Source: a virus. Taken from it: 64,000 nt of DNA. The DNA lies in IMG/VR virus record IMGVR_UViG_3300021963_000027, positions 120,182-184,181 of that record, one strand, 5' to 3'. Below are positions 1 to 64,000 of the stretch, in pieces. The notes under the pieces are model-generated. The model saw nothing but the letters and a program-made list of their open reading frames with translations. It ran no database searches and was not told where the DNA came from. How positions within the stretch are numbered: position 1 is the stretch's first letter; every line of letters starts with the position of its first letter. The position numbers and the translations under genes are program-made.

Positions 1-72
1 GGTTACAAATTCGATTTTTATATTATGGATACATATGAGAAAGAAAATGGGATAACTAGAAGAGTGAATTAA
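1..72 (+). CDS. 3' end of an unidentified gene (cut by the window)
   Basis: The frame is open from the first base and ends at TAA 70-72. The 23 visible residues end in EKENGITRRVN. They are too few to assign a family. The same C-terminal motif recurs in the fragment at 452-577 (EKEMGVTRRLNI), so this gene had a tandem partner. Its stop codon overlaps a late-promoter heptamer (69-75) that serves the next gene. Confidence 0.5.
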   Translation, partial: GYKFDFYIMDTYEKENGITRRVN

Positions 73-75
73 ATA
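69..75 (+). promoter_or_regulatory. late promoter (TTAAATA) for 81
   Basis: TTAAATA followed by 5 nt and then ATG 81. It overlaps the stop codon of the preceding gene. Confidence 0.65.
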
Positions 76-80
76 TTATA

Positions 81-455
81 ATGAATGATATTATGAATAT
101 AGGTTTGATTTATGAGTCGATAAATCAAAATTTTTTATACCACGCTACCTACAAACCATTAATTAAAAATATTAAAAAATTTGGATTGGGTGGTAATCCG
201 AAAAAAAGAAAAAATTGGGAGGATTCCAAAGATGTTGTGTATTTGGCGAATGATCCTGATGTTGCGGAATCATATGCAGAAGAATCAGAATTGGTTAATG
301 AAGATTGGTTGGATGAAATTGTTATTTTCAAAATTGATACCAATAATTTAGATATTAATTTGTTAAAAAATGATGAAAACGTTAGAAATGATGATCAAGA
401 TACGTTCGAGTATTATGGAATAATACCGTATGATTTTTTATTGAGGATTAAATAA
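81..455 (+). CDS. small ADP-ribosyltransferase-like protein, predicted packaged
   Basis: A 124-residue protein. After an N-terminal helix (IGLIYE) come LYHATYKPLIKNIKKFGL and then VVYLANDPDVAESYAEE (about residues 51-67). That pattern, an early YHxT, a glycine turn, a YLxxDPxxAxxYA strand-helix and a C-terminal beta segment, resembles ADP-ribosyltransferase/KptA-type folds. The family call is inferred from the pattern only. The N-terminal IYE fits the capsid-tag and [L/I]xE cleavage motif seen on many proteins here. T4 packages ADP-ribosyltransferase Alt, so an injected transferase has precedent. The start is fixed by the heptamer 5 nt upstream. Confidence 0.45.
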   Translation: MNDIMNIGLIYESINQNFLYHATYKPLIKNIKKFGLGGNPKKRKNWEDSKDVVYLANDPDVAESYAEESELVNEDWLDEIVIFKIDTNNLDINLLKNDENVRNDDQDTFEYYGIIPYDFLLRIK

Positions 456-577
456 TTGATAAAAATTCGTTATCCGTCTATGCCATCTCTCATAGAAAGG
501 AAATGGAGAAGCATGTTACTGGTGAAATTGTCTTCCTTGAAAAAGAAATGGGAGTTACTAGAAGACTAAATATATAA
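452..577 (+). pseudogene. duplicated 3' gene fragment
   Basis: Open frame 452-577 with no start codon before ATG 503. It ends in EKEMGVTRRLNI, matching the C-terminus of the gene cut at position 1 (EKENGITRRVN). Both copies are followed at once by a late-promoter heptamer and a new start codon. I read it as the tail of a decayed paralogue; a 24-residue peptide from ATG 503 cannot be excluded. Confidence 0.5.
566..572 (+). promoter_or_regulatory. late promoter (CTAAATA) for 578
   Basis: CTAAATA, then 5 nt, then GTG 578. The spacing supports the GTG start. Confidence 0.6.
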
Positions 578-1225
578 GTGAAAAGTAAAAATTATTTCTC
601 AGATATTGCAAACATTTATTCGAGGATTATAAACGAATCTCCCGATAATATTACAATTATCGATGATAATGGTCATCGTAAATATCTTTCGTATGATAGC
701 ACTCCAAATGCTTATACAGGTCTTATCGGTAGAGATGGTGAATATGTCTTGTCTAAAGACATTGTGGGGCATAGTAATTTGATTGCTGCTATTAATAGTA
801 GTGATGACGATATTATTCAAAAATTAATAACTAATGCTGATGATGTCGAAGATTTGAAAAGATTGGCAAGAGAAAGAATAAAAATAAGAATCTGGAAAAA
901 TCAAAAAGTTTATAGCATGTGGGATAAATATGATCCTTCATATGAAGATGCTATTAAAGATTCTCTGAAAGCAATAGGCGAAAATTATCAAGATTATAAA
1001 TATGATAATGAATATGAAGAGTATGCAAATTTTCGTGACGCTGATACTTTTTTTGTAAACACTTTAACAGATGAACAAAAAGAAGAGAAAATGAAAGCTG
1101 AAATGGAAAAACGTGCAGCCGATAGAGCTTTAGCAGATAGAATAGCTGGTGTCAGACGAAAAGCTTCGAGTGATTATGACGCTCCTTATAAAAAACCTTC
1201 TTGGATGAATAGAGAAGGGGATTGA
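578..1225 (+). CDS. unknown late protein with capsid-type N-terminal tag
   Basis: A 215-residue protein of unrecognised family. It begins with a helix FSDIANIYSRIINE and then SPDN; INE fits the gp21-like [L/I]xE cut site. The C-terminal third is charged and helical (about residues 160-200, rich in E, K, A and R). The GTG start was chosen because the upstream CTAAATA heptamer lies at the usual 5-nt spacing. A minor virion or injected protein is likely from the tag and promoter; its function is unknown. Confidence 0.55.
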   Translation: MKSKNYFSDIANIYSRIINESPDNITIIDDNGHRKYLSYDSTPNAYTGLIGRDGEYVLSKDIVGHSNLIAAINSSDDDIIQKLITNADDVEDLKRLARERIKIRIWKNQKVYSMWDKYDPSYEDAIKDSLKAIGENYQDYKYDNEYEEYANFRDADTFFVNTLTDEQKEEKMKAEMEKRAADRALADRIAGVRRKASSDYDAPYKKPSWMNREGD

Positions 1226-1248
1226 CATTTCAGATTAATACATAATTA
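1222..1248 (+). promoter_or_regulatory. possible sigma70-like promoter for 1254
   Basis: TTGACA 1222-1227, 15-nt spacer, weak -10 TAATTA 1243-1248, then 5 nt to ATG 1254. The spacing is short and the -10 box poor. Confidence 0.35.
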
Positions 1249-1253
1249 ATATT

Positions 1254-2441
1254 ATGTTTAATAATCAACCATTCGCATCTCCTTTCCCAACGACTCCTTT
1301 TCAAACACCAAATAAAAATAAAGAAGAACCCAAAAAAGGTAATGTTTATTTAAATTTTGTAGCGGATCGTCAGGGATGTGGACAATGGCGAGTAGGTTGG
1401 CCTGAACATCACATCAATATGAATAATCTTGGTGAGTCTACATCACTCACTAAGATGATTTTCGATAAAAATTGGTTTCGAGATATTAAAACTGTCAAAT
1501 TGCAAAGACAAGCATCTACCCCTCAAAAACAATATTTTGAATTTCTCAAGAGCATTCAAGCAGAAATGGGATTCAAGATTATCTATGAAGTGGATGATGT
1601 TGTATTTCGTGAAGAGATTCCTGATTATAATTCAGGAAAACCATCGTTCGATAATGACGAAATCCGTCAAAATTGCGTTGACATGATGCGAATGGCAGAT
1701 GAAGTCACAGTCACATGCAAGTTCATGCGTGATCTGTTTATCGAGAAAACAGGTCAAGGAAAAATCTCTGTGATTCCAAATTTTCCACCTGAATGGTGGA
1801 TTGGACATTATTACGATTCTTATAAAATTGCTAAAAATTATGATAAAAATCGTAAAAAACCAAGAATCTTGTATTCTGGTTCAGGAGCGCACTTCGATGT
1901 GAAGAATGGTGGACAAGATGATTTTTCTCATGTGTTGAAATTTATTATCGATAATAGATATAAATATCAATTCATTTTCATCGGCGCATTCCCTCCACAA
2001 TTGCATCCATACATTCAAAATGGAGAAATTGAATTCCATCATTGGCAGACATTGACGAATTATCCGAAATTTATTTCCGAATTAAACGTGCAGTTGACTC
2101 TTGCACCTTTGATGGATAATAATTTCAATAAATCGAAGTCAGATATCAAATATATTGAAGGTGCTGTTTTGGGTATCCCTTGCATGTGTCAGGATTTAGT
2201 GACTTATGCAGATGTTCCTGATTTTCTGAAATTTAAAAATTCAGAGGACTTAGCTCTAAAAGTAGAGCAATTACTGAATTATAAAAATCGTGATCGTTAT
2301 CACAATTTATCCAAAGAATTGAGAAAACTTGGTGAAACGAGATTCCTCGAAAGACCTGAAAATATTGGAGCGTTTCTAGAATCAATGAATACACCATTTG
2401 GTGATCCATCTCGAAGATTTATGAAATACTGGAATGATTGA
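1254..2441 (+). CDS. glycosyltransferase (GT-B type, GT4-like)
   Basis: A 395-residue protein. A Pro/Phe-rich N-terminus (1-30) is followed by a GT-B-like body: IIYEVDDVVF (about residue 104), ADEVTVTCKFMRDLF in the acceptor domain, ISVIPNFPP at the domain linker, RILYSGSG at the start of the donor domain and APLMDNNFNKSKSDIKYIE with GAVLGIP near 280-310. The last segment matches the E-x7-E donor-sugar region of GT4 enzymes. It probably transfers a sugar to phage or host surface structures. The 3' end lies 1 nt from the end of the convergent tail gene. Confidence 0.75.
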   Translation: MFNNQPFASPFPTTPFQTPNKNKEEPKKGNVYLNFVADRQGCGQWRVGWPEHHINMNNLGESTSLTKMIFDKNWFRDIKTVKLQRQASTPQKQYFEFLKSIQAEMGFKIIYEVDDVVFREEIPDYNSGKPSFDNDEIRQNCVDMMRMADEVTVTCKFMRDLFIEKTGQGKISVIPNFPPEWWIGHYYDSYKIAKNYDKNRKKPRILYSGSGAHFDVKNGGQDDFSHVLKFIIDNRYKYQFIFIGAFPPQLHPYIQNGEIEFHHWQTLTNYPKFISELNVQLTLAPLMDNNFNKSKSDIKYIEGAVLGIPCMCQDLVTYADVPDFLKFKNSEDLALKVEQLLNYKNRDRYHNLSKELRKLGETRFLERPENIGAFLESMNTPFGDPSRRFMKYWND

Positions 2442-2442
2442 T

Positions 2443-3858
2443 TTATCGGCTTATTTCCTCCCAGTCCATAGAAGCATATAACCCCGTAGTTCCGCTAGAA
2501 CTATTAACACCAGCAACCAATGTTAGCTCATAAGGAGTATTGGTAAATGAATTTCTCTCTAATTGAAATTTAAATAATGCTTCTTTTAGAATATCTACAC
2601 CTGAAGAGCTTTGATTGTTAGAAGATATATACCCGCTAGCTAATACTCTACCACCAGCAAAACTTGTACCACTGATGTTGTATTCTACGGAACTATTTAT
2701 TCCTGCACTTAACCAAGATCCTCCTGTTGTTGTTCCACTGGCTACAACTCTCCAATTATAGACTTTATTATCTCCTGCACCTAAAATAGATAATGCAGTT
2801 AAAATAACAATAGCATCTAATCTATCTGGAGAAGATCTTAGTTTAATAGAAACAATTGGATAATATGTATTTGCAGCCGCAAAGGTTCTTGGGGTATCAA
2901 TTGGGATAGATGCTGCTTGTTGTAAGCCTCTTAACTCGTAACCACCTTCAGATATAGCAGTGCTACAAACTTGTTTTAATTTACTCGGTCCTGAAGTTGC
3001 AGCTTTATTTTCAATTTCATATCTAAGCGGTAGTGATGCTGTTGTAATGTATGTTGAGTCAATTAAGTTAGCATGGTGAAAGTAATGGCAAGCTACAAAC
3101 TGACCATTGATAACAAATCCTGTTCTCACAGTACCTAGACCGAGCCATTCAATGTCAGCCCATAGAATCTGCGCTTTTGTGATGTCTAGAGTAATTCCAG
3201 ATTTTCCTGATCCGTCTAAGCGATCTACATTCCATTGTGATTGAGGGATACGGTTGGATGAAAGCGATCCAGAAGTAATGCTACGTTCAACCATGTAAAG
3301 AGTGCTATCGTCTAACTCTAAGTAGATACCATTATCAACACCAAAATAACCAACACGTTGTCTAAGATTTGTCTTGGCTTGGTTGAAGGTGAATGTATTT
3401 AACAGCTGTAAGCTCTTACCAGGTTGATATGCAAATACTTTAGTAGTTTCGCGGTACACTTTAGAGCCGCTTAGAGCGTCAACTTTCAATTCTACAAGAC
3501 CTTGATTTTGAACGAATTCCGCAGAAGCAGAGGTTGTTGTAGTTCCACCTGTTAATGTTGCCCAAAGGTTGTTATCCGCATATCTATGAGACGAGTCAAA
3601 AAGAGTCAAAGGACTTGATGTTCTCGTTCTTCCGAATGCGTCACTTGCCATGTTGAAATTGCCACTAAAGTTGCTTGTCGTGTCATCAATATTTTTTACC
3701 AAAACAGCATATTTTGGATATTCGACTATTTGGGGAGAACCGAAAGATGGATCTGCCATTGCCGATGTTGCTGGAAATCTGACATCATTTACAATCTCAA
3801 CAAATTTACCGCTTTCGGTATTTGCAGCGTTTGTCCATACTTTAGTATTAATTGGCAT
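2443..3858 (-). CDS. tail/virion structural protein
   Basis: A 471-residue protein, beta-rich and poor in charge, high in Ser, Thr, Gly and Asn. The segment DAFGRTRTSSPLTLFDSSHR (about residues 73-92) resembles a conserved structural protein of large marine T4-like phages; this is recalled similarity only. The rest looks like a beta-sandwich receptor-binding or decoration protein. The start is preceded at 5 nt by a minus-strand late heptamer (3864-3870). It is transcribed toward the glycosyltransferase gene and away from the polymerase gene. Confidence 0.6.
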   Translation of the reverse strand: MPINTKVWTNAANTESGKFVEIVNDVRFPATSAMADPSFGSPQIVEYPKYAVLVKNIDDTTSNFSGNFNMASDAFGRTRTSSPLTLFDSSHRYADNNLWATLTGGTTTTSASAEFVQNQGLVELKVDALSGSKVYRETTKVFAYQPGKSLQLLNTFTFNQAKTNLRQRVGYFGVDNGIYLELDDSTLYMVERSITSGSLSSNRIPQSQWNVDRLDGSGKSGITLDITKAQILWADIEWLGLGTVRTGFVINGQFVACHYFHHANLIDSTYITTASLPLRYEIENKAATSGPSKLKQVCSTAISEGGYELRGLQQAASIPIDTPRTFAAANTYYPIVSIKLRSSPDRLDAIVILTALSILGAGDNKVYNWRVVASGTTTGGSWLSAGINSSVEYNISGTSFAGGRVLASGYISSNNQSSSGVDILKEALFKFQLERNSFTNTPYELTLVAGVNSSSGTTGLYASMDWEEISR

Positions 3859-3863
3859 ATTTT

Positions 3864-3870
3864 TATTTAA
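3864..3870 (-). promoter_or_regulatory. late promoter (TTAAATA) for 3858
   Basis: Reverse-strand TTAAATA, 5 nt before the ATG ending at 3858. Confidence 0.65.
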
Positions 3871-3894
3871 TCATTTGATGAGGTTAATATCGTA

Positions 3895-3922
3895 TTGACT
3901 TTTGCATTTCGTGGTTTATCAT
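3895..3922 (+). promoter_or_regulatory. sigma70-like early promoter for DNA polymerase
   Basis: TTGACT 3895-3900, 16-nt spacer, TATCAT 3917-3922, then 6 nt to ATG 3929. Start-site geometry predicts a leaderless transcript. Confidence 0.65.
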
Positions 3923-3928
3923 TTTTTT

Positions 3929-4321
3929 ATGTATAGGAATTGTATTTACAACAACCGTGAGCGTAAGATTTTCTTATGGACATGGGATGAAAACGGAGAG
4001 CGTGTAAAAGAAGAACACGACTTCAAACCATATATTCTTTTAGAGGATAAAGGTGGTAAAGAGAAATCCATCTATGGGACTCCTCTCAAAAAGAAAGAAT
4101 TTGCTTCTTCGTATGACAGAAATAATTTCGTAAAAGATAGTAATATCAAGCGAATCTACGAAAACCTTCCCCCATATCAACAATTTTTGATTGATAATTA
4201 TTGGTCAGTTTGTGAGGATGACAATTTCTCCCAATATCCTTTGAAGGTTGCTTATCTAGACATCGAGTGTCCATGTTCTAATTATACAAGTGATCATGAA
4301 GTTAAAATACGTAAAAAATAG
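3929..4321 (+). CDS. 43A: DNA polymerase gp43, N-terminal fragment (gp43A)
   Basis: A 130-residue fragment. It opens with MYRNCIYNN and FLWTWDENG, typical of the N-terminal domain of T4-like family B polymerases, and reaches the exonuclease motif I (VAYLDIE, about residues 110-116). After that come CPCSNYTSDHEVKIRKK and a TAG stop at 4319-4321. The rest of the polymerase is at 5195-7483 in the same frame, beyond an HNH gene. I start it at ATG 3929, 6 nt after a sigma70-like -10 box, not at the upstream TTG. The two pieces may assemble as a split enzyme; RNA splicing is an alternative. Confidence 0.8.
   Translation: MYRNCIYNNRERKIFLWTWDENGERVKEEHDFKPYILLEDKGGKEKSIYGTPLKKKEFASSYDRNNFVKDSNIKRIYENLPPYQQFLIDNYWSVCEDDNFSQYPLKVAYLDIECPCSNYTSDHEVKIRKK
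4256..4273 (+). repeat. copy 1 of an LDIECP-coding direct repeat
   Basis: Encodes LDIECP, the polymerase exonuclease motif I. The second copy is at 4325-4342 in the same frame and differs only at synonymous positions. Confidence 0.7.
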
Positions 4322-4324
4322 AAT

Positions 4325-4342
4325 TTAGATATCGAATGTCCT
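4325..4342 (+). repeat. copy 2 of an LDIECP-coding direct repeat
   Basis: Lies between the stop of the polymerase fragment and the HNH gene. It encodes the same six residues, then AAA and a stop. It overlaps the heptamer of the HNH gene. It looks like a footprint of the endonuclease insertion. Confidence 0.65.
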
Positions 4343-4347
4343 AAATA
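4341..4347 (+). promoter_or_regulatory. late promoter (CTAAATA) for HNH gene 4353
   Basis: CTAAATA, 5 nt, ATG 4353. Confidence 0.6.
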
Positions 4348-4352
4348 GTAAT

Positions 4353-5225
4353 ATGGACTATCAATATCAATACGATAATTTAATCAAAACATATAAAAAT
4401 CGCGAATCAGAAGTAATTAAAGATTATTATGAGACACATCATATAACTCCTATCTGTAAGGGTGGGAATAATGATATTACTAATTTAGTGAAATTATCTG
4501 CTAAAGCACATTATGTCGCACACCATTTATTATGTATGATATATCCCAACGACTACCAGTTAGCATGTGCGTTCAACGGTATGTGCGCTAAAAATACAAA
4601 AAATAGTAAAAGGGAATATTCTGCAAGAATGTACCAAACAGCGAGAAAACATTTTTCTAAAAATCACCCGTGTAAACGACCTGAAATTAAACAGAAATCT
4701 GCTGAAACTCGTAACAAAAACTATGAGATAAATAAGAAAAAAAGATCAGAAAAGACGATTATTAGCTTAATCAATAAATATAATGAATCGGGTATTAATC
4801 ATGATGGGGGATATTTGAGGTGTGAAAATTGTAATAATAAAATACCTCATGATCATAAAAGATTTTGTGGTAAGCTGTGTCACGATATTTTTCAAACTAA
4901 AAACTTTCATAGAAGTGATATCCAACACCAAAAGATGGTTGAAAACATTAATAAATATTTCACCAATCTACCAGAAGATAAATTGAAAAAACATCTTGAA
5001 AATTCTATTCACTCTGATAAAGTTGATCATGTTAAACGAGGTTTAGAAATTTCAAAAGCTAAAAAAGGTAAATCGACAAATCAAAATGAAATTATGGGTA
5101 AGAGATTTGCCGTAATGAGTGATTCAGAATTCGACAAACATTTAGAAACATTATCACCTTGGGTACATACTAGATTTAAAAAATTGAGAGAAAAATGGAA
5201 AAACATATTACAGTCGGAGAGTTGA
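4353..5225 (+). CDS. HNH homing endonuclease inserted in the polymerase gene
   Basis: A 290-residue protein. The HNH core is near the N-terminus: ETHHITPICKGGNNDITNLV then AHYVAHHLL (about residues 26-57). A Cys4-type zinc finger follows near 155-180 (CENCNNKIPHDHKRFCGKLC). The C-terminal half is basic and probably binds DNA. It separates the two polymerase fragments, and its 3' end overlaps the second fragment by 31 nt. It has its own late-type heptamer. The insertion is compact, with about 30 nt before it and none after, leaving no room for a separate group I intron core outside the ORF. Confidence 0.85.
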   Translation: MDYQYQYDNLIKTYKNRESEVIKDYYETHHITPICKGGNNDITNLVKLSAKAHYVAHHLLCMIYPNDYQLACAFNGMCAKNTKNSKREYSARMYQTARKHFSKNHPCKRPEIKQKSAETRNKNYEINKKKRSEKTIISLINKYNESGINHDGGYLRCENCNNKIPHDHKRFCGKLCHDIFQTKNFHRSDIQHQKMVENINKYFTNLPEDKLKKHLENSIHSDKVDHVKRGLEISKAKKGKSTNQNEIMGKRFAVMSDSEFDKHLETLSPWVHTRFKKLREKWKNILQSES

Positions 5226-7483
5226 GGTCATATATTGGCGAATATGAGGTTTGGGATGAAGAACGTGGTAGATGGGTTGATATCACTGATTCGTGTTACT
5301 TGAAAAAAGGTGGTTTTCCAGAACCAGAAACAGCAGAAGCAGTGATAAATCTGATCACTGTGTTCGATTCATTTTCTAAAATGTATCATGTCTTCGGTCT
5401 GAAGAATTACCACACAACCAGAGATGATGTTCGATATTATTTTTGTAAATCAGAAGAAGATTTGCTCAAATCATTTATCAAGTATTTCAGAAAAGAGGGA
5501 TTTGATGTGATTAGTGGATGGAACATAGCAGGATTCGATATCCCATACTTGATCAACAGAATCACATTTGAATTGGGAGAAGAATGGGCGAAGAAATTGT
5601 CACCAATTGAAAGGATTTACGAAAAGACAAATCCAAATGGTAAATTTGGAATGCCTACCAAGGAGTATGTGATCGAAGGAATTTCTATTTTGGATTATTA
5701 TGTGATGTATATGAAATTCAGCTTAGAGAAGCAAGAATCATACAAGTTGGATAATATCGGAGAAGTTGAATTAGGTATCAATAAAATTCAGCATGAAGGT
5801 AATCTATGGGAATTGGCTAAAAAAGATTGGTATACCTACACTGATTACAACATTCGCGATGTGGAAATTTGTGTTAAATTAGACGAGAAAAAGGGATACA
5901 TCAATCTTCTTCGATTCCTCGCATACACGGGACTATGTGATTTGGAAAATGCTATCAAAACAGTCCCACCAATGAACGGTGCTATCGCTATTCGTGCGCG
6001 TATGCGCGGAGAGTATATCCCCACGTTTATTCGTCCTGTGACCGATTTCAAAGCACCTGGAGGTTATGTGGCAGAACCAAGAGTAGGGTTCGCTGAGAAT
6101 ATCGTGTCATTTGATGCCAACTCTCTGTATCCATCAGTCATGATTTCGCTCAATCTCTCTCCTGAGACTAAAATCGGTAGAGTTGAAAAGGATGGTGATA
6201 AAGTGAAAATTCACCATGTGTCAGGAAGGCTTTTTGATATGACTAAAGAAAACTTTAAGAAGTTCATGGATGAAGAAAAGGCAGCTTTGACTAAAGCTGG
6301 ATTTCTATTTTCTCAGAAGAAACGTGGTCTTGTTCCTGAGTTCTTGGATAACTTGTATTCCAAACGTAAGGAGATGAAGAACAAGATGTTGGAGTCTCGT
6401 AAGAAAGGAGATAAAGAAGGGGAACAGAAATTTGATAGTATTCAATACGCTTATAAAATCCACCTTAACTCTCTCTATGGTTACATGCTCAACAAATATG
6501 CTCCCCTTGGTGATGAGGATATTGGAACATCTGTGACATTGACAGGTCAAGCAGTTATTAAGAAAAGTAATGATTTGTTCATGGAATACCTATCACAGTA
6601 TTTCGATAATAAAGAAGAAATCGAGAAATCTCTGATATACAATGATACTGATAGCTTCTACACTTCTTTGAAGATATTCGAAAAGATTGGATATGTCTTA
6701 AAAGATGGGGATAAAGTTTCTGATAAATTTTATGGTTTGTGTCAAGATGTTGAAGACTTCGTAAATGACGGAATCACAAAGTGGGCTAAACAGAATTTGA
6801 AAAGTATTGACCCAAGATTCGTGTTTAAGAGAGAAAGCATCTGCGATAGTGGTATTTTCATTGGTAAAAAATATTACGCTCTTCATAAATTGGATGAGGA
6901 GGGTGTCGTGATGAATAAATTCAAATATATCGGAGTCGATGTAGTGAAAACCACGATGCCTAAGAAAGTGAAACCATATGTCAAGAAAGTCATTGAACAC
7001 ATGATCATGACTCAATCCTTAAAAGAAACCAACGATTTATTCAACGAAGCATATGAAGAATTTAAGAAATTACCCATCACAGATATTGCCAAGATTTCTG
7101 GTATGAATAATTACTCGGAATATTCAGCAAGATGTAATGGTATGAATACTGTAAAGGGGATGCCGAGTCACTTGAAAGCTGCTTATTATCACGATTTGAT
7201 CGTTGAACAGAATGGATGGACATCCAAATATGATAAATTCAAATCAGGGGATAAAGTGAAAATGGTATATATCAAGAAACCAAACAAATATAATTTGGAG
7301 ATGATTGGATTCAAAGGAGAATGGCAGACTGAATTTGATGATATCTTCACAGTTGATTATGAGAAAATGTTTGGTAAGGTATTCTACGCTGCAATTGAGA
7401 GATTCTACGAAGCAGTCGGATGGAAACTTAGAAAACCATCAGAGAATCTCACGGTGGAATTGGAAGATTTGTTTGGAGAGTAA
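5195..7483 (+). CDS. 43B: DNA polymerase gp43, C-terminal fragment (gp43B)
   Basis: A 762-residue fragment with all remaining family B motifs: Exo II GWNIAGFDIPYLINRI (about residue 107), Exo III YTDYNIRDVE (about 214), motif A SFDANSLYPS (about 305), motif B KIHLNSLYG (about 421) and motif C YNDTDSFY (about 481). It ends VELEDLFGE, like the clamp-binding tail of T4 gp43. The stretch before GFPEPETAEA (HITVGELRSYIGEYEVWD and onward) is not seen in T4 gp43 at this place; with the tail of fragment A it is either a lineage-specific insertion or a remnant of an inserted element. The ATG lies inside the end of the HNH gene. Confidence 0.88.
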   Translation: MEKHITVGELRSYIGEYEVWDEERGRWVDITDSCYLKKGGFPEPETAEAVINLITVFDSFSKMYHVFGLKNYHTTRDDVRYYFCKSEEDLLKSFIKYFRKEGFDVISGWNIAGFDIPYLINRITFELGEEWAKKLSPIERIYEKTNPNGKFGMPTKEYVIEGISILDYYVMYMKFSLEKQESYKLDNIGEVELGINKIQHEGNLWELAKKDWYTYTDYNIRDVEICVKLDEKKGYINLLRFLAYTGLCDLENAIKTVPPMNGAIAIRARMRGEYIPTFIRPVTDFKAPGGYVAEPRVGFAENIVSFDANSLYPSVMISLNLSPETKIGRVEKDGDKVKIHHVSGRLFDMTKENFKKFMDEEKAALTKAGFLFSQKKRGLVPEFLDNLYSKRKEMKNKMLESRKKGDKEGEQKFDSIQYAYKIHLNSLYGYMLNKYAPLGDEDIGTSVTLTGQAVIKKSNDLFMEYLSQYFDNKEEIEKSLIYNDTDSFYTSLKIFEKIGYVLKDGDKVSDKFYGLCQDVEDFVNDGITKWAKQNLKSIDPRFVFKRESICDSGIFIGKKYYALHKLDEEGVVMNKFKYIGVDVVKTTMPKKVKPYVKKVIEHMIMTQSLKETNDLFNEAYEEFKKLPITDIAKISGMNNYSEYSARCNGMNTVKGMPSHLKAAYYHDLIVEQNGWTSKYDKFKSGDKVKMVYIKKPNKYNLEMIGFKGEWQTEFDDIFTVDYEKMFGKVFYAAIERFYEAVGWKLRKPSENLTVELEDLFGE

Positions 7484-7489
7484 TATCTA

Positions 7490-7496
7490 TTAAGTA
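7490..7496 (+). promoter_or_regulatory. variant late promoter (TTAAGTA) for 7502
   Basis: TTAAGTA, 5 nt, ATG 7502. The same variant occurs before 53908. Confidence 0.5.
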
Positions 7497-7501
7497 ATAA
7501 T

Positions 7502-7867
7502 ATGCAATTTACAATTTTATTCGAAAAACTTTTAAACGAACTTGTTGATACTCTTTTTCCCACCTTTGTCACTAAAAGAGCAGAGGGAGCAAAGAAAATA
7601 GAAGAATCTGCGAGAAAAAAAGGTTCTTTCGCCATCTTAACAGCTTACCACTTCGCTGGTAAGGTGAAACCATATGCTGATGCTTTGCGAAAAGCTAAGA
7701 AAGATGACAAAGAATCCCATTTCAAAGCGAAATATAAAGAAGCCTATGCCAAACTCAAAGATCTGGATTCTCTTTCGCAAAAAGAATTTCAAATGATCAC
7801 GGGAACTCTTGAAGCATACGGTGAAGTTTACATTCAAGCAAAACATCCGAAAGATTATTCGAAATAA
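7502..7867 (+). CDS. small basic protein, possible packaged protein
   Basis: A 121-residue, lysine-rich, mostly helical protein of unrecognised family. The N-terminus (FTILFEKLLNE) resembles the tag helix of the other predicted packaged proteins, and LNE fits the [L/I]xE cut site. The rest (KKIEESARKKGSFAILTAYH and onward) is amphipathic and basic, suggesting DNA association. A variant late heptamer lies at the standard 5-nt distance. Confidence 0.5.
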   Translation: MQFTILFEKLLNELVDTLFPTFVTKRAEGAKKIEESARKKGSFAILTAYHFAGKVKPYADALRKAKKDDKESHFKAKYKEAYAKLKDLDSLSQKEFQMITGTLEAYGEVYIQAKHPKDYSK

Positions 7868-7933
7868 TACTTGCATTTCCCTGTAAATGGGGTAGATATT
7901 GTTATCAGGCACAACACTCTGATTTATACACAA

Positions 7934-8164
7934 ATGAACACAAACAAAAACGCATACGAAATAAGGCTCGATATTTTGAGCATCGCCCATAGTGACCTCA
8001 TGAATATTTTTCATGAGAAATTACACAACGCCAAAAAGAAAATGATTGGCAACGATTGGACAGAAGAAAAAATTGATGAAAAAATCATCTCTGATCTTCT
8101 TCCAAAAACAGAAGACGTTATTAAACGCGCTAAAGAACTTTATGCATTTGTAGAAAATGCATAA
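7934..8164 (+). CDS. conserved small T4-like phage protein
   Basis: A 76-residue protein starting MNTNKNAYEIRLDILSIAH. I start it at ATG 7934 because the conserved block begins there; the frame stays open upstream to 7871. Similar NKNAYEIRLD proteins are common in T4-like phages, with unknown function. It is helical and acidic-basic mixed with no domain call. It is followed by the structured leader region 8165-8257. Confidence 0.55.
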   Translation: MNTNKNAYEIRLDILSIAHSDLMNIFHEKLHNAKKKMIGNDWTEEKIDEKIISDLLPKTEDVIKRAKELYAFVENA

Positions 8165-8174
8165 TTAAGATTGT

Positions 8175-8242
8175 GATCAGTCGCTCTGATCTGATCTGGA
8201 ATAAGCAGGAGGAAGTCCAGTGAGAATGATGATAAACCCTGC
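8175..8242 (+). ncRNA. structured RNA leader with possible pseudoknot
   Basis: The 93-nt gap 8165-8257 holds a perfect hairpin, GATCAG 8175-8180 with CTGATC 8186-8191. Next come interleaved complementary blocks: CTGGA 8196-8200 with TCCAG 8216-8220, and GCAGG 8205-8209 with CCTGC 8238-8242. The order a-b-a'-b' is that of an H-type pseudoknot. The purine run AGGAGGAAG lies in the loop, 40 nt before the next ATG. It could regulate the following gene or be a small RNA. Confidence 0.45.
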
Positions 8243-8257
8243 ACAAATTTATTAATT

Positions 8258-8509
8258 ATGACAATACAAGAGGCATATAATAAAGGTTTAGATGATGCAG
8301 AGAATCGAATTATCGAAAATTTCATCAATCTATTAAACGATAAGGAATATAATGTAGAATTCCCAAACCCAAAGTTGGAAATTGTTCGTAAAGTAATTAA
8401 AGAACGATCCGATTATTTCTTTAAGATGGCAGAAGGAAAACACGGAGTAGCATTAGGATTCCAGAAAAAAATACAAAACAACAAATTAGAACTTGAAAAA
8501 GCAAAATAA
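8258..8509 (+). CDS. unknown small protein downstream of structured leader
   Basis: An 83-residue helical protein (MTIQEAYNKGLDDAENRII and onward). No family is recognised. No Shine-Dalgarno sequence lies directly before its ATG; the AGGAGG at 8208-8213 is too far away unless the RNA folds. It is the only gene here with a long structured leader. Confidence 0.55.
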   Translation: MTIQEAYNKGLDDAENRIIENFINLLNDKEYNVEFPNPKLEIVRKVIKERSDYFFKMAEGKHGVALGFQKKIQNNKLELEKAK

Positions 8510-8530
8510 TCTATTAAAATACAAAAACAT

Positions 8531-8881
8531 ATGAAAGAAAAACACGTAGCAATCATTGACCAAATCGGACGTAACATCATCGGTAAACTCGTAGGTGAAA
8601 CGGAAACCACACTGACACTTAACAACCCAGTCATTCTATTCGTTCAACCAGAACAAACAGGACAGATTCAAGTTCAGAGCTTTCCAGTATTCTTCTTTGA
8701 ATTTATTAACAAGGAATTCCGTGGTCAGAATAATTGGACATACAACAAAGCTAATGTCGTGACAAGTGATGTGGTTTTGGATGATAGAATTTTGCTTCAA
8801 TATGAGAAGATTAATACTCCTCCTGTTGAACAAAATGCACCAACATCCTCACCTAAAGTTATTTCGATTGACGATCTATAA
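8531..8881 (+). CDS. conserved phage protein, possibly Sm-like
   Basis: A 116-residue protein. IIDQIGRNIIGKLVGETETT with LTLNNPVILFVQP (residues 9-41) has the strand pattern of small Sm/Hfq-like barrels seen in conserved T4-like phage proteins. The second half (FFFEFINKEF and NNWTYNKANV) is typical of the same phage family, and the tail is Pro/Ser-rich. The function is unknown; the fold is inferred from the pattern. It is 1 nt from the next gene. Confidence 0.5.
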   Translation: MKEKHVAIIDQIGRNIIGKLVGETETTLTLNNPVILFVQPEQTGQIQVQSFPVFFFEFINKEFRGQNNWTYNKANVVTSDVVLDDRILLQYEKINTPPVEQNAPTSSPKVISIDDL

Positions 8882-8882
8882 T

Positions 8883-9101
8883 ATGTCACCAGAACAATTT
8901 ACATATTGGTTGAAGGGATTTTTCGAAATCTCTGATACCAATAATTTAAGTGAGAAACAAGTTCAGATCATTCGTGATCATTTGGATTTTGTTTTCAATA
9001 AAGTGACACCTGAGAGAAGTAAAAAACCGAATTATGCGGAATTATTTGATTCCATTGTGAAACCCAAATTCCCAATTTCAAAACCTGATTTATATTGTTA
9101 A
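8883..9101 (+). CDS. conserved small phage protein (WLKGFFE type)
   Basis: A 72-residue protein. MSPEQFTYWLKGFFEISD and LSEKQVQIIRDHLDFVFNKV form a motif I recognise as common in tailed phages, without known function. The start at ATG 8883 is set by this conserved beginning; upstream sequence in the frame overlaps the previous gene. It lies 3 nt before uvsX, so it is in the same transcript. Confidence 0.65.
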   Translation: MSPEQFTYWLKGFFEISDTNNLSEKQVQIIRDHLDFVFNKVTPERSKKPNYAELFDSIVKPKFPISKPDLYC

Positions 9102-9104
9102 TAT

Positions 9105-10223
9105 ATGGAAAAAATAGATAAAGATATTTTAGCGTCTTTGAACGCTTTGGATGATGTAGTGCCATACTCAGCATATCTGAGTGATTCAACTCTTTCCAGT
9201 GTAAATGACTGGATTGATACGGGGAGTATGGTTCTCAATGCTCTGATTTCTGGTTCGTTGTATGGTGGTATTCCAAATGGACGTATCACACAATTAGCAG
9301 GACCATCAGGTGCATTTAAAACGGGACTTGTAATGCAAATTCTGGCAAATGCTCAAAAGAAAGGCTTGATCCCTGTCATTTTTGACACGGAAGGTGCAAT
9401 TGATCCTGAGTCTGCTGCTAAATTTGGTTTGGATATTACCAAAGTCAAATATGTCGGATGTGAATCAGTGGAGCAAACACGAAATGCGATCTACAAATTC
9501 CTGAAGAGTGTTCGAGAGAAGAAACAATTCGGTAAATTTATTATCGCTATTGATTCTCTTGCGAACTTGAACTCAGAAATGGAACTGACTCGTATGGATA
9601 AGGATTCCATGTCTGCTGATATGGGAACATTTGCAAAATCTGTTAAGAGTCTGTTGAAGACATGCACCAACATGTCAACTCTCACCAAGACTCCTATTCT
9701 GATTACTAACCATGTCTATGACGATCCGAGTGCAATGTATCCATCTCTTGAGAAGAATATGCCAGGTGGTAAAGCAGCAGTGTATCTACCCTCTGTCACT
9801 ATTCAACTTGCTAGAAAATTGGTAAAAGATGCTGATAATAAGCAAGTTAGTGATAAATTGGCTGCATCGCAGAAGAATTATTCAGGTGTTGTTATCCGTG
9901 CTTTGACAGTTAAGAATCGCTTTATCAAGCAATACCTTGAAGGTGAGTTCTATCTGTCCTTTAGCAAGGGGTTGGATAAGTATTACGGCTTGCTTGATAT
10001 CATGAAAGGTATGGGAGTAGTCGATAATTCAGGTTCTTCCTATACCGATTGGACAGGAGACAAGCTTGGATACTATAAAGTATGGAGTAAAGATATTGGT
10101 CTATGGGAAAATAAATTGCTTCCCGAACTTGAGAAACGAATCAAAGAGCATTGGGCTTATGGCTCATCTCCTGATGACGATAATCTGATCGAATTGGAAG
10201 AAGATAACGAGATTGATGGATAA
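9105..10223 (+). CDS. uvsX: UvsX RecA-like recombinase
   Basis: A 372-residue protein, close to T4 UvsX in length. Walker A is GPSGAFKT (about residues 66-73) and Walker B is FIIAIDSLANL (about 145-155). The region around residues 185-205 carries ILITNHVYDDPSAMYPSLE and NMPGGKAAVYLPS, the L2/ssDNA-binding side in RecA-type enzymes. The acidic tail (ELEEDNEIDG) is also typical. It performs strand exchange in recombination-dependent replication and repair. A hairpin follows it. Confidence 0.9.
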   Translation: MEKIDKDILASLNALDDVVPYSAYLSDSTLSSVNDWIDTGSMVLNALISGSLYGGIPNGRITQLAGPSGAFKTGLVMQILANAQKKGLIPVIFDTEGAIDPESAAKFGLDITKVKYVGCESVEQTRNAIYKFLKSVREKKQFGKFIIAIDSLANLNSEMELTRMDKDSMSADMGTFAKSVKSLLKTCTNMSTLTKTPILITNHVYDDPSAMYPSLEKNMPGGKAAVYLPSVTIQLARKLVKDADNKQVSDKLAASQKNYSGVVIRALTVKNRFIKQYLEGEFYLSFSKGLDKYYGLLDIMKGMGVVDNSGSSYTDWTGDKLGYYKVWSKDIGLWENKLLPELEKRIKEHWAYGSSPDDDNLIELEEDNEIDG

Positions 10224-10237
10224 AACAATTTCAATTA

Positions 10238-10263
10238 ATGCCACTGAGTTTTCTCAGTGGCAT
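10238..10263. terminator. bidirectional hairpin between convergent genes
   Basis: An 11-bp perfect stem (ATGCCACTGAG / CTCAGTGGCAT) with a TTTT loop, placed between uvsX and the convergent Mom-like gene. It has no long T-tract on either side. Confidence 0.65.
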
Positions 10264-10288
10264 TTCACTTGTAATCATTTTATGAACC

Positions 10289-10930
10289 TCAATCACTATT
10301 AAGATTATCTTTCGGATAAGGCATTGGTTTATGCTTTAGTTCCCTTATTATCTTTTTACGATCTTTTTTATGTAAAATATAAATATATCTATGTTTTTTC
10401 TTAATTTTAACCCGTTCATAGTTAGGGTCAATTTTGAGAAGTTCTTCAGTTTTAATTGTTTTATATACAACACAAACACTTCTTGGGTTTGTAAGTTTTC
10501 CATGTATTTTGTGTAGATATCCATTTCCAGTCGCGATTTTATTACCTTGATACAACCAATTTGTCGCTTGGTAGATAATGCCTAAATGATTATATGTTGC
10601 GTCAGAATAACTGATTAAAACTTTAATATCAGTATTTTTTCTCAACCAATCAAAAGTTTTACCTATAAAATAGCTTTCACTATTTTTTGGTGCTTCGTCT
10701 ACGAGCCATAATCTTTTTAATTCTAAAACATCTTTATTCTCTAAATTGGGTGTGATGGATTTGACAGTTTGCCTCCCAACAGGGAAACCATACACTGCAA
10801 CACCTATTAAATTTTCCCCGTCGAATAATCCCAACGTGTATCTAGAAGGTGTCCATGCGTGTGAATAATGATTTTCTTTTATTAGCTTTTTAGCTAATTC
10901 TTTATCTATCAAATCTATCGTGTAATCCAT
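10289..10930 (-). CDS. Mom-like DNA adenine modification protein (GNAT fold)
   Basis: A 213-residue protein. It shows ENHYSHAWTPSRYTLGLF (about 19-36), LIGVAVYGFPVGR, LELKRLWLVDEAPKNSESYF (about 69-88) and VLISYSDATYNHLGIIYQAT with NWLYQG (about 104-129). This order matches Mom-type proteins of phage Mu and relatives, which modify adenine in phage DNA and block restriction. The basic C-terminus is compatible with DNA binding. A variant late heptamer ATAAATC lies 5 nt upstream, so it would act late, on DNA about to be packaged. The family call rests on motif order only. Confidence 0.65.
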   Translation of the reverse strand: MDYTIDLIDKELAKKLIKENHYSHAWTPSRYTLGLFDGENLIGVAVYGFPVGRQTVKSITPNLENKDVLELKRLWLVDEAPKNSESYFIGKTFDWLRKNTDIKVLISYSDATYNHLGIIYQATNWLYQGNKIATGNGYLHKIHGKLTNPRSVCVVYKTIKTEELLKIDPNYERVKIKKKHRYIYILHKKDRKKIIRELKHKPMPYPKDNLNSD

Positions 10931-10935
10931 AATTC

Positions 10936-10942
10936 GATTTAT
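10936..10942 (-). promoter_or_regulatory. variant late promoter (ATAAATC) for 10930
   Basis: Reverse-strand ATAAATC, 5 nt before the ATG ending at 10930. It overlaps the end of the upstream gene. Confidence 0.45.
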
Positions 10943-12573
10943 TGCTCATTTAGCCATAACCAATGAGCATAATTTTTAGGCTTTTTAAACCCTCGATCAA
11001 CGAATTTACCTGTATTATCTGAGAATCCGTCTTTATAGACTTGTTCTGTCATGTAACTCATAACATTTTCCTCATCTTCGGGATTATTTTTTTTGAGTTT
11101 TTTTAGATATTTGGACACAGCATTAATTTTTTCGTAATCTGGATCATCGACATCCATCATTTCTCTTAATTTTTCTTCAACTTCTGGTGCTGACAATCCA
11201 GCAACTTCATTTTCAATATTAATCTTCGGTTTCTTTACACCTTTTTCCTTTAATTTTTTTTCAGCTTCCCATTTCTTAGCTTGTTTTTCGTATTCCCCTT
11301 GTCTTATATTTTTAATGTCTTCTCTAGATTGAGCTTGATCCGCTTTTTCTGCATCTCTTGAGCTTTTAGAAACGATAGTTTGTTGTAAATTGGATGCGCC
11401 ATTTCTCCATGCTTTTAAAATTTCTTTTTCTTCTGGAGTAATATTCCCTTGTTCGATCATATGGTTTAATAAATCATCATCCAATGAATCATAAATGGTT
11501 TGATATCTATCTGCTTTTAATCCTGCATCATCATCTGTCGATTCAAATTCGTAATTTTGATTGTAATTTTTTAAAACAATATCAGAAACCTTACCCATAA
11601 CTCTCGGAACAATTTTTTCAATTTGTTCCTTTGGAATAGGTTGCCCATTTTGGATGGAAATGTTGATACTGTTAAGCATGGATTCAAATACGGATTTATC
11701 AACATCCGTTAATCTGTTTTGTTCATCGGAAAGAAAATCCATTCGACTCATATTTTTGACCAAATCTCTTCTATATTCCACCAAATCTTCAATAGTGTTT
11801 TTGAATATTTTCAAATCAAACAAATCATCCTTTTTAAGTTGAGTGTCTTGTCTCTCCAATGATCTCTCCGAATGATAAATGGACATGAGAAGACCTTTTG
11901 GTATGTTCTTACTTTTTCGGAGTCTTTGTATAATACCCTTTGCTTTATTTTGAATTTCGTAGAAATTACCTAAATCCATGCCAAGTAGTTCCTCTTTTCG
12001 GTTTATCATTCCTGATGCAAAATTGGAACTACCACCTTTAAAAAGGTGTTTGTTGAAATATGCGTCAATATTAGCATCATCCATTACTTTGCTTGTAAAT
12101 TTTTTGGATAATGCTTTTTCTTCATATGCTCTCACCATCAGAGATAACATATAATCTTGTTGTTTAGGAGTGGTGTCTGCCCATTTTCCAGCAAGTTCGG
12201 CATATCCTGGTGTGAATTCTCTCATTCTTTTGTCACCTATTTTAAGCCTTTCAATTCTTTCGTCTGGAGAAATATCTCTGATTGCTAAATTGCGAACATT
12301 AGCCTCAAATCCCTTACTTTTATTAATTCCAATTGCAGCAAGTTCTTCTTTTGAGAGAAAATCGAATAACATACGACTGATATATTCTATTCGTTTATCT
12401 GCACGAGTTTTTGGGATAGGTGAGGCTTTTGGATGCTTTGCCATTTTGTCTTGTAATTCCAAATAGAAGTTCCTGAATTCTGGAAAATTGGTATTCCAGA
12501 ATTCACTTTTTAGACCCATTTCATTCAACATTTGAACTTTCTCCACTAAATAATCGAATCCGTAATTTCTCAT
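10939..12573 (-). CDS. large predicted packaged/virion protein
   Basis: A 544-residue helical protein, rich in Lys, Glu and Asp, with an extended charged stretch near residues 390-460. No enzyme motif is seen. The true start is MRNYGFDYLVEKVQMLNE, because a CTAAATA heptamer sits 5 nt before it; an upstream in-frame ATG at 12633 would place the promoter inside the gene. LNE followed by MG fits the gp21-like cut site. It follows the metalloprotease gene by 4 nt, and both carry the tag. Likely a head-interior protein delivered with the DNA. Confidence 0.6.
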   Translation of the reverse strand: MRNYGFDYLVEKVQMLNEMGLKSEFWNTNFPEFRNFYLELQDKMAKHPKASPIPKTRADKRIEYISRMLFDFLSKEELAAIGINKSKGFEANVRNLAIRDISPDERIERLKIGDKRMREFTPGYAELAGKWADTTPKQQDYMLSLMVRAYEEKALSKKFTSKVMDDANIDAYFNKHLFKGGSSNFASGMINRKEELLGMDLGNFYEIQNKAKGIIQRLRKSKNIPKGLLMSIYHSERSLERQDTQLKKDDLFDLKIFKNTIEDLVEYRRDLVKNMSRMDFLSDEQNRLTDVDKSVFESMLNSINISIQNGQPIPKEQIEKIVPRVMGKVSDIVLKNYNQNYEFESTDDDAGLKADRYQTIYDSLDDDLLNHMIEQGNITPEEKEILKAWRNGASNLQQTIVSKSSRDAEKADQAQSREDIKNIRQGEYEKQAKKWEAEKKLKEKGVKKPKINIENEVAGLSAPEVEEKLREMMDVDDPDYEKINAVSKYLKKLKKNNPEDEENVMSYMTEQVYKDGFSDNTGKFVDRGFKKPKNYAHWLWLNEQ

Positions 12574-12577
12574 ACTC

Positions 12578-13300
12578 TTATTTAGTATTGGTTTCTTTTT
12601 TTTGTCTACTATTAGGCTCCCATCTAGGCTCATTCGTATCCATCAACTCAAAAATTTTTTTCCTGTATACTGGATTTAAATCTAAAAAACGTTCAACCAT
12701 CACTGCCCACATTTCATAGTAATCTTTCAAACCATAAGAACGAGGAAACTCGATCAATTTTGCTAAATCATCTCTCAACGCTTTATCACTTTTTAATTTT
12801 GGATCATTATTTGTTAATTGACGATAAAATTTTTTAATTGCTGTGAAAAAAGATTCTCCTTTATTAAACATCCAAATATGACCCCACTCATGAATAATTG
12901 TTTTTACCAATTGATCATAAATTTGTTTATTTTTTAATTGTAAACCAAGTAAAAATTTTGTATCGAGGGTGATGTATTTTAAGTCTTTGTAATTCTTATC
13001 TTTTCCATATTTTTTCTTTCGAGGATCACCAAATGCTTCTCCTGCTTCATCTTTATCAGATGATTTCTTAAACACAGCATTCACATGCATTGACTGAAAT
13101 CCAATTTTGTTGATATGTGTTTTTGCTTCTTTAAATGCTCTTGCAACTTCATTCCACAATTCCATATTCTTAACATTTTGCACTTTGGAATCTAAAAAAA
13201 TTGAAAACATTGGAACATCCAGTTTATGGATAACTTCGGAAGATTTTCGGAATCTACCCTCAGTCAAAACTTTCTCAAATAACTTATCAAATTCGTTCAT
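12578..13300 (-). CDS. HEWGH zinc metalloprotease with capsid-targeting tag
   Basis: A 240-residue protein. It starts MNEFDKLFEKVLTE then GRF, a tag helix with an LTE cut site. The catalytic motif is IIHEWGHIW (HEWGH about residues 137-141). A downstream DYYEMWAVMVERF segment (about 203-215) could supply the third zinc ligand, as in gluzincins. The region between is basic. The start is fixed by the TTAAATA heptamer 5 nt upstream, and the longer frame to 13357 is not used. A protease carried in the head and injected would be unusual; cleavage of other head proteins is the alternative role. Confidence 0.7.
   Translation of the reverse strand: MNEFDKLFEKVLTEGRFRKSSEVIHKLDVPMFSIFLDSKVQNVKNMELWNEVARAFKEAKTHINKIGFQSMHVNAVFKKSSDKDEAGEAFGDPRKKKYGKDKNYKDLKYITLDTKFLLGLQLKNKQIYDQLVKTIIHEWGHIWMFNKGESFFTAIKKFYRQLTNNDPKLKSDKALRDDLAKLIEFPRSYGLKDYYEMWAVMVERFLDLNPVYRKKIFELMDTNEPRWEPNSRQKKETNTK
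12579..12585 (-). promoter_or_regulatory. late promoter (CTAAATA) for 12573
   Basis: Reverse-strand CTAAATA, 5 nt before the ATG ending at 12573. It lies within the last codons of the metalloprotease gene. Confidence 0.65.
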
Positions 13301-13305
13301 CTTAA

Positions 13306-13312
13306 TATTTAA
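13306..13312 (-). promoter_or_regulatory. late promoter (TTAAATA) for 13300
   Basis: Reverse-strand TTAAATA, 5 nt before the ATG ending at 13300. Confidence 0.65.
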
Positions 13313-13316
13313 TTGA

Positions 13317-13344
13317 TTGACACTTATAGTATCCATGTTAAGGT
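13317..13344 (+). promoter_or_regulatory. sigma70-like promoter for 13351
   Basis: TTGACA 13317-13322, 16-nt spacer, TAAGGT 13339-13344 (weak -10), then 6 nt to ATG 13351. The geometry matches the polymerase promoter. Confidence 0.5.
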
Positions 13345-13350
13345 AATCCC

Positions 13351-14019
13351 ATGTCAAATTCTAATATTTGTATTTGCACCGCGACAAAACGTGGTGATTG
13401 GGGATTTCCACTTACCAAAAGTCTTATAGAACATGGTTTAGATGGGTTTACACACACTATCTTAAACAATAAGAAGGGATTAGCAGAAGTCTATAATAAT
13501 TGTCTTGATTTAGCAATCCAAAAAAAATTTGATTACATTATGTTTATTCATGATGATGTTCATCTGGAACATGATCCTCGTCCAAATTTGGAGAGAGCGT
13601 TCAAAGATTTTGATATCGTGGGTGTGGCGGGATGCTCTAGGGCTGAAATCAAGTCTCCTGCGCTTTGGCATCTAATGGGGGGTGGATTTGGTGGTAATCT
13701 ACACGGTGCAGTGGCTCATGGCAATGCTGATAGAAAACACATGACAAGCTTCGGTGTGTATCCTCATCGAGTGGTGATGATCGATGGTGTTTTCATGGCA
13801 TTCAATCGTAAAGCTATTGAGACAGTGAGGTTCGATGAGGATTGTCCATCGGGTTTCCATTTTTACGATCTTTGCATGTGTGCTAGAGCTTTAGAAAAAG
13901 GCTTGAAAATTGGTGTGGGGGATGTTATGATTACTCACGAATCACCAGGACTGAGAGAATTTACAGAAGACTGGAAAGCTGGTGAGTCTTATTATCTCTC
14001 CAAATATGGAAACGCATGA
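13351..14019 (+). CDS. glycosyltransferase family 2-like
   Basis: A 222-residue GT-A type protein. It has ICICTATKRGD at the N-terminus and FDYIMFIHDDVHLEHDP (about residues 60-76), where HDDV is the metal-binding acidic motif. VVMIDGVFMAFNRKAIETVR and FHFYDLCMCARA follow as in GT2-type enzymes acting on surface sugars. It is the first gene of the plus-strand helicase operon and overlaps helicase gene 41 by 4 nt (ATGA), so it is probably expressed early. The substrate is unknown. Confidence 0.7.
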   Translation: MSNSNICICTATKRGDWGFPLTKSLIEHGLDGFTHTILNNKKGLAEVYNNCLDLAIQKKFDYIMFIHDDVHLEHDPRPNLERAFKDFDIVGVAGCSRAEIKSPALWHLMGGGFGGNLHGAVAHGNADRKHMTSFGVYPHRVVMIDGVFMAFNRKAIETVRFDEDCPSGFHFYDLCMCARALEKGLKIGVGDVMITHESPGLREFTEDWKAGESYYLSKYGNA

Positions 14020-15332
14020 GTGAAATTGATTTTGATTATTTTGAAAAGGTTCTGGTGAAGAACGCGATCACGAATGGTGCTTATCTGGCATCTATCGCTG
14101 ATTACGTTCAACCGAAGTATTTTACGGACAAGAATATTGCGAAATATTTTGAGATTGTTGCTGATTTCTATGAAAAGCGACAAGCTATCCCTACATTTAC
14201 AGAGGTGAAGACATATCTCACCACAGATGAACTCAAATCCAACTTCAAGAAGTTGATCGAGTCATTCAAAGAGATTGATTCCAACCACAATGAGGATGAA
14301 TTGTATGAGAATACTGAAAGATTCCTCAAGGAAAGGGGTATGTATCACTCCATTTTGGAGTCCGCAGAGGCAATTTCCGAAGGAGAAGCTGATACTGCTG
14401 AGATCGTAGAGAAATTTGAGAAGATTGCTGGTATCAACCTCAATGTTGATAAGGGAATTGAGCTTTATGGTGATGTTGAAAAGGTCATTGATGACATTTT
14501 GAGTGACGAAAATACCATTTCTTCCAAATGGGCATGGTTAGATGAAGCACTTGGGGGTGGATTTCAAGAAGCTGGTAAGGCGTTGTATGTGTTTGCTGGT
14601 CAATCCAACATTGGTAAGAGTATCTTCCTTGGTAATGTGGCTGCAAACATCGCATCACAGGGTAAGCATGTGCTTGTAGTGACTCTGGAGATGTCTGAGA
14701 CACTCTATGCTAAGAGAATCGCGTCGAATGTGACGAAGATTCCCATGAAGGAGTTCCGTAATTGTGTCCCAACGCTTCGACATGCCCTTGAACAAGAGCA
14801 TAAGAACACTGATGGACGCATTTATATCAAAGAATTCCCCCCATCTACGATTACACCTAAGCAATTAGGAGCTTTCATCAAGAAAATGAAGGATTCTGGT
14901 ATCAGAATTGATGCTATTGTGCTTGATTACATCACTTTGATGACTGCTGCTGGTAGTAACAGCTATGAAAAGGGTAAAAACATCTGCGAACAAGTTAGAG
15001 CATTGTCTTATGTCTATAAATGCCCTATTATTTCAGCTTGTCAGTTGAATAGATCTGCTGTCGGACAGAATAACCCTGATATGTCGGGTGTTGCTGAGTC
15101 ATTAGCAATCGTTATGACTGCTGATGTGATTACATCTATCTTCCAGAACGAAGAAGACCAAGAAATGGCAGTAATTCGTCTAGGAATGATGAAAAATAGG
15201 TTCGGACCAAGAGGAATGACGCAAGCCATGAGAATCGATTACCCAACGCTTAGTATATACCAATCGGATGACGATGAAGAAGAGTTGATGAATGATGATG
15301 AACTTAGCCTCCTTGAGAAATTAAGCGACTGA
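14016..15332 (+). CDS. 41: replicative helicase gp41 (DnaB family)
   Basis: A 438-residue protein, near the length of T4 gp41. The N-terminal helical domain (1-150) is followed by the RecA-like domain, with Walker A GQSNIGKS (about 195-202), VLVVTLEMSETLYAKRI (DnaB motif 1a), Walker B IDAIVLDYI (about 304-312) and VADVITSIF-type C-terminal motifs. The tail is acidic. It unwinds DNA at the fork with the primase encoded at 22543-23562. It overlaps its neighbours at both ends, indicating translational coupling. Confidence 0.9.
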   Translation: MSEIDFDYFEKVLVKNAITNGAYLASIADYVQPKYFTDKNIAKYFEIVADFYEKRQAIPTFTEVKTYLTTDELKSNFKKLIESFKEIDSNHNEDELYENTERFLKERGMYHSILESAEAISEGEADTAEIVEKFEKIAGINLNVDKGIELYGDVEKVIDDILSDENTISSKWAWLDEALGGGFQEAGKALYVFAGQSNIGKSIFLGNVAANIASQGKHVLVVTLEMSETLYAKRIASNVTKIPMKEFRNCVPTLRHALEQEHKNTDGRIYIKEFPPSTITPKQLGAFIKKMKDSGIRIDAIVLDYITLMTAAGSNSYEKGKNICEQVRALSYVYKCPIISACQLNRSAVGQNNPDMSGVAESLAIVMTADVITSIFQNEEDQEMAVIRLGMMKNRFGPRGMTQAMRIDYPTLSIYQSDDDEEELMNDDELSLLEKLSD

Positions 15333-16228
15333 TGAATACTCTTGACAAATTTATAAAAAATTGTAGGTATGACATGTCAAAGTGTTTTGCTTGGGTCAAT
15401 AGTGATTTGGATGGTATCGGTTCTACCGTCCTTTTGGGTAATTTGTTTAAGAATTTCGAGTATCGCCACTGCTTCTTTGGTAAATTTGAGGAGCAATACT
15501 TACCTTGGGCTAAAGAAAATGCGGAGGATTATGAAAAAATCTTCGTGGTTGGTATGGTTTTGGATCAGAATTTGATTAAAAAGATCGATGATCATCGTGT
15601 GGTATTCGTTTCCGACCGTCCCGAAGACTTTAAAGTGTGGGATTCCACCATGATTCAAGAGGAATGCTCGTCTTGCACCAAGATGTTATATAAAAAGTTC
15701 AAAGAAAAGGTGGAATTTACCAAAAATTTGAAGAAATTCTTCCTTTACGTCGATGATTACAATTCCTACGACTTAAAACACGAGGAAACCAAGTATTTGA
15801 ACGCTCTTTACCGCAAATCGGGAGGAAATCGCTTTGTTAATTTTGTAAATCGTTTCTGGAATGGGTTCGACGGGTTCACCACAACAGAAGTTAAGCTTGC
15901 GGAAGGATTTTTTGAAGAATTGGAGAAGGAATTGGAACACATTACTCTATATTCAGGAGAATGGGATGGATTCAAGGTGATTTCCACCATTTCTAAGTTC
16001 TCTGTAAATGAATTAAGCCACTCCATCATGGAAAATTATCAAGGAGACGCTGTGATCGTCATGAATCCCGACACACAATTCGTATCTTTCCGCAAATATA
16101 AGGGATCGGAGGTTGACATTGCTAAAATGGCTGCTAATCTGTGTGACGGTGGTGGCGGTGAATGGGCATCAGGAGGTAAAATCACCAAAGAATTTTTGAA
16201 ATTCAGCGAAACATTGAAGGAATTATGA
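15332..16228 (+). CDS. DHH-family phosphoesterase-like protein
   Basis: A 298-residue protein. WVNSDLDGIGSTVLLGNLF (about residues 22-40) resembles the DxDG nucleotide/metal motif of DHH phosphoesterases. FVVGMVLDQ and VVFVSDRPED lie where the second and third acidic motifs fall, YVDDYNSYDL follows, and a GGGGEWASGG segment near the C-terminus resembles the DHHA1 GGGH loop. Likely a nuclease or phosphodiesterase acting on short oligonucleotides during replication. The canonical DHH triad is not intact, so activity is uncertain. Confidence 0.6.
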   Translation: MNTLDKFIKNCRYDMSKCFAWVNSDLDGIGSTVLLGNLFKNFEYRHCFFGKFEEQYLPWAKENAEDYEKIFVVGMVLDQNLIKKIDDHRVVFVSDRPEDFKVWDSTMIQEECSSCTKMLYKKFKEKVEFTKNLKKFFLYVDDYNSYDLKHEETKYLNALYRKSGGNRFVNFVNRFWNGFDGFTTTEVKLAEGFFEELEKELEHITLYSGEWDGFKVISTISKFSVNELSHSIMENYQGDAVIVMNPDTQFVSFRKYKGSEVDIAKMAANLCDGGGGEWASGGKITKEFLKFSETLKEL

Positions 16229-16761
16229 AACGTAGAACATTTTTAGGAGCATTGGGAGCTTTGTTTCTCCCCACCGTAGCAGTAGCGAAAACAATCGTCG
16301 AAAATAAAATCACTCCTCCGACAGAGGAAGAGGATTTTTGTCAATTCTTTTTGAATTTTAATGGATTTCCTATTATTGAGATGCAGAAAATTATGTTCAA
16401 TTTTTATAAAAACGGATTCACTGCGGATGCTTACGGGCGACAAATTTTTGGTGTATCCACGTTCATGCTTACATTAGCAGCATGGGAAGCATTTAGAGGT
16501 AAAACAGTTGTCCATTTTTCATCGAATCAATATTTACGTGATAGAGTTAAAAGAAAATTCCATCAAAATATTGATAAACATTTTGATGGTAAATCTCCAA
16601 GTATCGATTTTGGTAACATCGAATCAAAAAATATGGGATGTATAATGAAGAAATATGACGTAGCATTATTGGATCAATCTGGCCCATATTATCATGAAGC
16701 TTGGTCTGCCATCGCCCCGTCAGTTAAAAAACATTTACTATTAAAAACATATGAGCTTTGA
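16225..16761 (+). CDS. Tat-signal protein with degenerate terminase-like ATPase domain
   Basis: A 178-residue protein. MKRRTFLGALGALFLPTVAV has the twin-arginine motif, a hydrophobic core and an A-V-A cleavage site, a textbook Tat signal. The remainder (GRQIFGVSTFMLTLAAWEAF, about 73-92; VVHFSSNQ; KYDVALLDQ) follows the layout of a large-terminase ATPase domain, but Walker A is degenerate. A phage protein that would be folded and then exported by Tat is odd in a replication operon. It overlaps the preceding gene (ATGA). Function unknown; the signal peptide is well supported, the ATPase kinship weakly. Confidence 0.55.
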   Translation: MKRRTFLGALGALFLPTVAVAKTIVENKITPPTEEEDFCQFFLNFNGFPIIEMQKIMFNFYKNGFTADAYGRQIFGVSTFMLTLAAWEAFRGKTVVHFSSNQYLRDRVKRKFHQNIDKHFDGKSPSIDFGNIESKNMGCIMKKYDVALLDQSGPYYHEAWSAIAPSVKKHLLLKTYEL

Positions 16762-17035
16762 TCCATCATCAGAAATTGTGGAAGAGGAAACAAATCACCT
16801 CTTCCTTTGCTATTGTTCCTTTATAAATCATCTTAAAGGAAAAAAATTATCCATTCAGAATGTTTTCGTGACTACTCTCCAAGAGGAAAGGCTAAAAACA
16901 ATTTTGAAAACCATTTTATCTCTTGACTCTGACCAAGAACTTGTTAAAGTGTTTCTAGATTATGATCCTACTATTTCACGTAGTAAGTTCATCACGAAAT
17001 ACATTAATTCAGAGCAGAAAAAGAGAAAGAAATGA
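16751..17035 (+). CDS. unknown small operon protein
   Basis: A 94-residue helical protein with a strongly basic tail (INSEQKKRKK). It overlaps both neighbours by a few bases, so it is translated with them. The layout (acidic start, FLCYCSFINHLKG, basic end) gives no family. A position near gp59 and gp32 could suit a small transcription co-factor such as gp33, but no sequence evidence supports that. Confidence 0.5.
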   Translation: MSFDPSSEIVEEETNHLFLCYCSFINHLKGKKLSIQNVFVTTLQEERLKTILKTILSLDSDQELVKVFLDYDPTISRSKFITKYINSEQKKRKK

Positions 17036-17331
17036 AATATACTTACAGTATACAGAGTCCATGGTTAAATGATTGGAACTCATTTATTAAAAATGAAGTG
17101 AAATCATACTGTGATGGCTACATGGATGCCATGAAAGGAGAAATGCCACGAATTCACCTGAGAATGGTTAGATCGGATGGTAAGATTATCAGAGAAATAA
17201 CGGAATACGATGATGTTGGTATCGGCATGATCGCTGGATTTCCTACTGCGGAACAATACGAACGGGCTGCTGAGAGGGCATTGGAGAGAGCTAAGAAGAT
17301 CAGAGAGAATCAGGAGAAGAATAGACGATAA
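17032..17331 (+). CDS. unknown small operon protein
   Basis: A 99-residue protein. It has an aromatic N-terminus (YSIQSPWLNDWNSFIKN), a central strand pair (RIHLRMVRSDGKIIREITEY) and a C-terminal charged helix rich in A, E and R. No family is recognised. It overlaps its upstream neighbour by 4 nt, and the next ATG follows its stop directly. Confidence 0.5.
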   Translation: MKYTYSIQSPWLNDWNSFIKNEVKSYCDGYMDAMKGEMPRIHLRMVRSDGKIIREITEYDDVGIGMIAGFPTAEQYERAAERALERAKKIRENQEKNRR

Positions 17332-17556
17332 ATGTATCACGATGAAACAGAAAAGGATAAGGTGAAAGGTATGACATACCGAACATTCAATGCTTGGAAA
17401 TCTTGGGGGTTTAAAATCAAAAAGGGTGAAAAATCTCATTACAGACACCCAATGTTTGGTAGTATGTTTTCATCGGATCAAGTATATAATCCAGAAACTC
17501 GTTGTTATTCGGTTGGTAAAGAATTAAATTATCTATCAAAATATGGTGATATCTGA
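17332..17556 (+). CDS. small protein with KKGEK motif
   Basis: A 74-residue protein. YRTFNAWKSWGFKIKKGEKS (residues 16-35) followed by an aromatic stretch resembles the N-terminal WxxxGxxVKKGEK motif of ArdC-like ssDNA-binding proteins. The similarity is short and unproven. It sits in the plus-strand replication operon and overlaps the gp59-like gene by 14 nt. Confidence 0.45.
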   Translation: MYHDETEKDKVKGMTYRTFNAWKSWGFKIKKGEKSHYRHPMFGSMFSSDQVYNPETRCYSVGKELNYLSKYGDI

Positions 17557-18175
17557 TTTTCAAAAAAGAATTTACAACTCCCATCTCGCCATCTCCCGCA
17601 AGATGCGCGACAAACCATTTCGGATTCGTAAGGATTTCTCCGACATGGATCAAACCAAGCTAGATCGTCTCGCTTCTCTGGAAAGATTTTTCAATAGTTA
17701 TCAAAATATTAAAATTGATGATTATTTCGCTGCCCCTTACGCAATTTTTGAGGATGATGACTATTTTGATTTGGATTTTTACTTGACTTCCAAAGCAAAG
17801 AAGGCATACTCTCAATACATGAAGAAAATTGAGATGGATGATCCTGATTCGGAGAGTTCCCTCAATCGATTGGTGGATAGTCTTAAATTTGTCAAAAATT
17901 TCTGCAAAGAAAAAAACTTGACTTTGAAAGAATATCCATTATATATTGAAGACGCTCTACCGAACATGATTGACCATCTGAAGAACCATCATATAAATAT
18001 GTATGCGCTTCATGCTTTAGGTGTTACAAAAATCGAGGTAGAGAATCGTATTCTGGATTTTATTTTCTCAGACTTTTGGATTTCGTTTCAAAAAACGAAG
18101 AACAAATTCTATCTGAGTAAAAAAATGAAGGAATTTTCAAAACAAGCAATTGACAAAATAACAAAACAACTATAA
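17543..18175 (+). CDS. probable helicase loader gp59-like
   Basis: A 210-residue, mostly helical, basic protein. T4 gp59 has about 217 residues and sits just upstream of gene 32; this protein has the same length, helical character and place. The segments YFAAPYAIFEDDDYFDLDFY and SLKFVKNFCKEKNLTLKEYP fit the general pattern of gp59 but share no diagnostic motif I can name. gp59 loads gp41 onto gp32-covered forks. The call rests mainly on context. Confidence 0.45.
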   Translation: MVISDFQKRIYNSHLAISRKMRDKPFRIRKDFSDMDQTKLDRLASLERFFNSYQNIKIDDYFAAPYAIFEDDDYFDLDFYLTSKAKKAYSQYMKKIEMDDPDSESSLNRLVDSLKFVKNFCKEKNLTLKEYPLYIEDALPNMIDHLKNHHINMYALHALGVTKIEVENRILDFIFSDFWISFQKTKNKFYLSKKMKEFSKQAIDKITKQL

Positions 18176-18176
18176 T
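18150..18176 (+). promoter_or_regulatory. sigma70-like promoter for gene 32
   Basis: TTGACA 18150-18155 and TATAAT 18171-18176, both consensus, with a 15-nt spacer (short). ATG 18190 follows after 13 nt, giving a leader of only about 7 nt. Confidence 0.6.
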
Positions 18177-18189
18177 AACTAAACAACAA

Positions 18190-19107
18190 ATGAGTACAAA
18201 AACAAAAAGCAAATTCGGTGCTGCGATGTTCGATTCGATCAAAGCAGCTTTAAACAAGGGTAATGAATCGTCTGGTGGACAATTCTCAAATATTATGAGT
18301 TTTCCTGCTGGTAATACATATACTCTGCGTCTGATCCCAAATGTGGAGAATCCTGAAAAGAGTCTCTTCCATCATTGGGTGAATGGCTGGAACAGCAAAG
18401 CGACAGGTTCTTACATGAGCTTCATCGGTCTTCAAACTTTTGGTGATCGTGATCCGATTTCTGAACTTCGTTGGAAGCTTTGGAAAAGCTGGAAAGAAGC
18501 TAATCCTAAAGCTGAGAACAAAGAATACAAAGCAGAAATTGCTCAGAAAGAGCAGTGGCTTGTGAATGTTTACGTGGTCAATGATCCTGCTAAACCAGAA
18601 AACAATGGCACTGTGAAGATTCTTCGTATGGGTCCACAACTCAAGAAGATTATCGACGATGCCACTGAAGGTGAGCGTTCCGATGAACTTGGTTGGGATA
18701 TTTTTGACCCGACTAAAGGACACGATTTCAAGATCGTTGCTGAGAAGAAAGGTGAATATACCACATTCGAATCTTCGTTTATCACTACCAAGTCCAAGAC
18801 TGTTTTGGATGAGGAAGAGATTGATAAGATTTGTGAGTCTCTTCATGATCTGGAAGCGGTTTATCCCGTGAAGACTTTTGATGAGCTTCAAGAAGTTCTT
18901 AACGAACACTTCTTCGTTGGTGAAGAGAAAGAAGAGCGCAAGCCTTTGAAGCAAGCCAAAAAAGAAGCTGTAGCCTCTAAAGAAGACGATGACGATGACA
19001 TTCCTTTCGTTCATGAAACACCGAAAGCGACATCGACTCCCAAAAAGCAAGTAGTCGAAGATGACAATGATGAAATTGACGATCTTCTTGCTGGATTAGA
19101 TGACTAA
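18190..19107 (+). CDS. 32: ssDNA-binding protein gp32
   Basis: A 305-residue protein, near T4 gp32 in length. It has a basic N-terminus (about 1-20), a core OB-fold region with FPAGNTYTLRLIPNVENPEK and LVNVYVVNDPAKPENNGTVK (compare T4 VKDPAAPENEG), and an acidic tail ending DEIDDLLAGLDD that binds partner proteins. The zinc-binding Cys/His set of T4 gp32 is missing: FIGLQTFGDRDPI stands where the Cys cluster should be. It coats ssDNA and organises the replisome. It has its own promoter and terminator. Confidence 0.88.
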   Translation: MSTKTKSKFGAAMFDSIKAALNKGNESSGGQFSNIMSFPAGNTYTLRLIPNVENPEKSLFHHWVNGWNSKATGSYMSFIGLQTFGDRDPISELRWKLWKSWKEANPKAENKEYKAEIAQKEQWLVNVYVVNDPAKPENNGTVKILRMGPQLKKIIDDATEGERSDELGWDIFDPTKGHDFKIVAEKKGEYTTFESSFITTKSKTVLDEEEIDKICESLHDLEAVYPVKTFDELQEVLNEHFFVGEEKEERKPLKQAKKEAVASKEDDDDDIPFVHETPKATSTPKKQVVEDDNDEIDDLLAGLDD

Positions 19108-19114
19108 CCCTACT

Positions 19115-19145
19115 AACCCTCTCCATCAATCGGTGGGGAGGGTTT
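19115..19145 (+). terminator. terminator hairpin after gene 32
   Basis: AACCCTCTCC 19115-19124 pairs with GGGGAGGGTT 19135-19144 (one G-U pair), loop ATCAATCGGT. Confidence 0.65.
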
Positions 19146-19160
19146 CCCCTTTAATAAATT

Positions 19161-19625
19161 ATGAATAACATTCCCGAAGAAATTGAAGCAATGGCATTTT
19201 TGATTGGACAATCCAGTCAAATTGATCAAATGATGGTTGATCGACCATCGACACTTATCACATCAACACATACTTTGAAAAAAGGTTTGAATGATTATAT
19301 TCAAACACAAAGACAACAAGCACCTCCTCCTCCTCCTGTTCAATATCCCCAAGTTGCTCAACCACCTATCGTCCCAATTCCAAATTATGTTCCACCTCAA
19401 GAACTACCCCAAGTTCCTCAGTATGCTCCAATGCCACAAAAAGTGGATGATGGGCAATTGGAATTGAATTTGGAGCCAACTAAAGTGGAAGAAGTTATTA
19501 TTTTATTGAGAGAAATCTCCAATAAGTTGACAAAGCAGAATAATCTGCTAGAAAAGACATATGCAAATCAATCTAAACAGAAAACCGTTTCAGAACCTAT
19601 TGTTAAGCTTGTCACAAATAAGTGA
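19161..19625 (+). CDS. Pro/Gln-rich protein between gp32 and clamp
   Basis: A 154-residue protein. It has a helical N-terminus (1-55), a Pro/Gln-rich linker (about 56-100, with PPPPP and repeated PQ pairs) and a C-terminal coiled coil (about 110-140, LLREISNKLTKQNNLLEKTY). QLELNLEP before the coil could be a short binding peptide. The function is unknown; an adaptor within the replisome would fit. Its 3' end overlaps the clamp gene by 65 nt. Confidence 0.5.
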   Translation: MNNIPEEIEAMAFLIGQSSQIDQMMVDRPSTLITSTHTLKKGLNDYIQTQRQQAPPPPPVQYPQVAQPPIVPIPNYVPPQELPQVPQYAPMPQKVDDGQLELNLEPTKVEEVIILLREISNKLTKQNNLLEKTYANQSKQKTVSEPIVKLVTNK

Positions 19626-20268
19626 TACATGTGTTCTAGAGATGAAAGATGACGGCATACATGGTATTTCCTCTAGCGAGGATAACTCCATGTATGCTCA
19701 TGCATATCTAAGAGGTGATTTCGAAGAAAAGAATCTGAATCTACCTTCTCTGAAGAAGCTTTCCAAAGCATTAGACATGGTATCATCTGATACTGTGAAG
19801 CTAAAGTTGAACGGAAACCATTTGGAGTATAAAGATAAGCAAATCAAATTCAAATACCATCTCCATGAAGAAGGAGTCATCACTAGACCCAAGTTATCTC
19901 TGGAAAAGATTCGTAATTTTGAATATAACATCGAATTTGAGTTGGACTTTGATTTCCTTTCCAATATTCTTCAAAAATCTTCCATCACAAACACCAAAAA
20001 ATTATATATTTTCACAGAAGATGGTAATTTGGTGTGGAAAGTAGGAGACGAGACTGTTCCAAACAGCGATACTCTGAGTATTGTAGGGGATGAAGTTGAA
20101 TTTGAACTCAATCCTTTCATTCTAAAGATTGACAATTTGAAATTATTGTCTAAAGTATCGAAGACGGGTAATGTATTCAAAATCAATTCCAAGTTGGGAG
20201 TTGGTTGTATCGTCACGAAGAGTGGTGATTTTGAAATGGAATATATTTTTAGCTCATTGAAGAATTAA
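19561..20268 (+). CDS. 45: sliding clamp gp45
   Basis: A 235-residue protein, close to T4 gp45 (228). The N-terminal pattern FQNLLLSLSQISDTCVLEMK with DDGIHGISSSED is that of clamp domain 1, followed by alternating strands to the C-terminus (CIVTKSGDFEMEYIFSS). A trimeric ring tethers gp43, and gp44 loads it. I keep the start at ATG 19561, since a later ATG (19642) would delete the first strand and helix; this makes a 65-nt overlap with the preceding gene. Confidence 0.78.
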   Translation: MQINLNRKPFQNLLLSLSQISDTCVLEMKDDGIHGISSSEDNSMYAHAYLRGDFEEKNLNLPSLKKLSKALDMVSSDTVKLKLNGNHLEYKDKQIKFKYHLHEEGVITRPKLSLEKIRNFEYNIEFELDFDFLSNILQKSSITNTKKLYIFTEDGNLVWKVGDETVPNSDTLSIVGDEVEFELNPFILKIDNLKLLSKVSKTGNVFKINSKLGVGCIVTKSGDFEMEYIFSSLKN

Positions 20269-20270
20269 TT

Positions 20271-20477
20271 ATGGACGAAGAAACGAAATTACAAATCGAG
20301 GATGCTAGAGCATCTATTCAAGCTCTTGATCATCAACAACAAGAAATTTATAAAAATATCAAAGGTTTAGTGAACCCTGATATCGAAGATTATCTATGGG
20401 ATTACTGCTTCAATTGTGAAATTGGCGACAGATCGGAATTTATCACAAGAACAAAAGAAATTATTTATGGCGATTAA
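20271..20477 (+). CDS. unknown small acidic protein
   Basis: A 68-residue acidic, helical protein (QIEDARASIQALDHQQQEIY, then DIEDYLWDYCFNCEIGD). No family is recognised. It begins 2 nt after the clamp stop and overlaps the next gene by 11 nt, so it belongs to the same operon. Confidence 0.5.
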   Translation: MDEETKLQIEDARASIQALDHQQQEIYKNIKGLVNPDIEDYLWDYCFNCEIGDRSEFITRTKEIIYGD

Positions 20478-20721
20478 CGAAATTACAGGAAAAGTCATTA
20501 AAACATCTCCTCAGAATTCTGCATATTCTGAAGGATGGGAAAAAGTCTTCGCTAAGAAATCTGCAAACGAATGGCTCAAGACGATGCCAGATGTTCAGAT
20601 GATGGACCCTGATGGTTGGAGACAGAACGATGGTGTGGATATGGATACTCCCATCAAATGGTCTGATTTCCAAAAAAGATTAAACATTTCAACAATACTT
20701 TGTAAAATTCCTAATGTATAA
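20467..20721 (+). CDS. conserved small phage protein
   Basis: An 84-residue protein. Start ATG 20467 is chosen over the in-frame upstream ATG 20416, which lies inside the preceding gene. DVQMMDPDGWRQNDGV and IKWSDFQKRLNISTI form a pattern I recognise from small conserved phage proteins (DPDGW, a DGV turn, then F-x-x-R-L-x-x-S-T). Function unknown. Confidence 0.6.
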   Translation: MAINEITGKVIKTSPQNSAYSEGWEKVFAKKSANEWLKTMPDVQMMDPDGWRQNDGVDMDTPIKWSDFQKRLNISTILCKIPNV

Positions 20722-21103
20722 CTTATTCTTAGACGATGTTAGAACTCCGAAAGAAGCATTTCTTTATGGGGAAGGAAAAATGTTGTGTGGATACTCTGAT
20801 ATTCCCAATGGTTGTTGGGAAATTGTTAGAAATTATGAGGACTTTGTGAAAATCCTCAACGAAAAGGGGTTGCCACGAGCAGTTTCTTTCGATTGTGACT
20901 TATGTAAAGACCATATGGTTCATTACATGAAAGAAACAACACGGTCTGAAATTTACGAATGGGAAAATTTTGATACCAAATGTGGTATCCACTGTGCCAA
21001 TTACCTTAAATCATTATTAAAAGGTGGGGAAGATATTAAAATCTATGTCCACACCGCAAATCACGTAGGAAGACGAATCATTAAACAAATATTATCATGC
21101 TAA
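20714..21103 (+). CDS. receiver-like protein (cyclic-phosphate processing receiver type)
   Basis: A 129-residue protein. YNLFLDDVRTPKEAF at the start, then WEIVRNYEDFVKILNEKGLP and RAVSFDCDL. This FLDDVRxP...RNYxxF...SFDxDL order is that of small receiver-like domains found in phages and linked to processing of cyclic phosphates on nucleic acid ends. The DD pair and the later D-x-D are the expected acidic site. Activity is inferred from the family only. Confidence 0.55.
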   Translation: MYNLFLDDVRTPKEAFLYGEGKMLCGYSDIPNGCWEIVRNYEDFVKILNEKGLPRAVSFDCDLCKDHMVHYMKETTRSEIYEWENFDTKCGIHCANYLKSLLKGGEDIKIYVHTANHVGRRIIKQILSC

Positions 21104-21621
21104 ATAAAATTTTCATAGATCTTGACGAGACATTAATATCGGGATCAGCAGCATCGCGATATCTAACCGATTGTGATTTCACTATCGCATTAGAATACGG
21201 CGGTGTTTACGACATCAAAGTTCGATCATCAGCACTCGATGTCATTAAATTGGCACGTAGCTATGTTGGATTGGAAAACGTGTATATATTGACAATTGCG
21301 ACTAGAGAATATGCAACAGAAGTATCAAGATTAGCTTGTTTTGACTTTCCTTCTGAAAATATAATCCCAAGAGAGGAAATTCACCAAGCAACATATAAGA
21401 CATTATATGGTGGTATGAATTATGGGACTAATACTAAGATATCACATTCTGATAATGTTTTGATTGATAATCTTCCTGCTAGAGAGAACGAGAAGAAAAT
21501 GATTTATATCGGTATTAAGCCTGATCGTTATCTCAGCATCACACCTTATTACGGAACGAATTTTGAAGATGATGATTTCTACTCATCAGTGGAAGAATTT
21601 CTCTTGCAAAAATCCAAATAA
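21097..21621 (+). CDS. HAD-superfamily phosphatase-like protein
   Basis: A 174-residue protein. KIFIDLDETLISGSAAS (residues 4-20) is HAD motif I (DxDxT). VYILTIATREYA follows as motif II, and HSDNVLIDNLPARENEKK supplies the D-N pair of motif IV. The length and lack of a large cap suit FCP/CTD-type or 5'-nucleotidase-type phage HAD proteins. It probably removes phosphate from nucleotides or nucleic acid ends, next to the receiver-like gene that it overlaps. Confidence 0.65.
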   Translation: MLNKIFIDLDETLISGSAASRYLTDCDFTIALEYGGVYDIKVRSSALDVIKLARSYVGLENVYILTIATREYATEVSRLACFDFPSENIIPREEIHQATYKTLYGGMNYGTNTKISHSDNVLIDNLPARENEKKMIYIGIKPDRYLSITPYYGTNFEDDDFYSSVEEFLLQKSK

Positions 21622-21623
21622 CA

Positions 21624-21630
21624 GTAAATA
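21624..21630 (+). promoter_or_regulatory. possible late promoter (GTAAATA) for 21636
   Basis: GTAAATA, 5 nt, ATG 21636. It lies within an otherwise early operon. Confidence 0.4.
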
Positions 21631-21635
21631 TTTCT

Positions 21636-21962
21636 ATGAAGAATAATATTACCACACAAGGTTATTTTGTTAAAAGATTGAGAGATTCTGGTTTCGTCGT
21701 GGTCAAATTGTTTGATCAATACGGTCAACATGATCCTCGTAAATGGTCTGTGATGGTAGACCCAAGTAATACATCTGTGATGATCACTTGTTATCAAAAC
21801 AAAGAGTTCAAAGGTGATATTCTATTCGAGATTAATGACGGTGGAAATCGTTTTATTAAAAATTTCAACCTCAAAACACAAAGTATGGAGATTGTCATCA
21901 CCACTTTGATTGAAAAGGGTGTTGGACAAATCGAAGAAAATTCAGTCTATAAAAAAGACTAA
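21636..21962 (+). CDS. conserved small phage protein (TTQGYF type)
   Basis: A 108-residue alpha/beta protein. NITTQGYFVKRLRDSGFVVV, DPRKWSVMVDP and VMITCYQNK match a protein common in T4-like and related phages, function unknown. Its last codons carry the CTAAATA heptamer used by the next gene. Confidence 0.6.
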   Translation: MKNNITTQGYFVKRLRDSGFVVVKLFDQYGQHDPRKWSVMVDPSNTSVMITCYQNKEFKGDILFEINDGGNRFIKNFNLKTQSMEIVITTLIEKGVGQIEENSVYKKD

Positions 21963-21965
21963 ATA
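21959..21965 (+). promoter_or_regulatory. late promoter (CTAAATA) for 21971
   Basis: CTAAATA, 5 nt, ATG 21971. It includes the stop codon of the preceding gene. Confidence 0.55.
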
Positions 21966-21970
21966 ATATT

Positions 21971-22282
21971 ATGGAAAAGGGAGAAGAACCCCCTGATGAG
22001 GTATTTGTGGATGAAAAGGTTTTAGAAATCCTTAGAGAATCTTTGAAACAAAAGCTCAAAAGAGATAGAAAAGGTGGTAAAAGCGTAATTAAAAATGCTT
22101 TAAAAGCTACAATGCAAGAATTTTTAACATGTGGTAAACTCTTAGGTTACGATTTAGATGGAAATGTGGTGGAAATCTCATTTCATTCTAATAAATTAGA
22201 AGATAACGCCATGCAGAACCTCTTCATTCAAAAATTTGGAGAGTTCATGGCTGGTAGAATGAATATATCAGGTGATTTTTAA
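21971..22282 (+). CDS. unknown basic helical protein
   Basis: A 103-residue protein. It has an acidic beginning, a basic helix (RESLKQKLKRDRKGGKSVIK) and a C-terminal half with YDLDGNVVEISFHSNKLEDN, typical of small DNA-associated factors. No family is recognised. It overlaps the next gene by 11 nt. Confidence 0.5.
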   Translation: MEKGEEPPDEVFVDEKVLEILRESLKQKLKRDRKGGKSVIKNALKATMQEFLTCGKLLGYDLDGNVVEISFHSNKLEDNAMQNLFIQKFGEFMAGRMNISGDF

Positions 22283-22559
22283 TTTTTTAAAACCGAAAAT
22301 AAAAAAAGGCGATGTCTATGCTGTTCAAGCAGGAGACTTCGTTGGTCAATTCTTTAATTTTATTAAAAAAGATGGCGATGAATACGTTTTTCTTTCCACA
22401 CCATTGATGGAAATCCAACGAGTTCCAAAAGAAAAATTTGACTTTGCGAAAGAACAAGGTATCATTGAATACATTGAAAATCTTCCAAGAAATATCTTCC
22501 AAGTTATCGAAGCGGAATATCAACACCAATCAAAAAAGGTTGGTGGAGATTCCAAGTGA
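22272..22559 (+). CDS. conserved small phage protein (YAVQAGDFVG type)
   Basis: A 95-residue protein with a GTG start. DVYAVQAGDFVGQFFNFI, YVFLSTPLMEIQRVPKEKF and NIFQVIEAEY form a beta-rich pattern known to me from conserved T4-like phage genes near primase; its function is not known. It overlaps the primase start by about 17 nt. Confidence 0.55.
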   Translation: MIFNFLKPKIKKGDVYAVQAGDFVGQFFNFIKKDGDEYVFLSTPLMEIQRVPKEKFDFAKEQGIIEYIENLPRNIFQVIEAEYQHQSKKVGGDSK

Positions 22560-23562
22560 TTACGTTGTATCCAAATTTTATGAATTTGGGTATAAAGTAA
22601 GTCATAATACTCATGGCAACACTTATAATTGTTGTTGTCCTATTTGTAGAGAAGGAAAAAGCTGGGGTCATAAGAAGAGATGCTTCTATATTCCAGAGAA
22701 TGATAACATTTTTTGCCATAATTGTGGATGGTCATCCAAACCCTACAAATGGATCAAGGAAGTTTCAGGAATGTCATTCAATCAAATAGTCGATGAGATT
22801 GAAAAGGGTAATTTCGGCATGATAAATGTGATGGATTTAGAAGAAAAAGAAGAAAAACCAAAGACTACATCGTCTTTACCAGTAGATAGTATCAATTTAT
22901 CTGATAAAAATCAGACGGATTATTACAAGAATAATAAGATTGTCCAAAAAGCCTTAGATTATATCAAGGATAGACGATTGGATAAAGCTGTGAACCGTCC
23001 TGATGCATTTTATCTATCTCTGAAAGACCGTGTGCATGATAATCGTTTGGTGATCCCGTTCAAAGATGAAGCGGGTAAGATCATCTATTACCAATCCAGA
23101 AGGATTTTAGATGATGAATCTCCAAGTTACTTGTCAAAAGATGGTGGAGATAAAAGTGTCTTCGGTATCGAGCGAGTATCGTCTGACTTAGACAAGGTGT
23201 TTATCATTGAAGGACCGTTAGATGCTTGTTTCGTAAAAAACGGATTAGGTGTTGGAGGTATTACTAAAGGTGAACAATTGTTTACTTTTAGTCAACAAGA
23301 ACAAATGGATAGTCTGAAATTCTTTGAGAGAATTTGGGTGCTTGATAGTCAATGGCTTGACAAGACTGCACGAGAGAAGACACTAAAGCTCATTGAGATG
23401 GGGGAGAAAGTCTTTATATGGCCTGAGTATGATGGGAAACGCTTCAAAGACATAAATGCCGTGTGTATGGCTTATGAAATGAACGAATACCCAACAGATT
23501 TAATTCTGAAGAACACCTATAAAGGGTTGGCAGCAACGGTAAAGATGAAATTGATCAAGTGA
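22543..23562 (+). CDS. 61: DNA primase gp61
   Basis: About 340 residues, like T4 gp61 (342). The zinc-binding domain is CPIC (about 34-37) and CHNC (about 61-64). The Toprim domain shows VFIIEGPLDACFVKNGLG (about 221-238) and ERIWVLDSQWLDKTA with the second acidic motif. It makes RNA primers with helicase gp41. The frame is open back to ATG 22438, but that would overlap the preceding gene by 122 nt, so I prefer GTG 22543 (or TTG 22540) just before EIPSDYV; the start is uncertain. Confidence 0.8.
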   Translation: MEIPSDYVVSKFYEFGYKVSHNTHGNTYNCCCPICREGKSWGHKKRCFYIPENDNIFCHNCGWSSKPYKWIKEVSGMSFNQIVDEIEKGNFGMINVMDLEEKEEKPKTTSSLPVDSINLSDKNQTDYYKNNKIVQKALDYIKDRRLDKAVNRPDAFYLSLKDRVHDNRLVIPFKDEAGKIIYYQSRRILDDESPSYLSKDGGDKSVFGIERVSSDLDKVFIIEGPLDACFVKNGLGVGGITKGEQLFTFSQQEQMDSLKFFERIWVLDSQWLDKTAREKTLKLIEMGEKVFIWPEYDGKRFKDINAVCMAYEMNEYPTDLILKNTYKGLAATVKMKLIK

Positions 23563-23569
23563 TCAATTA

Positions 23570-23974
23570 TTATTCACGCTTTTTAGCGACAGACGTATCA
23601 ATAGCATTACAAAATCTATCAATTTCACTTCTAATTCTTTCAATTGATCCCAATTCACTTGTTAAATCACCGATAATAGTGTTATTACGTGATTGTGAAA
23701 TAGACGATAATACATTATCTTTAAGATACGTATCAATTTTTTCAAAATTTGCTTTCCAGCTATCAACAGTGGAAATCATTTCTTGATTTTGAGAATCATC
23801 TCCCATAGTAGCCATAACATTTGGATCTGCTTCTGTATCTACACCATATTCATCGAGAGTGATTCCATCATCCAATTGTCCAGCAGCAGCAGCTTCTTCA
23901 GCAGCAGGATCGAACTCCAGTTCAGGTGCTTCTTGTAGTAATTTGAGGAATTTAGCTTGAAATTTGTTTCGCAT
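23570..23974 (-). CDS. small predicted packaged protein
   Basis: A 134-residue protein. The tag MRNKFQAKFLKLLQE is followed by APEL; LQE fits the [L/I]xE cut site. Then comes an acidic Ala-rich linker (FDPAAEEAAAAGQLDDGI) and a C-terminal helical domain (about 65-134). The start is set by a CTAAATA heptamer 5 nt upstream; the longer frame runs through the repeat of the neighbouring gene. It ends 7 nt from the convergent primase stop, with no terminator visible. Confidence 0.6.
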   Translation of the reverse strand: MRNKFQAKFLKLLQEAPELEFDPAAEEAAAAGQLDDGITLDEYGVDTEADPNVMATMGDDSQNQEMISTVDSWKANFEKIDTYLKDNVLSSISQSRNNTIIGDLTSELGSIERIRSEIDRFCNAIDTSVAKKRE

Positions 23975-23978
23975 ATTA

Positions 23979-24332
23979 TTATTTAGTGTTAGGGGTTGGT
24001 GTTGCTGTATTGGCAGTTGGTGTTGCTGTATTGGCAGTTGGTGTTGCTGTATTAGCACTTGGTGTTCCTTTATTAGTGGAACTCGTCTCCACATAATTTT
24101 TAATCAAATTGTATATTTGTTGGGTATGATTTCCAGCATTACCACCAAAAATTTTAGATATATCTTTACCAAGATCATATGCAGCAGATTGAGCGAATTC
24201 GTGTATTTTATTAACATCTCGCATTCCTTGTTTAGAAAATCCTCCTACAATTTTATTAGCGAATCTACGAAGAAATCCTTCTTCTAAAATTTCTTCTAAT
24301 TTTTTCTGATCTTCTATCGAATAACGTGCCAT
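23979..24332 (-). CDS. small predicted packaged protein with TPTANTA repeats
   Basis: A 117-residue protein. MARYSIEDQKKLEEILEE then GFLRRF is nearly the same N-terminus as the protein starting at 59354, although the rest differs, so the tag is a shared module. EEILEE fits the [L/I]xE cut site. The middle is helical. The C-terminus (about 90-117) is a run of TPTANTA heptapeptides encoded by 21-bp DNA repeats. Late promoter at 24338-24344. Confidence 0.6.
   Translation of the reverse strand: MARYSIEDQKKLEEILEEGFLRRFANKIVGGFSKQGMRDVNKIHEFAQSAAYDLGKDISKIFGGNAGNHTQQIYNLIKNYVETSSTNKGTPSANTATPTANTATPTANTATPTPNTK
23980..23986 (-). promoter_or_regulatory. late promoter (CTAAATA) for 23974
   Basis: Reverse-strand CTAAATA, 5 nt before the ATG. 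It overlaps the stop of the upstream gene. Confidence 0.65.
23995..24066 (-). repeat. 21-bp tandem repeat encoding TPTANTA
   Basis: Three near-identical 21-bp units (GTTGGTGTTGCTGTATTGGC and one more base on the plus strand) and a partial fourth. The third copy has one substitution. Copy number is probably unstable. Confidence 0.8.
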
Positions 24333-24337
24333 GATAT

Positions 24338-24344
24338 TATTTAG
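24338..24344 (-). promoter_or_regulatory. late promoter (CTAAATA) for 24332
   Basis: Reverse-strand CTAAATA, 5 nt before the ATG. It is divergent from 24354-24360. Confidence 0.65.
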
Positions 24345-24353
24345 CTTAAATGA

Positions 24354-24360
24354 TTAAATA
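24354..24360 (+). promoter_or_regulatory. late promoter (TTAAATA) for 24369
   Basis: TTAAATA. The in-frame ATG 24369 is 8 nt away, and an out-of-frame ATG 24365 is 4 nt away. This is one of the few with different spacing. Confidence 0.5.
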
Positions 24361-24368
24361 ATCTATGT

Positions 24369-24722
24369 ATGGCTGCTTCAAATTCTCCTTATTCTACTGC
24401 AATCGCCTCTGGTGCTATTGATTTTGATTTCAAAAATCCTCTAAATCCTTCTGAACAGATGAGAAAATATAAAACGGATGAGAAATTGGCACAAGCACCA
24501 GACACTCTCCCATATGAATTTGAAGGACTGCCTCAATATCTAGCCGATATCCAAGACAGTGCATTTCAAGCGTCTTCCAAACTGAATAATATCATTAAAA
24601 TGGAAAAATATCAAAAAAATGGTGATCTAATTAAGCTGAAAGGTAATCTGGAGAAGATCATGATGTATTTGATGAAAAATGGTGACAAGATATTGTCGAA
24701 TTATACCATTGGCAATAATTAA
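24369..24722 (+). CDS. unknown late protein
   Basis: A 117-residue protein. The N-terminal half is Ser/Ala/Asn-rich (YSTAIASGAIDFDFKNPLNP), and the C-terminal half is helical (LADIQDSAFQASSKLNNIIK). No family is recognised. It is transcribed divergently from the tagged minus-strand pair through back-to-back late heptamers, so a minor virion protein is likely. Confidence 0.5.
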   Translation: MAASNSPYSTAIASGAIDFDFKNPLNPSEQMRKYKTDEKLAQAPDTLPYEFEGLPQYLADIQDSAFQASSKLNNIIKMEKYQKNGDLIKLKGNLEKIMMYLMKNGDKILSNYTIGNN

Positions 24723-24737
24723 AAACTAGAGTATAAT
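24709..24737 (+). promoter_or_regulatory. sigma70-like early promoter for 24743
   Basis: TTGGCA 24709-24714, 17-nt spacer, TATAAT 24732-24737, then 5 nt to ATG 24743. A leaderless transcript is predicted. Confidence 0.65.
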
Positions 24738-24742
24738 CGGGC

Positions 24743-25276
24743 ATGTTCAAAATTCCCGATAACATAAAAATGAAACACGTTCATGGGTATCCTCCCTATG
24801 AACAAATGTCGATCCTTAAAGATATCTGTAATAAATCAACACCTTATTCAGAGACAAGAAAGGTTTCAATTGGAATGACTAAAAAGAAAAATAAAAATCA
24901 ACAGAAATGGCTAACTGACAAGCTCAAAGGTGATTGGATGGATAAAGAACTGATCATCGAAATTGCATTGTTCGAGTCTTTGATTCATTATGTGGAAAAG
25001 GAAGATGGTCTTAATGATGCTGCCTATGACTACTCCTATGAATTAGAAAAGGGTCATATCGATCAGAAAACGGCGAATGCTAATAAAAAGCGTCAAAAAG
25101 AACTCAAAAATGCTTATCTTTATCTAAAAAATGAGCGTCCTGCTCTACAATATCAAGTTGATAATTGGGGTGGGACTAATGTAAATGAATATTTGATACT
25201 GGAAGAATCGTTTTTGAAGAAAGATACAAAAATAATGAACACAATTATAAAATACAGGGGGTATTTATGGAATTAA
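24743..25276 (+). CDS. conserved phage protein, early
   Basis: A 177-residue helical protein. WLTDKLKGDWMDKELIIEIA and LFESLIHYVEKEDG match a conserved protein of T4-like phages of unknown function. It is first in an early operon (24743-26746) behind a consensus-like sigma70 promoter whose -10 box lies 5 nt before the ATG. It overlaps the next gene by 10 nt. Confidence 0.6.
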   Translation: MFKIPDNIKMKHVHGYPPYEQMSILKDICNKSTPYSETRKVSIGMTKKKNKNQQKWLTDKLKGDWMDKELIIEIALFESLIHYVEKEDGLNDAAYDYSYELEKGHIDQKTANANKKRQKELKNAYLYLKNERPALQYQVDNWGGTNVNEYLILEESFLKKDTKIMNTIIKYRGYLWN

Positions 25277-26022
25277 GTATTGAAAATCACGAAGCATTTA
25301 AGAATTGCGAAGGTAAAATGATCTGCCAATTGATTGGTGGCTCAACTTTGTATGGTTTGAACACACCAGAGTCCGATATTGATTATCGTGGTCTATTCGT
25401 CGCTAAAAATAAGCGATATTTAGCCAATTTGGATAATATTGAATCGATTGTCCAGACTGATGACATTGATTCCACTTATTATGAGATCACTCGATACTTA
25501 AAATTATTGAGAAAGAGTAATACTCAGGTTTTGGAGATATTATTTGCTCCCAATACAGCATTCACCTACAAACATCCAATCTTTGACGAGATTGTCACCC
25601 ATGCTTACGATCTAATCGACACTAATACCCTTAAAAATTCATTAAAGGGTTATGTATTCAGTGAGATTCGATTGGCTACTGGACAAAGAAGCGGTCAGTT
25701 AGGTGGTAAAAGGAAAAAAGCAGTGGAAACCTACGGATTCAGCCCCAAAAACTTTGTTCAAATCCTTCGTTTGTGTAAAGTCGGTATTGAGTTCTTCACC
25801 ACTGGTAAATACATGGTAAACGTCAAGGAATTTGATGAGAAGTATTGGGAGAAATTGATGGATTTAAAAACTAGCCCACAATACTACACATGCGAGCAAT
25901 TGGAGCGAATGGTGAACGAAGAATTTGGCAAGTTGGAAGGAATCATGGAGTCATCTAAGATCTCTTTCAAATTTGATCCAGACATTGCAGCAGATATTAT
26001 TTTAAAAGCAAAACAAATATGA
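25267..26022 (+). CDS. nucleotidyltransferase (YcgL/RlaP-like)
   Basis: A 251-residue protein. CQLIGGSTLYGLNTPESDID (about residues 19-38) is the minimal nucleotidyltransferase motif, GS followed by DxD. EITRYLKLLRKSNTQVLEIL and FSPKNFVQILRLCKVGIEFF match the helical part of the family. It probably transfers NMP to a nucleic acid or protein. In the early operon it may modify a host target soon after infection; the target is unknown. Confidence 0.72.
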   Translation: MELSIENHEAFKNCEGKMICQLIGGSTLYGLNTPESDIDYRGLFVAKNKRYLANLDNIESIVQTDDIDSTYYEITRYLKLLRKSNTQVLEILFAPNTAFTYKHPIFDEIVTHAYDLIDTNTLKNSLKGYVFSEIRLATGQRSGQLGGKRKKAVETYGFSPKNFVQILRLCKVGIEFFTTGKYMVNVKEFDEKYWEKLMDLKTSPQYYTCEQLERMVNEEFGKLEGIMESSKISFKFDPDIAADIILKAKQI

Positions 26023-26519
26023 AATACGGAAAACAGATATTATTGGGAGTAGTGGCTTCAAGTGCCATTGCTTATGGGTTATCAGATAATTTGGAGTCAT
26101 TCTCTAAAACATTTGTCTTGGCTGGATTAGGGTTCGGCTCAGTTTATTACTGGTCGCAAAACAGAAAGAACAATGATAAAAGAGTGGAAGAATTGGAAGA
26201 ACTTTTGGGCAAGAAGAAAGTTGATGAGCGTGTCGAGACTCTGGAGAATATGCTTCAAGAATCCGATGTGGTAATCACTGAGCAAGAAGAAGTTATTAAA
26301 AATTATGAGGAACTATTGGACGAAGCATCTGTCAAATTCCCTTGTAATTGTGGTAACAACATGTTTGATGGCATTTTCAAACCAATGGAAGAATTTGTGG
26401 TTGAATGTGACTATTGTAAAAACAAATATTCCGTCACACTTAAATTGGATACTATACTGATCACTGAACCAATCGAAGAACTTAACATTGATAAACTAAT
26501 TAAAGAAAATACAAAATGA
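26019..26519 (+). CDS. membrane protein with coiled coil and zinc-ribbon-like end
   Basis: A 166-residue protein. Two hydrophobic segments (about 7-22 and 29-46) form a membrane hairpin. A coiled coil of Glu/Lys heptads follows (about 50-105), then a CNCGNN...CDYCKNKY Cys4 zinc-ribbon-like domain (about 110-145). The cytoplasmic ribbon could recruit a nucleic acid or protein to the membrane early in infection. No family is recognised. Confidence 0.5.
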   Translation: MKYGKQILLGVVASSAIAYGLSDNLESFSKTFVLAGLGFGSVYYWSQNRKNNDKRVEELEELLGKKKVDERVETLENMLQESDVVITEQEEVIKNYEELLDEASVKFPCNCGNNMFDGIFKPMEEFVVECDYCKNKYSVTLKLDTILITEPIEELNIDKLIKENTK

Positions 26520-26746
26520 TAAAAATAGAGACTAAAAAAGGAAATGTTGAAATGACACTGACTGAATTTGCAAGATGGGCATGTTTAGCAGAAGCATTTA
26601 TCTTCATTGAAAACAAAGCTGAAGAACTAAACATTAACCCTGTCAACATGATTAAGCCACTGGCAATTGAAAAATACATTGACGAGCGATATCATGCAAT
26701 GCTTTCCGATGTTCGATATGAGTATGATCTAGGAATTTTGGAGTAA
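26516..26746 (+). CDS. unknown small early protein
   Basis: A 76-residue helical protein (MTLTEFARWACLAEAFIFIE and onward). No family is recognised. It is last in the early operon; its 3' end overlaps the convergent glycosyltransferase gene by 18 nt. Confidence 0.5.
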   Translation: MIKIETKKGNVEMTLTEFARWACLAEAFIFIENKAEELNINPVNMIKPLAIEKYIDERYHAMLSDVRYEYDLGILE

Positions 26747-27568
26747 TCCTATAACTTCTTTCTCAATTTCCGATTGTTTATCTTCCGATAATACGTCTTT
26801 GAAATGTTCTTTCAATTCGTTTGTCGGAAGATTTAATTCGTGAAAACCTAACATGTAATTACGATATCTTTCTTCGTATTTGTTTGGATAAGTAACACCA
26901 TTTGGTCTATTAAAACGATGCAACCATCTTAAAAACGGCAAACATAATGTTCTTTTACCATTTTTTATGTATTTTTTATGGATATATCCTTCTTCTCCAC
27001 CAAATCCACGAAATTCTTTGTTAAATCCTAACCAAGAATCTTTTCTACAAGAAAAAAGACCAAGACCCTGAGAGGGGATTTCAAAGGGGTCGTTATCTTT
27101 ATCTGATCCTCTTTCATCTGTTTGCCAAGTGCCTAACATATGTCCTCTCCATGTGAAGTCGAAATGAGTTGAATAATTTTTCAAATCATCATAAATGATC
27201 GGTCCTTGTAGTAAATTACCACCATCTAAACCACTGTCATAAAAATCTATCAGTCTTTTCAAAGATCCTTTTTCTAAAAAGACATGAGAATCGATTGATA
27301 ACACATAAGGAGTATCTGCCAACTCGAATATTTTATTTCTAATACTGGTTGATTTATATTTTACGAAAGGAAGATATTGAAACGGTTCTTTCATCCAATT
27401 TGTCAAATCCCTTATCGCTTTACCATGATTTGAATCAGGATTATTATCAATAATTACAAATTCGATATCATCCAACACTTCCGAATGATACATTCGTATT
27501 GCTTGAATGGTGAAATATACCCCATCATAATCATCATGTGTTGCCATTCCAATGGTCAATTTTCTCAT
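26729..27568 (-). CDS. glycosyltransferase resembling polypeptide GalNAc-transferases
   Basis: A 279-residue GT-A fold protein. LTIGMATHDDYDGVYFTIQA starts the nucleotide-binding domain. PYVLSIDSHVFLEKGSL (about residues 88-104) has the DSH metal motif that marks polypeptide GalNAc-transferases. FRGFGGEEGYIHKKY (about 196-210) matches their GGEN-type catalytic segment, and a His follows (WLHRF). It is directly downstream of a Thr/Pro mucin-like gene. I infer O-glycosylation of that virion protein; a surface-sugar role is the alternative. Confidence 0.68.
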   Translation of the reverse strand: MRKLTIGMATHDDYDGVYFTIQAIRMYHSEVLDDIEFVIIDNNPDSNHGKAIRDLTNWMKEPFQYLPFVKYKSTSIRNKIFELADTPYVLSIDSHVFLEKGSLKRLIDFYDSGLDGGNLLQGPIIYDDLKNYSTHFDFTWRGHMLGTWQTDERGSDKDNDPFEIPSQGLGLFSCRKDSWLGFNKEFRGFGGEEGYIHKKYIKNGKRTLCLPFLRWLHRFNRPNGVTYPNKYEERYRNYMLGFHELNLPTNELKEHFKDVLSEDKQSEIEKEVIGLLQNS

Positions 27569-27579
27569 GTAAATAATTA

Positions 27580-28056
27580 TTAGAATCCTAATTTATTACA
27601 AGTATTATCTACACATTTTGGGATAAAAATCGTCGGAATTGTAGTCGTAGTAGTGGTTGTAGTTGTAGTAGTAGTTGTAGTAGTGTTTGTTATTTTAATA
27701 TTTAAAGGATTTAAAGTAGTTGGTAGTGTCAACGAAACCGATAGTGGTGGTATGGAAATCGTGGTAAAACGTGGCACAATAGGTGGTAAATTTACTGTGA
27801 CTTCTGGTTTCGGCACGCAACATTTTTCAGTTGTTGTTTCAGGTGGAGTAGTTGTTGGTGGTGGAGTAGTTGTAGCGGTGGTGGTAGAAGTGGTGGTGGA
27901 AGTGGTGGTAGTAGTGGTTGTAGAAGTAGAAGGTGGTGGAGTAGTGCTAGATGTAGGTGGTGGAGTAGTGCTAGAGGTAGGTGGTGGAGTAGTATCCGTA
28001 GGTGGAGGAGTAGTATCCGTAGGTGGAGTAGTACTAGAGGTAGTGGTGGTGGACAT
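27580..28056 (-). CDS. mucin-like Thr/Pro-rich virion protein
   Basis: A 158-residue protein. Residues 1-75 are almost only Thr, Pro and Ser, as TTPPPTSS- and TTTTT-type runs. A middle segment (about 76-125) alternates hydrophobic strands and Pro (VTVNLPPIVPRF). A second run of about 15 Thr precedes a short end containing two Cys. It sits at the end of the fibre operon and just before a GalNAc-transferase-like gene. It is probably an extended, glycosylated stalk or decoration. It lacks a late heptamer of its own. Confidence 0.6.
   Translation of the reverse strand: MSTTTTSSTTPPTDTTPPPTDTTPPPTSSTTPPPTSSTTPPPSTSTTTTTTTSTTTSTTTATTTPPPTTTPPETTTEKCCVPKPEVTVNLPPIVPRFTTISIPPLSVSLTLPTTLNPLNIKITNTTTTTTTTTTTTTTTIPTIFIPKCVDNTCNKLGF
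27640..28050 (-). repeat. low-complexity Thr/Pro codon repeats
   Basis: ACT/ACC/CCT-type triplet runs on the minus strand, in two blocks around 27640-27690 and 27840-28050. Confidence 0.7.
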
Positions 28057-28091
28057 AATAGAGGATAAATTTATGAAATTTACTTTTCAAA

Positions 28092-28562
28092 TTACATTAA
28101 AATATAATTTGAATCATCAGTTACTATGTAAAAAGTATTCATATCGCGACTACCCGATGAAGTTGAAAAAGTTGTTCTATTAGTGCTTACTAAATTTGTT
28201 ATAGTGCTGCCAAATTTAGATATTTGTGTGTTACTATCGATTCCCTTACCTCCAATAGCCTCCCAATCGCCAATATTAGCTCCAGTGCCACTCTTCAATC
28301 GATATAGTATTTTGGTGTCACTATTATAAACAGTATCGCCGATTTCTGCTGGAGCGACACTGGTGATATTTGTCACTGTTCCTTTAAATAGATTACCAGC
28401 GAGAACGCCACCAGTCGTTACACCATCGCCAATAAATAATCGTTTGGTATCTGTAGTAAAAGCAGGTTCTCCCGAATTGAAAATTATATTTCTACGTTCA
28501 TTATCAGTTCCTTGGCGGAATAAAATTTTTAATAGTGTGTTGTTAAAGATTTCTATACTCAT
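28092..28562 (-). CDS. tail fibre protein (short) with MTD-type N-terminal domain
   Basis: A 156-residue protein. LFRQGTDNERRNIIFNSGEP with FTTDTKRLFIGDGVTTGG (about 13-52) is the short beta domain often found at the start of phage fibre and receptor-binding proteins. EIGDTVYNSDTKILYRLKSG follows. The same domain begins the next upstream gene. It is likely a subunit attached to the baseplate or fibre tip. Confidence 0.65.
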   Translation of the reverse strand: MSIEIFNNTLLKILFRQGTDNERRNIIFNSGEPAFTTDTKRLFIGDGVTTGGVLAGNLFKGTVTNITSVAPAEIGDTVYNSDTKILYRLKSGTGANIGDWEAIGGKGIDSNTQISKFGSTITNLVSTNRTTFSTSSGSRDMNTFYIVTDDSNYILM

Positions 28563-28564
28563 GA

Positions 28565-29656
28565 TTAATATGCGAAAATTGGAATTGCGAATCTACCGAA
28601 TTGTTGACCTGTTTTTGAACTGAAATCACCTTCATAAGCTAAAAACCCAGCAGATGATAGTGTTATTGTTACCGTGGTGACACCATTTGATGATATCGCC
28701 TCAAATCTAGTTAATTGAAGACCTGGTATAGCACCTGTGATAGTGTGTGCAGGTGTCCCATTAAAAATAGATGATAAGCTATTTGTCGCATTTAACGTAG
28801 AATTGCCTGTCAGTGTTGTGAAAACAGACCTCTGAACTGCTTTTGTGTCACTAATGTTCGTCCACGCACTTAATTTGGTAGCAGATGAACCATTCATTTG
28901 ATATAGAACACCATCGAAAGTTGATACATCATTACCATTAGCACTTAGAGTTGTTAGAGAATTGTATGTGCTTACTGGTGGAAAAAATTGTGATTTACCA
29001 AAAGAAGAACTAATCGAATTGTATAATGAAGTATAATTAGCAGTTAAAATACCATCGACAAATGAAAAATTCGTCGGATTGGTTCTCAAAGTAACTGTAT
29101 TACCATTCCCACCGCTCAAACCATTTCCAAATGATGTTGACAATAATTCTCTAGTAGTAATCGATGCAGCATTTAACGATAATTTACTAGCTGAAAGTCC
29201 GAAAAATGTTGGATTATAATTGATTTGTAATTTATTATTATTAATAAACAAGCCACCACCAACTGTATTTGGGTTTATTTTAGATGCCGATAGACCACTC
29301 AATTTCAAATTGATTGTTGAAAAAGAGTCATACTCAAATTCTTGTGATACTTTGGTAGCGATCCTACCCCATTTTGTGATATCAGTATAAGGGTTCGCCG
29401 TTAATTGATACCAAATATTATCAATAGATACGATATCACCTATTTCCGAATATGTATCGGATAAACTATAAAAATTAGTCAGAGGTATATGATTTTTTGT
29501 CGTTATTGATACTCCACCGCTCAATACACCGTTTCCGATGTATAAACGTTTGGTATCAGTTGTGTATCCAGGTTCCCCTTGATCCAAACGAACAGATTTT
29601 CTTTGTTCATTCGTACCTCTACGGATTTTTAATTTAGATATGACGATATCAGGCAT
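28565..29656 (-). CDS. tail fibre protein with MTD-type N-terminal domain
   Basis: A 363-residue protein. SKLKIRRGTNEQRKSVRLDQ and GYTTDTKRLYIGNGVLSGG (about 7-48) form the same N-terminal domain as in its downstream neighbour, so the two genes are related by duplication of this module. The rest is a Ser/Thr/Asn-rich beta structure with several short segments starting with LSA-S-K. It is likely a receptor-binding fibre. Confidence 0.68.
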   Translation of the reverse strand: MPDIVISKLKIRRGTNEQRKSVRLDQGEPGYTTDTKRLYIGNGVLSGGVSITTKNHIPLTNFYSLSDTYSEIGDIVSIDNIWYQLTANPYTDITKWGRIATKVSQEFEYDSFSTINLKLSGLSASKINPNTVGGGLFINNNKLQINYNPTFFGLSASKLSLNAASITTRELLSTSFGNGLSGGNGNTVTLRTNPTNFSFVDGILTANYTSLYNSISSSFGKSQFFPPVSTYNSLTTLSANGNDVSTFDGVLYQMNGSSATKLSAWTNISDTKAVQRSVFTTLTGNSTLNATNSLSSIFNGTPAHTITGAIPGLQLTRFEAISSNGVTTVTITLSSAGFLAYEGDFSSKTGQQFGRFAIPIFAY

Positions 29657-29658
29657 AA

Positions 29659-30333
29659 TTATGAAGTTCTTTTCCAGACATAAACACCGAATGATGGTGG
29701 TGTATTATCAATAGGGTTCCCACTACCAGTATTATCCAAAAATACCTGACCATCTAAATTTAGCGTTTTATTCGTACTGTCGTCTGTCGTATGACCAGCG
29801 TTCTCGTGAACCATGGAACGTCTGGAATCCAATAAAGTTGGTTCACCGCTCATAAGAGTCTCTCCACTAGGTCCTCTAGTGCCAGTGACTCCAGTGTGGG
29901 TATGACTTGGTAACTGTCCTACAGTTAATGTGGTTACATATTCACCACTATTATCACCGCTTGTAATGTTTTTAAGATTTACTCCATCGTCACCCAAACC
30001 GACACCAGCCAAAAATCTACCTTCTGCCACAGCTTGCCATTTGGTATTCGAAAATCTCGATTGTGGATTGACATCATCAGATGAGAGATAAATTGAATTC
30101 ACAGGATAAAGGTAATCAATCAAAGTGGAGTAATTACCGATGCTATAATTGTCAGATGATAAAGTTCCAGTGAAAGATGCACCATTGCCATCAGAACCCA
30201 CTTTAAAAGAAGTTTTATTACCCGAACCATCATAAACTTGGGGTAAACTGGCTCCATCAGTGGGGACATTTGAGGTGTGTAATATTCCTTTATAAGAATC
30301 TGCGATGAATTGGTCAGTGAGATCAGGTAGCAT
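29659..30333 (-). CDS. tail collar-type fibre protein (gp12-like)
   Basis: A 224-residue protein. LYPVNSIYLSSDDVNPQSRF then WQAVAEGRFLAGVGLGDDG (about 76-115) is the start of a phage tail collar domain. TLTVGQLPSHTH and TPPSFGVYVWKRTS (C-terminus) complete the pattern. The His pair in SHTH is where T4 gp12 binds metal. It is likely a short tail fibre that contacts the receptor. It starts 5 nt after an ATAAATA heptamer. Confidence 0.75.
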   Translation of the reverse strand: MLPDLTDQFIADSYKGILHTSNVPTDGASLPQVYDGSGNKTSFKVGSDGNGASFTGTLSSDNYSIGNYSTLIDYLYPVNSIYLSSDDVNPQSRFSNTKWQAVAEGRFLAGVGLGDDGVNLKNITSGDNSGEYVTTLTVGQLPSHTHTGVTGTRGPSGETLMSGEPTLLDSRRSMVHENAGHTTDDSTNKTLNLDGQVFLDNTGSGNPIDNTPPSFGVYVWKRTS

Positions 30334-30338
30334 AATAT

Positions 30339-30345
30339 TATTTAT
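30339..30345 (-). promoter_or_regulatory. late promoter (ATAAATA) for 30333
   Basis: Reverse-strand ATAAATA, 5 nt before the ATG. It overlaps the end of the upstream gene. Confidence 0.65.
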
Positions 30346-32123
30346 TCGGAAGTTGTTAAATTGGAAATTAATTTTTGTTGAATTTCGACTATTAATGTGA
30401 AAATTCTTTGCATAGTTGTTGTGTTGATGCTTTCATTGCCATTAATTCGTAAATTATCAAAGTCGTAACTGATCAATTCAATATTATTCAATAATACGTC
30501 ATCTTTTTTAAAATTAAATGAATTTGACGCTTTGGTGAAGAGTGTCAATACGTCTTTCAGAATGTTCGAAAGATTTTGGTTGAAAAATATACCGAACGAA
30601 TAATCTCCACATGTCACATTTTTGAAATTTTTCGTGATATTACTATCAATTGCAGTGTATCTATTATCTTCGATAGGTTGTTTTAGTACATATATTCTAC
30701 CAGAATTGTGTAATAATGTGTAATTTTTATCACCCTTAGTAATTTCACTGAATAGTATGTTATAAAAGTTATTGGCGTTCATTCTATTCGTATTCCACTT
30801 AATTGGAGCGTTGTCACTGCCAAATTTATGATAAGTGTTTTTGAAGAGATAGTCAGGTGGATATTTCAAATTGAATTTCTTGAAATTATTGGCAGTATTA
30901 CGTGGGTTGGATATAAATCTAGTTTCAATATTCTTCACACTTCTTATATAAAATATATTAGAATCGTAAGTTGAAAAAGCGATATCATAATTATCCACCT
31001 CCAAATCATTTATTTCATAATTAGTGAAAGTAGTGGAGATGGAATAAGGAACAAATGTAAAAATTGAATAAATACCGTTTTTTTCATGTAAAATGATGAC
31101 AAAATCGTCAACACTTCTGATATCAATCGCCACGACATTTTCTATACTATATTCAGATAGATTTACTCTTCCAAGTAATGTTGAAGATTTTTTATTCCAA
31201 AGATAAAGAATATTCCCATCAATTACGGTTCTCATATTGTCACCATATTTCATAAATTTCACATTATTGGAATTTATGTTGAAAAATTTGTCATTGAAAT
31301 TGCCAAATGCTTTTGAAAATTTCTCTTTAGCACTCCATTTTAAAGAAATGGTGTCAACATTGCCGATTTTTATACTATCAACTAAGATTAAAGCTTCACA
31401 TTCGATATAATTCAATCCTTCATAAGTGTTGATGACATCATTTATAATTATATTGATTTTATTTTCAAATTCATCATAATTTATACCATAAACCTCCTCG
31501 CCAAATTCCAAGTTTTGAATATTATATGTCAATAATGAAGTATCATCAAATGATCCATTTATTGTTATCAATTCTTTACCAGTTGAGCAGAGATATTTGA
31601 ATTTTTGATCAGATTTCACTACAAAATCACCATATTTCACTTTTTCTAAAAAATCCCATTCACTCGAATAGTTAAAATTGTCAATATGTGTGACAACATC
31701 TTTACCCACCATCAAATCATTGTTTCTTTCATCTCTAATTGTTGATGATAGTCCATAAAAATGGCAATCGTTTTCATCGAAATCCACGATTTGAGGGTTA
31801 CTAATAATCAAAGATTTGAAAACAATCAAATTGTTTGTATTGATTTTATCGAAAATTTTATCTAATTCATTTTTATTTAAAACATCGAAAGCATTAGTGA
31901 AATATGGTGTTATGTGTTGAATCGAATCAAATTGATTATCAAATTCTAATTTTTTAAGATAAAATTCCGACGAAAAATTATTTTTCGATGTCAATTCTTC
32001 AGAGAATTGGTCTTTGGTCTTGCCAGTATAAGCCACACCATTATCAACATTAAAAAATCCTGAATAATCAATACCATTTAAGGTAAAGGATTCACCGTTT
32101 GTATATTTGAAATATGTCATCAT
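30342..32123 (-). CDS. baseplate/tail structural protein
   Basis: A 593-residue protein, Asn/Asp/Phe/Tyr-rich, mostly beta. The middle part has repeating blades such as NVVAIDIRSVDDFVIILHEK and DNYDIAFSTYDSNIFYIRSV, suggesting a beta-propeller (RCC1- or kelch-like). The C-terminal 90 residues are helical. It lies in the baseplate operon and overlaps its upstream neighbour by 1 nt. No specific T4 equivalent is named. Confidence 0.5.
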   Translation of the reverse strand: MMTYFKYTNGESFTLNGIDYSGFFNVDNGVAYTGKTKDQFSEELTSKNNFSSEFYLKKLEFDNQFDSIQHITPYFTNAFDVLNKNELDKIFDKINTNNLIVFKSLIISNPQIVDFDENDCHFYGLSSTIRDERNNDLMVGKDVVTHIDNFNYSSEWDFLEKVKYGDFVVKSDQKFKYLCSTGKELITINGSFDDTSLLTYNIQNLEFGEEVYGINYDEFENKINIIINDVINTYEGLNYIECEALILVDSIKIGNVDTISLKWSAKEKFSKAFGNFNDKFFNINSNNVKFMKYGDNMRTVIDGNILYLWNKKSSTLLGRVNLSEYSIENVVAIDIRSVDDFVIILHEKNGIYSIFTFVPYSISTTFTNYEINDLEVDNYDIAFSTYDSNIFYIRSVKNIETRFISNPRNTANNFKKFNLKYPPDYLFKNTYHKFGSDNAPIKWNTNRMNANNFYNILFSEITKGDKNYTLLHNSGRIYVLKQPIEDNRYTAIDSNITKNFKNVTCGDYSFGIFFNQNLSNILKDVLTLFTKASNSFNFKKDDVLLNNIELISYDFDNLRINGNESINTTTMQRIFTLIVEIQQKLISNLTTSE

Positions 32124-34330
32124 TATTCAATAAATTCTATGTTATTTACTTCCGAAGTTAAAGGTGAGAAGGATTTGCATGTTTCCGTTACAATCCTTTT
32201 CAATTCATTTTTGATATTATCGGGGAGACTAATATTTTTAATCAAAATATCAACATGATTTGATTTGAAGGTTTGATTATTACAGACACTTTGCAACAAT
32301 TCGATTTCATCTTCGCTATTTCTTTGTCCAGATGGAATAGTGATAACCAGAGTGTCTATACTTTGCAACCCATTGGTGTATGGTAATATTAAAGATTCGT
32401 CGAAATCGATATATCTTGTATATATTTTGAAATTTTTAATATGATCATTATCAACAAAGTCTCCGAAAAGTATTTTCTTGCCAAAAAATTGTGATTTATC
32501 AAAAGTGAACTCTTTGATACTTGCACCATTCAGATTAAAATATCCTCGTCCATTAATAGCATCGATAGCAACTACCAACGTGTTAATTTTTAATTTTTTA
32601 AAGCTTGCAGTAGCATCAAAACCGATAATAGTTTCATTACTAGAATCATACAAATTCATCAGAAATGAAATATTACCATCATTCTTCTTATCAATATTCA
32701 ATCCACCATTAATATTATTGCGTTTACTAGAAAACGACCAATTGGTATTATCACCACTGAAAGTGAAAAATATGGAAAAGACACCATCTGCATTTATATT
32801 TTCAAAATAATTTATTTCGTTGAAAAAATTAACATTTTCAATTTTACACACTGGAATCTCATCTGGAGAACTCACAGTAGGTAAAGAATTCAACCGTTCA
32901 TATACAAATACATCATTTGGTTCAATGATAAAATCACTTTTTTTATCAAAAACCTGATAAGCTGATAAACTTTGTTTGGCGAGTTCATTTCCTGATACCA
33001 ATTGTTCAATCAAATCAGTGTAAGTAACATTGAAAGTTGAATTAGTCGCCAATGCTGATGCCTTCTCAATGCGATCTGGGTAATAATATCTATCTACCCA
33101 TACTTTATTATTACTCGAAGGCGAACCAGATAACCAAGTGCATAGGTAATTTTGTCCATCAGTGTATCCATTGGCATTATCCAATTTGTAAACCTTATCA
33201 GCATACAGAGGAGTTGTATATGAAAATGCTCCTGATTCTACAAATTTTGTATCATTTATGTTGATTTTTGTGAAAGGATTTAGATCGTTTGGAGCTTTAA
33301 TCGTATTCATACCACTTTTAATGATATAAGGTTTATTGTAGAATACATAATTCAAAGACAAACTTTCGTCTTTCTCACTATCAATATCATTGAAAATCGA
33401 TGTATACGATCTCATCTCTTTCATGTAGAAAGGAGAATTGTTTGAAGATATCAAAGTGTTTCCAGATGTGAAAATATCTTCTTGTGTCAATTGGTTTTTC
33501 AAAGTGATGATCTCAACATCATCGTTTTCAGAATGCAATAGATAATTGTTAGATAAATCTTTTTCTATCAGATTATCTGGGATGATGTTACTCTCCTCAT
33601 AACCAACCAATGTGAAATTCTCATTGTCACCAATATTATTATAGATTTTTTTGTCAATTTTGATATTATTCAAGGGAGCCAATATTTTATTGGCACTTGT
33701 AAACGGAACTAGAGTTAGATTATTACCTTGTTTTGTGAGTATCTTACAAGATCCATCATTTCTGAATAGGCATAACGAGTTATTAGAGCTAGAGTAAATG
33801 TAATTGAAATCTATACCAGACAATCCTAATTTTCTAGTATAAAAATTGACAGTGTTGTTAGAATCTTGCGTTAGATAGTATTTTTTATAATTGTAAATTT
33901 TGTAAATGTTACAAACATTTGAATCTTTCAGATCAATTATAAAATTGGTCGAATCTGATGTAATATCAAGGAAAGAATAATCTCCATAATAATCATATTT
34001 TGTATAAATACCAGATAATGCCAATTGTTCCGTATCTTTTGGTTTGAATCCCAAATAAATCCCTCCAAATTTTAAAAATGTTAGAGATTTTTCCAATTTT
34101 ATAACATTTTTATCATTGAGAGTTATGTCAGACAGCTTACGTTCATCAGTCAAATAGAAAATGCTGTAATTTTTATATTTGACATCTCTGATGTTGGAAA
34201 ATGCGTTATAAAAATTGAATTTATACCCTCCATCATAGTATCTTTCAAATTTATTGAGCGTGAAATTCTCATCATTGTATGAGAAATCACGAGCTTTACA
34301 GGATGATATTTGACTTATAAAGGTATCCAC
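32123..34330 (-). CDS. large baseplate/tail structural protein
   Basis: A 735-residue beta-rich protein with a GTG start. A segment at about 525-640 (FSIFFTFSGDNTNWSFSSKR and onward, with GRGYFNLNGASIKEF) resembles a concanavalin/laminin-G-like sandwich, common in host-binding domains. The C-terminal 70 residues look like a separate helical-beta domain. The start is supported by the TTAAATA heptamer exactly 5 nt upstream of the GTG. Confidence 0.5.
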   Translation of the reverse strand: MDTFISQISSCKARDFSYNDENFTLNKFERYYDGGYKFNFYNAFSNIRDVKYKNYSIFYLTDERKLSDITLNDKNVIKLEKSLTFLKFGGIYLGFKPKDTEQLALSGIYTKYDYYGDYSFLDITSDSTNFIIDLKDSNVCNIYKIYNYKKYYLTQDSNNTVNFYTRKLGLSGIDFNYIYSSSNNSLCLFRNDGSCKILTKQGNNLTLVPFTSANKILAPLNNIKIDKKIYNNIGDNENFTLVGYEESNIIPDNLIEKDLSNNYLLHSENDDVEIITLKNQLTQEDIFTSGNTLISSNNSPFYMKEMRSYTSIFNDIDSEKDESLSLNYVFYNKPYIIKSGMNTIKAPNDLNPFTKININDTKFVESGAFSYTTPLYADKVYKLDNANGYTDGQNYLCTWLSGSPSSNNKVWVDRYYYPDRIEKASALATNSTFNVTYTDLIEQLVSGNELAKQSLSAYQVFDKKSDFIIEPNDVFVYERLNSLPTVSSPDEIPVCKIENVNFFNEINYFENINADGVFSIFFTFSGDNTNWSFSSKRNNINGGLNIDKKNDGNISFLMNLYDSSNETIIGFDATASFKKLKINTLVVAIDAINGRGYFNLNGASIKEFTFDKSQFFGKKILFGDFVDNDHIKNFKIYTRYIDFDESLILPYTNGLQSIDTLVITIPSGQRNSEDEIELLQSVCNNQTFKSNHVDILIKNISLPDNIKNELKRIVTETCKSFSPLTSEVNNIEFIE

Positions 34331-34335
34331 ATTAG

Positions 34336-34342
34336 TATTTAA
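34336..34342 (-). promoter_or_regulatory. late promoter (TTAAATA) for GTG 34330
   Basis: Reverse-strand TTAAATA, 5 nt before GTG. It decides the start and overlaps the stop of the upstream gene. Confidence 0.6.
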
Positions 34343-34827
34343 TTGAATGGTGTTTCAAGCTCAATCAAATACCCACCATTTTTGGTCACAAATTGGTGTA
34401 TTTTTTTATCAAATTTGCTGATGGTCTTTATCAACGTTAAATCTTCAATACTTTGCGAATAATTATAATTGATAACACTGATGGGAACGGTAAAAGTGGA
34501 GATATCACCATTACAATAGGATATGTAAACATTTGCCGATAGATTTTTACTCGTCGAAGAAACACTTGGGTAATAGACATGACTATGAGTAGTATTCAAT
34601 ACCTCCGAATACCTATTAATCGGTGAAAAAATGTTTAACATGACATCATTTTCAAAAAAATCTTCAACATTATCACCCCAATTTATTTTCAAGAAACAAG
34701 GTAAAAATTTTTCCGAAACACCAGTCAAAACAACATTTAGTGTTGTTATATCATTCAACACCACCAAAGGCACTGTCGTTGTATTGGATGTGTTACTCGA
34801 AGATAAAGATAAATATGCAGTATTCAT
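34339..34827 (-). CDS. small PKD-like structural protein
   Basis: A 162-residue beta protein. FLKINWGDNVEDFFEN followed by THSHVYYPS has the WGD...H-x-Y spacing of a PKD domain, also seen in the protein at 37361-39442. It overlaps its upstream neighbour by 4 nt. A tail decoration or spacer protein is likely. Confidence 0.45.
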   Translation of the reverse strand: MNTAYLSLSSSNTSNTTTVPLVVLNDITTLNVVLTGVSEKFLPCFLKINWGDNVEDFFENDVMLNIFSPINRYSEVLNTTHSHVYYPSVSSTSKNLSANVYISYCNGDISTFTVPISVINYNYSQSIEDLTLIKTISKFDKKIHQFVTKNGGYLIELETPFN

Positions 34828-37355
34828 TTTTGATTGTATTGTGAAATATTTATTATTTCCAAAGGATTCATTTTGAAATCCATTTCACTCATAACAAATT
34901 CATTTAGAGCATTCTTAATCAAGAATGATGTGGTGAACTTATCATTTTTCGGATTGTAAGCCAATGTTGGCGATTCAAATGTGGACATTGAGGGCGAATT
35001 CACCTTTATTGGAGATATTGAATAATCATCATATTCTGATAAAGTGTGTTTTTCAGTGTTGAATTCAAATATCGAAGGGCTTACAAGCACATAATCAACA
35101 TTATTACTCGATAAGCTTCTAATAGTGGTGAAGTAAATGTTGCCATCTTTACTGTATCTATTTGAAATATTACCATTATGTTGGATTATATATGTCTGTT
35201 TGGTTGGAGTCAAAAATTCACCATCTTCAAAAATCAATTTAGTGATAATTAAGTTGTTTTCCGTTTCAATTGTGAGAATATCAGAGATAATATCAAATCT
35301 CTTAACAGCACTTACCGATTCAGTATACACTGACAATGGAAGAACACCCGTTAGATAACTCAATTCAGATTCAAAAGGTGAAATTTCCATTGTATATGAG
35401 TTTCTAACATACAATTTACCATTCAAATTGAATCTGTTATAAAGATTTTGAACAGGTGCTGACGATAATACGTATTCACTCGATTTCAAAGTAGTATTAT
35501 CGTAATAAATTTGAGATATAGTTGGGGAAAAATCTGGATAATCACTACCAAACCAAGCACCATCAATCATAAATGTGCTTAATTCATTAGGAAACACATT
35601 TTGAGTCATGTTCGCTGTTATAGTCGGAAATCTAGAATCATCCAAAGCTCTTCTCAATGGTGAGGAAGAATTAATACCACCTTCAATCAGTCTTGAGTAA
35701 TAGAAATTACCACTCAATTCAAAAGAACTCAAATCAGACGATGCTGCGTCGATATACGGAGTATCACCGTCCATTATGAACAAACCTTCCAATGTTTGGA
35801 AATTTGGAAGATATTCATTCTCATAATAAAATTGATTATTACTGAAATCACCACCAAATATTTGATAATACAGATCGATGCTAGAAAAACCGTTGGTGAA
35901 TGTGCTTAGTCCTGATCTACTTGTGTAATCATATGTGGTATTATCAACCGTTGAATAATTGAAATTGAAGCCTTCTCCATAGAGATAGTCATAGAAAGTG
36001 TGACCATTTAATATCTGATAATATACAGGGGCAGCTTCATAAGTAGAAATAGTTTTTGTGAAGCTATTATCATCTTTAAACAAACCGAATAAATTGTTGT
36101 AGATATCGCGTTTAGAATCTTGTAGATAACCGATATTTGGTAATCTATCAAGATATTTGTCGAAATTTGGTTCGATTTTTGATACGTATCCGTAATATTT
36201 GCTGTCATTTCTTTTACTCGATGGTAATATTTGCGATTTACCAGAAGTGAAATTTCTACGAACATAGTCATTATCATTGATAAACGTGACAATATCACCA
36301 TTATCACCTCTTATAGACGGATCAGGGAAATAATAAATGGTATTCGGTTCCAGATTCTCAGTATTGAAAGAAAAGCTGAGTGTTTTCCCATCAATATTGA
36401 TTATCGAGGTTTTATGAGGTCGAAAATATCCAATATCTTCTTTTGAAATTAAGATTTTTCTATCTGTCGATGCTGTAGTTGGGTAATCAACATTTAAAAA
36501 ATTTTGTGACGGATCATCAGCCAATATAGCCAAACCAGATACAAAATTATTCACAGTTGAGCCAGTGGACAAGTAATAAAAATCACTACCAATGTATTTT
36601 TTAGTCAGTCTTCTTTTATTGTCCAAAAGGTCATTTATTTCTTTGATACCTAATTCCGAACTAGACATACCAGAAAACACGTTTGAAATAATTTCTGAAT
36701 TATTTTTCAAAAATATATCCAACCCATAATCTAGATCTTTATTATCATAAATCCTATCATTCGGAGTTTGGTTGAAATATAATGGATATGAATCATACAA
36801 TTCATCAATATCAATATCAATATTTTCTTTGATTTGTTGAATATCATAATAAATTTCACCATTAGAAACATTTTCCAAATAATTTATGATATTGTTTCTT
36901 ATTTCTTGCACCAATAGATTATTAGTGCCGAGTAACTTTTTCTTTACAACTTGATATTTTGCTTCTTCTCTCTTTTTATTGTAATAATTAGCAATCTCTA
37001 TCAATTTTCGACTGTAGAACGGTATTGCCAACTCTAAATCCAAAGGATCATTGAAATCCAATTGTGATAAGAATTTCTGCTCCTCTGTTGTGGAGTATTT
37101 TAAATTTATTTCTTTTATGAAATCTCTATATCTCTCGATAATAACCAAAGAATCTTCTGATTCCTTCACATTCTTCACCCTATTCCATCTTTTCAAGTAT
37201 TGAATGTAAACATTTTGCAAGTTATCAACTGAATCTTCTGCTACTTTTATAAATTCTAAGAAAGAAAATGGTTGTGACGAATCCAAAGCATCGACAATAT
37301 CGACATTTGGATTTGTGATGGATTTGGGAAGTGTGATGTTTAATACGTTCTCCAT
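34824..37355 (-). CDS. large baseplate wedge-type protein (gp7/gp8 position)
   Basis: An 843-residue protein. The N-terminal third is helical and charged (VDNLQNVYIQYLKRWNRVKN; YYNKKREEAKYQVVKKKLL), with Asn/Tyr/Ser-rich beta structure after that. It sits two genes downstream of gp6, where T4 carries gp7 and gp8. Sequence alone does not decide between them. It is preceded at 6 nt by a TTAAATA heptamer. Confidence 0.5.
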   Translation of the reverse strand: MENVLNITLPKSITNPNVDIVDALDSSQPFSFLEFIKVAEDSVDNLQNVYIQYLKRWNRVKNVKESEDSLVIIERYRDFIKEINLKYSTTEEQKFLSQLDFNDPLDLELAIPFYSRKLIEIANYYNKKREEAKYQVVKKKLLGTNNLLVQEIRNNIINYLENVSNGEIYYDIQQIKENIDIDIDELYDSYPLYFNQTPNDRIYDNKDLDYGLDIFLKNNSEIISNVFSGMSSSELGIKEINDLLDNKRRLTKKYIGSDFYYLSTGSTVNNFVSGLAILADDPSQNFLNVDYPTTASTDRKILISKEDIGYFRPHKTSIINIDGKTLSFSFNTENLEPNTIYYFPDPSIRGDNGDIVTFINDNDYVRRNFTSGKSQILPSSKRNDSKYYGYVSKIEPNFDKYLDRLPNIGYLQDSKRDIYNNLFGLFKDDNSFTKTISTYEAAPVYYQILNGHTFYDYLYGEGFNFNYSTVDNTTYDYTSRSGLSTFTNGFSSIDLYYQIFGGDFSNNQFYYENEYLPNFQTLEGLFIMDGDTPYIDAASSDLSSFELSGNFYYSRLIEGGINSSSPLRRALDDSRFPTITANMTQNVFPNELSTFMIDGAWFGSDYPDFSPTISQIYYDNTTLKSSEYVLSSAPVQNLYNRFNLNGKLYVRNSYTMEISPFESELSYLTGVLPLSVYTESVSAVKRFDIISDILTIETENNLIITKLIFEDGEFLTPTKQTYIIQHNGNISNRYSKDGNIYFTTIRSLSSNNVDYVLVSPSIFEFNTEKHTLSEYDDYSISPIKVNSPSMSTFESPTLAYNPKNDKFTTSFLIKNALNEFVMSEMDFKMNPLEIINISQYNQK

Positions 37356-37360
37356 TTTTA

Positions 37361-39442
37361 TTATTTAACCAGAGATAATGATTGATAAAGTGTATCACGT
37401 AATACAATTCCCATTGTGAAGTCTTTGTAAGACGGTGTGGTGTATTCATTGAGAATATAATTACCGTTTTCATCCAAAATCGGGTCATTATCATTATCTC
37501 TAATGATGTTTTCCGTGGATAACATGTCATATAACGTATTATCTTTGATTATGGTGTTATCATACAGAGTATTGTCGAAAGTATCGACATATTCGAAAAA
37601 TAGATAATATTTTTCTATATCTCCAAATTGGAAAGTATCAGGTAATACCAACGGCCATCCCCAATTTTGATTGTAGGATGATAATGCATAGACAGTATTT
37701 GTGGTATATTCAACAGGCTGCTCAGTATTCAATAGGGAATATTTATTACTGAATTTTTCGAGTGCTACAATAGGAGTTCCAGCAGATACCACATAAGTAT
37801 TCGTGTTTATCTCATCTCCGAGATTGATACCGTATACACTCTTAGATGAATATCCTCTCAAATCGAAATTTTCTTTGAATTTGTTATTGATACCCAACAA
37901 TTTATTGTTGCTGATGGAAAAAAGATCCAAAATTCTTTTAATTTTTTCTGGATAAGTGAAAGAATTGTCCTCAAACACATTATTCGATGCGTTCAGCATT
38001 TTCATTTGTGAAATTAATGGGAATATCTCGTTCCTATCAACATCTTGAATATTCTGAACAAAATTTGTTATTTTTTCGTATATCTTCTTACCGAGAGTGT
38101 CATAAGATGAAGTCAATGTTCCAAATATAGACCCAATAAATTCATCAAACAGCATACTATCATCCAAAAGAAATTCTTGGAATCGTAAATCCTTGAACAT
38201 TTCAGTGGCATCGTAACTCTCATTCTTTTTCTCAATTGTTAAGAAATTCTGTGGATAAACATCAAATACAGATGTCTCACCATTCAAAGAGTATACACTA
38301 CCTTGAACTGATGATACTGATCCAGATACCGTGATTTTAACATCATTCATTTTGGTTGGTGATGTGAAACGTATGGTATTTCTCACTGCACCATTGAAAG
38401 AATCTTTAGCTGATATTGTATAATATTGAGATGAAATAACATCGTCTGAAGATAATACCGTATATACTAAGTTTGAAGCAGAAAGAGGTTTAAAATTCTT
38501 AACTGTAAAGTGTTCTGAATCTTTAACTTTAATAACAAAGGGAATATCGACGTTTGAAAACTTTTGAGAATCTATGTTGAACGAATCTTCCGCATAAAAT
38601 TCACCATCCATACCATTTGAGGTAACACTGAAATTATCCACTTCATTATTTTGAATGATATTAGCAGATAGAGATACTTTCAAATTGTTGTCCCATATGT
38701 TATTGTTTCTTTTATCAAAGAAAAGATCGATTTGCAACTTATTGACACTATCGTCTTTAAAATAGACTTGCTTGTTACCTGATAAACCAACATAAAACGC
38801 TGATACATCTGTAGAATTAGTCAATGTAATACTATTATTTGATATCTTAGCATACACTGGAACTGTATCTATTTCAATTTTATCAATCTCGATATATTCA
38901 TATTGTTTTTTTGTCTGATTGTATATTTTTTCAAAAAAAGAATATGTGTTTCTTAAATGTCTGAACTTATCTGGAGTATCTTGGAAATAATACTCACTGC
39001 CACTTCCGCTTATTCTGTAGAATATGGTGGAAGGAGTAACATTACTTGGGTAAGTTGCTGAAGCAATTAAAGGACCTGAAATCTTTCCATTTTTCCATGT
39101 AATGTTATCATAATACGATGCATCTTCAAAGTCTATTCTAAAGGTGTTTACCAAATAGTCTTTGATATCAACTGTTTTAATTGTATTTGATATAATAGCG
39201 TTTGAATAGCAATCGAAAATTGTTAGATTGGTATCATATTTTCCAGGCTTATCGTAATATTTGTTAGCAGTTAATGATGTGGAATATGTCCCATCACCGA
39301 AATCCCACAAAACTCTAATATATACAAAATTATTAACATTTGGTATAAATTTTAATGGTGTTTCCTTTAGAGCATATGCACTAAGAACTTGTTCGTTTTT
39401 GTAATCAACGATTTTAAAATCAAATTGTTGGTAATTACTCAT
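37361..39442 (-). CDS. baseplate protein with PKD domain
   Basis: A 693-residue protein. VLWDFGDGTYSTSLTANKYY followed by GKYDTNLTIFD (about residues 44-80) is a clear PKD domain. Several beta domains follow (about 90-400). The C-terminal part is helical (DATEMFKDLRFQEFLLDDSM; IFGTLTSSYDTLGKKIYEKI) and ends in a beta domain. It directly follows gp6, overlapping it by 8 nt. It is likely a wedge or peripheral baseplate protein. Confidence 0.55.
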   Translation of the reverse strand: MSNYQQFDFKIVDYKNEQVLSAYALKETPLKFIPNVNNFVYIRVLWDFGDGTYSTSLTANKYYDKPGKYDTNLTIFDCYSNAIISNTIKTVDIKDYLVNTFRIDFEDASYYDNITWKNGKISGPLIASATYPSNVTPSTIFYRISGSGSEYYFQDTPDKFRHLRNTYSFFEKIYNQTKKQYEYIEIDKIEIDTVPVYAKISNNSITLTNSTDVSAFYVGLSGNKQVYFKDDSVNKLQIDLFFDKRNNNIWDNNLKVSLSANIIQNNEVDNFSVTSNGMDGEFYAEDSFNIDSQKFSNVDIPFVIKVKDSEHFTVKNFKPLSASNLVYTVLSSDDVISSQYYTISAKDSFNGAVRNTIRFTSPTKMNDVKITVSGSVSSVQGSVYSLNGETSVFDVYPQNFLTIEKKNESYDATEMFKDLRFQEFLLDDSMLFDEFIGSIFGTLTSSYDTLGKKIYEKITNFVQNIQDVDRNEIFPLISQMKMLNASNNVFEDNSFTYPEKIKRILDLFSISNNKLLGINNKFKENFDLRGYSSKSVYGINLGDEINTNTYVVSAGTPIVALEKFSNKYSLLNTEQPVEYTTNTVYALSSYNQNWGWPLVLPDTFQFGDIEKYYLFFEYVDTFDNTLYDNTIIKDNTLYDMLSTENIIRDNDNDPILDENGNYILNEYTTPSYKDFTMGIVLRDTLYQSLSLVK
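37362..37368 (-). promoter_or_regulatory. late promoter (TTAAATA) for 37355
   Basis: Reverse-strand TTAAATA, 6 nt before the ATG. It overlaps the end of the upstream gene. Confidence 0.6.
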
Positions 39443-41240
39443 TTACTATTGAAATTTTTTGATATATTGATTGAGGATTGAAGAAGTAAGGGAATTTGAA
39501 GAATGGTAATGTCGTCGTTTGATTGATAATAAGATCATCAACATCCTCATAAATAGGATTCCATGATACGAATGAAATACCATTGAAGATCTCATTACCA
39601 TTTCTTGTTCTTATATTGGCGACTCCTTCCAAACTTAATATGTCCGATGTCAGCGATGAAATATCCAGCTTTTGCCCTAAGACATTTCTTGAACTATCGA
39701 AAAACGACAAGATGATATCGCCAACTTTCTTTTTCAAATTTTCAGGATTTGTTTTAGAATCGTTTCTACGAACAATTTCTAATTTACTCGTATCCAAGAC
39801 GCTTTTGTTAGCGACACCATTGGTAAATCCAATATCGAAAGCGACATAAATTGGATCACGAGGGACTACTTCATGGCTTAAAATTTTTCTATCTTTTGTT
39901 TTTTCAATAATCAAATTTTTCAAGCTATTTGATAGAAACGGTGGATATGTACCATCATCTTTTAGACTAAATTTGGGAACACAAAACACGTTTACATTAT
40001 TGAAGTCACAAGAATCTGCAAAATTTACTTGATTTATGATTACTCTGTTTGATTTATTGGGATCAACACAGATTTTGTAGAAATAGTCAATATAACTATC
40101 AATAAAAATTTTGTTATTGACAGTCTTAACAGAAGAAATGATATTCGATATCTCTTTGTTCAAGAAAGTATCATAATCATCCTCAGTTACCAATTTTATT
40201 TGAGAATTTAAATATTTGGGAACGTTGTTTTTGATTTGCTCAACACTTTCTGCTTCCGATATAGCAGTGGAATTGTCTGTATTGGTGAAATACAGAAACG
40301 AATTGTTTACAGAATCAATGACATTCTCACTGTTGGAAGTTGTGGTATCATTATAGATTTGAGTGAATATAGTGGAGTTGAAATTGAACAATTTGTTACC
40401 ATTGATAGCACCTTTGCTGATAATACCATTGATGTTATCACTCAGGATGTAATAAATTGCAACTTCATCACCAGATTCAATTTTTTTACCGAAAACACCA
40501 TTACCGAATTTGACTTCATAGAACCCTGAATCGTTCAGGCGAACACTGTAGTAACGATCATCGTTTTTAGCGAGGAAAATATTATCCAATTCTTGGTATT
40601 CATACCATTTACCATCACTCTGCTCTTTGACATACACACTGATAGTCCCATCAGCAATAAATCTGGTATCGTTGGTATCGACTCTATTAACTACTACAAT
40701 CGGGAGAGTTTCAAATTCATCACCATTTGCAGTGTATATTGGATATTCACCAACTGTGCCTTGATAAAGGATTAAATTATTTTTAATACTATCAATATCC
40801 TGAGAACCAGTAATTGATTTTTCAAAATTGAAATCTTCCAATATCGTGTATTGGATTTTATCAACCAAGAAATATCCATATTTTCTTAATGTGTAGTTAC
40901 CAACTCCCAAAGAATTGCTTGCCACACATGACACAGGAACTAGAGATGTTTGTTTACCAGTTGGTTTATACCCGATCAAATTTACGATTTTGTTGATGTT
41001 CTCATAAATCGTAGCTTGAGAGAACATACTCTCCGAAGCTGTCTGGTTCAAATAAAACAGTAAAACATGGTAACTAAAAGCGATGATATCAATAAAAGAA
41101 GCTAAGTTACTTCCCTCATAATTCTGATCAGTGAAATTAGAATTTTCATTCAATTTTTGAATGATGAAATCTTTGAGAGAAAGCGCATCGAAATTGATGT
41201 AAGCGTTTTTCGGTAAATTGTATTCAATAGATTCTTTCAT
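39435..41240 (-). CDS. 6: baseplate wedge protein gp6
   Basis: A 601-residue protein, near T4 gp6 in length. YINFDALSLKDFIIQKLNEN, SNLASFIDIIAFSYHVLLFY, NINKIVNLIGYKP and LVTEDDYDTFLNKE match the gp6/J-like baseplate family, with VKFGNGVFGKKIESGDEVAI in the middle and a DPIYVAFDIGFTNG segment toward the C-terminus. Six copies ring the baseplate with gp25 and gp53 in T4. It is next to gp25, as expected. A CTAAATA heptamer lies 7 nt before the ATG. Confidence 0.82.
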   Translation of the reverse strand: MKESIEYNLPKNAYINFDALSLKDFIIQKLNENSNFTDQNYEGSNLASFIDIIAFSYHVLLFYLNQTASESMFSQATIYENINKIVNLIGYKPTGKQTSLVPVSCVASNSLGVGNYTLRKYGYFLVDKIQYTILEDFNFEKSITGSQDIDSIKNNLILYQGTVGEYPIYTANGDEFETLPIVVVNRVDTNDTRFIADGTISVYVKEQSDGKWYEYQELDNIFLAKNDDRYYSVRLNDSGFYEVKFGNGVFGKKIESGDEVAIYYILSDNINGIISKGAINGNKLFNFNSTIFTQIYNDTTTSNSENVIDSVNNSFLYFTNTDNSTAISEAESVEQIKNNVPKYLNSQIKLVTEDDYDTFLNKEISNIISSVKTVNNKIFIDSYIDYFYKICVDPNKSNRVIINQVNFADSCDFNNVNVFCVPKFSLKDDGTYPPFLSNSLKNLIIEKTKDRKILSHEVVPRDPIYVAFDIGFTNGVANKSVLDTSKLEIVRRNDSKTNPENLKKKVGDIILSFFDSSRNVLGQKLDISSLTSDILSLEGVANIRTRNGNEIFNGISFVSWNPIYEDVDDLIINQTTTLPFFKFPYFFNPQSIYQKISIVNE

Positions 41241-41247
41241 TTTTTAT

Positions 41248-41254
41248 TATTTAG
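41248..41254 (-). promoter_or_regulatory. late promoter (CTAAATA) for 41240
   Basis: Reverse-strand CTAAATA, 7 nt before the ATG, within the end of gene 25. Confidence 0.55.
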
Positions 41255-41736
41255 AGGATAGTGTAACCGATGGTATTTAATTTTGATTTGATACTTAAAC
41301 CTTCCACATCTAAAGATGGAATATTGATTTGTAGAAAAATTCGATATTCCTGTGCATCAGGATCAGCAAATACTGAAACATTTGTCACTGTAATTCTTGG
41401 TTCTAAAAGAGGTAATCTTCTTGAGATGTCATCTTCGATGATTTCTGAGGTATAATCATCCACAGGTTCAAACAAAAATCTTCTCAGATCAATACCAAAG
41501 GTAGGATTCAATATCTTTTGACCAGGTGCTGTCAAGAAACAATTAACAATACTATTTTTAATCGCTTCGACATCGAATATAGCTTGAATATCCTTCAAAT
41601 TCTCTTTTCTATTCAATTGGTTATTGTAAGAATAAGCTGGCTTGAGGTCAAAATCGACATCTTTATACAAATATCCTGAAGAATTTGCATTTTTCTGTGC
41701 TTTTGACTTTTGAAGAGATGATATTTTAATACTCAC
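41251..41736 (-). CDS. 25: baseplate wedge protein gp25
   Basis: A 161-residue protein. VEAIKNSIVNCFLTAPGQKI, FGIDLRRFLFEPVDD and RLPLLEPRITV (about 108-118) contain the EPR core of gp25/GpW-type wedge proteins. It joins the sheath ring to the wedge in contractile tails. A GTG start is used, set by the TTAAATA heptamer 5 nt upstream. It is the first gene of the minus-strand baseplate operon. Confidence 0.85.
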   Translation of the reverse strand: MSIKISSLQKSKAQKNANSSGYLYKDVDFDLKPAYSYNNQLNRKENLKDIQAIFDVEAIKNSIVNCFLTAPGQKILNPTFGIDLRRFLFEPVDDYTSEIIEDDISRRLPLLEPRITVTNVSVFADPDAQEYRIFLQINIPSLDVEGLSIKSKLNTIGYTIL

Positions 41737-41741
41737 ATTAT

Positions 41742-41748
41742 TATTTAA
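41742..41748 (-). promoter_or_regulatory. late promoter (TTAAATA) for GTG 41736
   Basis: Reverse-strand TTAAATA, 5 nt before GTG. It heads the baseplate operon and is divergent from 41756-41762. Confidence 0.65.
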
Positions 41749-41755
41749 TTGATGA

Positions 41756-41762
41756 CTAAATA
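41756..41762 (+). promoter_or_regulatory. late promoter (CTAAATA) for 41768
   Basis: CTAAATA, 5 nt, ATG 41768. It is divergent from 41742-41748. Confidence 0.65.
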
Positions 41763-41767
41763 ATCAT

Positions 41768-42892
41768 ATGCCTAAGATTTCCCAATATGATCCAGCGACA
41801 ACACCTCTATCTGGTGGTGAGACTTTTATTTTGAATCAAAGAGGGGTGACATATAATACTCCTTTAAGCTCTATCAAAAATTATACGGATACCACTTTCC
41901 GTGCTATTTCTGCTAATTATGCTAGAGTAAACGTTAATAATAATTTCTCAACGACTCAAACTTTTGCTACAAGCGCAATTAATATAGGCAGCTTGCCTAT
42001 TAGCGCGACACGTACAGATAGTTTTTTTGTCGGTAAGAATGCTGGTAGTGGTACTACAAATACAGTGCGTTCCAATTTCTTAGGAAGATATGCTGGTCAT
42101 TTAGCCGTAGATGCGGGTAATTCTAATTTCTTGGGTTATAAAGCTGGTTATTTCGCCGAAGATGCGAGTGATTCTAATTTCTTAGGTTATTATGCAGGTA
42201 GCGGTGCTATCAATGCATTTAATTCTAATTTCTTAGGTTATAATGCTGGTATTGAAGCTAACAATGCAAATAATTCCAATTTCTTAGGTGCTAATACTGG
42301 TTTCCAAGCTGATGATGCAAATAATTCCAATTTCTTAGGAAGATATGCTGGTAATTATGCTACCAATGCAAGTAATTCTAATTTTTTAGGTCAGAGGGCT
42401 GGTGAACGATGTGTTGATGCATTTAATTCTAATTTTTTAGGTCAGAGGGCTGGTGGAGGTAGCACTGGCATCTATGCTACCAATGCAAGTAATTCCAATT
42501 TCTTTGGTCTTGAGGCTGGTTATAAGGCTAAATATGCTGGTAATTCTAATTTCTTTGGTCAGAAGGCTGGTAGTGATGCTACCTATGCAAATAATTCTAA
42601 TTTTTTAGGTTATAATGCTGGTAGCGGTGCTACCAATGCGAATAATTCTATTTTCATAGGGTTGGATGCTGGTAGCGGTGCTACCAATGCGAATAATTCT
42701 ATCTTCATTGGTTCGAATTCTGGAGCATCTTTATCAGGTTGTATTGCTCTAGGCACGGGTGCTGTCCCCACCGCACGTAATCAATTTGTTCTTGGATCAT
42801 CATCAGTTCCTCTATCGACAGTAGACGGTGGCAATTCTTTAGTTATAAGAATAAATGGTAATCTCAAAAAGATAGCTTTGCTTTCTGTCTAA
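41768..42892 (+). CDS. repeat fibre/adhesin (17-residue solenoid repeats)
   Basis: A 374-residue protein. A fibre-like N-terminus (ISQYDPATTPLSGGETFILN) is followed by about 13 repeats of 17 residues built on NSNFLGxxAGxxAxxA (about residues 100-320). One copy carries a short insertion (GGGSTGIYATNAS). A beta-strand end with GCIALGTGAVP and QFVLGSSSVPLS follows. The regular repeat suggests a beta-solenoid like YadA-type heads. It is probably an adhesive fibre, with repeat number as a source of variation. The late promoter is divergent from the gp25 operon. Confidence 0.7.
   Translation: MPKISQYDPATTPLSGGETFILNQRGVTYNTPLSSIKNYTDTTFRAISANYARVNVNNNFSTTQTFATSAINIGSLPISATRTDSFFVGKNAGSGTTNTVRSNFLGRYAGHLAVDAGNSNFLGYKAGYFAEDASDSNFLGYYAGSGAINAFNSNFLGYNAGIEANNANNSNFLGANTGFQADDANNSNFLGRYAGNYATNASNSNFLGQRAGERCVDAFNSNFLGQRAGGGSTGIYATNASNSNFFGLEAGYKAKYAGNSNFFGQKAGSDATYANNSNFLGYNAGSGATNANNSIFIGLDAGSGATNANNSIFIGSNSGASLSGCIALGTGAVPTARNQFVLGSSSVPLSTVDGGNSLVIRINGNLKKIALLSV
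42068..42732 (+). repeat. 51-bp tandem repeats encoding NSNFLGxxAGxxAxxA
   Basis: About 13 imperfect 51-bp units within the fibre gene; the last two change SNFLG to SIFIG. Confidence 0.85.
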
Positions 42893-42898
42893 TTTAGA

Positions 42899-42905
42899 CT
42901 AAATC
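42899..42905 (+). promoter_or_regulatory. variant late promoter (CTAAATC) for 42911
   Basis: CTAAATC, 5 nt, ATG 42911. Confidence 0.5.
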
Positions 42906-42910
42906 TTGAG

Positions 42911-43711
42911 ATGAAAGAAATATTTTTCGTTGGTGGACTACCAAGATCTGGTAGCACACTACTCATGAACTTATTGGCACAGAATGAAAATGTATTCTGT
43001 ACTCCTACCTCTGGTTTACCAAATCTATTAAATAATATCAAGGTTTCTTGGTCTAATATACTAGAACATCGTGCTGATAAAAATGCTTCTGCTGATGAAA
43101 ATTTGAAAAGAATACTCAATACAGTATTCAATAATTACCACAACACTGAAAAAACATATATCTTTGATAAGTCGAGAGCATGGGGTCATAATATAGAAAT
43201 GATCGAAACAATAACAGGTAAAAAAGTTAAAATTATTGCCCCTGTGAGAGACATTAAAGATGTTTTAGCTTCTTTCGAGTCTTTATATAGAAAAGGTTCA
43301 TATAAATTCCCACCTCAAGGTCCGATGCCTCAATGTGTGACAACTCAAGGTAGGGTGCAACACTGGGGTAGCCTACAAGGTGAAGTGGGATCGGCATATG
43401 CAATTCTACAAGATGCCTTTTTAAGAGGTTACAGCGATAGGTTTCTTTTGATTGATTATGATTACCTTACACATAATCCAAAATATGTTATGGATAGAGT
43501 TTGGGAATTTTTGGGTATTCCTAAAATTGAACACGATTTTGATAATATAGTCAATAAAACACCAGAGGACGATACAGTATATAATTACGTTGATTTACAT
43601 ACAATAAAAAATTCTATCATACCTTCTAATTCTAGAGCAAATGAGATTTTAGGAGAAGATATATGTAAAACATTAAAAGGTTACGAATTTTGGAAAAATT
43701 TAGCTAAATAA
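42911..43711 (+). CDS. sulfotransferase
   Basis: A 266-residue protein. IFFVGGLPRSGSTLLMNLLA (residues 4-23) is the 5'-phosphosulfate-binding loop of PAPS-dependent sulfotransferases. KVKIIAPVRDIKDVLASFES (about 102-121) is the 3'-phosphate-binding part, with conserved R and S. FLLIDYDYLTHNPKYVMDRV follows as in the family. It should move sulfate from PAPS to a hydroxyl. Between a fibre gene and head genes, a virion or host glycan is the probable acceptor. Its last codons carry the heptamer of the next gene. Confidence 0.8.
   Translation: MKEIFFVGGLPRSGSTLLMNLLAQNENVFCTPTSGLPNLLNNIKVSWSNILEHRADKNASADENLKRILNTVFNNYHNTEKTYIFDKSRAWGHNIEMIETITGKKVKIIAPVRDIKDVLASFESLYRKGSYKFPPQGPMPQCVTTQGRVQHWGSLQGEVGSAYAILQDAFLRGYSDRFLLIDYDYLTHNPKYVMDRVWEFLGIPKIEHDFDNIVNKTPEDDTVYNYVDLHTIKNSIIPSNSRANEILGEDICKTLKGYEFWKNLAK
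43704..43710 (+). promoter_or_regulatory. late promoter (CTAAATA) for 43716
   Basis: CTAAATA, 5 nt, ATG 43716. It is embedded in the last codons (A-K-stop) of the sulfotransferase gene. Confidence 0.65.
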
Positions 43712-43715
43712 TAAT

Positions 43716-44081
43716 ATGTCATTATTAGGAGACAATACAATACCATTGCGAGTGCCAGTGCCAAAGAAGGTTAGACTGGAAAATACAACCAGACGTATTA
43801 AAGAATTATCAAAAAATTGCTTTAATAATTTGGTTAGAACCCAGAGAGATGGTATTGACATCATGTGGAATCATGAAAACTTAACTCCTCAAGAAATTAT
43901 CGATGAATTGGGAGTTGATGTATTCAAAGTTTTCCATTTTCACACTAAATTGACACAATTCATTTCAGAATTGGCACAATTTGATGGTTCTACTGTTGAA
44001 TTGAAATATCCAACTAATTCATTCGATATGGATGTTAATGCTGGAACTGTAACTATAACCAATCAACCATATCAACCATAA
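43716..44081 (+). CDS. conserved late phage protein
   Basis: A 121-residue protein. MSLLGDNTIPLRVPVPKKVR is a basic, Pro-rich beginning. A helical middle (TPQEIIDELGVDVFKVFHFH; LTQFISELAQFDG) and a short beta end follow. I recall similar proteins in large T4-like phages but cannot name a function. It is 3 nt from the acidic head-type gene. Confidence 0.5.
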   Translation: MSLLGDNTIPLRVPVPKKVRLENTTRRIKELSKNCFNNLVRTQRDGIDIMWNHENLTPQEIIDELGVDVFKVFHFHTKLTQFISELAQFDGSTVELKYPTNSFDMDVNAGTVTITNQPYQP

Positions 44082-44084
44082 TTT

Positions 44085-45119
44085 ATGAGAAAAAAACAAA
44101 CAACACTAGGAGATGTTTACGGGGAAATGCTTAAAAGCGTTAAAACCGTTGTGAATGAGAATGCTCAGGAAAATATCAACAAATCCAAAAAAATTCCTAA
44201 AATGTCGAAAAATGCATTCAATGATAAAATGGGTATCCAAAAAGGCGGACCGACAGAAGCAGATGGCTTCCATAAAGCATTGAACGATGATTATTGTGGT
44301 TGTGATGAAGAAGACAACGAAGAAAAACAATATGATAGAATTTCTGAAATCGAGGAAAAATTAAAAAATCCTAATCTATCCGATAAAGAAAAAGCTTCTC
44401 TTGAGAAAACTCTCAAAAATATGAAAAAAGATATGCAAAGAGAAGAAGCTGAAGAAAATATTGTTAAAGAATCTAAAAAAATTGCAAGAGAAAGACTAAA
44501 TACTTTTATGATGAAAAAATCTACATTTGATAAATTGTTTGAATCTGTTATGGGTGGTAGCGAAGATGCTGAAAACGCTGCATTGGGTCTTAGCAATGCT
44601 CCAACTGATGACGAATTCGGTGATGACATGGGTGATGAAGATATGGGCGATGAAGACATGGGTGATGAAGTTACCTTTACTCTCGACCGTGCTACTGCTC
44701 AGAAACTTCATGATGTTCTTATGGGCGTTCTTGGAGGTGAAGAAGACCTCGGTGACGAAGGAGATGATCTCGATTTCGATGTAGAAGGCGATGAAATGGA
44801 TGAAGAAGGCGATATGTATGACGACGAAGAGGAATACGACGAAGACGAACAAAACTTTTATCCTACCGATGAAGTTGGTAACGATGGAACGATTGGTGCT
44901 AAAAACTCCAAAGACGGTTCTCACAAACTTCAATCCAAAAACAACAAAGTTGGTGGTCGCCCACAACCTAAGAATCAAGGAACCAAAGTAACTGGAACCA
45001 CTGATAAAGTTGGTAACGATGGTGATTACGGTCATGCTCTGCATGGTGCAAAACAACCAAATTACGGTAAACAAAACAAAGTGTCTGATTTGAGACAGTC
45101 GGAAGACTTCTTCCGCTAA
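44085..45119 (+). CDS. acidic head-interior/prohead-core-like protein
   Basis: A 344-residue protein with a tag-like N-terminus (TTLGDVYGEMLKS) and a second tag-like helix inside (KKSTFDKLFESVMGG, about residues 143-157). Charged coiled coil lies between (about 80-140). The region 165-265 is extremely acidic with DMGDE repeats, and the tail is basic. Very acidic, helical and late: this fits a scaffold/core protein such as gp22 or an internal head protein, but no motif proves it. A strong terminator follows. Confidence 0.4.
   Translation: MRKKQTTLGDVYGEMLKSVKTVVNENAQENINKSKKIPKMSKNAFNDKMGIQKGGPTEADGFHKALNDDYCGCDEEDNEEKQYDRISEIEEKLKNPNLSDKEKASLEKTLKNMKKDMQREEAEENIVKESKKIARERLNTFMMKKSTFDKLFESVMGGSEDAENAALGLSNAPTDDEFGDDMGDEDMGDEDMGDEVTFTLDRATAQKLHDVLMGVLGGEEDLGDEGDDLDFDVEGDEMDEEGDMYDDEEEYDEDEQNFYPTDEVGNDGTIGAKNSKDGSHKLQSKNNKVGGRPQPKNQGTKVTGTTDKVGNDGDYGHALHGAKQPNYGKQNKVSDLRQSEDFFR
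44622..44670 (+). repeat. 15-bp repeat encoding DMGDE
   Basis: Three copies of a 15-bp unit in the acidic region. Confidence 0.7.
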
Positions 45120-45146
45120 TAATTTCTAGAAAAAAATAAACTCAAG

Positions 45147-45177
45147 AAGGGAGAATCGTGGTGATTCTCCCTTTTTT
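45147..45177 (+). terminator. strong rho-independent terminator
   Basis: AAGGGAGAATC pairs with GATTCTCCCTT, 5-nt loop, followed by a T-tract. The next late heptamer begins 2 nt after it. Confidence 0.85.
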
Positions 45178-45178
45178 C

Positions 45179-45185
45179 TTAAATA
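45179..45185 (+). promoter_or_regulatory. late promoter (TTAAATA) for 45191
   Basis: TTAAATA, 5 nt, ATG 45191. It decides the start against an upstream in-frame start at 45158 that lies in the terminator. Confidence 0.65.
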
Positions 45186-45190
45186 GTAAT

Positions 45191-45550
45191 ATGGAATCTT
45201 TTCTGGAATTTTTCGAAAAACACAACGGTGTCATATTAGAATACCGCCACAAAGATGCTTTTGGGAATATCAAACAAAGTCTAGTCAATCCTGACAACAA
45301 AAAAGGTGGTAGTGATATTGTCCGTATGGTTAATAGAAAAAATATCTCAACTGAAGGACCATATCAAAAGATCAGAAGCAATGGTCAAATTTTGATTGGT
45401 GATGAATTATTAAAAGAGTTGGGATCTTTGGGTGGTATTGAATTTGAAGATGGCAAAGAAATCAAAAGAAAGAATTCCAATCAAGTTATAAAAATGTTTA
45501 CCAATCTTCATGGTCAACAATGCGGAAAAATAATAGAAATTAAAAAATAA
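45191..45550 (+). CDS. small late protein, possibly neck or packaged
   Basis: A 119-residue protein. MESFLEFFEKHNGVILE resembles the N-terminal tag, with ILE as a possible cut site. The rest is a compact basic alpha/beta domain (GGSDIVRMVNRKNISTEGPY; IKMFTNLHGQQCGKIIEIKK). It overlaps the gp14-like gene by one base, so a neck-related role is also possible. Confidence 0.5.
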   Translation: MESFLEFFEKHNGVILEYRHKDAFGNIKQSLVNPDNKKGGSDIVRMVNRKNISTEGPYQKIRSNGQILIGDELLKELGSLGGIEFEDGKEIKRKNSNQVIKMFTNLHGQQCGKIIEIKK

Positions 45551-46341
45551 TGGCTGGATGTCCAACAATACCTTTATCATGCTTAACACCTGAGAAAATT
45601 TTCGCTGGTGTATATCGTCCTAATTGTGGTGGATTCGCTGATCCATCTAATTTCCAAGCAGAAAGAGCAATTTTTAATTCTCAATTTGGAGAACTCATCA
45701 ATAACTATGGTGTAACAATTGGTTATATGGTCAATACTTTTGAACCAGACCAAATGAATTCTATTTATGGAGAACATACCACGATGTATTGGTTGAGTGC
45801 AATGGAAATCAAAGCATATATCCAAATGGAAAATGGTTCTCCAATTTATGCTTTGGCTGGTATGGACTCCCCCGATACTTTAACATTGTATTTACACATC
45901 GATGAATTTGAGACGAAATTCGGTTCTTTGAGTTATTTCCAAAATCATCCAGTAGAACCCAAATCACAGGACAAGATTATCGTTTATCCATTTGGATGTG
46001 ATAGACCTAATGGTAGAAGTGCTAAGATATTTGAAGTGACAGAGGCGATGGACGAAGATCAGTCAGAACTCAACCCTGCAATGGGTCATTATGTATGGAG
46101 ACTGAAAGCAGTTCGTAGTGAACACAATTTCACTACAAATGAACCTAGAGAAGCATTCAATCAACAAAATGCTGATAATTCTTACTTCGGTAAAATATCT
46201 TCAGTGTTGTTCCCTGAATTGTCCAGTGCTTTGAGTGCCAATAAGATCTATACGGAAAATTCCGATGATATTGTGAGAAATGAGATATTCCCACCATCTA
46301 CAGGAGGTAGTGATGGGAGTATATATGGTAATTACTTTTAA
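45550..46341 (+). CDS. 14: probable neck protein gp14
   Basis: A 263-residue protein, like T4 gp14 (256). YGVTIGYMVNTFEPDQ with SIYGEHTTMYWLSAMEIKAY, FETKFGSLSYFQNHPVEPKS and DKIIVYPFGCDRPNGR followed by FEVTEA is the strand pattern of T4-like gp14. It is directly upstream of the terminase gene, as in the T4 order 13-14-15-16-17. Neck proteins close the filled head and join it to the tail. Confidence 0.6.
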   Translation: MAGCPTIPLSCLTPEKIFAGVYRPNCGGFADPSNFQAERAIFNSQFGELINNYGVTIGYMVNTFEPDQMNSIYGEHTTMYWLSAMEIKAYIQMENGSPIYALAGMDSPDTLTLYLHIDEFETKFGSLSYFQNHPVEPKSQDKIIVYPFGCDRPNGRSAKIFEVTEAMDEDQSELNPAMGHYVWRLKAVRSEHNFTTNEPREAFNQQNADNSYFGKISSVLFPELSSALSANKIYTENSDDIVRNEIFPPSTGGSDGSIYGNYF

Positions 46342-46343
46342 TT

Positions 46344-48116
46344 ATGGCAGCTAAAAAGAAAAGACAGGAGTATATGGGTAATCCCAATCTCCCAACTGCT
46401 GATGCAGTGTTTGAATATACACCAGAAATGGTGATGGAGATAGAGAAGTGTAAGGAATCTCTTTTATATTTCGCATCAAATTACTTTTATATTATTGATC
46501 CCGATGAAGGTAAGAAAGTCATTCCTTTGTTTGATTATCAAGAGAGACTGTTAGAAGCTTTTGATGAACACCGATTCAATATTGTTCTATCATCGAGACA
46601 GAGTGGTAAAACGACGATTGCTACTGCATTGGCACTACACGAAGCTTGTTTCAAAGACCATAAAAACATCGTTATCGTTGCTAACAAAGAGGAAACTGCA
46701 AAAAACATCTTCAAACGAGTCCGACTTGCTTACATGGAATTGCCTAACTGGTTGAAGCCAGGTATTAAAAAATGGGGTGATACTGGATTGGAATTGGCTA
46801 ATGGTAGTAGTATTGAAATTTCAACCACCACTGGTAATGCTGCAAGGGGTAAAACAATTAACCTATTGTTGTTAGATGAGCTTGCTTTCATCGAACCAGA
46901 GAGTATTGTTGAAGATTTCTGGAGATCGGTATATCCCACAATTTCTCGTGCTAGAACATCTAGGATTCTTATCACATCAACTCCAAATGGTGTTGGTAAT
47001 CTATTCCATCGTCTATATATCGGTGCAACCAAAAAGGAAAACAGATTCCATTATGAGCGTATTGATTGGTGGGAAGTTCCAGGTCGTGACGAAGAGTGGA
47101 AACAAGAACAAATCAAAGATTTGGGTTCTTATGAAGCATTTAATCAGGAATATGGTAACGAATTCTTGGATAATAGCCAACAGTCGATTGACGAAGCATT
47201 ATTCGATAAATTAAAATCGGAATGTTCTGAACCAAAACATATTCTCAAAGATGGTCACTATAAAATTTGGGAAGAGTATGATCAGGAGAAAATATATGCC
47301 ATTGGTGGTGACGTTGCGGAAGGTGTCGGATTGGATGCATCTGTTTTGGAAATCTTTGATATTACCAATCCAAAAGAAATCGTGCAAGTTGCTGAATATG
47401 TCAACAATAAAATCGGTCCATCAGAATTCACAAATGTGGTCAATGAAATTTGTGGTCATTGGGGTAATCCTCTGCTACTCATAGAGAGAAACAACCAAGG
47501 ATCAGGTGTTTGTGATCGATTGGCAAACGAGTTCATGTATCAAAATCTGGTTTCTTGGGGTGCGAAAGAAGCACACAAAAACAAACAGAATGGTATGATT
47601 TCTCATATCAATACGAAATATAAAGCAGTGCTTAATATGCGATATTTCGTCAATGAAACAAGAGCAGTATCTTTCCGTTCGATAGATTGTTTGAAAGAAT
47701 TCAAAACATTTGTTCGATATTCAAATGGTTCTTGGAAAGCAAAAGCAGGAGAACATGACGATAGAGTTATGGCAACTGTTTGGATGCTCATGGCATTGTA
47801 TAATGATATCACCGAATTATATTTTGAAATTGATGAACTAGACGATTGTGATAAACCATTGGTTATCAAACCAATCGACCAAGGACTATTCAAATACAAA
47901 TCAGCCACATCCATTTATACGAATGAAGAAGTTGCTAAAATTGAAAATTCCAACTTAGCACCAATGCTTTTTAGTGGTTCAGGTTCAATGGCAGCTAGTG
48001 ACATGGCAGATTTGGAAGCACAGGGATGGTTCTTACCTGAAGGTTCTGTTTATTCCAATCCTGATAGGAATATTTCTTATGAGCAATGGGATGCAATGAA
48101 TAAATATTTCGGTTGA
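46344..48116 (+). CDS. 17: large terminase gp17
   Basis: A 590-residue protein, near T4 gp17 (610). The ATPase domain has VLSSRQSGKTTIATALAL (Walker A about residues 84-90) and INLLLLDELAFIEPES (Walker B about 174-181). The nuclease domain has YAIGGDVAEGVGLDASV (catalytic Asp about 320), NPLLLIERNNQGSGV and EHDDRVMATVWML. It packages DNA into proheads and cuts concatemers. It is expressed as a late operon with the gp14-like gene. Confidence 0.93.
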   Translation: MAAKKKRQEYMGNPNLPTADAVFEYTPEMVMEIEKCKESLLYFASNYFYIIDPDEGKKVIPLFDYQERLLEAFDEHRFNIVLSSRQSGKTTIATALALHEACFKDHKNIVIVANKEETAKNIFKRVRLAYMELPNWLKPGIKKWGDTGLELANGSSIEISTTTGNAARGKTINLLLLDELAFIEPESIVEDFWRSVYPTISRARTSRILITSTPNGVGNLFHRLYIGATKKENRFHYERIDWWEVPGRDEEWKQEQIKDLGSYEAFNQEYGNEFLDNSQQSIDEALFDKLKSECSEPKHILKDGHYKIWEEYDQEKIYAIGGDVAEGVGLDASVLEIFDITNPKEIVQVAEYVNNKIGPSEFTNVVNEICGHWGNPLLLIERNNQGSGVCDRLANEFMYQNLVSWGAKEAHKNKQNGMISHINTKYKAVLNMRYFVNETRAVSFRSIDCLKEFKTFVRYSNGSWKAKAGEHDDRVMATVWMLMALYNDITELYFEIDELDDCDKPLVIKPIDQGLFKYKSATSIYTNEEVAKIENSNLAPMLFSGSGSMAASDMADLEAQGWFLPEGSVYSNPDRNISYEQWDAMNKYFG

Positions 48117-48140
48117 AATTCATCATCGTGATGATAATAT
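48113..48140 (+). promoter_or_regulatory. sigma70-like early promoter for 48147
   Basis: TTGAAA 48113-48118, 16-nt spacer, TAATAT 48135-48140, 6 nt to ATG 48147. Same geometry as the polymerase promoter, embedded in a late region. Confidence 0.5.
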
Positions 48141-48146
48141 CATTAT

Positions 48147-48530
48147 ATGAGATATACATCAGACAATATTACAGAATTGAGTGATAATGAATATATGGTA
48201 TTCGGATCAAATAAATCGGGAAGACACGGACTTGGAGCCGCTAAAACAGCGCATAAGAAATTCGGTGCAGAATATGGAGTTGGAGAAGGATTGACTGGTA
48301 GATGTTATGCTCTTCCCACCAAAGGCTACAATTTATCTAAAATGTCTTTAGCGGAAATCAAAAACCATGTAGATGTTTTTCTAAAATTTGCCAAGGATAA
48401 TCCCGATAAGACATTTCTCGTTACACAGATTGGTTGTGGATTAGCTGGACATAAACCAAAGGATATCGCACCAATGTTCGAGGAGCGAACGGGGAACGTG
48501 ATTATACCAAAAGAATTTGATATTATTTAA
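48147..48530 (+). CDS. macro-domain-like protein
   Basis: A 127-residue protein. EYMVFGSNKSGRHGLGAAKT, HKKFGAEYGVGEGLTGRCYA, LPTKGYN and FLVTQIGCGLAGHKPKDIAP make up a small phage macro-like domain; GxGxA and IGCGLAG are the ligand loops. Macro domains bind or remove ADP-ribose. An early-type promoter precedes it, unlike the late genes around it. A link to the packaged ADP-ribosyltransferase-like protein (81-455) is possible. Confidence 0.65.
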   Translation: MRYTSDNITELSDNEYMVFGSNKSGRHGLGAAKTAHKKFGAEYGVGEGLTGRCYALPTKGYNLSKMSLAEIKNHVDVFLKFAKDNPDKTFLVTQIGCGLAGHKPKDIAPMFEERTGNVIIPKEFDII

Positions 48531-48540
48531 TTTCCTATGA

Positions 48541-48547
48541 TTAAATA
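48541..48547 (+). promoter_or_regulatory. late promoter (TTAAATA) for 48553
   Basis: TTAAATA, 5 nt, ATG 48553. Confidence 0.65.
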
Positions 48548-48552
48548 ATATC

Positions 48553-49158
48553 ATGTCAACTCCCGTAGTCCAAAGCTTTCTTAACAGAACAAGAAAAGAC
48601 AAATTCCTTCTGGTATTTGATCTACCCCCAATTCTCAAGAAGATCCAATCAAATTACACGAGAAATGACAATACGATCATCCCTGATAGTGTGCAATTCA
48701 GTATCTATGGGACAATGGTTCCAGGTCTGACAATCAAAGCGATTGCGACTCGATATGCTGGCGATACTCTTTATGTGTCATCCCACTCCAAAGATCCATA
48801 TCCTCCTGTAAATGTAAAATTTAAGGTGGATTCTGGCTATAATAATTATTGGGCAATTTATCAATGGTTGAACTTACAACATGACCAAAAAACAGGACAA
48901 TTCAATGCAAAAGGAATTGTAGTCGATGGTAATTTCTCCGATTACCAAACAGATATTACGATGTATGGTTTGGATGAATATGATAATAAAGTAATCCAAT
49001 TTAAATATACTAAAGCTTTTGTGACATCAATTGATGAATTGGCATTTTCTCAGAACGAGACGGGTGAAATGGAGATTGAAAGTGGATTTACCTTTGTTTT
49101 CTCACAAATGCACATCAATTTGTTAGGATGTGATAGATATAATCAGACTCTTTCTTAA
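48553..49158 (+). CDS. tail-tube-like protein
   Basis: A 201-residue protein. KFLLVFDLPPILKK, VQFSIYGTMVPGLTIKAIAT, YPPVNVKFKVDSGYNNYWAI and YQWLNLQHD give the strand-helix order of the contractile-tail tube fold. It is one of three tube-like proteins here (with 53322 and 53908). It may be a tube initiator or terminator rather than the main tube protein, which I place at 53322. Confidence 0.6.
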   Translation: MSTPVVQSFLNRTRKDKFLLVFDLPPILKKIQSNYTRNDNTIIPDSVQFSIYGTMVPGLTIKAIATRYAGDTLYVSSHSKDPYPPVNVKFKVDSGYNNYWAIYQWLNLQHDQKTGQFNAKGIVVDGNFSDYQTDITMYGLDEYDNKVIQFKYTKAFVTSIDELAFSQNETGEMEIESGFTFVFSQMHINLLGCDRYNQTLS

Positions 49159-49183
49159 ATAGGAAATTTTTGTTCGGTATTTG

Positions 49184-49190
49184 CTAAATA
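49184..49190 (+). promoter_or_regulatory. late promoter (CTAAATA) for 49196
   Basis: CTAAATA, 5 nt, ATG 49196. Confidence 0.6.
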
Positions 49191-49195
49191 ATTAT

Positions 49196-49996
49196 ATGCA
49201 AACCCATGGTGTAGAAATTAACGAACAAACATCCTATTTTGGATATGTGTATATGTGGTGCGATATGGAACGAGATATGTTTTATATTGGTTCACATAAG
49301 GGTAGTATTTTCGACAAATATAAATCTGGTAGTAAATGGTTGAACGATTCTATTAAGAAAAGACCTACTACATTTAAAATGTTGGTATTAAATTATTACT
49401 ATGGGAACGATAGATCTGAATTATACGAATTAGAAACCAAATGGTTAAAATTTTACAATGTGGAGAGTAATGACGCTTATTATAATTTTAAGAATCAAGC
49501 TAAGGGTGGTATGGGACCGTTTAAACACAAGGGTAAAAAAAGAACGGATTATAGTCCAGGGTGGATAGATCATAGAAAAGGTAAAAAGGCGGAAGATATA
49601 TACAATAATCCCGATGCGTTTAAAGAAAGACTTCGTAAACAAGCCAATGATTATTTTGATAAACATGGGCATGGATGGAAAAAAGGAATAAAACATTCAA
49701 AAAAAGATCCCAGAAAAGGAAAAACAGTTGAAGAAATTTATGGGTATAGAAACTTAGTAAATCCTGATAAACCATTTGTGGTGACTATTTATGAAAACAA
49801 TGAAAGATCGCCATATGAAATTTATTGTTTAAATGAACGTGAATTTTATGAAAAGGTTAGAATGGATTATAGTAATTTAAAAATTTTGAAGGATTTTGGT
49901 GAAAAAATCGTGAAACGTATAAATCCTTCAGCTAGACATGATTATCCGATAGGAACTATGTTAAAATTAAAATTTGTGAAGGAAATAGCTAAATAA
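49196..49996 (+). CDS. GIY-YIG-type endonuclease (free-standing)
   Basis: A 266-residue protein. SYFGYVYMWCDMERDMFYIG with SHKGS (about residues 13-37) is a variant GIY-YIG core; the later E in ELYELETKWL is the expected metal ligand. The middle is Lys/Gly-rich with two KGK-type repeats (DHRKGKKAEDIY; DPRKGKTVEEIY), probably DNA-binding. It lies directly before the sheath gene; a second GIY-YIG gene lies directly after it. Its last codons (A-K-stop) contain the heptamer of gene 18. Confidence 0.72.
   Translation: MQTHGVEINEQTSYFGYVYMWCDMERDMFYIGSHKGSIFDKYKSGSKWLNDSIKKRPTTFKMLVLNYYYGNDRSELYELETKWLKFYNVESNDAYYNFKNQAKGGMGPFKHKGKKRTDYSPGWIDHRKGKKAEDIYNNPDAFKERLRKQANDYFDKHGHGWKKGIKHSKKDPRKGKTVEEIYGYRNLVNPDKPFVVTIYENNERSPYEIYCLNEREFYEKVRMDYSNLKILKDFGEKIVKRINPSARHDYPIGTMLKLKFVKEIAK
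49989..49995 (+). promoter_or_regulatory. late promoter (CTAAATA) for gene 18
   Basis: CTAAATA, 5 nt, ATG 50001. It is embedded in the last codons of the upstream endonuclease gene. Confidence 0.65.
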
Positions 49997-50000
49997 TGAT

Positions 50001-52454
50001 ATGCAAAGAACAATAAATTCAGCGGGAGTAGAGATATTTGAGAGAGATTTGAGTCTCATCGCACCGACAAATGTTGGTACTAACGTTTTCGTGACTGGTT
50101 TCACCTCACAAGGTCCATCAGATGAAGTGATCAAAATCACTACTAGAGACGAATTGGATTCGATTTACGGCACACCAACGAATAGTGCTGAAAGATATTT
50201 TTATTATACTGTAAGAGAACTTCTGAATTCTCCTGCCAACATCTACACTTTCCGCATTCCTTATGGTAGCGGTTCTGGTGATGGATTCGGTACACAACAC
50301 ACGGCACTGGTTTATCCAGTAGTTGCAGTTAAACCTGATGTTGTTTCATCCACGGTTATTGACAATGTGAGTAGCCCGACTCTTTCTGCTGCATCTTTGT
50401 CAACTATTGCCAATTTGTCGGCATCGGTTACAAATAATTTGGATCTTTCTGCTGCTTCTTACATCTTGGGTAGCCCTATCCAAGTTACTCTGACTGAGAC
50501 TCAATATGCTCAAGCAATGGAAGGAACTCTTTTTGATTGGAGTTCAACTGCTGCAACTAGAAACGAACTTATTAATGGATACCCCACTAGCCCAACTCTT
50601 AGTTCTTTGTCTCTCTTACAAAGAATGGGTAGTGCTGGTGTGATCGTGCTTGATAAAGCTCAGACCACTATCAATAGTCAATTTGAAGGTTACTATGTTG
50701 GTATTTGCGATAATACTAACATCGACCCCGCTTCCCCATTCAATGCTGTTACTCGTGCATATACCACTAGCTTGACTTCTCTCTACCACAGCACCTATAC
50801 TCAGATTCCAAATGGCACTCTGCAATTCAATCTGTCTTCTACTGCAAGTGGAGCTTCCAATAGCATCTCTCAAATCATGGAGAATCTTACAGATTACAAC
50901 ATTGATGGTAGAGAAGATGATGACCTCTTAAATTTGGGAGTATTCAAACTTCGTAAGAGCATTTATGCTACAGAATCTTTCAAATTGGATTTCGTTCTGG
51001 ATGACAGAATTGTCGGTTCGATTGATACATTCCGTACTCAACTCAATCCTACAGGTGGTCCATCTGTTCCATTCTTCTTGGAAACACAAGATACCAATGC
51101 TCGTAATGTGGAAGTCATGGTGAACCCATACATTTCCAATAAATTTACACAATCTTCTTTGGATTCCGCTGGTATTCCTCAGAAGAAAATCAGAGTGTTT
51201 ACTGATAATTTCTACAACGAAGTTAGCAAATTGTCTGCTGGTGGTAGTTTATCTGCTACCAACAAGTTCGGAGCATTTGCACAACAATTGGATGAAATTG
51301 TTAATGATTTGGAAGTAAAAGCTGATGCTCTGTATCCTCTTGGTGCATATAGCCCAACTAAAATTACACAGAAATTGATTGGAAGCATTCCAAGTAAAAT
51401 CAATCGTGCTTTGGAAAGTGTTAAAAACGATGAGATTTACGACATTGATGTCGTAGTCGAAGGTGGTCTTGGAACAGTGTTCACAATGGCATCTGCCGCT
51501 GGAACAACTTATTACGATGATACTCTATACAATCCTGCATTGAAAGCGAAAGTCGATTCTCTTAGAACATCACAAGATATTTTCAACGATGCGGTTGCTA
51601 CCGATCTTCGTGGAAGCTACAGTGCAGTCTTCAATCAATTTGAGAATTTCTGTAACCTCCCAAGTAACACTGGTGGTCGTGGTGACTGTATCTTCATTGC
51701 TGATCCAATCCGTCACATTCTTGTGACTGGTAGAAACAGTAAGATTCTTGCTGATAAAACCAAGAACTTCCAATTGGACGTTTATTGGGCAATGAGACAC
51801 CAATTTGAATTGGAAAATACATCTTACGCTGCTACCTATGGTAACTGGGTGCAAGCTTATGATGATTTCACTGGTGAGAAAGTTTGGATTCCATTCTCTG
51901 GTTATCAAGCTGCTATCATGGCTCGTAGCGATGCTGCTGAATTCCCATGGTCTGCTCCTGCTGGATTCACTCGTGGTCTTGTAACCAACGCTTTGGACAT
52001 CGCTATCAATCCTAATCAGAAACAACGTGATGAACTTTACAAAGTTAATATCAACCCTGTTATGTTCTCTGCATCTCAAGGAATCGTTGTATTCGGTCAA
52101 AAAACGATGTCTCGCAAACCAAGTGCATTTGATCGTATCAATGTTCGTAGATTGTTCCTTGCTCTGGAAAGACCTACCAAGAAAACAGCGCAATTCTTCG
52201 TGTTTGAACCTAACAATGAATTCACTCGCACCAGATTGGTCAATACACTAGACCCAATCTTCAAAACTGCGAAGGAAAACGGTGGTTGCTATGATTACTT
52301 GATCGTCTGCGATGAGAGAAATAATACACCACAAGTCATTGACAGCAATGAACTGAAAGTTGATATTCTAATCAAACCAACGAGAACTGGAGAGTTCATC
52401 CTCTGCACCTTTACGGCGACTAGATCTGATGCAAACTTTGATGAGTTGATCTAA
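50001..52454 (+). CDS. 18: tail sheath protein gp18
   Basis: An 817-residue protein, longer than T4 gp18 (659). The N-terminus has SAGVEIFERDLSLIAPTNVG and TNVFVTGFTSQGPSDEVIKI, the sheath start. The C-terminal domain has FVFEPNNEFTRTRLVNTLDP and ERNNTPQVIDSNELKVDIL, the conserved inter-subunit arm. The extra length is in the middle surface domains (about 130-420). Codon use looks more G+C-rich here than in the flanking endonuclease genes, as expected for a highly expressed gene. A terminator follows. Confidence 0.9.
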   Translation: MQRTINSAGVEIFERDLSLIAPTNVGTNVFVTGFTSQGPSDEVIKITTRDELDSIYGTPTNSAERYFYYTVRELLNSPANIYTFRIPYGSGSGDGFGTQHTALVYPVVAVKPDVVSSTVIDNVSSPTLSAASLSTIANLSASVTNNLDLSAASYILGSPIQVTLTETQYAQAMEGTLFDWSSTAATRNELINGYPTSPTLSSLSLLQRMGSAGVIVLDKAQTTINSQFEGYYVGICDNTNIDPASPFNAVTRAYTTSLTSLYHSTYTQIPNGTLQFNLSSTASGASNSISQIMENLTDYNIDGREDDDLLNLGVFKLRKSIYATESFKLDFVLDDRIVGSIDTFRTQLNPTGGPSVPFFLETQDTNARNVEVMVNPYISNKFTQSSLDSAGIPQKKIRVFTDNFYNEVSKLSAGGSLSATNKFGAFAQQLDEIVNDLEVKADALYPLGAYSPTKITQKLIGSIPSKINRALESVKNDEIYDIDVVVEGGLGTVFTMASAAGTTYYDDTLYNPALKAKVDSLRTSQDIFNDAVATDLRGSYSAVFNQFENFCNLPSNTGGRGDCIFIADPIRHILVTGRNSKILADKTKNFQLDVYWAMRHQFELENTSYAATYGNWVQAYDDFTGEKVWIPFSGYQAAIMARSDAAEFPWSAPAGFTRGLVTNALDIAINPNQKQRDELYKVNINPVMFSASQGIVVFGQKTMSRKPSAFDRINVRRLFLALERPTKKTAQFFVFEPNNEFTRTRLVNTLDPIFKTAKENGGCYDYLIVCDERNNTPQVIDSNELKVDILIKPTRTGEFILCTFTATRSDANFDELI

Positions 52455-52475
52455 TCTAAATACTGAATAATATTC

Positions 52476-52512
52476 AAATCCTGATTGGTTTTTACTGATC
52501 AGGATTTTTTTT
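52476..52512 (+). terminator. rho-independent terminator after gene 18
   Basis: AAATCCTGAT 52476-52485 pairs with ATCAGGATTT 52498-52507, 12-nt loop, T-tract. Confidence 0.85.
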
Positions 52513-52533
52513 ATTGAAATTTTTGACAAATGA

Positions 52534-52540
52534 CTAAATA
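52534..52540 (+). promoter_or_regulatory. late promoter (CTAAATA) for 52546
   Basis: CTAAATA, 5 nt, ATG 52546. Confidence 0.6.
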
Positions 52541-52545
52541 GTATT

Positions 52546-53307
52546 ATGGCTGGAACTACTATTTACAATTTAGGTAAAGCAACTGAATATGATCAATACC
52601 CTGCTATTTATATTTTAAAAAATGAAATAAATGGGAAGGTTTATATCGGAGAAACTATGAATCTGAGACAGCGAGTATATTCATATCATAAATCGAATAT
52701 AGATACTCCTAGACCCATATTGAGAGCTATTAATAAACATGGTTTAGAAAATTTTTCCTTCAAATATCAATATTATCCCGATATGTCTAAGGAAGAATTA
52801 TTGGATATTGAAGAGAGATTAATAAAAGAACACAATAGTTTAATGAGTGGAAATGGATACAATGTTTGTTCAAGAGGGCAAAATAGATATTCAGCAACAC
52901 AATCTCTTGAAGCTCGCAAAAAAAGAAGTGAAATTTTTAAAGGGAGAGTCATCACAGAAGAATGGAGAGAAAATATGTCAAAAGCCAAGAGTGGGGAAAA
53001 CCATCCTATGTATGGTAAAAAAATGTCAGAGGAGACGAAGAAAAAAATGGGAGATTCCAGAAGAGGTGAGAGAAATGGGAGATATGGTAAAAAAACATCT
53101 GATGATCATAAAAATAAATTAATGATGAATCGAAAGGATCGTATAGAAGTGGAACAATATACTAAATCAGGGGAATTTGTTGCAAGATATTCATCAATAC
53201 AAGAAGCTATGAGGCAGACTGGTATAGATAGTGGACATATCGGTTCTGTTTGTAATGGGAAAAGAAAAAGTGCTGGAAACTTTATTTGGAGAAAAATCAC
53301 ATCTTAA
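52546..53307 (+). CDS. GIY-YIG homing endonuclease with NUMOD motifs
   Basis: A 253-residue protein. YPAIYILKNEINGKVYIGET (about residues 18-37) is the GIY-YIG core, with R in NLRQRV and E in IEERLIKEHN as catalytic positions. SGENHPMYGKKMSEETKKKM and a second similar unit (GERNGRYGKKTSDDHKN) are NUMOD3 repeats. The C-terminal IQEAMRQTGIDSGHIGSVCN is a NUMOD1-type helix-turn-helix. It is free-standing between the sheath and tube genes with its own late heptamer. It probably homes into phage lacking it. Confidence 0.9.
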   Translation: MAGTTIYNLGKATEYDQYPAIYILKNEINGKVYIGETMNLRQRVYSYHKSNIDTPRPILRAINKHGLENFSFKYQYYPDMSKEELLDIEERLIKEHNSLMSGNGYNVCSRGQNRYSATQSLEARKKRSEIFKGRVITEEWRENMSKAKSGENHPMYGKKMSEETKKKMGDSRRGERNGRYGKKTSDDHKNKLMMNRKDRIEVEQYTKSGEFVARYSSIQEAMRQTGIDSGHIGSVCNGKRKSAGNFIWRKITS

Positions 53308-53309
53308 AG

Positions 53310-53316
53310 TTAAATA
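53310..53316 (+). promoter_or_regulatory. late promoter (TTAAATA) for 53322
   Basis: TTAAATA, 5 nt, ATG 53322. Confidence 0.65.
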
Positions 53317-53321
53317 TTATT

Positions 53322-53891
53322 ATGGCCACTACCATCGAGAATTTTATGAATCAGGCGATGCAAAAACAATTTGCTCGCGACTTCCTCTTCCGTGTTAAAC
53401 AAATCGACATCACAGGACTCTCCTTGAATGGTGAGACTGATCTTGTTTACGCTAAAACAGCTACTTTTCCTGGAAGAGATATTGAAAACAAACAGGTGAA
53501 TTATTCAGGTCAAACTTTCAATATTCCTGGAAAATCTAGCTATCCAGGTTCTGAAGGTTGGTCTGTAGAATTTTATCTCGATCAAAATTTGGATATCAGA
53601 GAGAAACTTGAAAGAGCAAGTAGAATTCTTTTCGACAATGAAACCACTACTGGTAATATTTGTATGCCAGGATATGAGTCTGTAATCACTTTGGATGTTC
53701 TTCAAATTCCTTGCCAAAGAGGTTCTAATGTGACATCGGGTAGTGAAATGCAAGTTGGTAGAACAATCCAATTGATTGGTGCTTCTCTTCGAAATATCAG
53801 CGAAGTTTCTTATGAAATTGCTGATGGAACTGGTGAAATTAAAACATTCACTGCGACTTTCGCGTATCATTTCTATCGTGGACTGGTCTAA
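53322..53891 (+). CDS. 19: tail tube protein gp19
   Basis: A 189-residue protein. FARDFLFRVKQIDITGLSLN, YAKTATFPGRDIENKQVNYS, FNIPGKSSYPGSEGWSVEFY and LDQNLDIREKLERASR match the T4-type tube family (T4 gp19 has 163 residues). It is next to the sheath gene apart from the intervening homing endonuclease. Start ATG 53322 follows the heptamer by 5 nt. Confidence 0.82.
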   Translation: MATTIENFMNQAMQKQFARDFLFRVKQIDITGLSLNGETDLVYAKTATFPGRDIENKQVNYSGQTFNIPGKSSYPGSEGWSVEFYLDQNLDIREKLERASRILFDNETTTGNICMPGYESVITLDVLQIPCQRGSNVTSGSEMQVGRTIQLIGASLRNISEVSYEIADGTGEIKTFTATFAYHFYRGLV

Positions 53892-53895
53892 GTGA

Positions 53896-53902
53896 TTAAG
53901 TA
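53896..53902 (+). promoter_or_regulatory. variant late promoter (TTAAGTA) for 53908
   Basis: TTAAGTA, 5 nt, ATG 53908. Confidence 0.5.
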
Positions 53903-53907
53903 ATTAC

Positions 53908-54516
53908 ATGTCTAACCCACAGATTGAAGATTTTCTCCAAGCGTTCTCAGGGGACGCTAGATACTGTCTTTCTATACCAGTATTATGGTCAGTATCCATT
54001 GATGGAGTATCGAATGATTCCATAAACCAGTATTTACAGTTAGCACAGGAAAAATGGAGAGCTAAGATCACTCCTAATTCCATGACAAAAAATGGTAATA
54101 TTTTACCAGCACAAGCAGTGACAATTCCAACTGAGGGAGCTAATTTTGGTTCTAGTTCAATTGGTGAAAATAGTGGTGGATTTTTGCCAGGATATGTTTT
54201 GAACAGTAGACAAGATTTCTTGTCTCGTAGCTTTTCTATAAACTTTTTAGAGACTAGAAAAGATTTGGAACATGAATATTTCAGACCTTGGATCATAGCT
54301 TTATCAATAAAAGGTTTGATCGAAGCAGGTGCAAATCTCAAAGCTGATATCACAGTAAAACAATACACGAATGGTGGCGAATTGAGAAAAGGTTATATCT
54401 TTAGAAAAGCATTTCCCACTGGTGTTGAAGGGTTTACGATGGATTATCAGAATACAGAATTCCCTGTGAAATCTGTGACATTTGCTTGTCAGAATTACGA
54501 ACAGATTGCTGTGTAA
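53908..54516 (+). CDS. tube-like protein (gp54-type initiator candidate)
   Basis: A 202-residue protein. SFSINFLETRKDLEHEYFRP with WIIALSIKGLI (about 110-140) and an ending with MDYQNTEFPVKSVTFACQNY fit the tube fold as seen in tube initiators or baseplate tube proteins (gp54/gp48 type). It follows gene 19 and precedes hub genes. The specific T4 equivalent is uncertain. Confidence 0.6.
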   Translation: MSNPQIEDFLQAFSGDARYCLSIPVLWSVSIDGVSNDSINQYLQLAQEKWRAKITPNSMTKNGNILPAQAVTIPTEGANFGSSSIGENSGGFLPGYVLNSRQDFLSRSFSINFLETRKDLEHEYFRPWIIALSIKGLIEAGANLKADITVKQYTNGGELRKGYIFRKAFPTGVEGFTMDYQNTEFPVKSVTFACQNYEQIAV

Positions 54517-55214
54517 TGAGGATAACGATCAACGATATAAAAAAATGTTTGGAGGAAGATGAGGACTTCTTCATGGATTATTTGAATAAATTCAAAGGTG
54601 ATAATATACATGAAAAGTTCGTAAATATCTTAAAGAATTGGGAGAAATATGTATCATATACTATCAATTTTAATATAAAAGAGAAAAATATAAAAATATC
54701 ATTGGATTATCTTGTAAAAGAATTGAATAAATTTTCCACTCAACCTACTTGGTTTGAACATTCAAATATAAAAGTATTAGTCGATATCCCAAGTAAATTT
54801 GTAAAAGAATTGAATATTCTATCTGTATCCAATTTTATTAAAAAAATAGAATACGGTAATTTTGTTATTGATTTTACGGAATTGTCAGATGAAGTTAAAG
54901 ATGAAATGTTGGAAAAATTACCAGCAGATTTCTACAATAAGATGATACAATTTTTAATAAATGCAGAGGATAAAAAAGTCATTTTGCAAAATGCTGCACT
55001 GGAAAACATGGAAATCAACTTCTTAACATCTTTACCATACGAAATGGTTAAAGGTTTGTTTTATTCCTATGATATGGATTACTTTCGAGATATCATCTAT
55101 TATCTATCGAAGAAAATTGATGGTAAGATTTTAATGGATTCTACCATTATGGATATCGAATATTATATCGATAAAATGAAAAGTGATGTTCCCGAAACAC
55201 CGCAACTTTTTTAA
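54516..55214 (+). CDS. probable baseplate hub/assembly protein
   Basis: A 232-residue, helical, Lys/Asp/Ile-rich protein. The start ATG 54516 overlaps the previous stop (TAATG). ITINDIKKCLEEDEDFFMDY and NFVIDFTELSDEVKDEMLEK with LPADFYNKMIQFL have the spacing of gp26/gp51-type hub assembly proteins: a strand, then ELS..., then a helix ending LPxxF. The related gene at 55304 has the same ELS...LPLTI pattern, so the two may be paralogues. Confidence 0.5.
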   Translation: MRITINDIKKCLEEDEDFFMDYLNKFKGDNIHEKFVNILKNWEKYVSYTINFNIKEKNIKISLDYLVKELNKFSTQPTWFEHSNIKVLVDIPSKFVKELNILSVSNFIKKIEYGNFVIDFTELSDEVKDEMLEKLPADFYNKMIQFLINAEDKKVILQNAALENMEINFLTSLPYEMVKGLFYSYDMDYFRDIIYYLSKKIDGKILMDSTIMDIEYYIDKMKSDVPETPQLF

Positions 55215-55291
55215 TTGATATTTCTCTACCGTATAATAAATATTGATGTTGTATTTTTTGTAGATTTTTTATTGACATTTGATCTTCAGTA

Positions 55292-55298
55292 GTAAATA
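55292..55298 (+). promoter_or_regulatory. late promoter (GTAAATA) for 55304
   Basis: GTAAATA, 5 nt, ATG 55304. A TTGACA lies 15 nt upstream of TAAATA (55272-55277), so a sigma70 reading is also possible. Confidence 0.55.
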
Positions 55299-55303
55299 CG
55301 GGC

Positions 55304-56035
55304 ATGGACAATAATGTTAAGAACTTCTTGGACAGTATCCAAGATTTAAAAAATACAAAATTCAAAGTGAATTGTATCACTACTGGCGAAAAGTTTGATT
55401 GCGCTCCTTTATCATTCAAACAACAAAAAAATATCATTTCAACCTTCACAGAAGGAACTGTTGGTGTTTTGAAATTCCAAAAAATGTTGAATGATATCAT
55501 CGTTGAAAACACTGGAAGTAATGGTTGGTTGGTTGTCGATAAAATTCCTGTTATCTTAAAATTAAGAAAGGAAAGTTTAGGTGATATTGTCAAAACATCA
55601 GATGGAGAGATTAATATCAGAGACATCAAAATTTTGGAGAAAATTGATATCCCTCTCCAACATACTGTCGAGGGTGCAGTGACAGTAGAACTGGATACCC
55701 CTACATTATTTGAAGAAAATAAAGTTATCAATTATGCAATTGATATTCTGAAAAAAGATGGAGAAAAAGATGTCGGAAAGAATCTGACTAATCTATTCAC
55801 TTTTGAAATTGTTAAATTCGTCAAGAGTGTGAAATTTGGTGAAAAATCTTTGAGTTTCTCTGAATTGTCTATCAAAGATAGAATTTCAGTGATCGAGAAC
55901 TTGCCTCTGACCATCAATCAAGACATTGCTAAATTCATTGATAAAGTTAAAGAAATCGATAGAAGCCAAACGAAAGTGGTTATCGATGGGGAAGAAAAAA
56001 CATTTGATATTGACATAACATTTTTTGATAATTAA
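55304..56035 (+). CDS. baseplate hub protein gp26-like
   Basis: A 243-residue protein. KFKVNCITTGEKFDCAPLSF then KQQKNIISTFTEG (about 20-52) is the start of the T4 gp26-type baseplate hub family, where a strand with a conserved aromatic-P/L turn leads into a helix. KSLSFSELSIKDRISVIENL and PLTINQDIAKFIDKV close the domain, and a short strand end (FDIDITFFDN) follows. A hub role is expected from position. Confidence 0.58.
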   Translation: MDNNVKNFLDSIQDLKNTKFKVNCITTGEKFDCAPLSFKQQKNIISTFTEGTVGVLKFQKMLNDIIVENTGSNGWLVVDKIPVILKLRKESLGDIVKTSDGEINIRDIKILEKIDIPLQHTVEGAVTVELDTPTLFEENKVINYAIDILKKDGEKDVGKNLTNLFTFEIVKFVKSVKFGEKSLSFSELSIKDRISVIENLPLTINQDIAKFIDKVKEIDRSQTKVVIDGEEKTFDIDITFFDN

Positions 56036-56036
56036 T

Positions 56037-56261
56037 ATGAAGAAAAACACAATACTTAAAAAATTGGAAACTCACGAAGAGAAAATTATTAAATCTATTA
56101 ACGATTTTCAAGATTTTCTTGATTCAATTGAAGACACAGAAATTTCAGTAATGGCTGAAGATTTCTGCGCAGGTGTCCTTGACTTTATTCAAGAGAATGA
56201 TACTTGTAGTCTGATCAATATCAGAGAATTTATCGAGAACGAATATGAGCCAGAACAATAA
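56037..56261 (+). CDS. unknown small acidic protein
   Basis: A 74-residue acidic, helical protein (HEEKIIKSINDFQDFLDSIE and onward). No family is recognised. It lies 1 nt after the gp26-like stop and overlaps the RmlD-like gene by 17 nt. Confidence 0.5.
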   Translation: MKKNTILKKLETHEEKIIKSINDFQDFLDSIEDTEISVMAEDFCAGVLDFIQENDTCSLINIREFIENEYEPEQ

Positions 56262-57180
56262 TATTTTAATTTTAGGAAAGGGTTACATTGGTAATTACCT
56301 TTTTAACCATTTACAATCCAATCAATTCAGCATCCAAATTAAATCGAGAAACGATCTTGATTACCATGACATGTCAGTATTGAAGAAATTCATTCTCAAT
56401 AATAATATTAGAACGGTAATAAATTGTTCAGGATTTACTGGTAAACCTAACGTAGACCAAGCAGAATTGGAAAAAGAAGAATGTTGGAAATTAAACACCA
56501 CTATTCCTTTGGAAATTAATAGATCATGCGACTCATTGGGAGTCTACTACATCCACGTTTCTACTGGTTGTCTTTATGATGGATACGACAAAGAGTGGTC
56601 GGAAAAAGATACTCCTAATTTCGGACTGTTCCAGAATCACAGTTCATTCTACAGTAGATCCAAACATGCTTACGAAAATCTTGCAAAAGATTTGAAAGGT
56701 ATTGTTTTGAGAATTAGAATGCCTTTTGGTCAAGATAATTCATATCGAAATTATTTCACCAAAATTAAAAAATATAATGATTTATTGAATCTTGTAAATT
56801 CCAAGACATACATTCCTGATCTTTGTGATTTCGTGCAATGCCTTATTAGCACTTTGAATGATGATACTTATTGGGTTCGTAAAGAGATTTACAATGTTAC
56901 CAATCCCGAACCACTGAAAACAGAGGAGATTTGTGAGATTCTAAAATCATATGGTATGCACAATTCTGATTGGAAATTGGTAGATAGATCACAATTGAAA
57001 GCATATGCGAATCGTTCTAACTGTGTGTTGGATACTAAAAAATTGCAAGAAATCTTTCCAATCAGAACTGAGAAGCAAGCAATCATTGAATACTGTGAAC
57101 AAATCATCGCTGATCAGAAGGAAAGATTAAAGAAACAACAAGAAATCTCTGAAGACGAACTGTATAAAATTTATGACTAA
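56245..57180 (+). CDS. RmlD-like sugar-nucleotide reductase (extended SDR)
   Basis: A 311-residue protein. ILILGKGYIGNYLFNHLQSN is the NAD(P)-binding glycine-rich fold (GxGYIG). VINCSGFTGKPNVDQAE and YYIHVSTGCLYDGYDKEW carry the active-site Ser/Thr. YSRSKHAYENLAK is the YxxxK dyad (about residues 135-139). It fits dTDP-4-dehydrorhamnose reductase-type enzymes, although rhamnose specificity is inferred. It overlaps rmlA by 8 nt. Confidence 0.75.
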   Translation: MSQNNNILILGKGYIGNYLFNHLQSNQFSIQIKSRNDLDYHDMSVLKKFILNNNIRTVINCSGFTGKPNVDQAELEKEECWKLNTTIPLEINRSCDSLGVYYIHVSTGCLYDGYDKEWSEKDTPNFGLFQNHSSFYSRSKHAYENLAKDLKGIVLRIRMPFGQDNSYRNYFTKIKKYNDLLNLVNSKTYIPDLCDFVQCLISTLNDDTYWVRKEIYNVTNPEPLKTEEICEILKSYGMHNSDWKLVDRSQLKAYANRSNCVLDTKKLQEIFPIRTEKQAIIEYCEQIIADQKERLKKQQEISEDELYKIYD

Positions 57181-57913
57181 AAAAGGAATTGTGCTTTCGG
57201 GAGGGAAAGCTACTCGTTTATACCCCATTACAAAAACGACATCCAAACAATTATTGGGTATCTATAAAAAACCAGTGATCGCCTATCCCCTTCAAACACT
57301 GAAGGAGATGGGTTATCAAGATATCCTTATTATCAATGCTGATGAGGAACAACAAAAACAATTTAAGATTTTGTTGGGAGATGGTGGTAAATTCGGTCTG
57401 AATCTGACTTATGCAATTCAGGACAAACCTCGTGGTCTTGTCGATGCTTTTATTGTTGGTGAAGAATTTATTAAAGATGCAGATGAAATCTGTTTGATCC
57501 TTGGTGATAATATTATCATTGGTAACTCACCGATTCATCCCCAATCAAATACAATCTACACTTACAAAGTAAAAGACCCATCAGCATATGGTGTGGTGGA
57601 AACTGATGAAAATGGTTTGATCAAACAAATTGTGGAGAAACCTAAAGAATTTATCTCAGAAGATGCTGTGATCGGTCTTTATGTATTTTCCAATGAAGTG
57701 GTTGAAATGGCTAAAAAGGTCGCACCATCGGCAAGAGGAGAACTGGAAATCGTTGACCTCATTCGCTTGATGAATGAGAAGGAAGGTGTCAATGTTGAGA
57801 AACTGGATGGTTTTTGGTTCGACATTGGTGACTTCGATTCCCTATTGGACTGTGCAAATCTCGTAAGAACTATTGACAAACGATCAAACCATGCTATTGG
57901 TATTGATGTATGA
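57173..57913 (+). CDS. rmlA: glucose-1-phosphate thymidylyltransferase-like (RmlA)
   Basis: A 246-residue protein. KGIVLSGGKATRLYPITKTT (residues 4-23) is the nucleotide-binding loop, with KAT in place of the usual GT(G/R) spacing. KQLLGIYKKPVIAYPLQTLK, DEICLILGDN, DPSAYGVVETDENG, IVEKPKEF and FWFDIGDFDSLLD follow in the family order. Together with the RmlD-like gene, and with other genes either elsewhere in the phage or in the host, it could feed dTDP-sugar to the phage glycosyltransferases. It overlaps gene 44 by 4 nt. Confidence 0.85.
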   Translation: MTKKGIVLSGGKATRLYPITKTTSKQLLGIYKKPVIAYPLQTLKEMGYQDILIINADEEQQKQFKILLGDGGKFGLNLTYAIQDKPRGLVDAFIVGEEFIKDADEICLILGDNIIIGNSPIHPQSNTIYTYKVKDPSAYGVVETDENGLIKQIVEKPKEFISEDAVIGLYVFSNEVVEMAKKVAPSARGELEIVDLIRLMNEKEGVNVEKLDGFWFDIGDFDSLLDCANLVRTIDKRSNHAIGIDV

Positions 57914-58824
57914 GCGATTTATGGGTTGAACGATATAGACCACAGACTTTGGATGATCTGATGGTTGATGGTAAAACAAGACAAATAATCCAAAATTTTG
58001 GTAGAGATATCCCGAATTTGTTACTGACTGGTGTTGCTGGAAGCGGTAAGACCAGTCTTGCCAAAATCATCGCTAAAGATATTTTGGATTGTGATTATTT
58101 GTATATCAACGCATCTGATGAAAACGGTGTGGATACAATTCGAGAGAAAGTCATCGGTTTTGCTCAGACAATGAGTTTCGATGGTGGATTGAAAATTGTA
58201 ATTCTGGATGAAGCAGATGGTATCTCCAAACAGGCGCAGGGGATTCTACGTAACGTCATGGAGTCCTATTCATCCACCACACGATTCATCCTCACAGGTA
58301 ATTACAAACATCGTATCATCCCTGCTCTACAGTCTCGTTGTCAGAGTCTCACACTCTACACATCCCTGAAAGATGTCACTCGTCGTTGTGTGGATATTCT
58401 TAGGAAAGAGAATGTGGAGATTCCTGATGATCAGAAGAAGAATCTGGTGAACCTAATTAAGAGTCATTTTCCCGATATCAGGAAATGCATCAATGAGTTG
58501 GAGAAGTTCTCCAAGTCTGGTATCCTCACTATTGAATCAAAGAAGGATACTAATGAGACATTAGAATTAATTTATAATAATCTCAAGTCAGGTAAGACAC
58601 TGGAAACCAGAAAGTTTCTCATTGAGAACGAAGAGCTTTTTGATTCTGATCACGAAGCTCTTTTGAAAGATTTGCTGAATCATTTCTATGATCTACGAAT
58701 TGATGACACTATAAAAAAACAAGCTATCCTAATGATTGCGGATAGCTTGTTTAAAATGATTTCTGTTACTGACAGAGAGATATGTTGTATCGCTTGTCTA
58801 TTACAGTTGGAAGAATTATTTTAA
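57910..58824 (+). CDS. 44: clamp loader large subunit gp44
   Basis: A 304-residue AAA+ protein, near T4 gp44 (319). LWVERYRPQTLDDLMVDGK starts it. Walker A is GVAGSGKT (about 41-48), Walker B is IVILDEADG (about 97-105), and the arginine finger is LQSRCQ (about 141-146). With gp62 (not seen in the window) it loads gp45. It is separated from the other replication genes by the structural region and follows sugar genes. Its end overlaps the convergent virion gene by 4 nt. Confidence 0.92.
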   Translation: MSDLWVERYRPQTLDDLMVDGKTRQIIQNFGRDIPNLLLTGVAGSGKTSLAKIIAKDILDCDYLYINASDENGVDTIREKVIGFAQTMSFDGGLKIVILDEADGISKQAQGILRNVMESYSSTTRFILTGNYKHRIIPALQSRCQSLTLYTSLKDVTRRCVDILRKENVEIPDDQKKNLVNLIKSHFPDIRKCINELEKFSKSGILTIESKKDTNETLELIYNNLKSGKTLETRKFLIENEELFDSDHEALLKDLLNHFYDLRIDDTIKKQAILMIADSLFKMISVTDREICCIACLLQLEELF

Positions 58825-59354
58825 TAATAATCTTCTTCTTCAGCCTCTTGTCCTACTGGAGCTTGACCCAATTGTCCTTTGAAAATATCTAAAGCTTTCG
58901 TAAGGCTTGTTGTCATAGATTTTGAAAATCTTGCCATGTCTTTGGTATTAAGTTGAATGCCTAATTTGGTCAAGTCATTTTGAATATCAGCAACCATTTT
59001 TTGGATATTTTTTGATGCACTATTTTTATAAGAATCAATTTTAGCAATTTGCCCCTGAACTGCACCAGCGGCAACATTAGCTTGTCCAGTTTGTTGCATT
59101 CCTTGTCCAGCCTGAGTCAATTTGTTTTGCGAGGGATCGATTTGACCACCTACTGCTTCAACTCCTTTAGCTGCTAAATTACCAGCTTTTTGCACGACAC
59201 CGCCAGCAGCTTGTTGTGCTTTACCTTTTAATTGTTGCGCTCCACCTTTAACTGCTCCAAGTGCATTAGCACCATAAGCCTTAAAACGGTCTAAAAATCC
59301 TTCTTCTAAGAGTTCTTCTAAATTACGTTGATCTTCATTATTATATCTAGCCAT
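58821..59354 (-). CDS. predicted packaged protein (Ala/Gly-rich)
   Basis: A 177-residue protein. MARYNNEDQRNLEELLEE then GFLDRF is the same tag module as in the protein starting at 24332; LEE fits the [L/I]xE cut site. Next is an Ala/Gly/Gln-rich amphipathic region (about 30-95), perhaps membrane-active, then a helical end with an acidic tail. CDS start set by the ATAAATA heptamer. Confidence 0.6.
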   Translation of the reverse strand: MARYNNEDQRNLEELLEEGFLDRFKAYGANALGAVKGGAQQLKGKAQQAAGGVVQKAGNLAAKGVEAVGGQIDPSQNKLTQAGQGMQQTGQANVAAGAVQGQIAKIDSYKNSASKNIQKMVADIQNDLTKLGIQLNTKDMARFSKSMTTSLTKALDIFKGQLGQAPVGQEAEEEDYY

Positions 59355-59358
59355 ATTA

Positions 59359-59619
59359 TTATTTATCTTTTTTATTATTATTTTCCCAATTAACTCTTTC
59401 AGAGCTTTTCTTTTTATACATCTTGCCTTTTATTTTTTTACAAGCTGCTTTCGTAGCTCTACATGCAGGGTAAGAACCTTTTGATGTATCTTTTCTACCA
59501 CAATGTCCGCCTGTTTTACAGTTGATCCAACCTTTAAATTTCTTACCTTTCTTATCTACATGAGGAGCGAACCAATCACGTAAATTTTCTAGTAACTGTC
59601 TTTGGGACATTTGTTCCAT
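59359..59619 (-). CDS. small basic Cys-containing protein, predicted packaged
   Basis: An 86-residue protein. A tag-like start (MSQRQLLE, with LLE as a possible cut site) is followed by GWINCKTGGHCGRKDTSKGS and YPACRATKAACKKIKG. These Cys-rich basic modules recur in proteins of large phages and giant viruses; here a related module also ends the proteins at 59619-59975 and 62047-63903. The very basic end (KMYKKKSSERVNW) suggests DNA binding in the head. Confidence 0.6.
   Translation of the reverse strand: MEQMSQRQLLENLRDWFAPHVDKKGKKFKGWINCKTGGHCGRKDTSKGSYPACRATKAACKKIKGKMYKKKSSERVNWENNNKKDK
59360..59366 (-). promoter_or_regulatory. late promoter (ATAAATA) for 59354
   Basis: Reverse-strand ATAAATA, 5 nt before the ATG. 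It overlaps the end of the upstream gene. Confidence 0.65.
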
Positions 59620-59975
59620 TATTTCTTACTATTCCCCCAATTTTTTGCTCCTACTTTTCTGCATTTAACTAATGCGCCAGAAGCATATGCACTAGGCCAC
59701 ACATCATATCGGGATTTTACTTTTTTATAGCAAGCATCCTGCTCATCTTGTTCCTCGCCGCAATCCTCATTATCTTCGTCTTCCTCACCCTCATCCTCAT
59801 CTTCGTTATCACCAAAGACTTTTTTACCTATATTTTCTTCCCAATCTTCCAATTCACCATTTTTATTTCTATCGGCTTTTTTGAAATCGAATTTTTCTCT
59901 CAATGTCTCCTCATAGATCATTGTCAATTCATTCACGGATTCCCAATCTCTTGATGTGTTTTGTTGATTGTTCAT
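59619..59975 (-). CDS. predicted packaged protein with EF-hand loop and Cys module
   Basis: A 118-residue protein. The tag is WESVNELTMIYE then ETL. DRNKNGELEDWE (about residues 37-48) is a full canonical EF-hand loop (D-x-N-x-N-G-x-L-x-x-x-E). An acidic run (DEDEGEEDEDNED) precedes the C-terminal module ACYKKVKSRYDVWPSAYASG with ALVKCRKVGAKNWG, which I recognise as recurrent in large-phage structural proteins. A Ca2+-sensing or counter-ion role in the head is possible. Its promoter is unclear; a long A-tract precedes the ATG. Confidence 0.62.
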   Translation of the reverse strand: MNNQQNTSRDWESVNELTMIYEETLREKFDFKKADRNKNGELEDWEENIGKKVFGDNEDEDEGEEDEDNEDCGEEQDEQDACYKKVKSRYDVWPSAYASGALVKCRKVGAKNWGNSKK

Positions 59976-59996
59976 ATTTTTTTTTTTAAATTTTAC

Positions 59997-60728
59997 TTAT
60001 AGGAGTCCTTCTTCTGATAACATGTCATAAACATTAGCAGTTAAAAAATCTATGTCCGATTCATTTTTGCCAACCATTGGTAAATATCGCTTAACATAAG
60101 CTTTAATAACAGGAATTGTGAGATTTGGAGTACCCTTAATTTTATCAAAAATTAATTCCGCAGCCTTTTCATCATTCATTAGACGGGAAGGTGTCATATT
60201 TTCATAAATCATACCCAATTCCTTGGTATCTTCCCAAGATTTGGATTCCCCAGCCAATTTAAGATTTGTTGGAGTATTCTTACCATTTCCTTTATCAGTT
60301 ACATTGGTAATGAGATTTGGATCGACTTTTAATTCCATAGGTTTAATAATGACTACATCTTTTTTCTTGAATTTATCAGGAACTAGAACGCCATCACTTT
60401 CATCTACCATATCAGTAGTTACAGTAACTCTACCATAAGTTCTACCACCACCGTGATCAGCAGCGATAGTCAACACAGCACAACCTGCTGGTTTGAATTG
60501 ATTACCAGCAGAAAATCCCGATTGTTTATCACCTACTTGAACAACTTTAATATTCAATCCACAAGTAGCCAATTCATCGACTTCTTTTTTAAGAGTGGAT
60601 GGCATATGCTTGTAGGTTTCCGTGTTCTTATAACCAGTGCGAAATTTCACACAGTCGCCTGGAAGATAACCTCCAGCTTCTGATCTCTGTAAAACGCTTT
60701 CCAACACAGCATCAAATTTTTTTCCCAT
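59997..60728 (-). CDS. virion-associated protein, two tag-like modules
   Basis: A 243-residue protein. KKFDAVLESVLQRSEAGGYL then GDCVKFRTGYKN (residues 3-34) is a conserved T4-like virion start. A compact beta domain follows (about 60-130). At about 160-175 is KSWEDTKELGMIYE, almost the same as the N-terminal tag of the protein at 59619-59975 (DWESVNELTMIYE). Cleavage there would release a C-terminal piece of about 70 residues. CTAAATA lies 5 nt before the start. Confidence 0.6.
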   Translation of the reverse strand: MGKKFDAVLESVLQRSEAGGYLPGDCVKFRTGYKNTETYKHMPSTLKKEVDELATCGLNIKVVQVGDKQSGFSAGNQFKPAGCAVLTIAADHGGGRTYGRVTVTTDMVDESDGVLVPDKFKKKDVVIIKPMELKVDPNLITNVTDKGNGKNTPTNLKLAGESKSWEDTKELGMIYENMTPSRLMNDEKAAELIFDKIKGTPNLTIPVIKAYVKRYLPMVGKNESDIDFLTANVYDMLSEEGLL

Positions 60729-60733
60729 AATAG

Positions 60734-60740
60734 TATTTAG
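60734..60740 (-). promoter_or_regulatory. late promoter (CTAAATA) for 60728
   Basis: Reverse-strand CTAAATA, 5 nt before the ATG. It overlaps the stop of the upstream gene. Confidence 0.65.
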
Positions 60741-61048
60741 TATTTTTGGTATTTATTAATTATATCTCTGATATCATTCGCCTTTTTTATGATCGAATTA
60801 TAATTTTGAGATTGCTTGTAATTCAGCACATCAGAATCGAATTTTTCTATATCTTTCATCACTTTTGATAGGAAAGAATTTATCAAACTTTTATTTTTAG
60901 CTTCTTGCGCTCCCTTTGCATATCCCGAACCTCCCAACATTTTCATGTTTGTTAGTCCACCTTTAATAGATGATACCCCTGCTTTCATACGATCCCAAAG
61001 ACCTTCTTCGTATAAATTTCCTATATTATGTATATCGTTATTATTCAT
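60737..61048 (-). CDS. small predicted packaged protein
   Basis: A 103-residue protein. DIHNIGNLYEE then GLWDRMKAG is a tag with LYE as a possible cut site, followed by a Gly/Lys-rich stretch and a helical C-terminus (about 50-103). It overlaps the preceding gene by 4 nt (coupled), as part of the 60.7-62.0 kb minus-strand pair. Confidence 0.55.
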   Translation of the reverse strand: MNNNDIHNIGNLYEEGLWDRMKAGVSSIKGGLTNMKMLGGSGYAKGAQEAKNKSLINSFLSKVMKDIEKFDSDVLNYKQSQNYNSIIKKANDIRDIINKYQKY

Positions 61049-62007
61049 TTGTTTTTTATGAAATTGTTTATGTAAGAAGATAATTTATTTGTTGATCCGA
61101 GAGTGTCAGTTGAAATAATATTTTGTCTTAATTGGTTGTAATCTATAGAGTTAGTCAATTCACCGTTGCTATAGACATTAATAAAATTCCCATCATATTT
61201 CACGTTGTCGAAAGGTATGTTATTATCTCTCAAATAAGACTCAACCCCTTTCGTGATGTTATCTGGAGTCACTTGCTGTGCGACACTTGCACCACCATCG
61301 CCAGATACACCTGATTCATTACCACCCATCACACTCTGTAATTTAGAAAAAGCGTAACCAACCATAGCACCTAATCCAGCACCAATAAGTGCTTGTTTTA
61401 ATTTTGTCTTTGTATCCATTTTAGTGCTTTGCGAATTCTTCAAAACACTTAGACCACCACCTAAAATACCACCAATTGCATAAGCTGGTAATCCTAAACC
61501 ACCTAAAGCTGCACCAAGAACACCAACAGAACCTATTTTAGCTACTGTCCCCACACCTCTACCAACACCATACCCAATTTTTTGAAAAAATCCACCTTTA
61601 GCTTGAAGAGCAGGTTCAATTTTTTGAAGTTCAGCGAACATTTGATTATATCCTGCAACATCTTCAATTTTTGTATTTTTCACATCTTGTGTAAATTCCC
61701 AGATGTGCTTATTCAAGGATTGTATCAAAAGATCGTATCTTTTCTTCACTGGATCTCCACCGAATAATCCCGATGCTTTACTTCTTAAATTTTCAAAAGC
61801 CTCTGTTTGCATCGTATTTTGAGATGCCATTTGTTGTAATTCTTGAGGAGTCATATTCAGCATTTTAATAGCCTCTTTATCTCCTTTTTCTAATCTCACA
61901 ACAAGATCGACAAAAAAGTCCGCAACTTTTCTTTGTGAATCGGTTTGGATATTCCTTTCGTTGGACATTTCTTGTAAAATCGCCCCAATGTTTTCTTTGT
62001 CCATCAT
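61045..62007 (-). CDS. predicted ejection protein with glycine-rich membrane segments
   Basis: About 320 residues. The tag ENIGAILQE then MSNE has LQE as a cut site. The middle (about 145-215) has two Gly/Ala-rich hydrophobic segments, IGSVGVLGAALGGLGLPAYA with IGGILGGGLSVL, and LIGAGLGAMVGYAF, like glycine-zipper membrane hairpins. The C-terminal domain is soluble (VESYLRDNNIPFDNVKYDGN). This suits a protein that leaves the head and enters the host membrane with the DNA. The start is unsure: ATG 62016, 62007 or 62004 (minus strand); 62016 is only 2 nt from the heptamer. Confidence 0.58.
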   Translation of the reverse strand: MMDKENIGAILQEMSNERNIQTDSQRKVADFFVDLVVRLEKGDKEAIKMLNMTPQELQQMASQNTMQTEAFENLRSKASGLFGGDPVKKRYDLLIQSLNKHIWEFTQDVKNTKIEDVAGYNQMFAELQKIEPALQAKGGFFQKIGYGVGRGVGTVAKIGSVGVLGAALGGLGLPAYAIGGILGGGLSVLKNSQSTKMDTKTKLKQALIGAGLGAMVGYAFSKLQSVMGGNESGVSGDGGASVAQQVTPDNITKGVESYLRDNNIPFDNVKYDGNFINVYSNGELTNSIDYNQLRQNIISTDTLGSTNKLSSYINNFIKNK

Positions 62008-62018
62008 AACTCTCATAT

Positions 62019-62025
62019 TATTTAA
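62019..62025 (-). promoter_or_regulatory. late promoter (TTAAATA) for 62007/62016
   Basis: Reverse-strand TTAAATA. The first ATG is 2 nt away and the next 11 nt away. It is divergent from 62035-62041. Confidence 0.55.
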
Positions 62026-62034
62026 CACAATTTG

Positions 62035-62041
62035 ATAAATA
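62035..62041 (+). promoter_or_regulatory. late promoter (ATAAATA) for 62047
   Basis: ATAAATA, 5 nt, ATG 62047. Confidence 0.65.
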
Positions 62042-62046
62042 ATAAT

Positions 62047-63903
62047 ATGAATTTCGATGATTTATATACATTGGCACTGGAAGCAAAAGGAACTAAACCA
62101 GGAGAAAGATATTTCAACACTCAAAGACAAATCGGTCCTAGAGGAGTGACTGGCACAGAATCTGGTATTACAGACGATGGACAAGTGTTTTCACCTGAAA
62201 CATCCAGAGGTTATGCATCAGGTCCAGTTGGTGTAGTAGATAACTTCGAAAAAAGACAAAAAATCGATCAGATGAAAAAGTATGGAGTTGATCCTACTAA
62301 AATGGCTAGTCAAAAAGATGTATTCCAACTGGAAGCTGAAAACAATATGAGAATGAGAAATTCTTTTGCGTTGCTTTTCAATTCTAAATCTTTTTATTCC
62401 GAATTTAAGGATATTTATAGTAAATACATGGGACGACCAAAAAAGAAAGAGGGAGAAGTTAGGGACGATGAAGGAGGTAACAAGCTTAGAAATTCTATTT
62501 CATACGAAGAGGAGAGAGAATTTAACCGACTTGTTGTTGAAGTTGATCGTAGAGCATCAAAAATCACGGAAATTAGAAATGAAATAGAAGAACTGACTAA
62601 ATTAAAAGCGGAAGCTCAAAACAATGCGGGTAAAATTTCCGAAATCAATGATGGAATAAAAAAACTAAGAAATAAAAAATATAAAATCAAAGATACTGAG
62701 GATAGAAAGAATATCGATGATCAAATAAAACAAGCACAAATTCAAATCAGTATTTTACAAAGTTCAGCAAAACAAAGTAGTATCGATAGGTATCAAAAAG
62801 AAATAAATCGCTTAGGGAAGAAATTGATATCGGACGAAGGACAATACTTAGAAGCTACACAAAAGTTAGAAGAGTTGCAGGATAAGATAAGCACTGTGAC
62901 AGAAAAAAACATTCAAAATAATGATAACGTTATTTTATTGGTGAAAGATTTGATCGAGCGCACTGCTAAAAAACTTTACCTCGACACTAAAATATCTAAT
63001 AAAATTTCTGATGAAGAAATAGATTCAAAAAATGTTGATTTTGTGAAAGTTCCAAAGGATGTAGCATCGAAATTAAAATTGTTGAAACAATTAACAACTG
63101 ATGACAATCCAATTTTCTCATTTATCGATGAACATGAAAGACAATTTCAAGAAAGGTTACAAACTTTCAATCCCAAATTTTTGAATGCTAACATAGACAT
63201 AGGAGTTATGAATGTGTTTGAGAAATTGCCAGCTAAAATTCTCAATAAATACTTTTCAAGCATCGCTTCAAATGCAATAGATAGAAAAACAATACCTTTG
63301 GAAAATCTGGATAGCAGTCCTGCTTATGAAACTTTGAAAGAATTTATTAGTAAATTGGAAAGTATTAGAAATAAACAAGATTGGGAAGATGCTAAAGAAG
63401 TATTGAAACCAATGGTTAAAAAATTACCATTTGATAAGTTTAATAAAAAAACTATAAATGCCAAATTAAAAGAATTTTATTCTGTAAATAGAATGGGATT
63501 CACTAATGTAAAACAATTGTTGTCAACAATCCAAAGTATGAAAAAAGAAGTAATCCGTGAATCGTTTGATGAATTGGCAGCAAAATACGCATCTTCTTTC
63601 AATTTGGATATTAATGACTTCATGATCGATCTTCAAGAAGTTCATTCATTGCTTGAAAGTAGTGAAAAACGATTCAAAAAAGTCGTGAAAAATAAAAAAA
63701 CTGGTAGAACTAAAACAGTTCGCTACGGTCAAGCGGGTAAAGCTAAAGATGGCGGCGATAGAATTAGACCAGGAACATCCAAAGGCGATGCCTATTGTGC
63801 TAGAAGCAATAAAATCAAAGGCGATTGGAGAAGTGATCCAAATAGTCCCAATAGGTTGTCACGTAAAAAATGGAAATGTAAAGGTGACAAATCGGCTAAA
63901 TAA
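62047..63903 (+). CDS. large predicted packaged protein, coiled coil plus basic Cys module
   Basis: A 618-residue protein. The tag is NFDDLYTLALE. Next are a Gly/Pro-rich segment (about 12-75), a long coiled coil (about 150-290, E/K/I/Q heptads), a helical region (about 330-545) and a C-terminal basic module with TGRTKTVRYGQAGKAKDGGD, SKGDAYCARSNKIKGDWRSD and SPNRLSRKKWKCKG, which I recognise as recurrent in large-phage structural proteins. It is likely a head-interior, DNA-associated protein. Its last codons (A-K-stop) contain the next heptamer. Confidence 0.62.
   Translation: MNFDDLYTLALEAKGTKPGERYFNTQRQIGPRGVTGTESGITDDGQVFSPETSRGYASGPVGVVDNFEKRQKIDQMKKYGVDPTKMASQKDVFQLEAENNMRMRNSFALLFNSKSFYSEFKDIYSKYMGRPKKKEGEVRDDEGGNKLRNSISYEEEREFNRLVVEVDRRASKITEIRNEIEELTKLKAEAQNNAGKISEINDGIKKLRNKKYKIKDTEDRKNIDDQIKQAQIQISILQSSAKQSSIDRYQKEINRLGKKLISDEGQYLEATQKLEELQDKISTVTEKNIQNNDNVILLVKDLIERTAKKLYLDTKISNKISDEEIDSKNVDFVKVPKDVASKLKLLKQLTTDDNPIFSFIDEHERQFQERLQTFNPKFLNANIDIGVMNVFEKLPAKILNKYFSSIASNAIDRKTIPLENLDSSPAYETLKEFISKLESIRNKQDWEDAKEVLKPMVKKLPFDKFNKKTINAKLKEFYSVNRMGFTNVKQLLSTIQSMKKEVIRESFDELAAKYASSFNLDINDFMIDLQEVHSLLESSEKRFKKVVKNKKTGRTKTVRYGQAGKAKDGGDRIRPGTSKGDAYCARSNKIKGDWRSDPNSPNRLSRKKWKCKGDKSAK
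63896..63902 (+). promoter_or_regulatory. late promoter (CTAAATA) for GTG 63908
   Basis: CTAAATA, 5 nt, GTG 63908. It is embedded in the last codons of the preceding gene. Confidence 0.6.
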
Positions 63904-63907
63904 TTAG

Positions 63908-64000
63908 GTGAGTGTTAATATCGTTCCCTTATTAGAAGAAGTACTTGGTCTGTTACAAACGATCAATGAGACAAGGGGTGTGCCTGAAGGGGAGAATATA
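63908..64000 (+). CDS. 5' part of a tagged late gene (cut by the window)
   Basis: The frame is open from GTG 63908 to the window end (31 residues). NIVPLLEEVLGLLQTINE then TRG looks like the shared tag helix with an INE cut site. The GTG is chosen because the CTAAATA heptamer lies exactly 5 nt upstream. Confidence 0.5.
   Translation, partial: MSVNIVPLLEEVLGLLQTINETRGVPEGENI

Follow-up and report, generated by a model that had tools for sequence, protein, structure and literature searches.

The minus-strand gene at positions 12578-13300 of the window, which forms the final 64 kb of a virus record of 184,181 bp from an uncultured phage (G000), encodes a predicted zinc protease of 240 residues that begins with a capsid-targeting-like tag. 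The reading favoured here, with a rough probability of 0.58, is that of a T4-style internal head protease whose tag would be cut by gp21 and which would be injected to cleave host proteins. In the course of events that we infer, from packaging, cleavage and zinc binding to activity, ejection and target, the protease would be made late in infection and its N-terminal helix would bind the scaffold core, by which it would be carried into the prohead. There gp21 would cut after LTE14 and free residues 15-240, and the mature enzyme would stay with the packaged DNA and leave the head together with it when the next host is infected, most likely then cleaving a single host protein or a small number of them, as targets in defence or takeover.

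The phage is T4-like: PHROG 138 matched its gp23 (E = 3e-80), which lies with a gp21-type Peptidase_S77 prohead protease gene (82335-83000, E = 6e-28) in a head cluster at 79-83 kb of the record. Among the matches listed, this gp23 was at most about 34% identical to those of isolate phages, which indicates that the lineage is deep. The DNA polymerase is apparently carried in two ORFs (window 3902-4321 and 5195-7483, within 3902-7483), separated by a 290-residue ORF (4353-5225) that has its own late box and is perhaps a homing endonuclease.

The protease ORF runs from the ATG at 13300 to the stop codon at 12578-12580, and this ATG is fixed by a TAAATA box located at -11 (13306-13311, minus strand). 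The proposal that the gene has its own late promoter was corroborated by the distribution of this box in the phage genome, where TAAATA was found exactly at -11 from the ATG of 44 starts, against an average of 0.93 at offsets further upstream; in the long relatives G001 and G002, 47 and 40 starts had the box at -11. Only one of the 44 starts presented GGAG, GAGG or AGGA within 18 bases, and the recurrence of the box at -11 almost never with a Shine-Dalgarno-like sequence suggests that the late mRNAs of this phage are leaderless or nearly so. Within the protease family, four members (L012, L013, L056 and L063) had no TAAATA at -11 ± 1 base, and L051 had it at -13. Early genes of the phage carried AAAACTAG, mostly at -22 (51 starts) or -25 (16).

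Purifying selection acts on the protease gene (dN/dS 0.185 in a pairwise comparison with the related locus L011), and its tag region showed no nonsynonymous and two synonymous changes in that comparison. It is located between two plus-strand genes, at 9105 and 14016, which we take by eye from their translations to be UvsX/RecA-like and gp41-like, respectively, and it forms a minus-strand island of three genes with a 544-residue gene (10939-12573) and a Mom homologue (10289-10930). The latter, a Mom-like DNA modification protein (PF25680, Pfam E = 1.4e-55), is apparently missing at the corresponding place in L011.

The original prediction had placed a tag and an LTE cut site at the beginning of the protein, and both were found there. 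The tag MNEFDKLFEKVLTE (residues 1-14; 13259-13300, minus strand) ends in LTE (residues 12-14; 13259-13267), a putative gp21 cleavage site with the cut after E14. A short, mostly F-rich tag ending in [LIV]xE was present in 16/16 aligned relatives; the tag sequence itself varies, with a column identity of 0.31 over residues 1-11 and 0.88 at the nearly invariant E14. No more than about three residues separate the tag from a conserved and usually FRK-like segment, which reads FRKS or FRD in most relatives and FSQS or FGKR in some. For example, tags of relatives read, with a slash at the putative cut, MLSFKEYILTE/GGKFRKS, MTFHEYYTLNE/GRRFRDS, MKFEELYKLVTIEE/ARFRKS and MISFKEYFLIRE/AKFSQS, and L043, whose alignment row begins one codon upstream, conforms if it is started at a GTG with TAAATA at -11. 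When T4 controls were translated, IPI began MKTFKEFTSTTTPVSTITE/A and IPIII began MKTYQEFIAE/A, the cut marks being our own reading, and family tags such as MLSFKEYILTE/G resemble both that of IPI (MKTFKEF...ITE/A) and that of IPIII. In T4, Alt is cleaved by gp21 at ITE-6 and LTE-619 (PMC5694885), and nearly any protein is brought into the head by the capsid-targeting sequence, of about 10 residues, which is afterwards removed; proteins bearing it are packaged and the tag is detached by the protease (PMC7697877).

A first, strict tag pattern missed part of the tags visible by eye, and looser patterns were then used. With the loose pattern, tag-like N-termini were enriched in TAAATA genes of five related records, at 51/151 against 102/1309 interior windows (Fisher p = 6e-17, an indicative value, as the patterns were chosen after examples had been viewed and related genes were counted more than once). 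The interior windows give a chance rate of about 8%, and this rate is what speaks for a late cytoplasmic protein, involved with host takeover or lysis timing, whose N-terminus is an ordinary helix that resembles a tag. Such a protein is quite improbable here, given that a hydrophobic-x-Glu closes the tag beside the conserved segment in 16/16 sequences even as the tag itself varies, that tags are enriched in late genes, and that neighbouring genes join a similar tag to unrelated bodies. Loading into the head, as originally proposed, is instead supported by the tag and cut site in every aligned relative, the late box, the presence of gp21, the linkage to head genes and to tagged genes, and the similarity to T4 tags; packaging is very likely and is the best-supported step of the account.

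The 544-residue gene downstream of the protease (10939-12573, minus strand) is co-oriented with it and is a second tagged late gene, beginning with MRNYGFDYLVEKVQMLNE/MG. Its TAAATA, at -11, occupies 12579-12584 and overlaps the protease stop codon. A mechanically assigned start giving 564 residues was rejected in favour of 12573, which has this box and the tag and is most likely the true start. The homologue in G002 retains a tag ending in LLNE. Many other late proteins of the phage begin with a similar tag on mutually unrelated bodies, and homologues of tagged late proteins in G002-G004 keep a tag. Such N-termini were observed, for example, in a tRNA nucleotidyltransferase (G000:66176-67696, L005:9176-10693; PHROG 2244, E = 1.4e-61), which begins with the capsid-targeting-like MKKFHKLYHQLMRE and whose homologues in G002 and G003, the latter in two ORFs, are also tagged. 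Similarly, a PF05618 protein (putative ATP-dependent zinc protease, retropepsin-like; G000:109110-109568, L007:14113-14568) has the tag MTSFKQFFVE, and its G002 homologue begins MRSFKQYFVE. Another tagged late protein (G000:58393-59247, L005:1396-2247) contains AHRIGHSF and a later EFYHEAFA, which looks like a zincin site with the catalytic Glu replaced by Arg. A tentative extension, which we hold to be somewhat short of an even chance, is that the lineage loads perhaps 20-30 tagged proteins, frees them by means of gp21 and injects them all in an opening attack by proteolysis and RNA modification; the cargo would include the zinc protease, the retropepsin-like protease, the tRNA nucleotidyltransferase, ADP-ribosyltransferase-like domains and many unknowns.

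The complete zincin motif and the possible third ligand attributed to the protein both stood up to comparison with its relatives. The predicted zinc-binding and catalytic motif HEWGH (residues 137-141; 12878-12892, minus strand) was conserved as HEW[GA]H in 16/16 aligned relatives, with H137, E138 and H141 invariant, and W139, W143 and M144 were among the other invariant residues. The predicted third zinc ligand, E196 (12713-12715, minus strand), lies in YGLKDYYEMWA and was likewise invariant in 16/16; 59 residues separate it from HEWGH in the window protein, and in relatives a long insert extends this distance to as many as 340. An AlphaFold model built with 16 sequences reached a pLDDT of 73 and a pTM of 0.70, an earlier run with four sequences (pLDDT 52) having been too poor. 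In this moderate model, strands follow a helix at residues 46-66, and the HEWGH helix (125-164) and the E196 helix (194-206) come after them, an order like that of alpha/beta zincins. The leading matches of a fold search of the PDB were M1 (zinc) aminopeptidases and leukotriene A4 hydrolase, with weak E-values of 0.08-0.2, and viral fold matches included a protein of Achromobacter phage Motura, the best (8.9e-4), and a putative peptidase of phage PaBG.

A sequence profile of the window protein gave no useful match in the PDB, and Pfam and PHROG profiles gave only sub-threshold matches to it, so that no family was reached. Profiles of Peptidase_M90, SprT-like and YgjP-like proteins produced sub-threshold matches in 5, 10 and 9 of the 16 members, respectively, and PADLOC returned a single weak zincin-like match (PDC-M31B, E = 0.0006). 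A duplicate of gp21 was also considered and rejected, as Peptidase_S77 is absent from the Pfam matches of the window protein and the phage has a separate S77 gene. By motif and conservation the window protein is classed as a zincin, with fold support no more than suggestive, and the HExxH with a later Glu predicts a zinc endopeptidase of the gluzincin type, which is in all likelihood an active protease. The occurrence of HRIGH, without the catalytic Glu, in another tagged protein of the phage raises the question of whether the window protein could be a packaged or injected non-protease, either an inactive zincin fold or an inhibitor-like internal protein. The invariance of E138 and of all three putative ligands in 16/16 sequences makes this highly improbable.

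A first search had recovered five loci, one of them identical across the entire protein, and an alignment search extended the family to about 25 IMG/VR loci with at least 14 distinct proteins; the conservation counts come from an alignment of 16 sequences, and L019, which has a short zincin-like stretch only, was left out. No match was found when the proteins of the window, L012 and L018 were searched by tblastn against INPHARED (50,697 phage records), and a scan of genome contigs revealed no family members. Peptidase_S77 was found in G000 and in the records of 12/23 relatives; the remaining records, in which no S77 was detected, are mostly fragments, but include G007 (138 kb) and G023 (70 kb). 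The protease gene is located among other tagged late genes in L012, L013, L018, L048 and L062, and G001 holds two diverged copies. In L063, a 620-residue chain (L063:4356-6215) comprises a tag, an ART-PolyVal-like domain (E = 3.5e-6; 28.3 bits, below the curated cut-off of 31.2), an internal LTE and a HEWAH protease domain, with the junction VFLTE/NSKFRKK just ahead of the latter. With this LTE placed directly ahead of the conserved segment, cleavage by gp21 would presumably yield two cargo enzymes from the chain, in a locus whose record showed no S77 gene.

The late box and the tag are equally expected for a protease that acts only in the prohead, that is, an accessory maturation enzyme packaged beside gp21 that trims scaffold or cargo and is dispensable after ejection; a part in head maturation had also been raised in the original prediction. 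One clade has the gene within the head-assembly cluster, and it lies shortly upstream of gp21 in L044, L047 and L052, with gp22- and gp23-like genes beyond it in the two loci that reach that far (L044 and L052), and zincins have been proposed to act in virion maturation in group 1 jumbo phages (PMC7824862). A role confined to the prohead is nevertheless unlikely, as gp21 is present and intact and the gene also occupies unrelated sites, between uvsX- and gp41-like genes here and among cargo genes in L012 and L018. The two diverged copies in G001 and the fusion to an ADP-ribosyltransferase-like domain, a host-modifying activity, point the same way, and the lack of INPHARED matches to three members implies that T4-type heads manage without this protease. 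Action in the new host is probably the correct reading, in view of the patchy occurrence, varied location, two G001 copies, fusion and resident gp21. Injection followed by cleavage of host proteins would be the likeliest function by analogy with T4 Alt and internal proteins, polyvalent proteins and the virion RNA polymerase of phage N4.

In the literature found on the T4 internal proteins, no protease was described among them. If the favoured reading is true, a metalloprotease delivered by way of its tag would give the phage an effector able to destroy host proteins ahead of all phage gene expression, and the tag rule could be used to read injected effectors from genomes of uncultured phages. 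No Pfam or PHROG model for the family concerned was reached by the window protein, and isolate phage records yielded no match.

Compared with known systems, the window protein shares with T4 IPI, IPII, IPIII and Alt an N-terminal tag of 10-20 residues and a hydrophobic-x-Glu site, and late expression and a gp21 (S77) gene accompany the T4 proteins as they do in this phage. The payload differs, being a predicted zinc protease instead of a restriction-enzyme inhibitor (T4 IPI) or an ADP-ribosyltransferase (Alt), and apart from the tag pattern no sequence match to the T4 internal proteins was seen. Alt is a head protein that T4 injects, and among the polyvalent proteins of phages and conjugative elements (ART-PolyVal, zincin MPTase) a zincin is predicted to enter the host with the DNA (PMC5512222). 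L063 pairs an ART-PolyVal-like domain with the protease, whereas the window protein has a putatively removable tag and a single domain, where polyvalent proteins have two or more effector domains; moreover, self-processing by the zincin was proposed for the latter (PMC5512222), and the chain here seems to be cut by gp21. Domain C1 of the N4 virion RNA polymerase is an HExxH domain within a virion-ejected protein, but it is part of a 3,500-residue polymerase from another phage type (PMC12633501). Peptidase_M90, SprT-like and YgjP-like zincins have HExxH as well, but are cellular families whose curated cut-offs the window protein did not reach. In jumbo phages, zincins have been proposed either for the cutting of host proteins or for maturation (PMC7824862), and it is these, together with the polyvalent proteins and the HExxH domain that N4 ejects as part of its RNA polymerase, that are the nearest published ideas.
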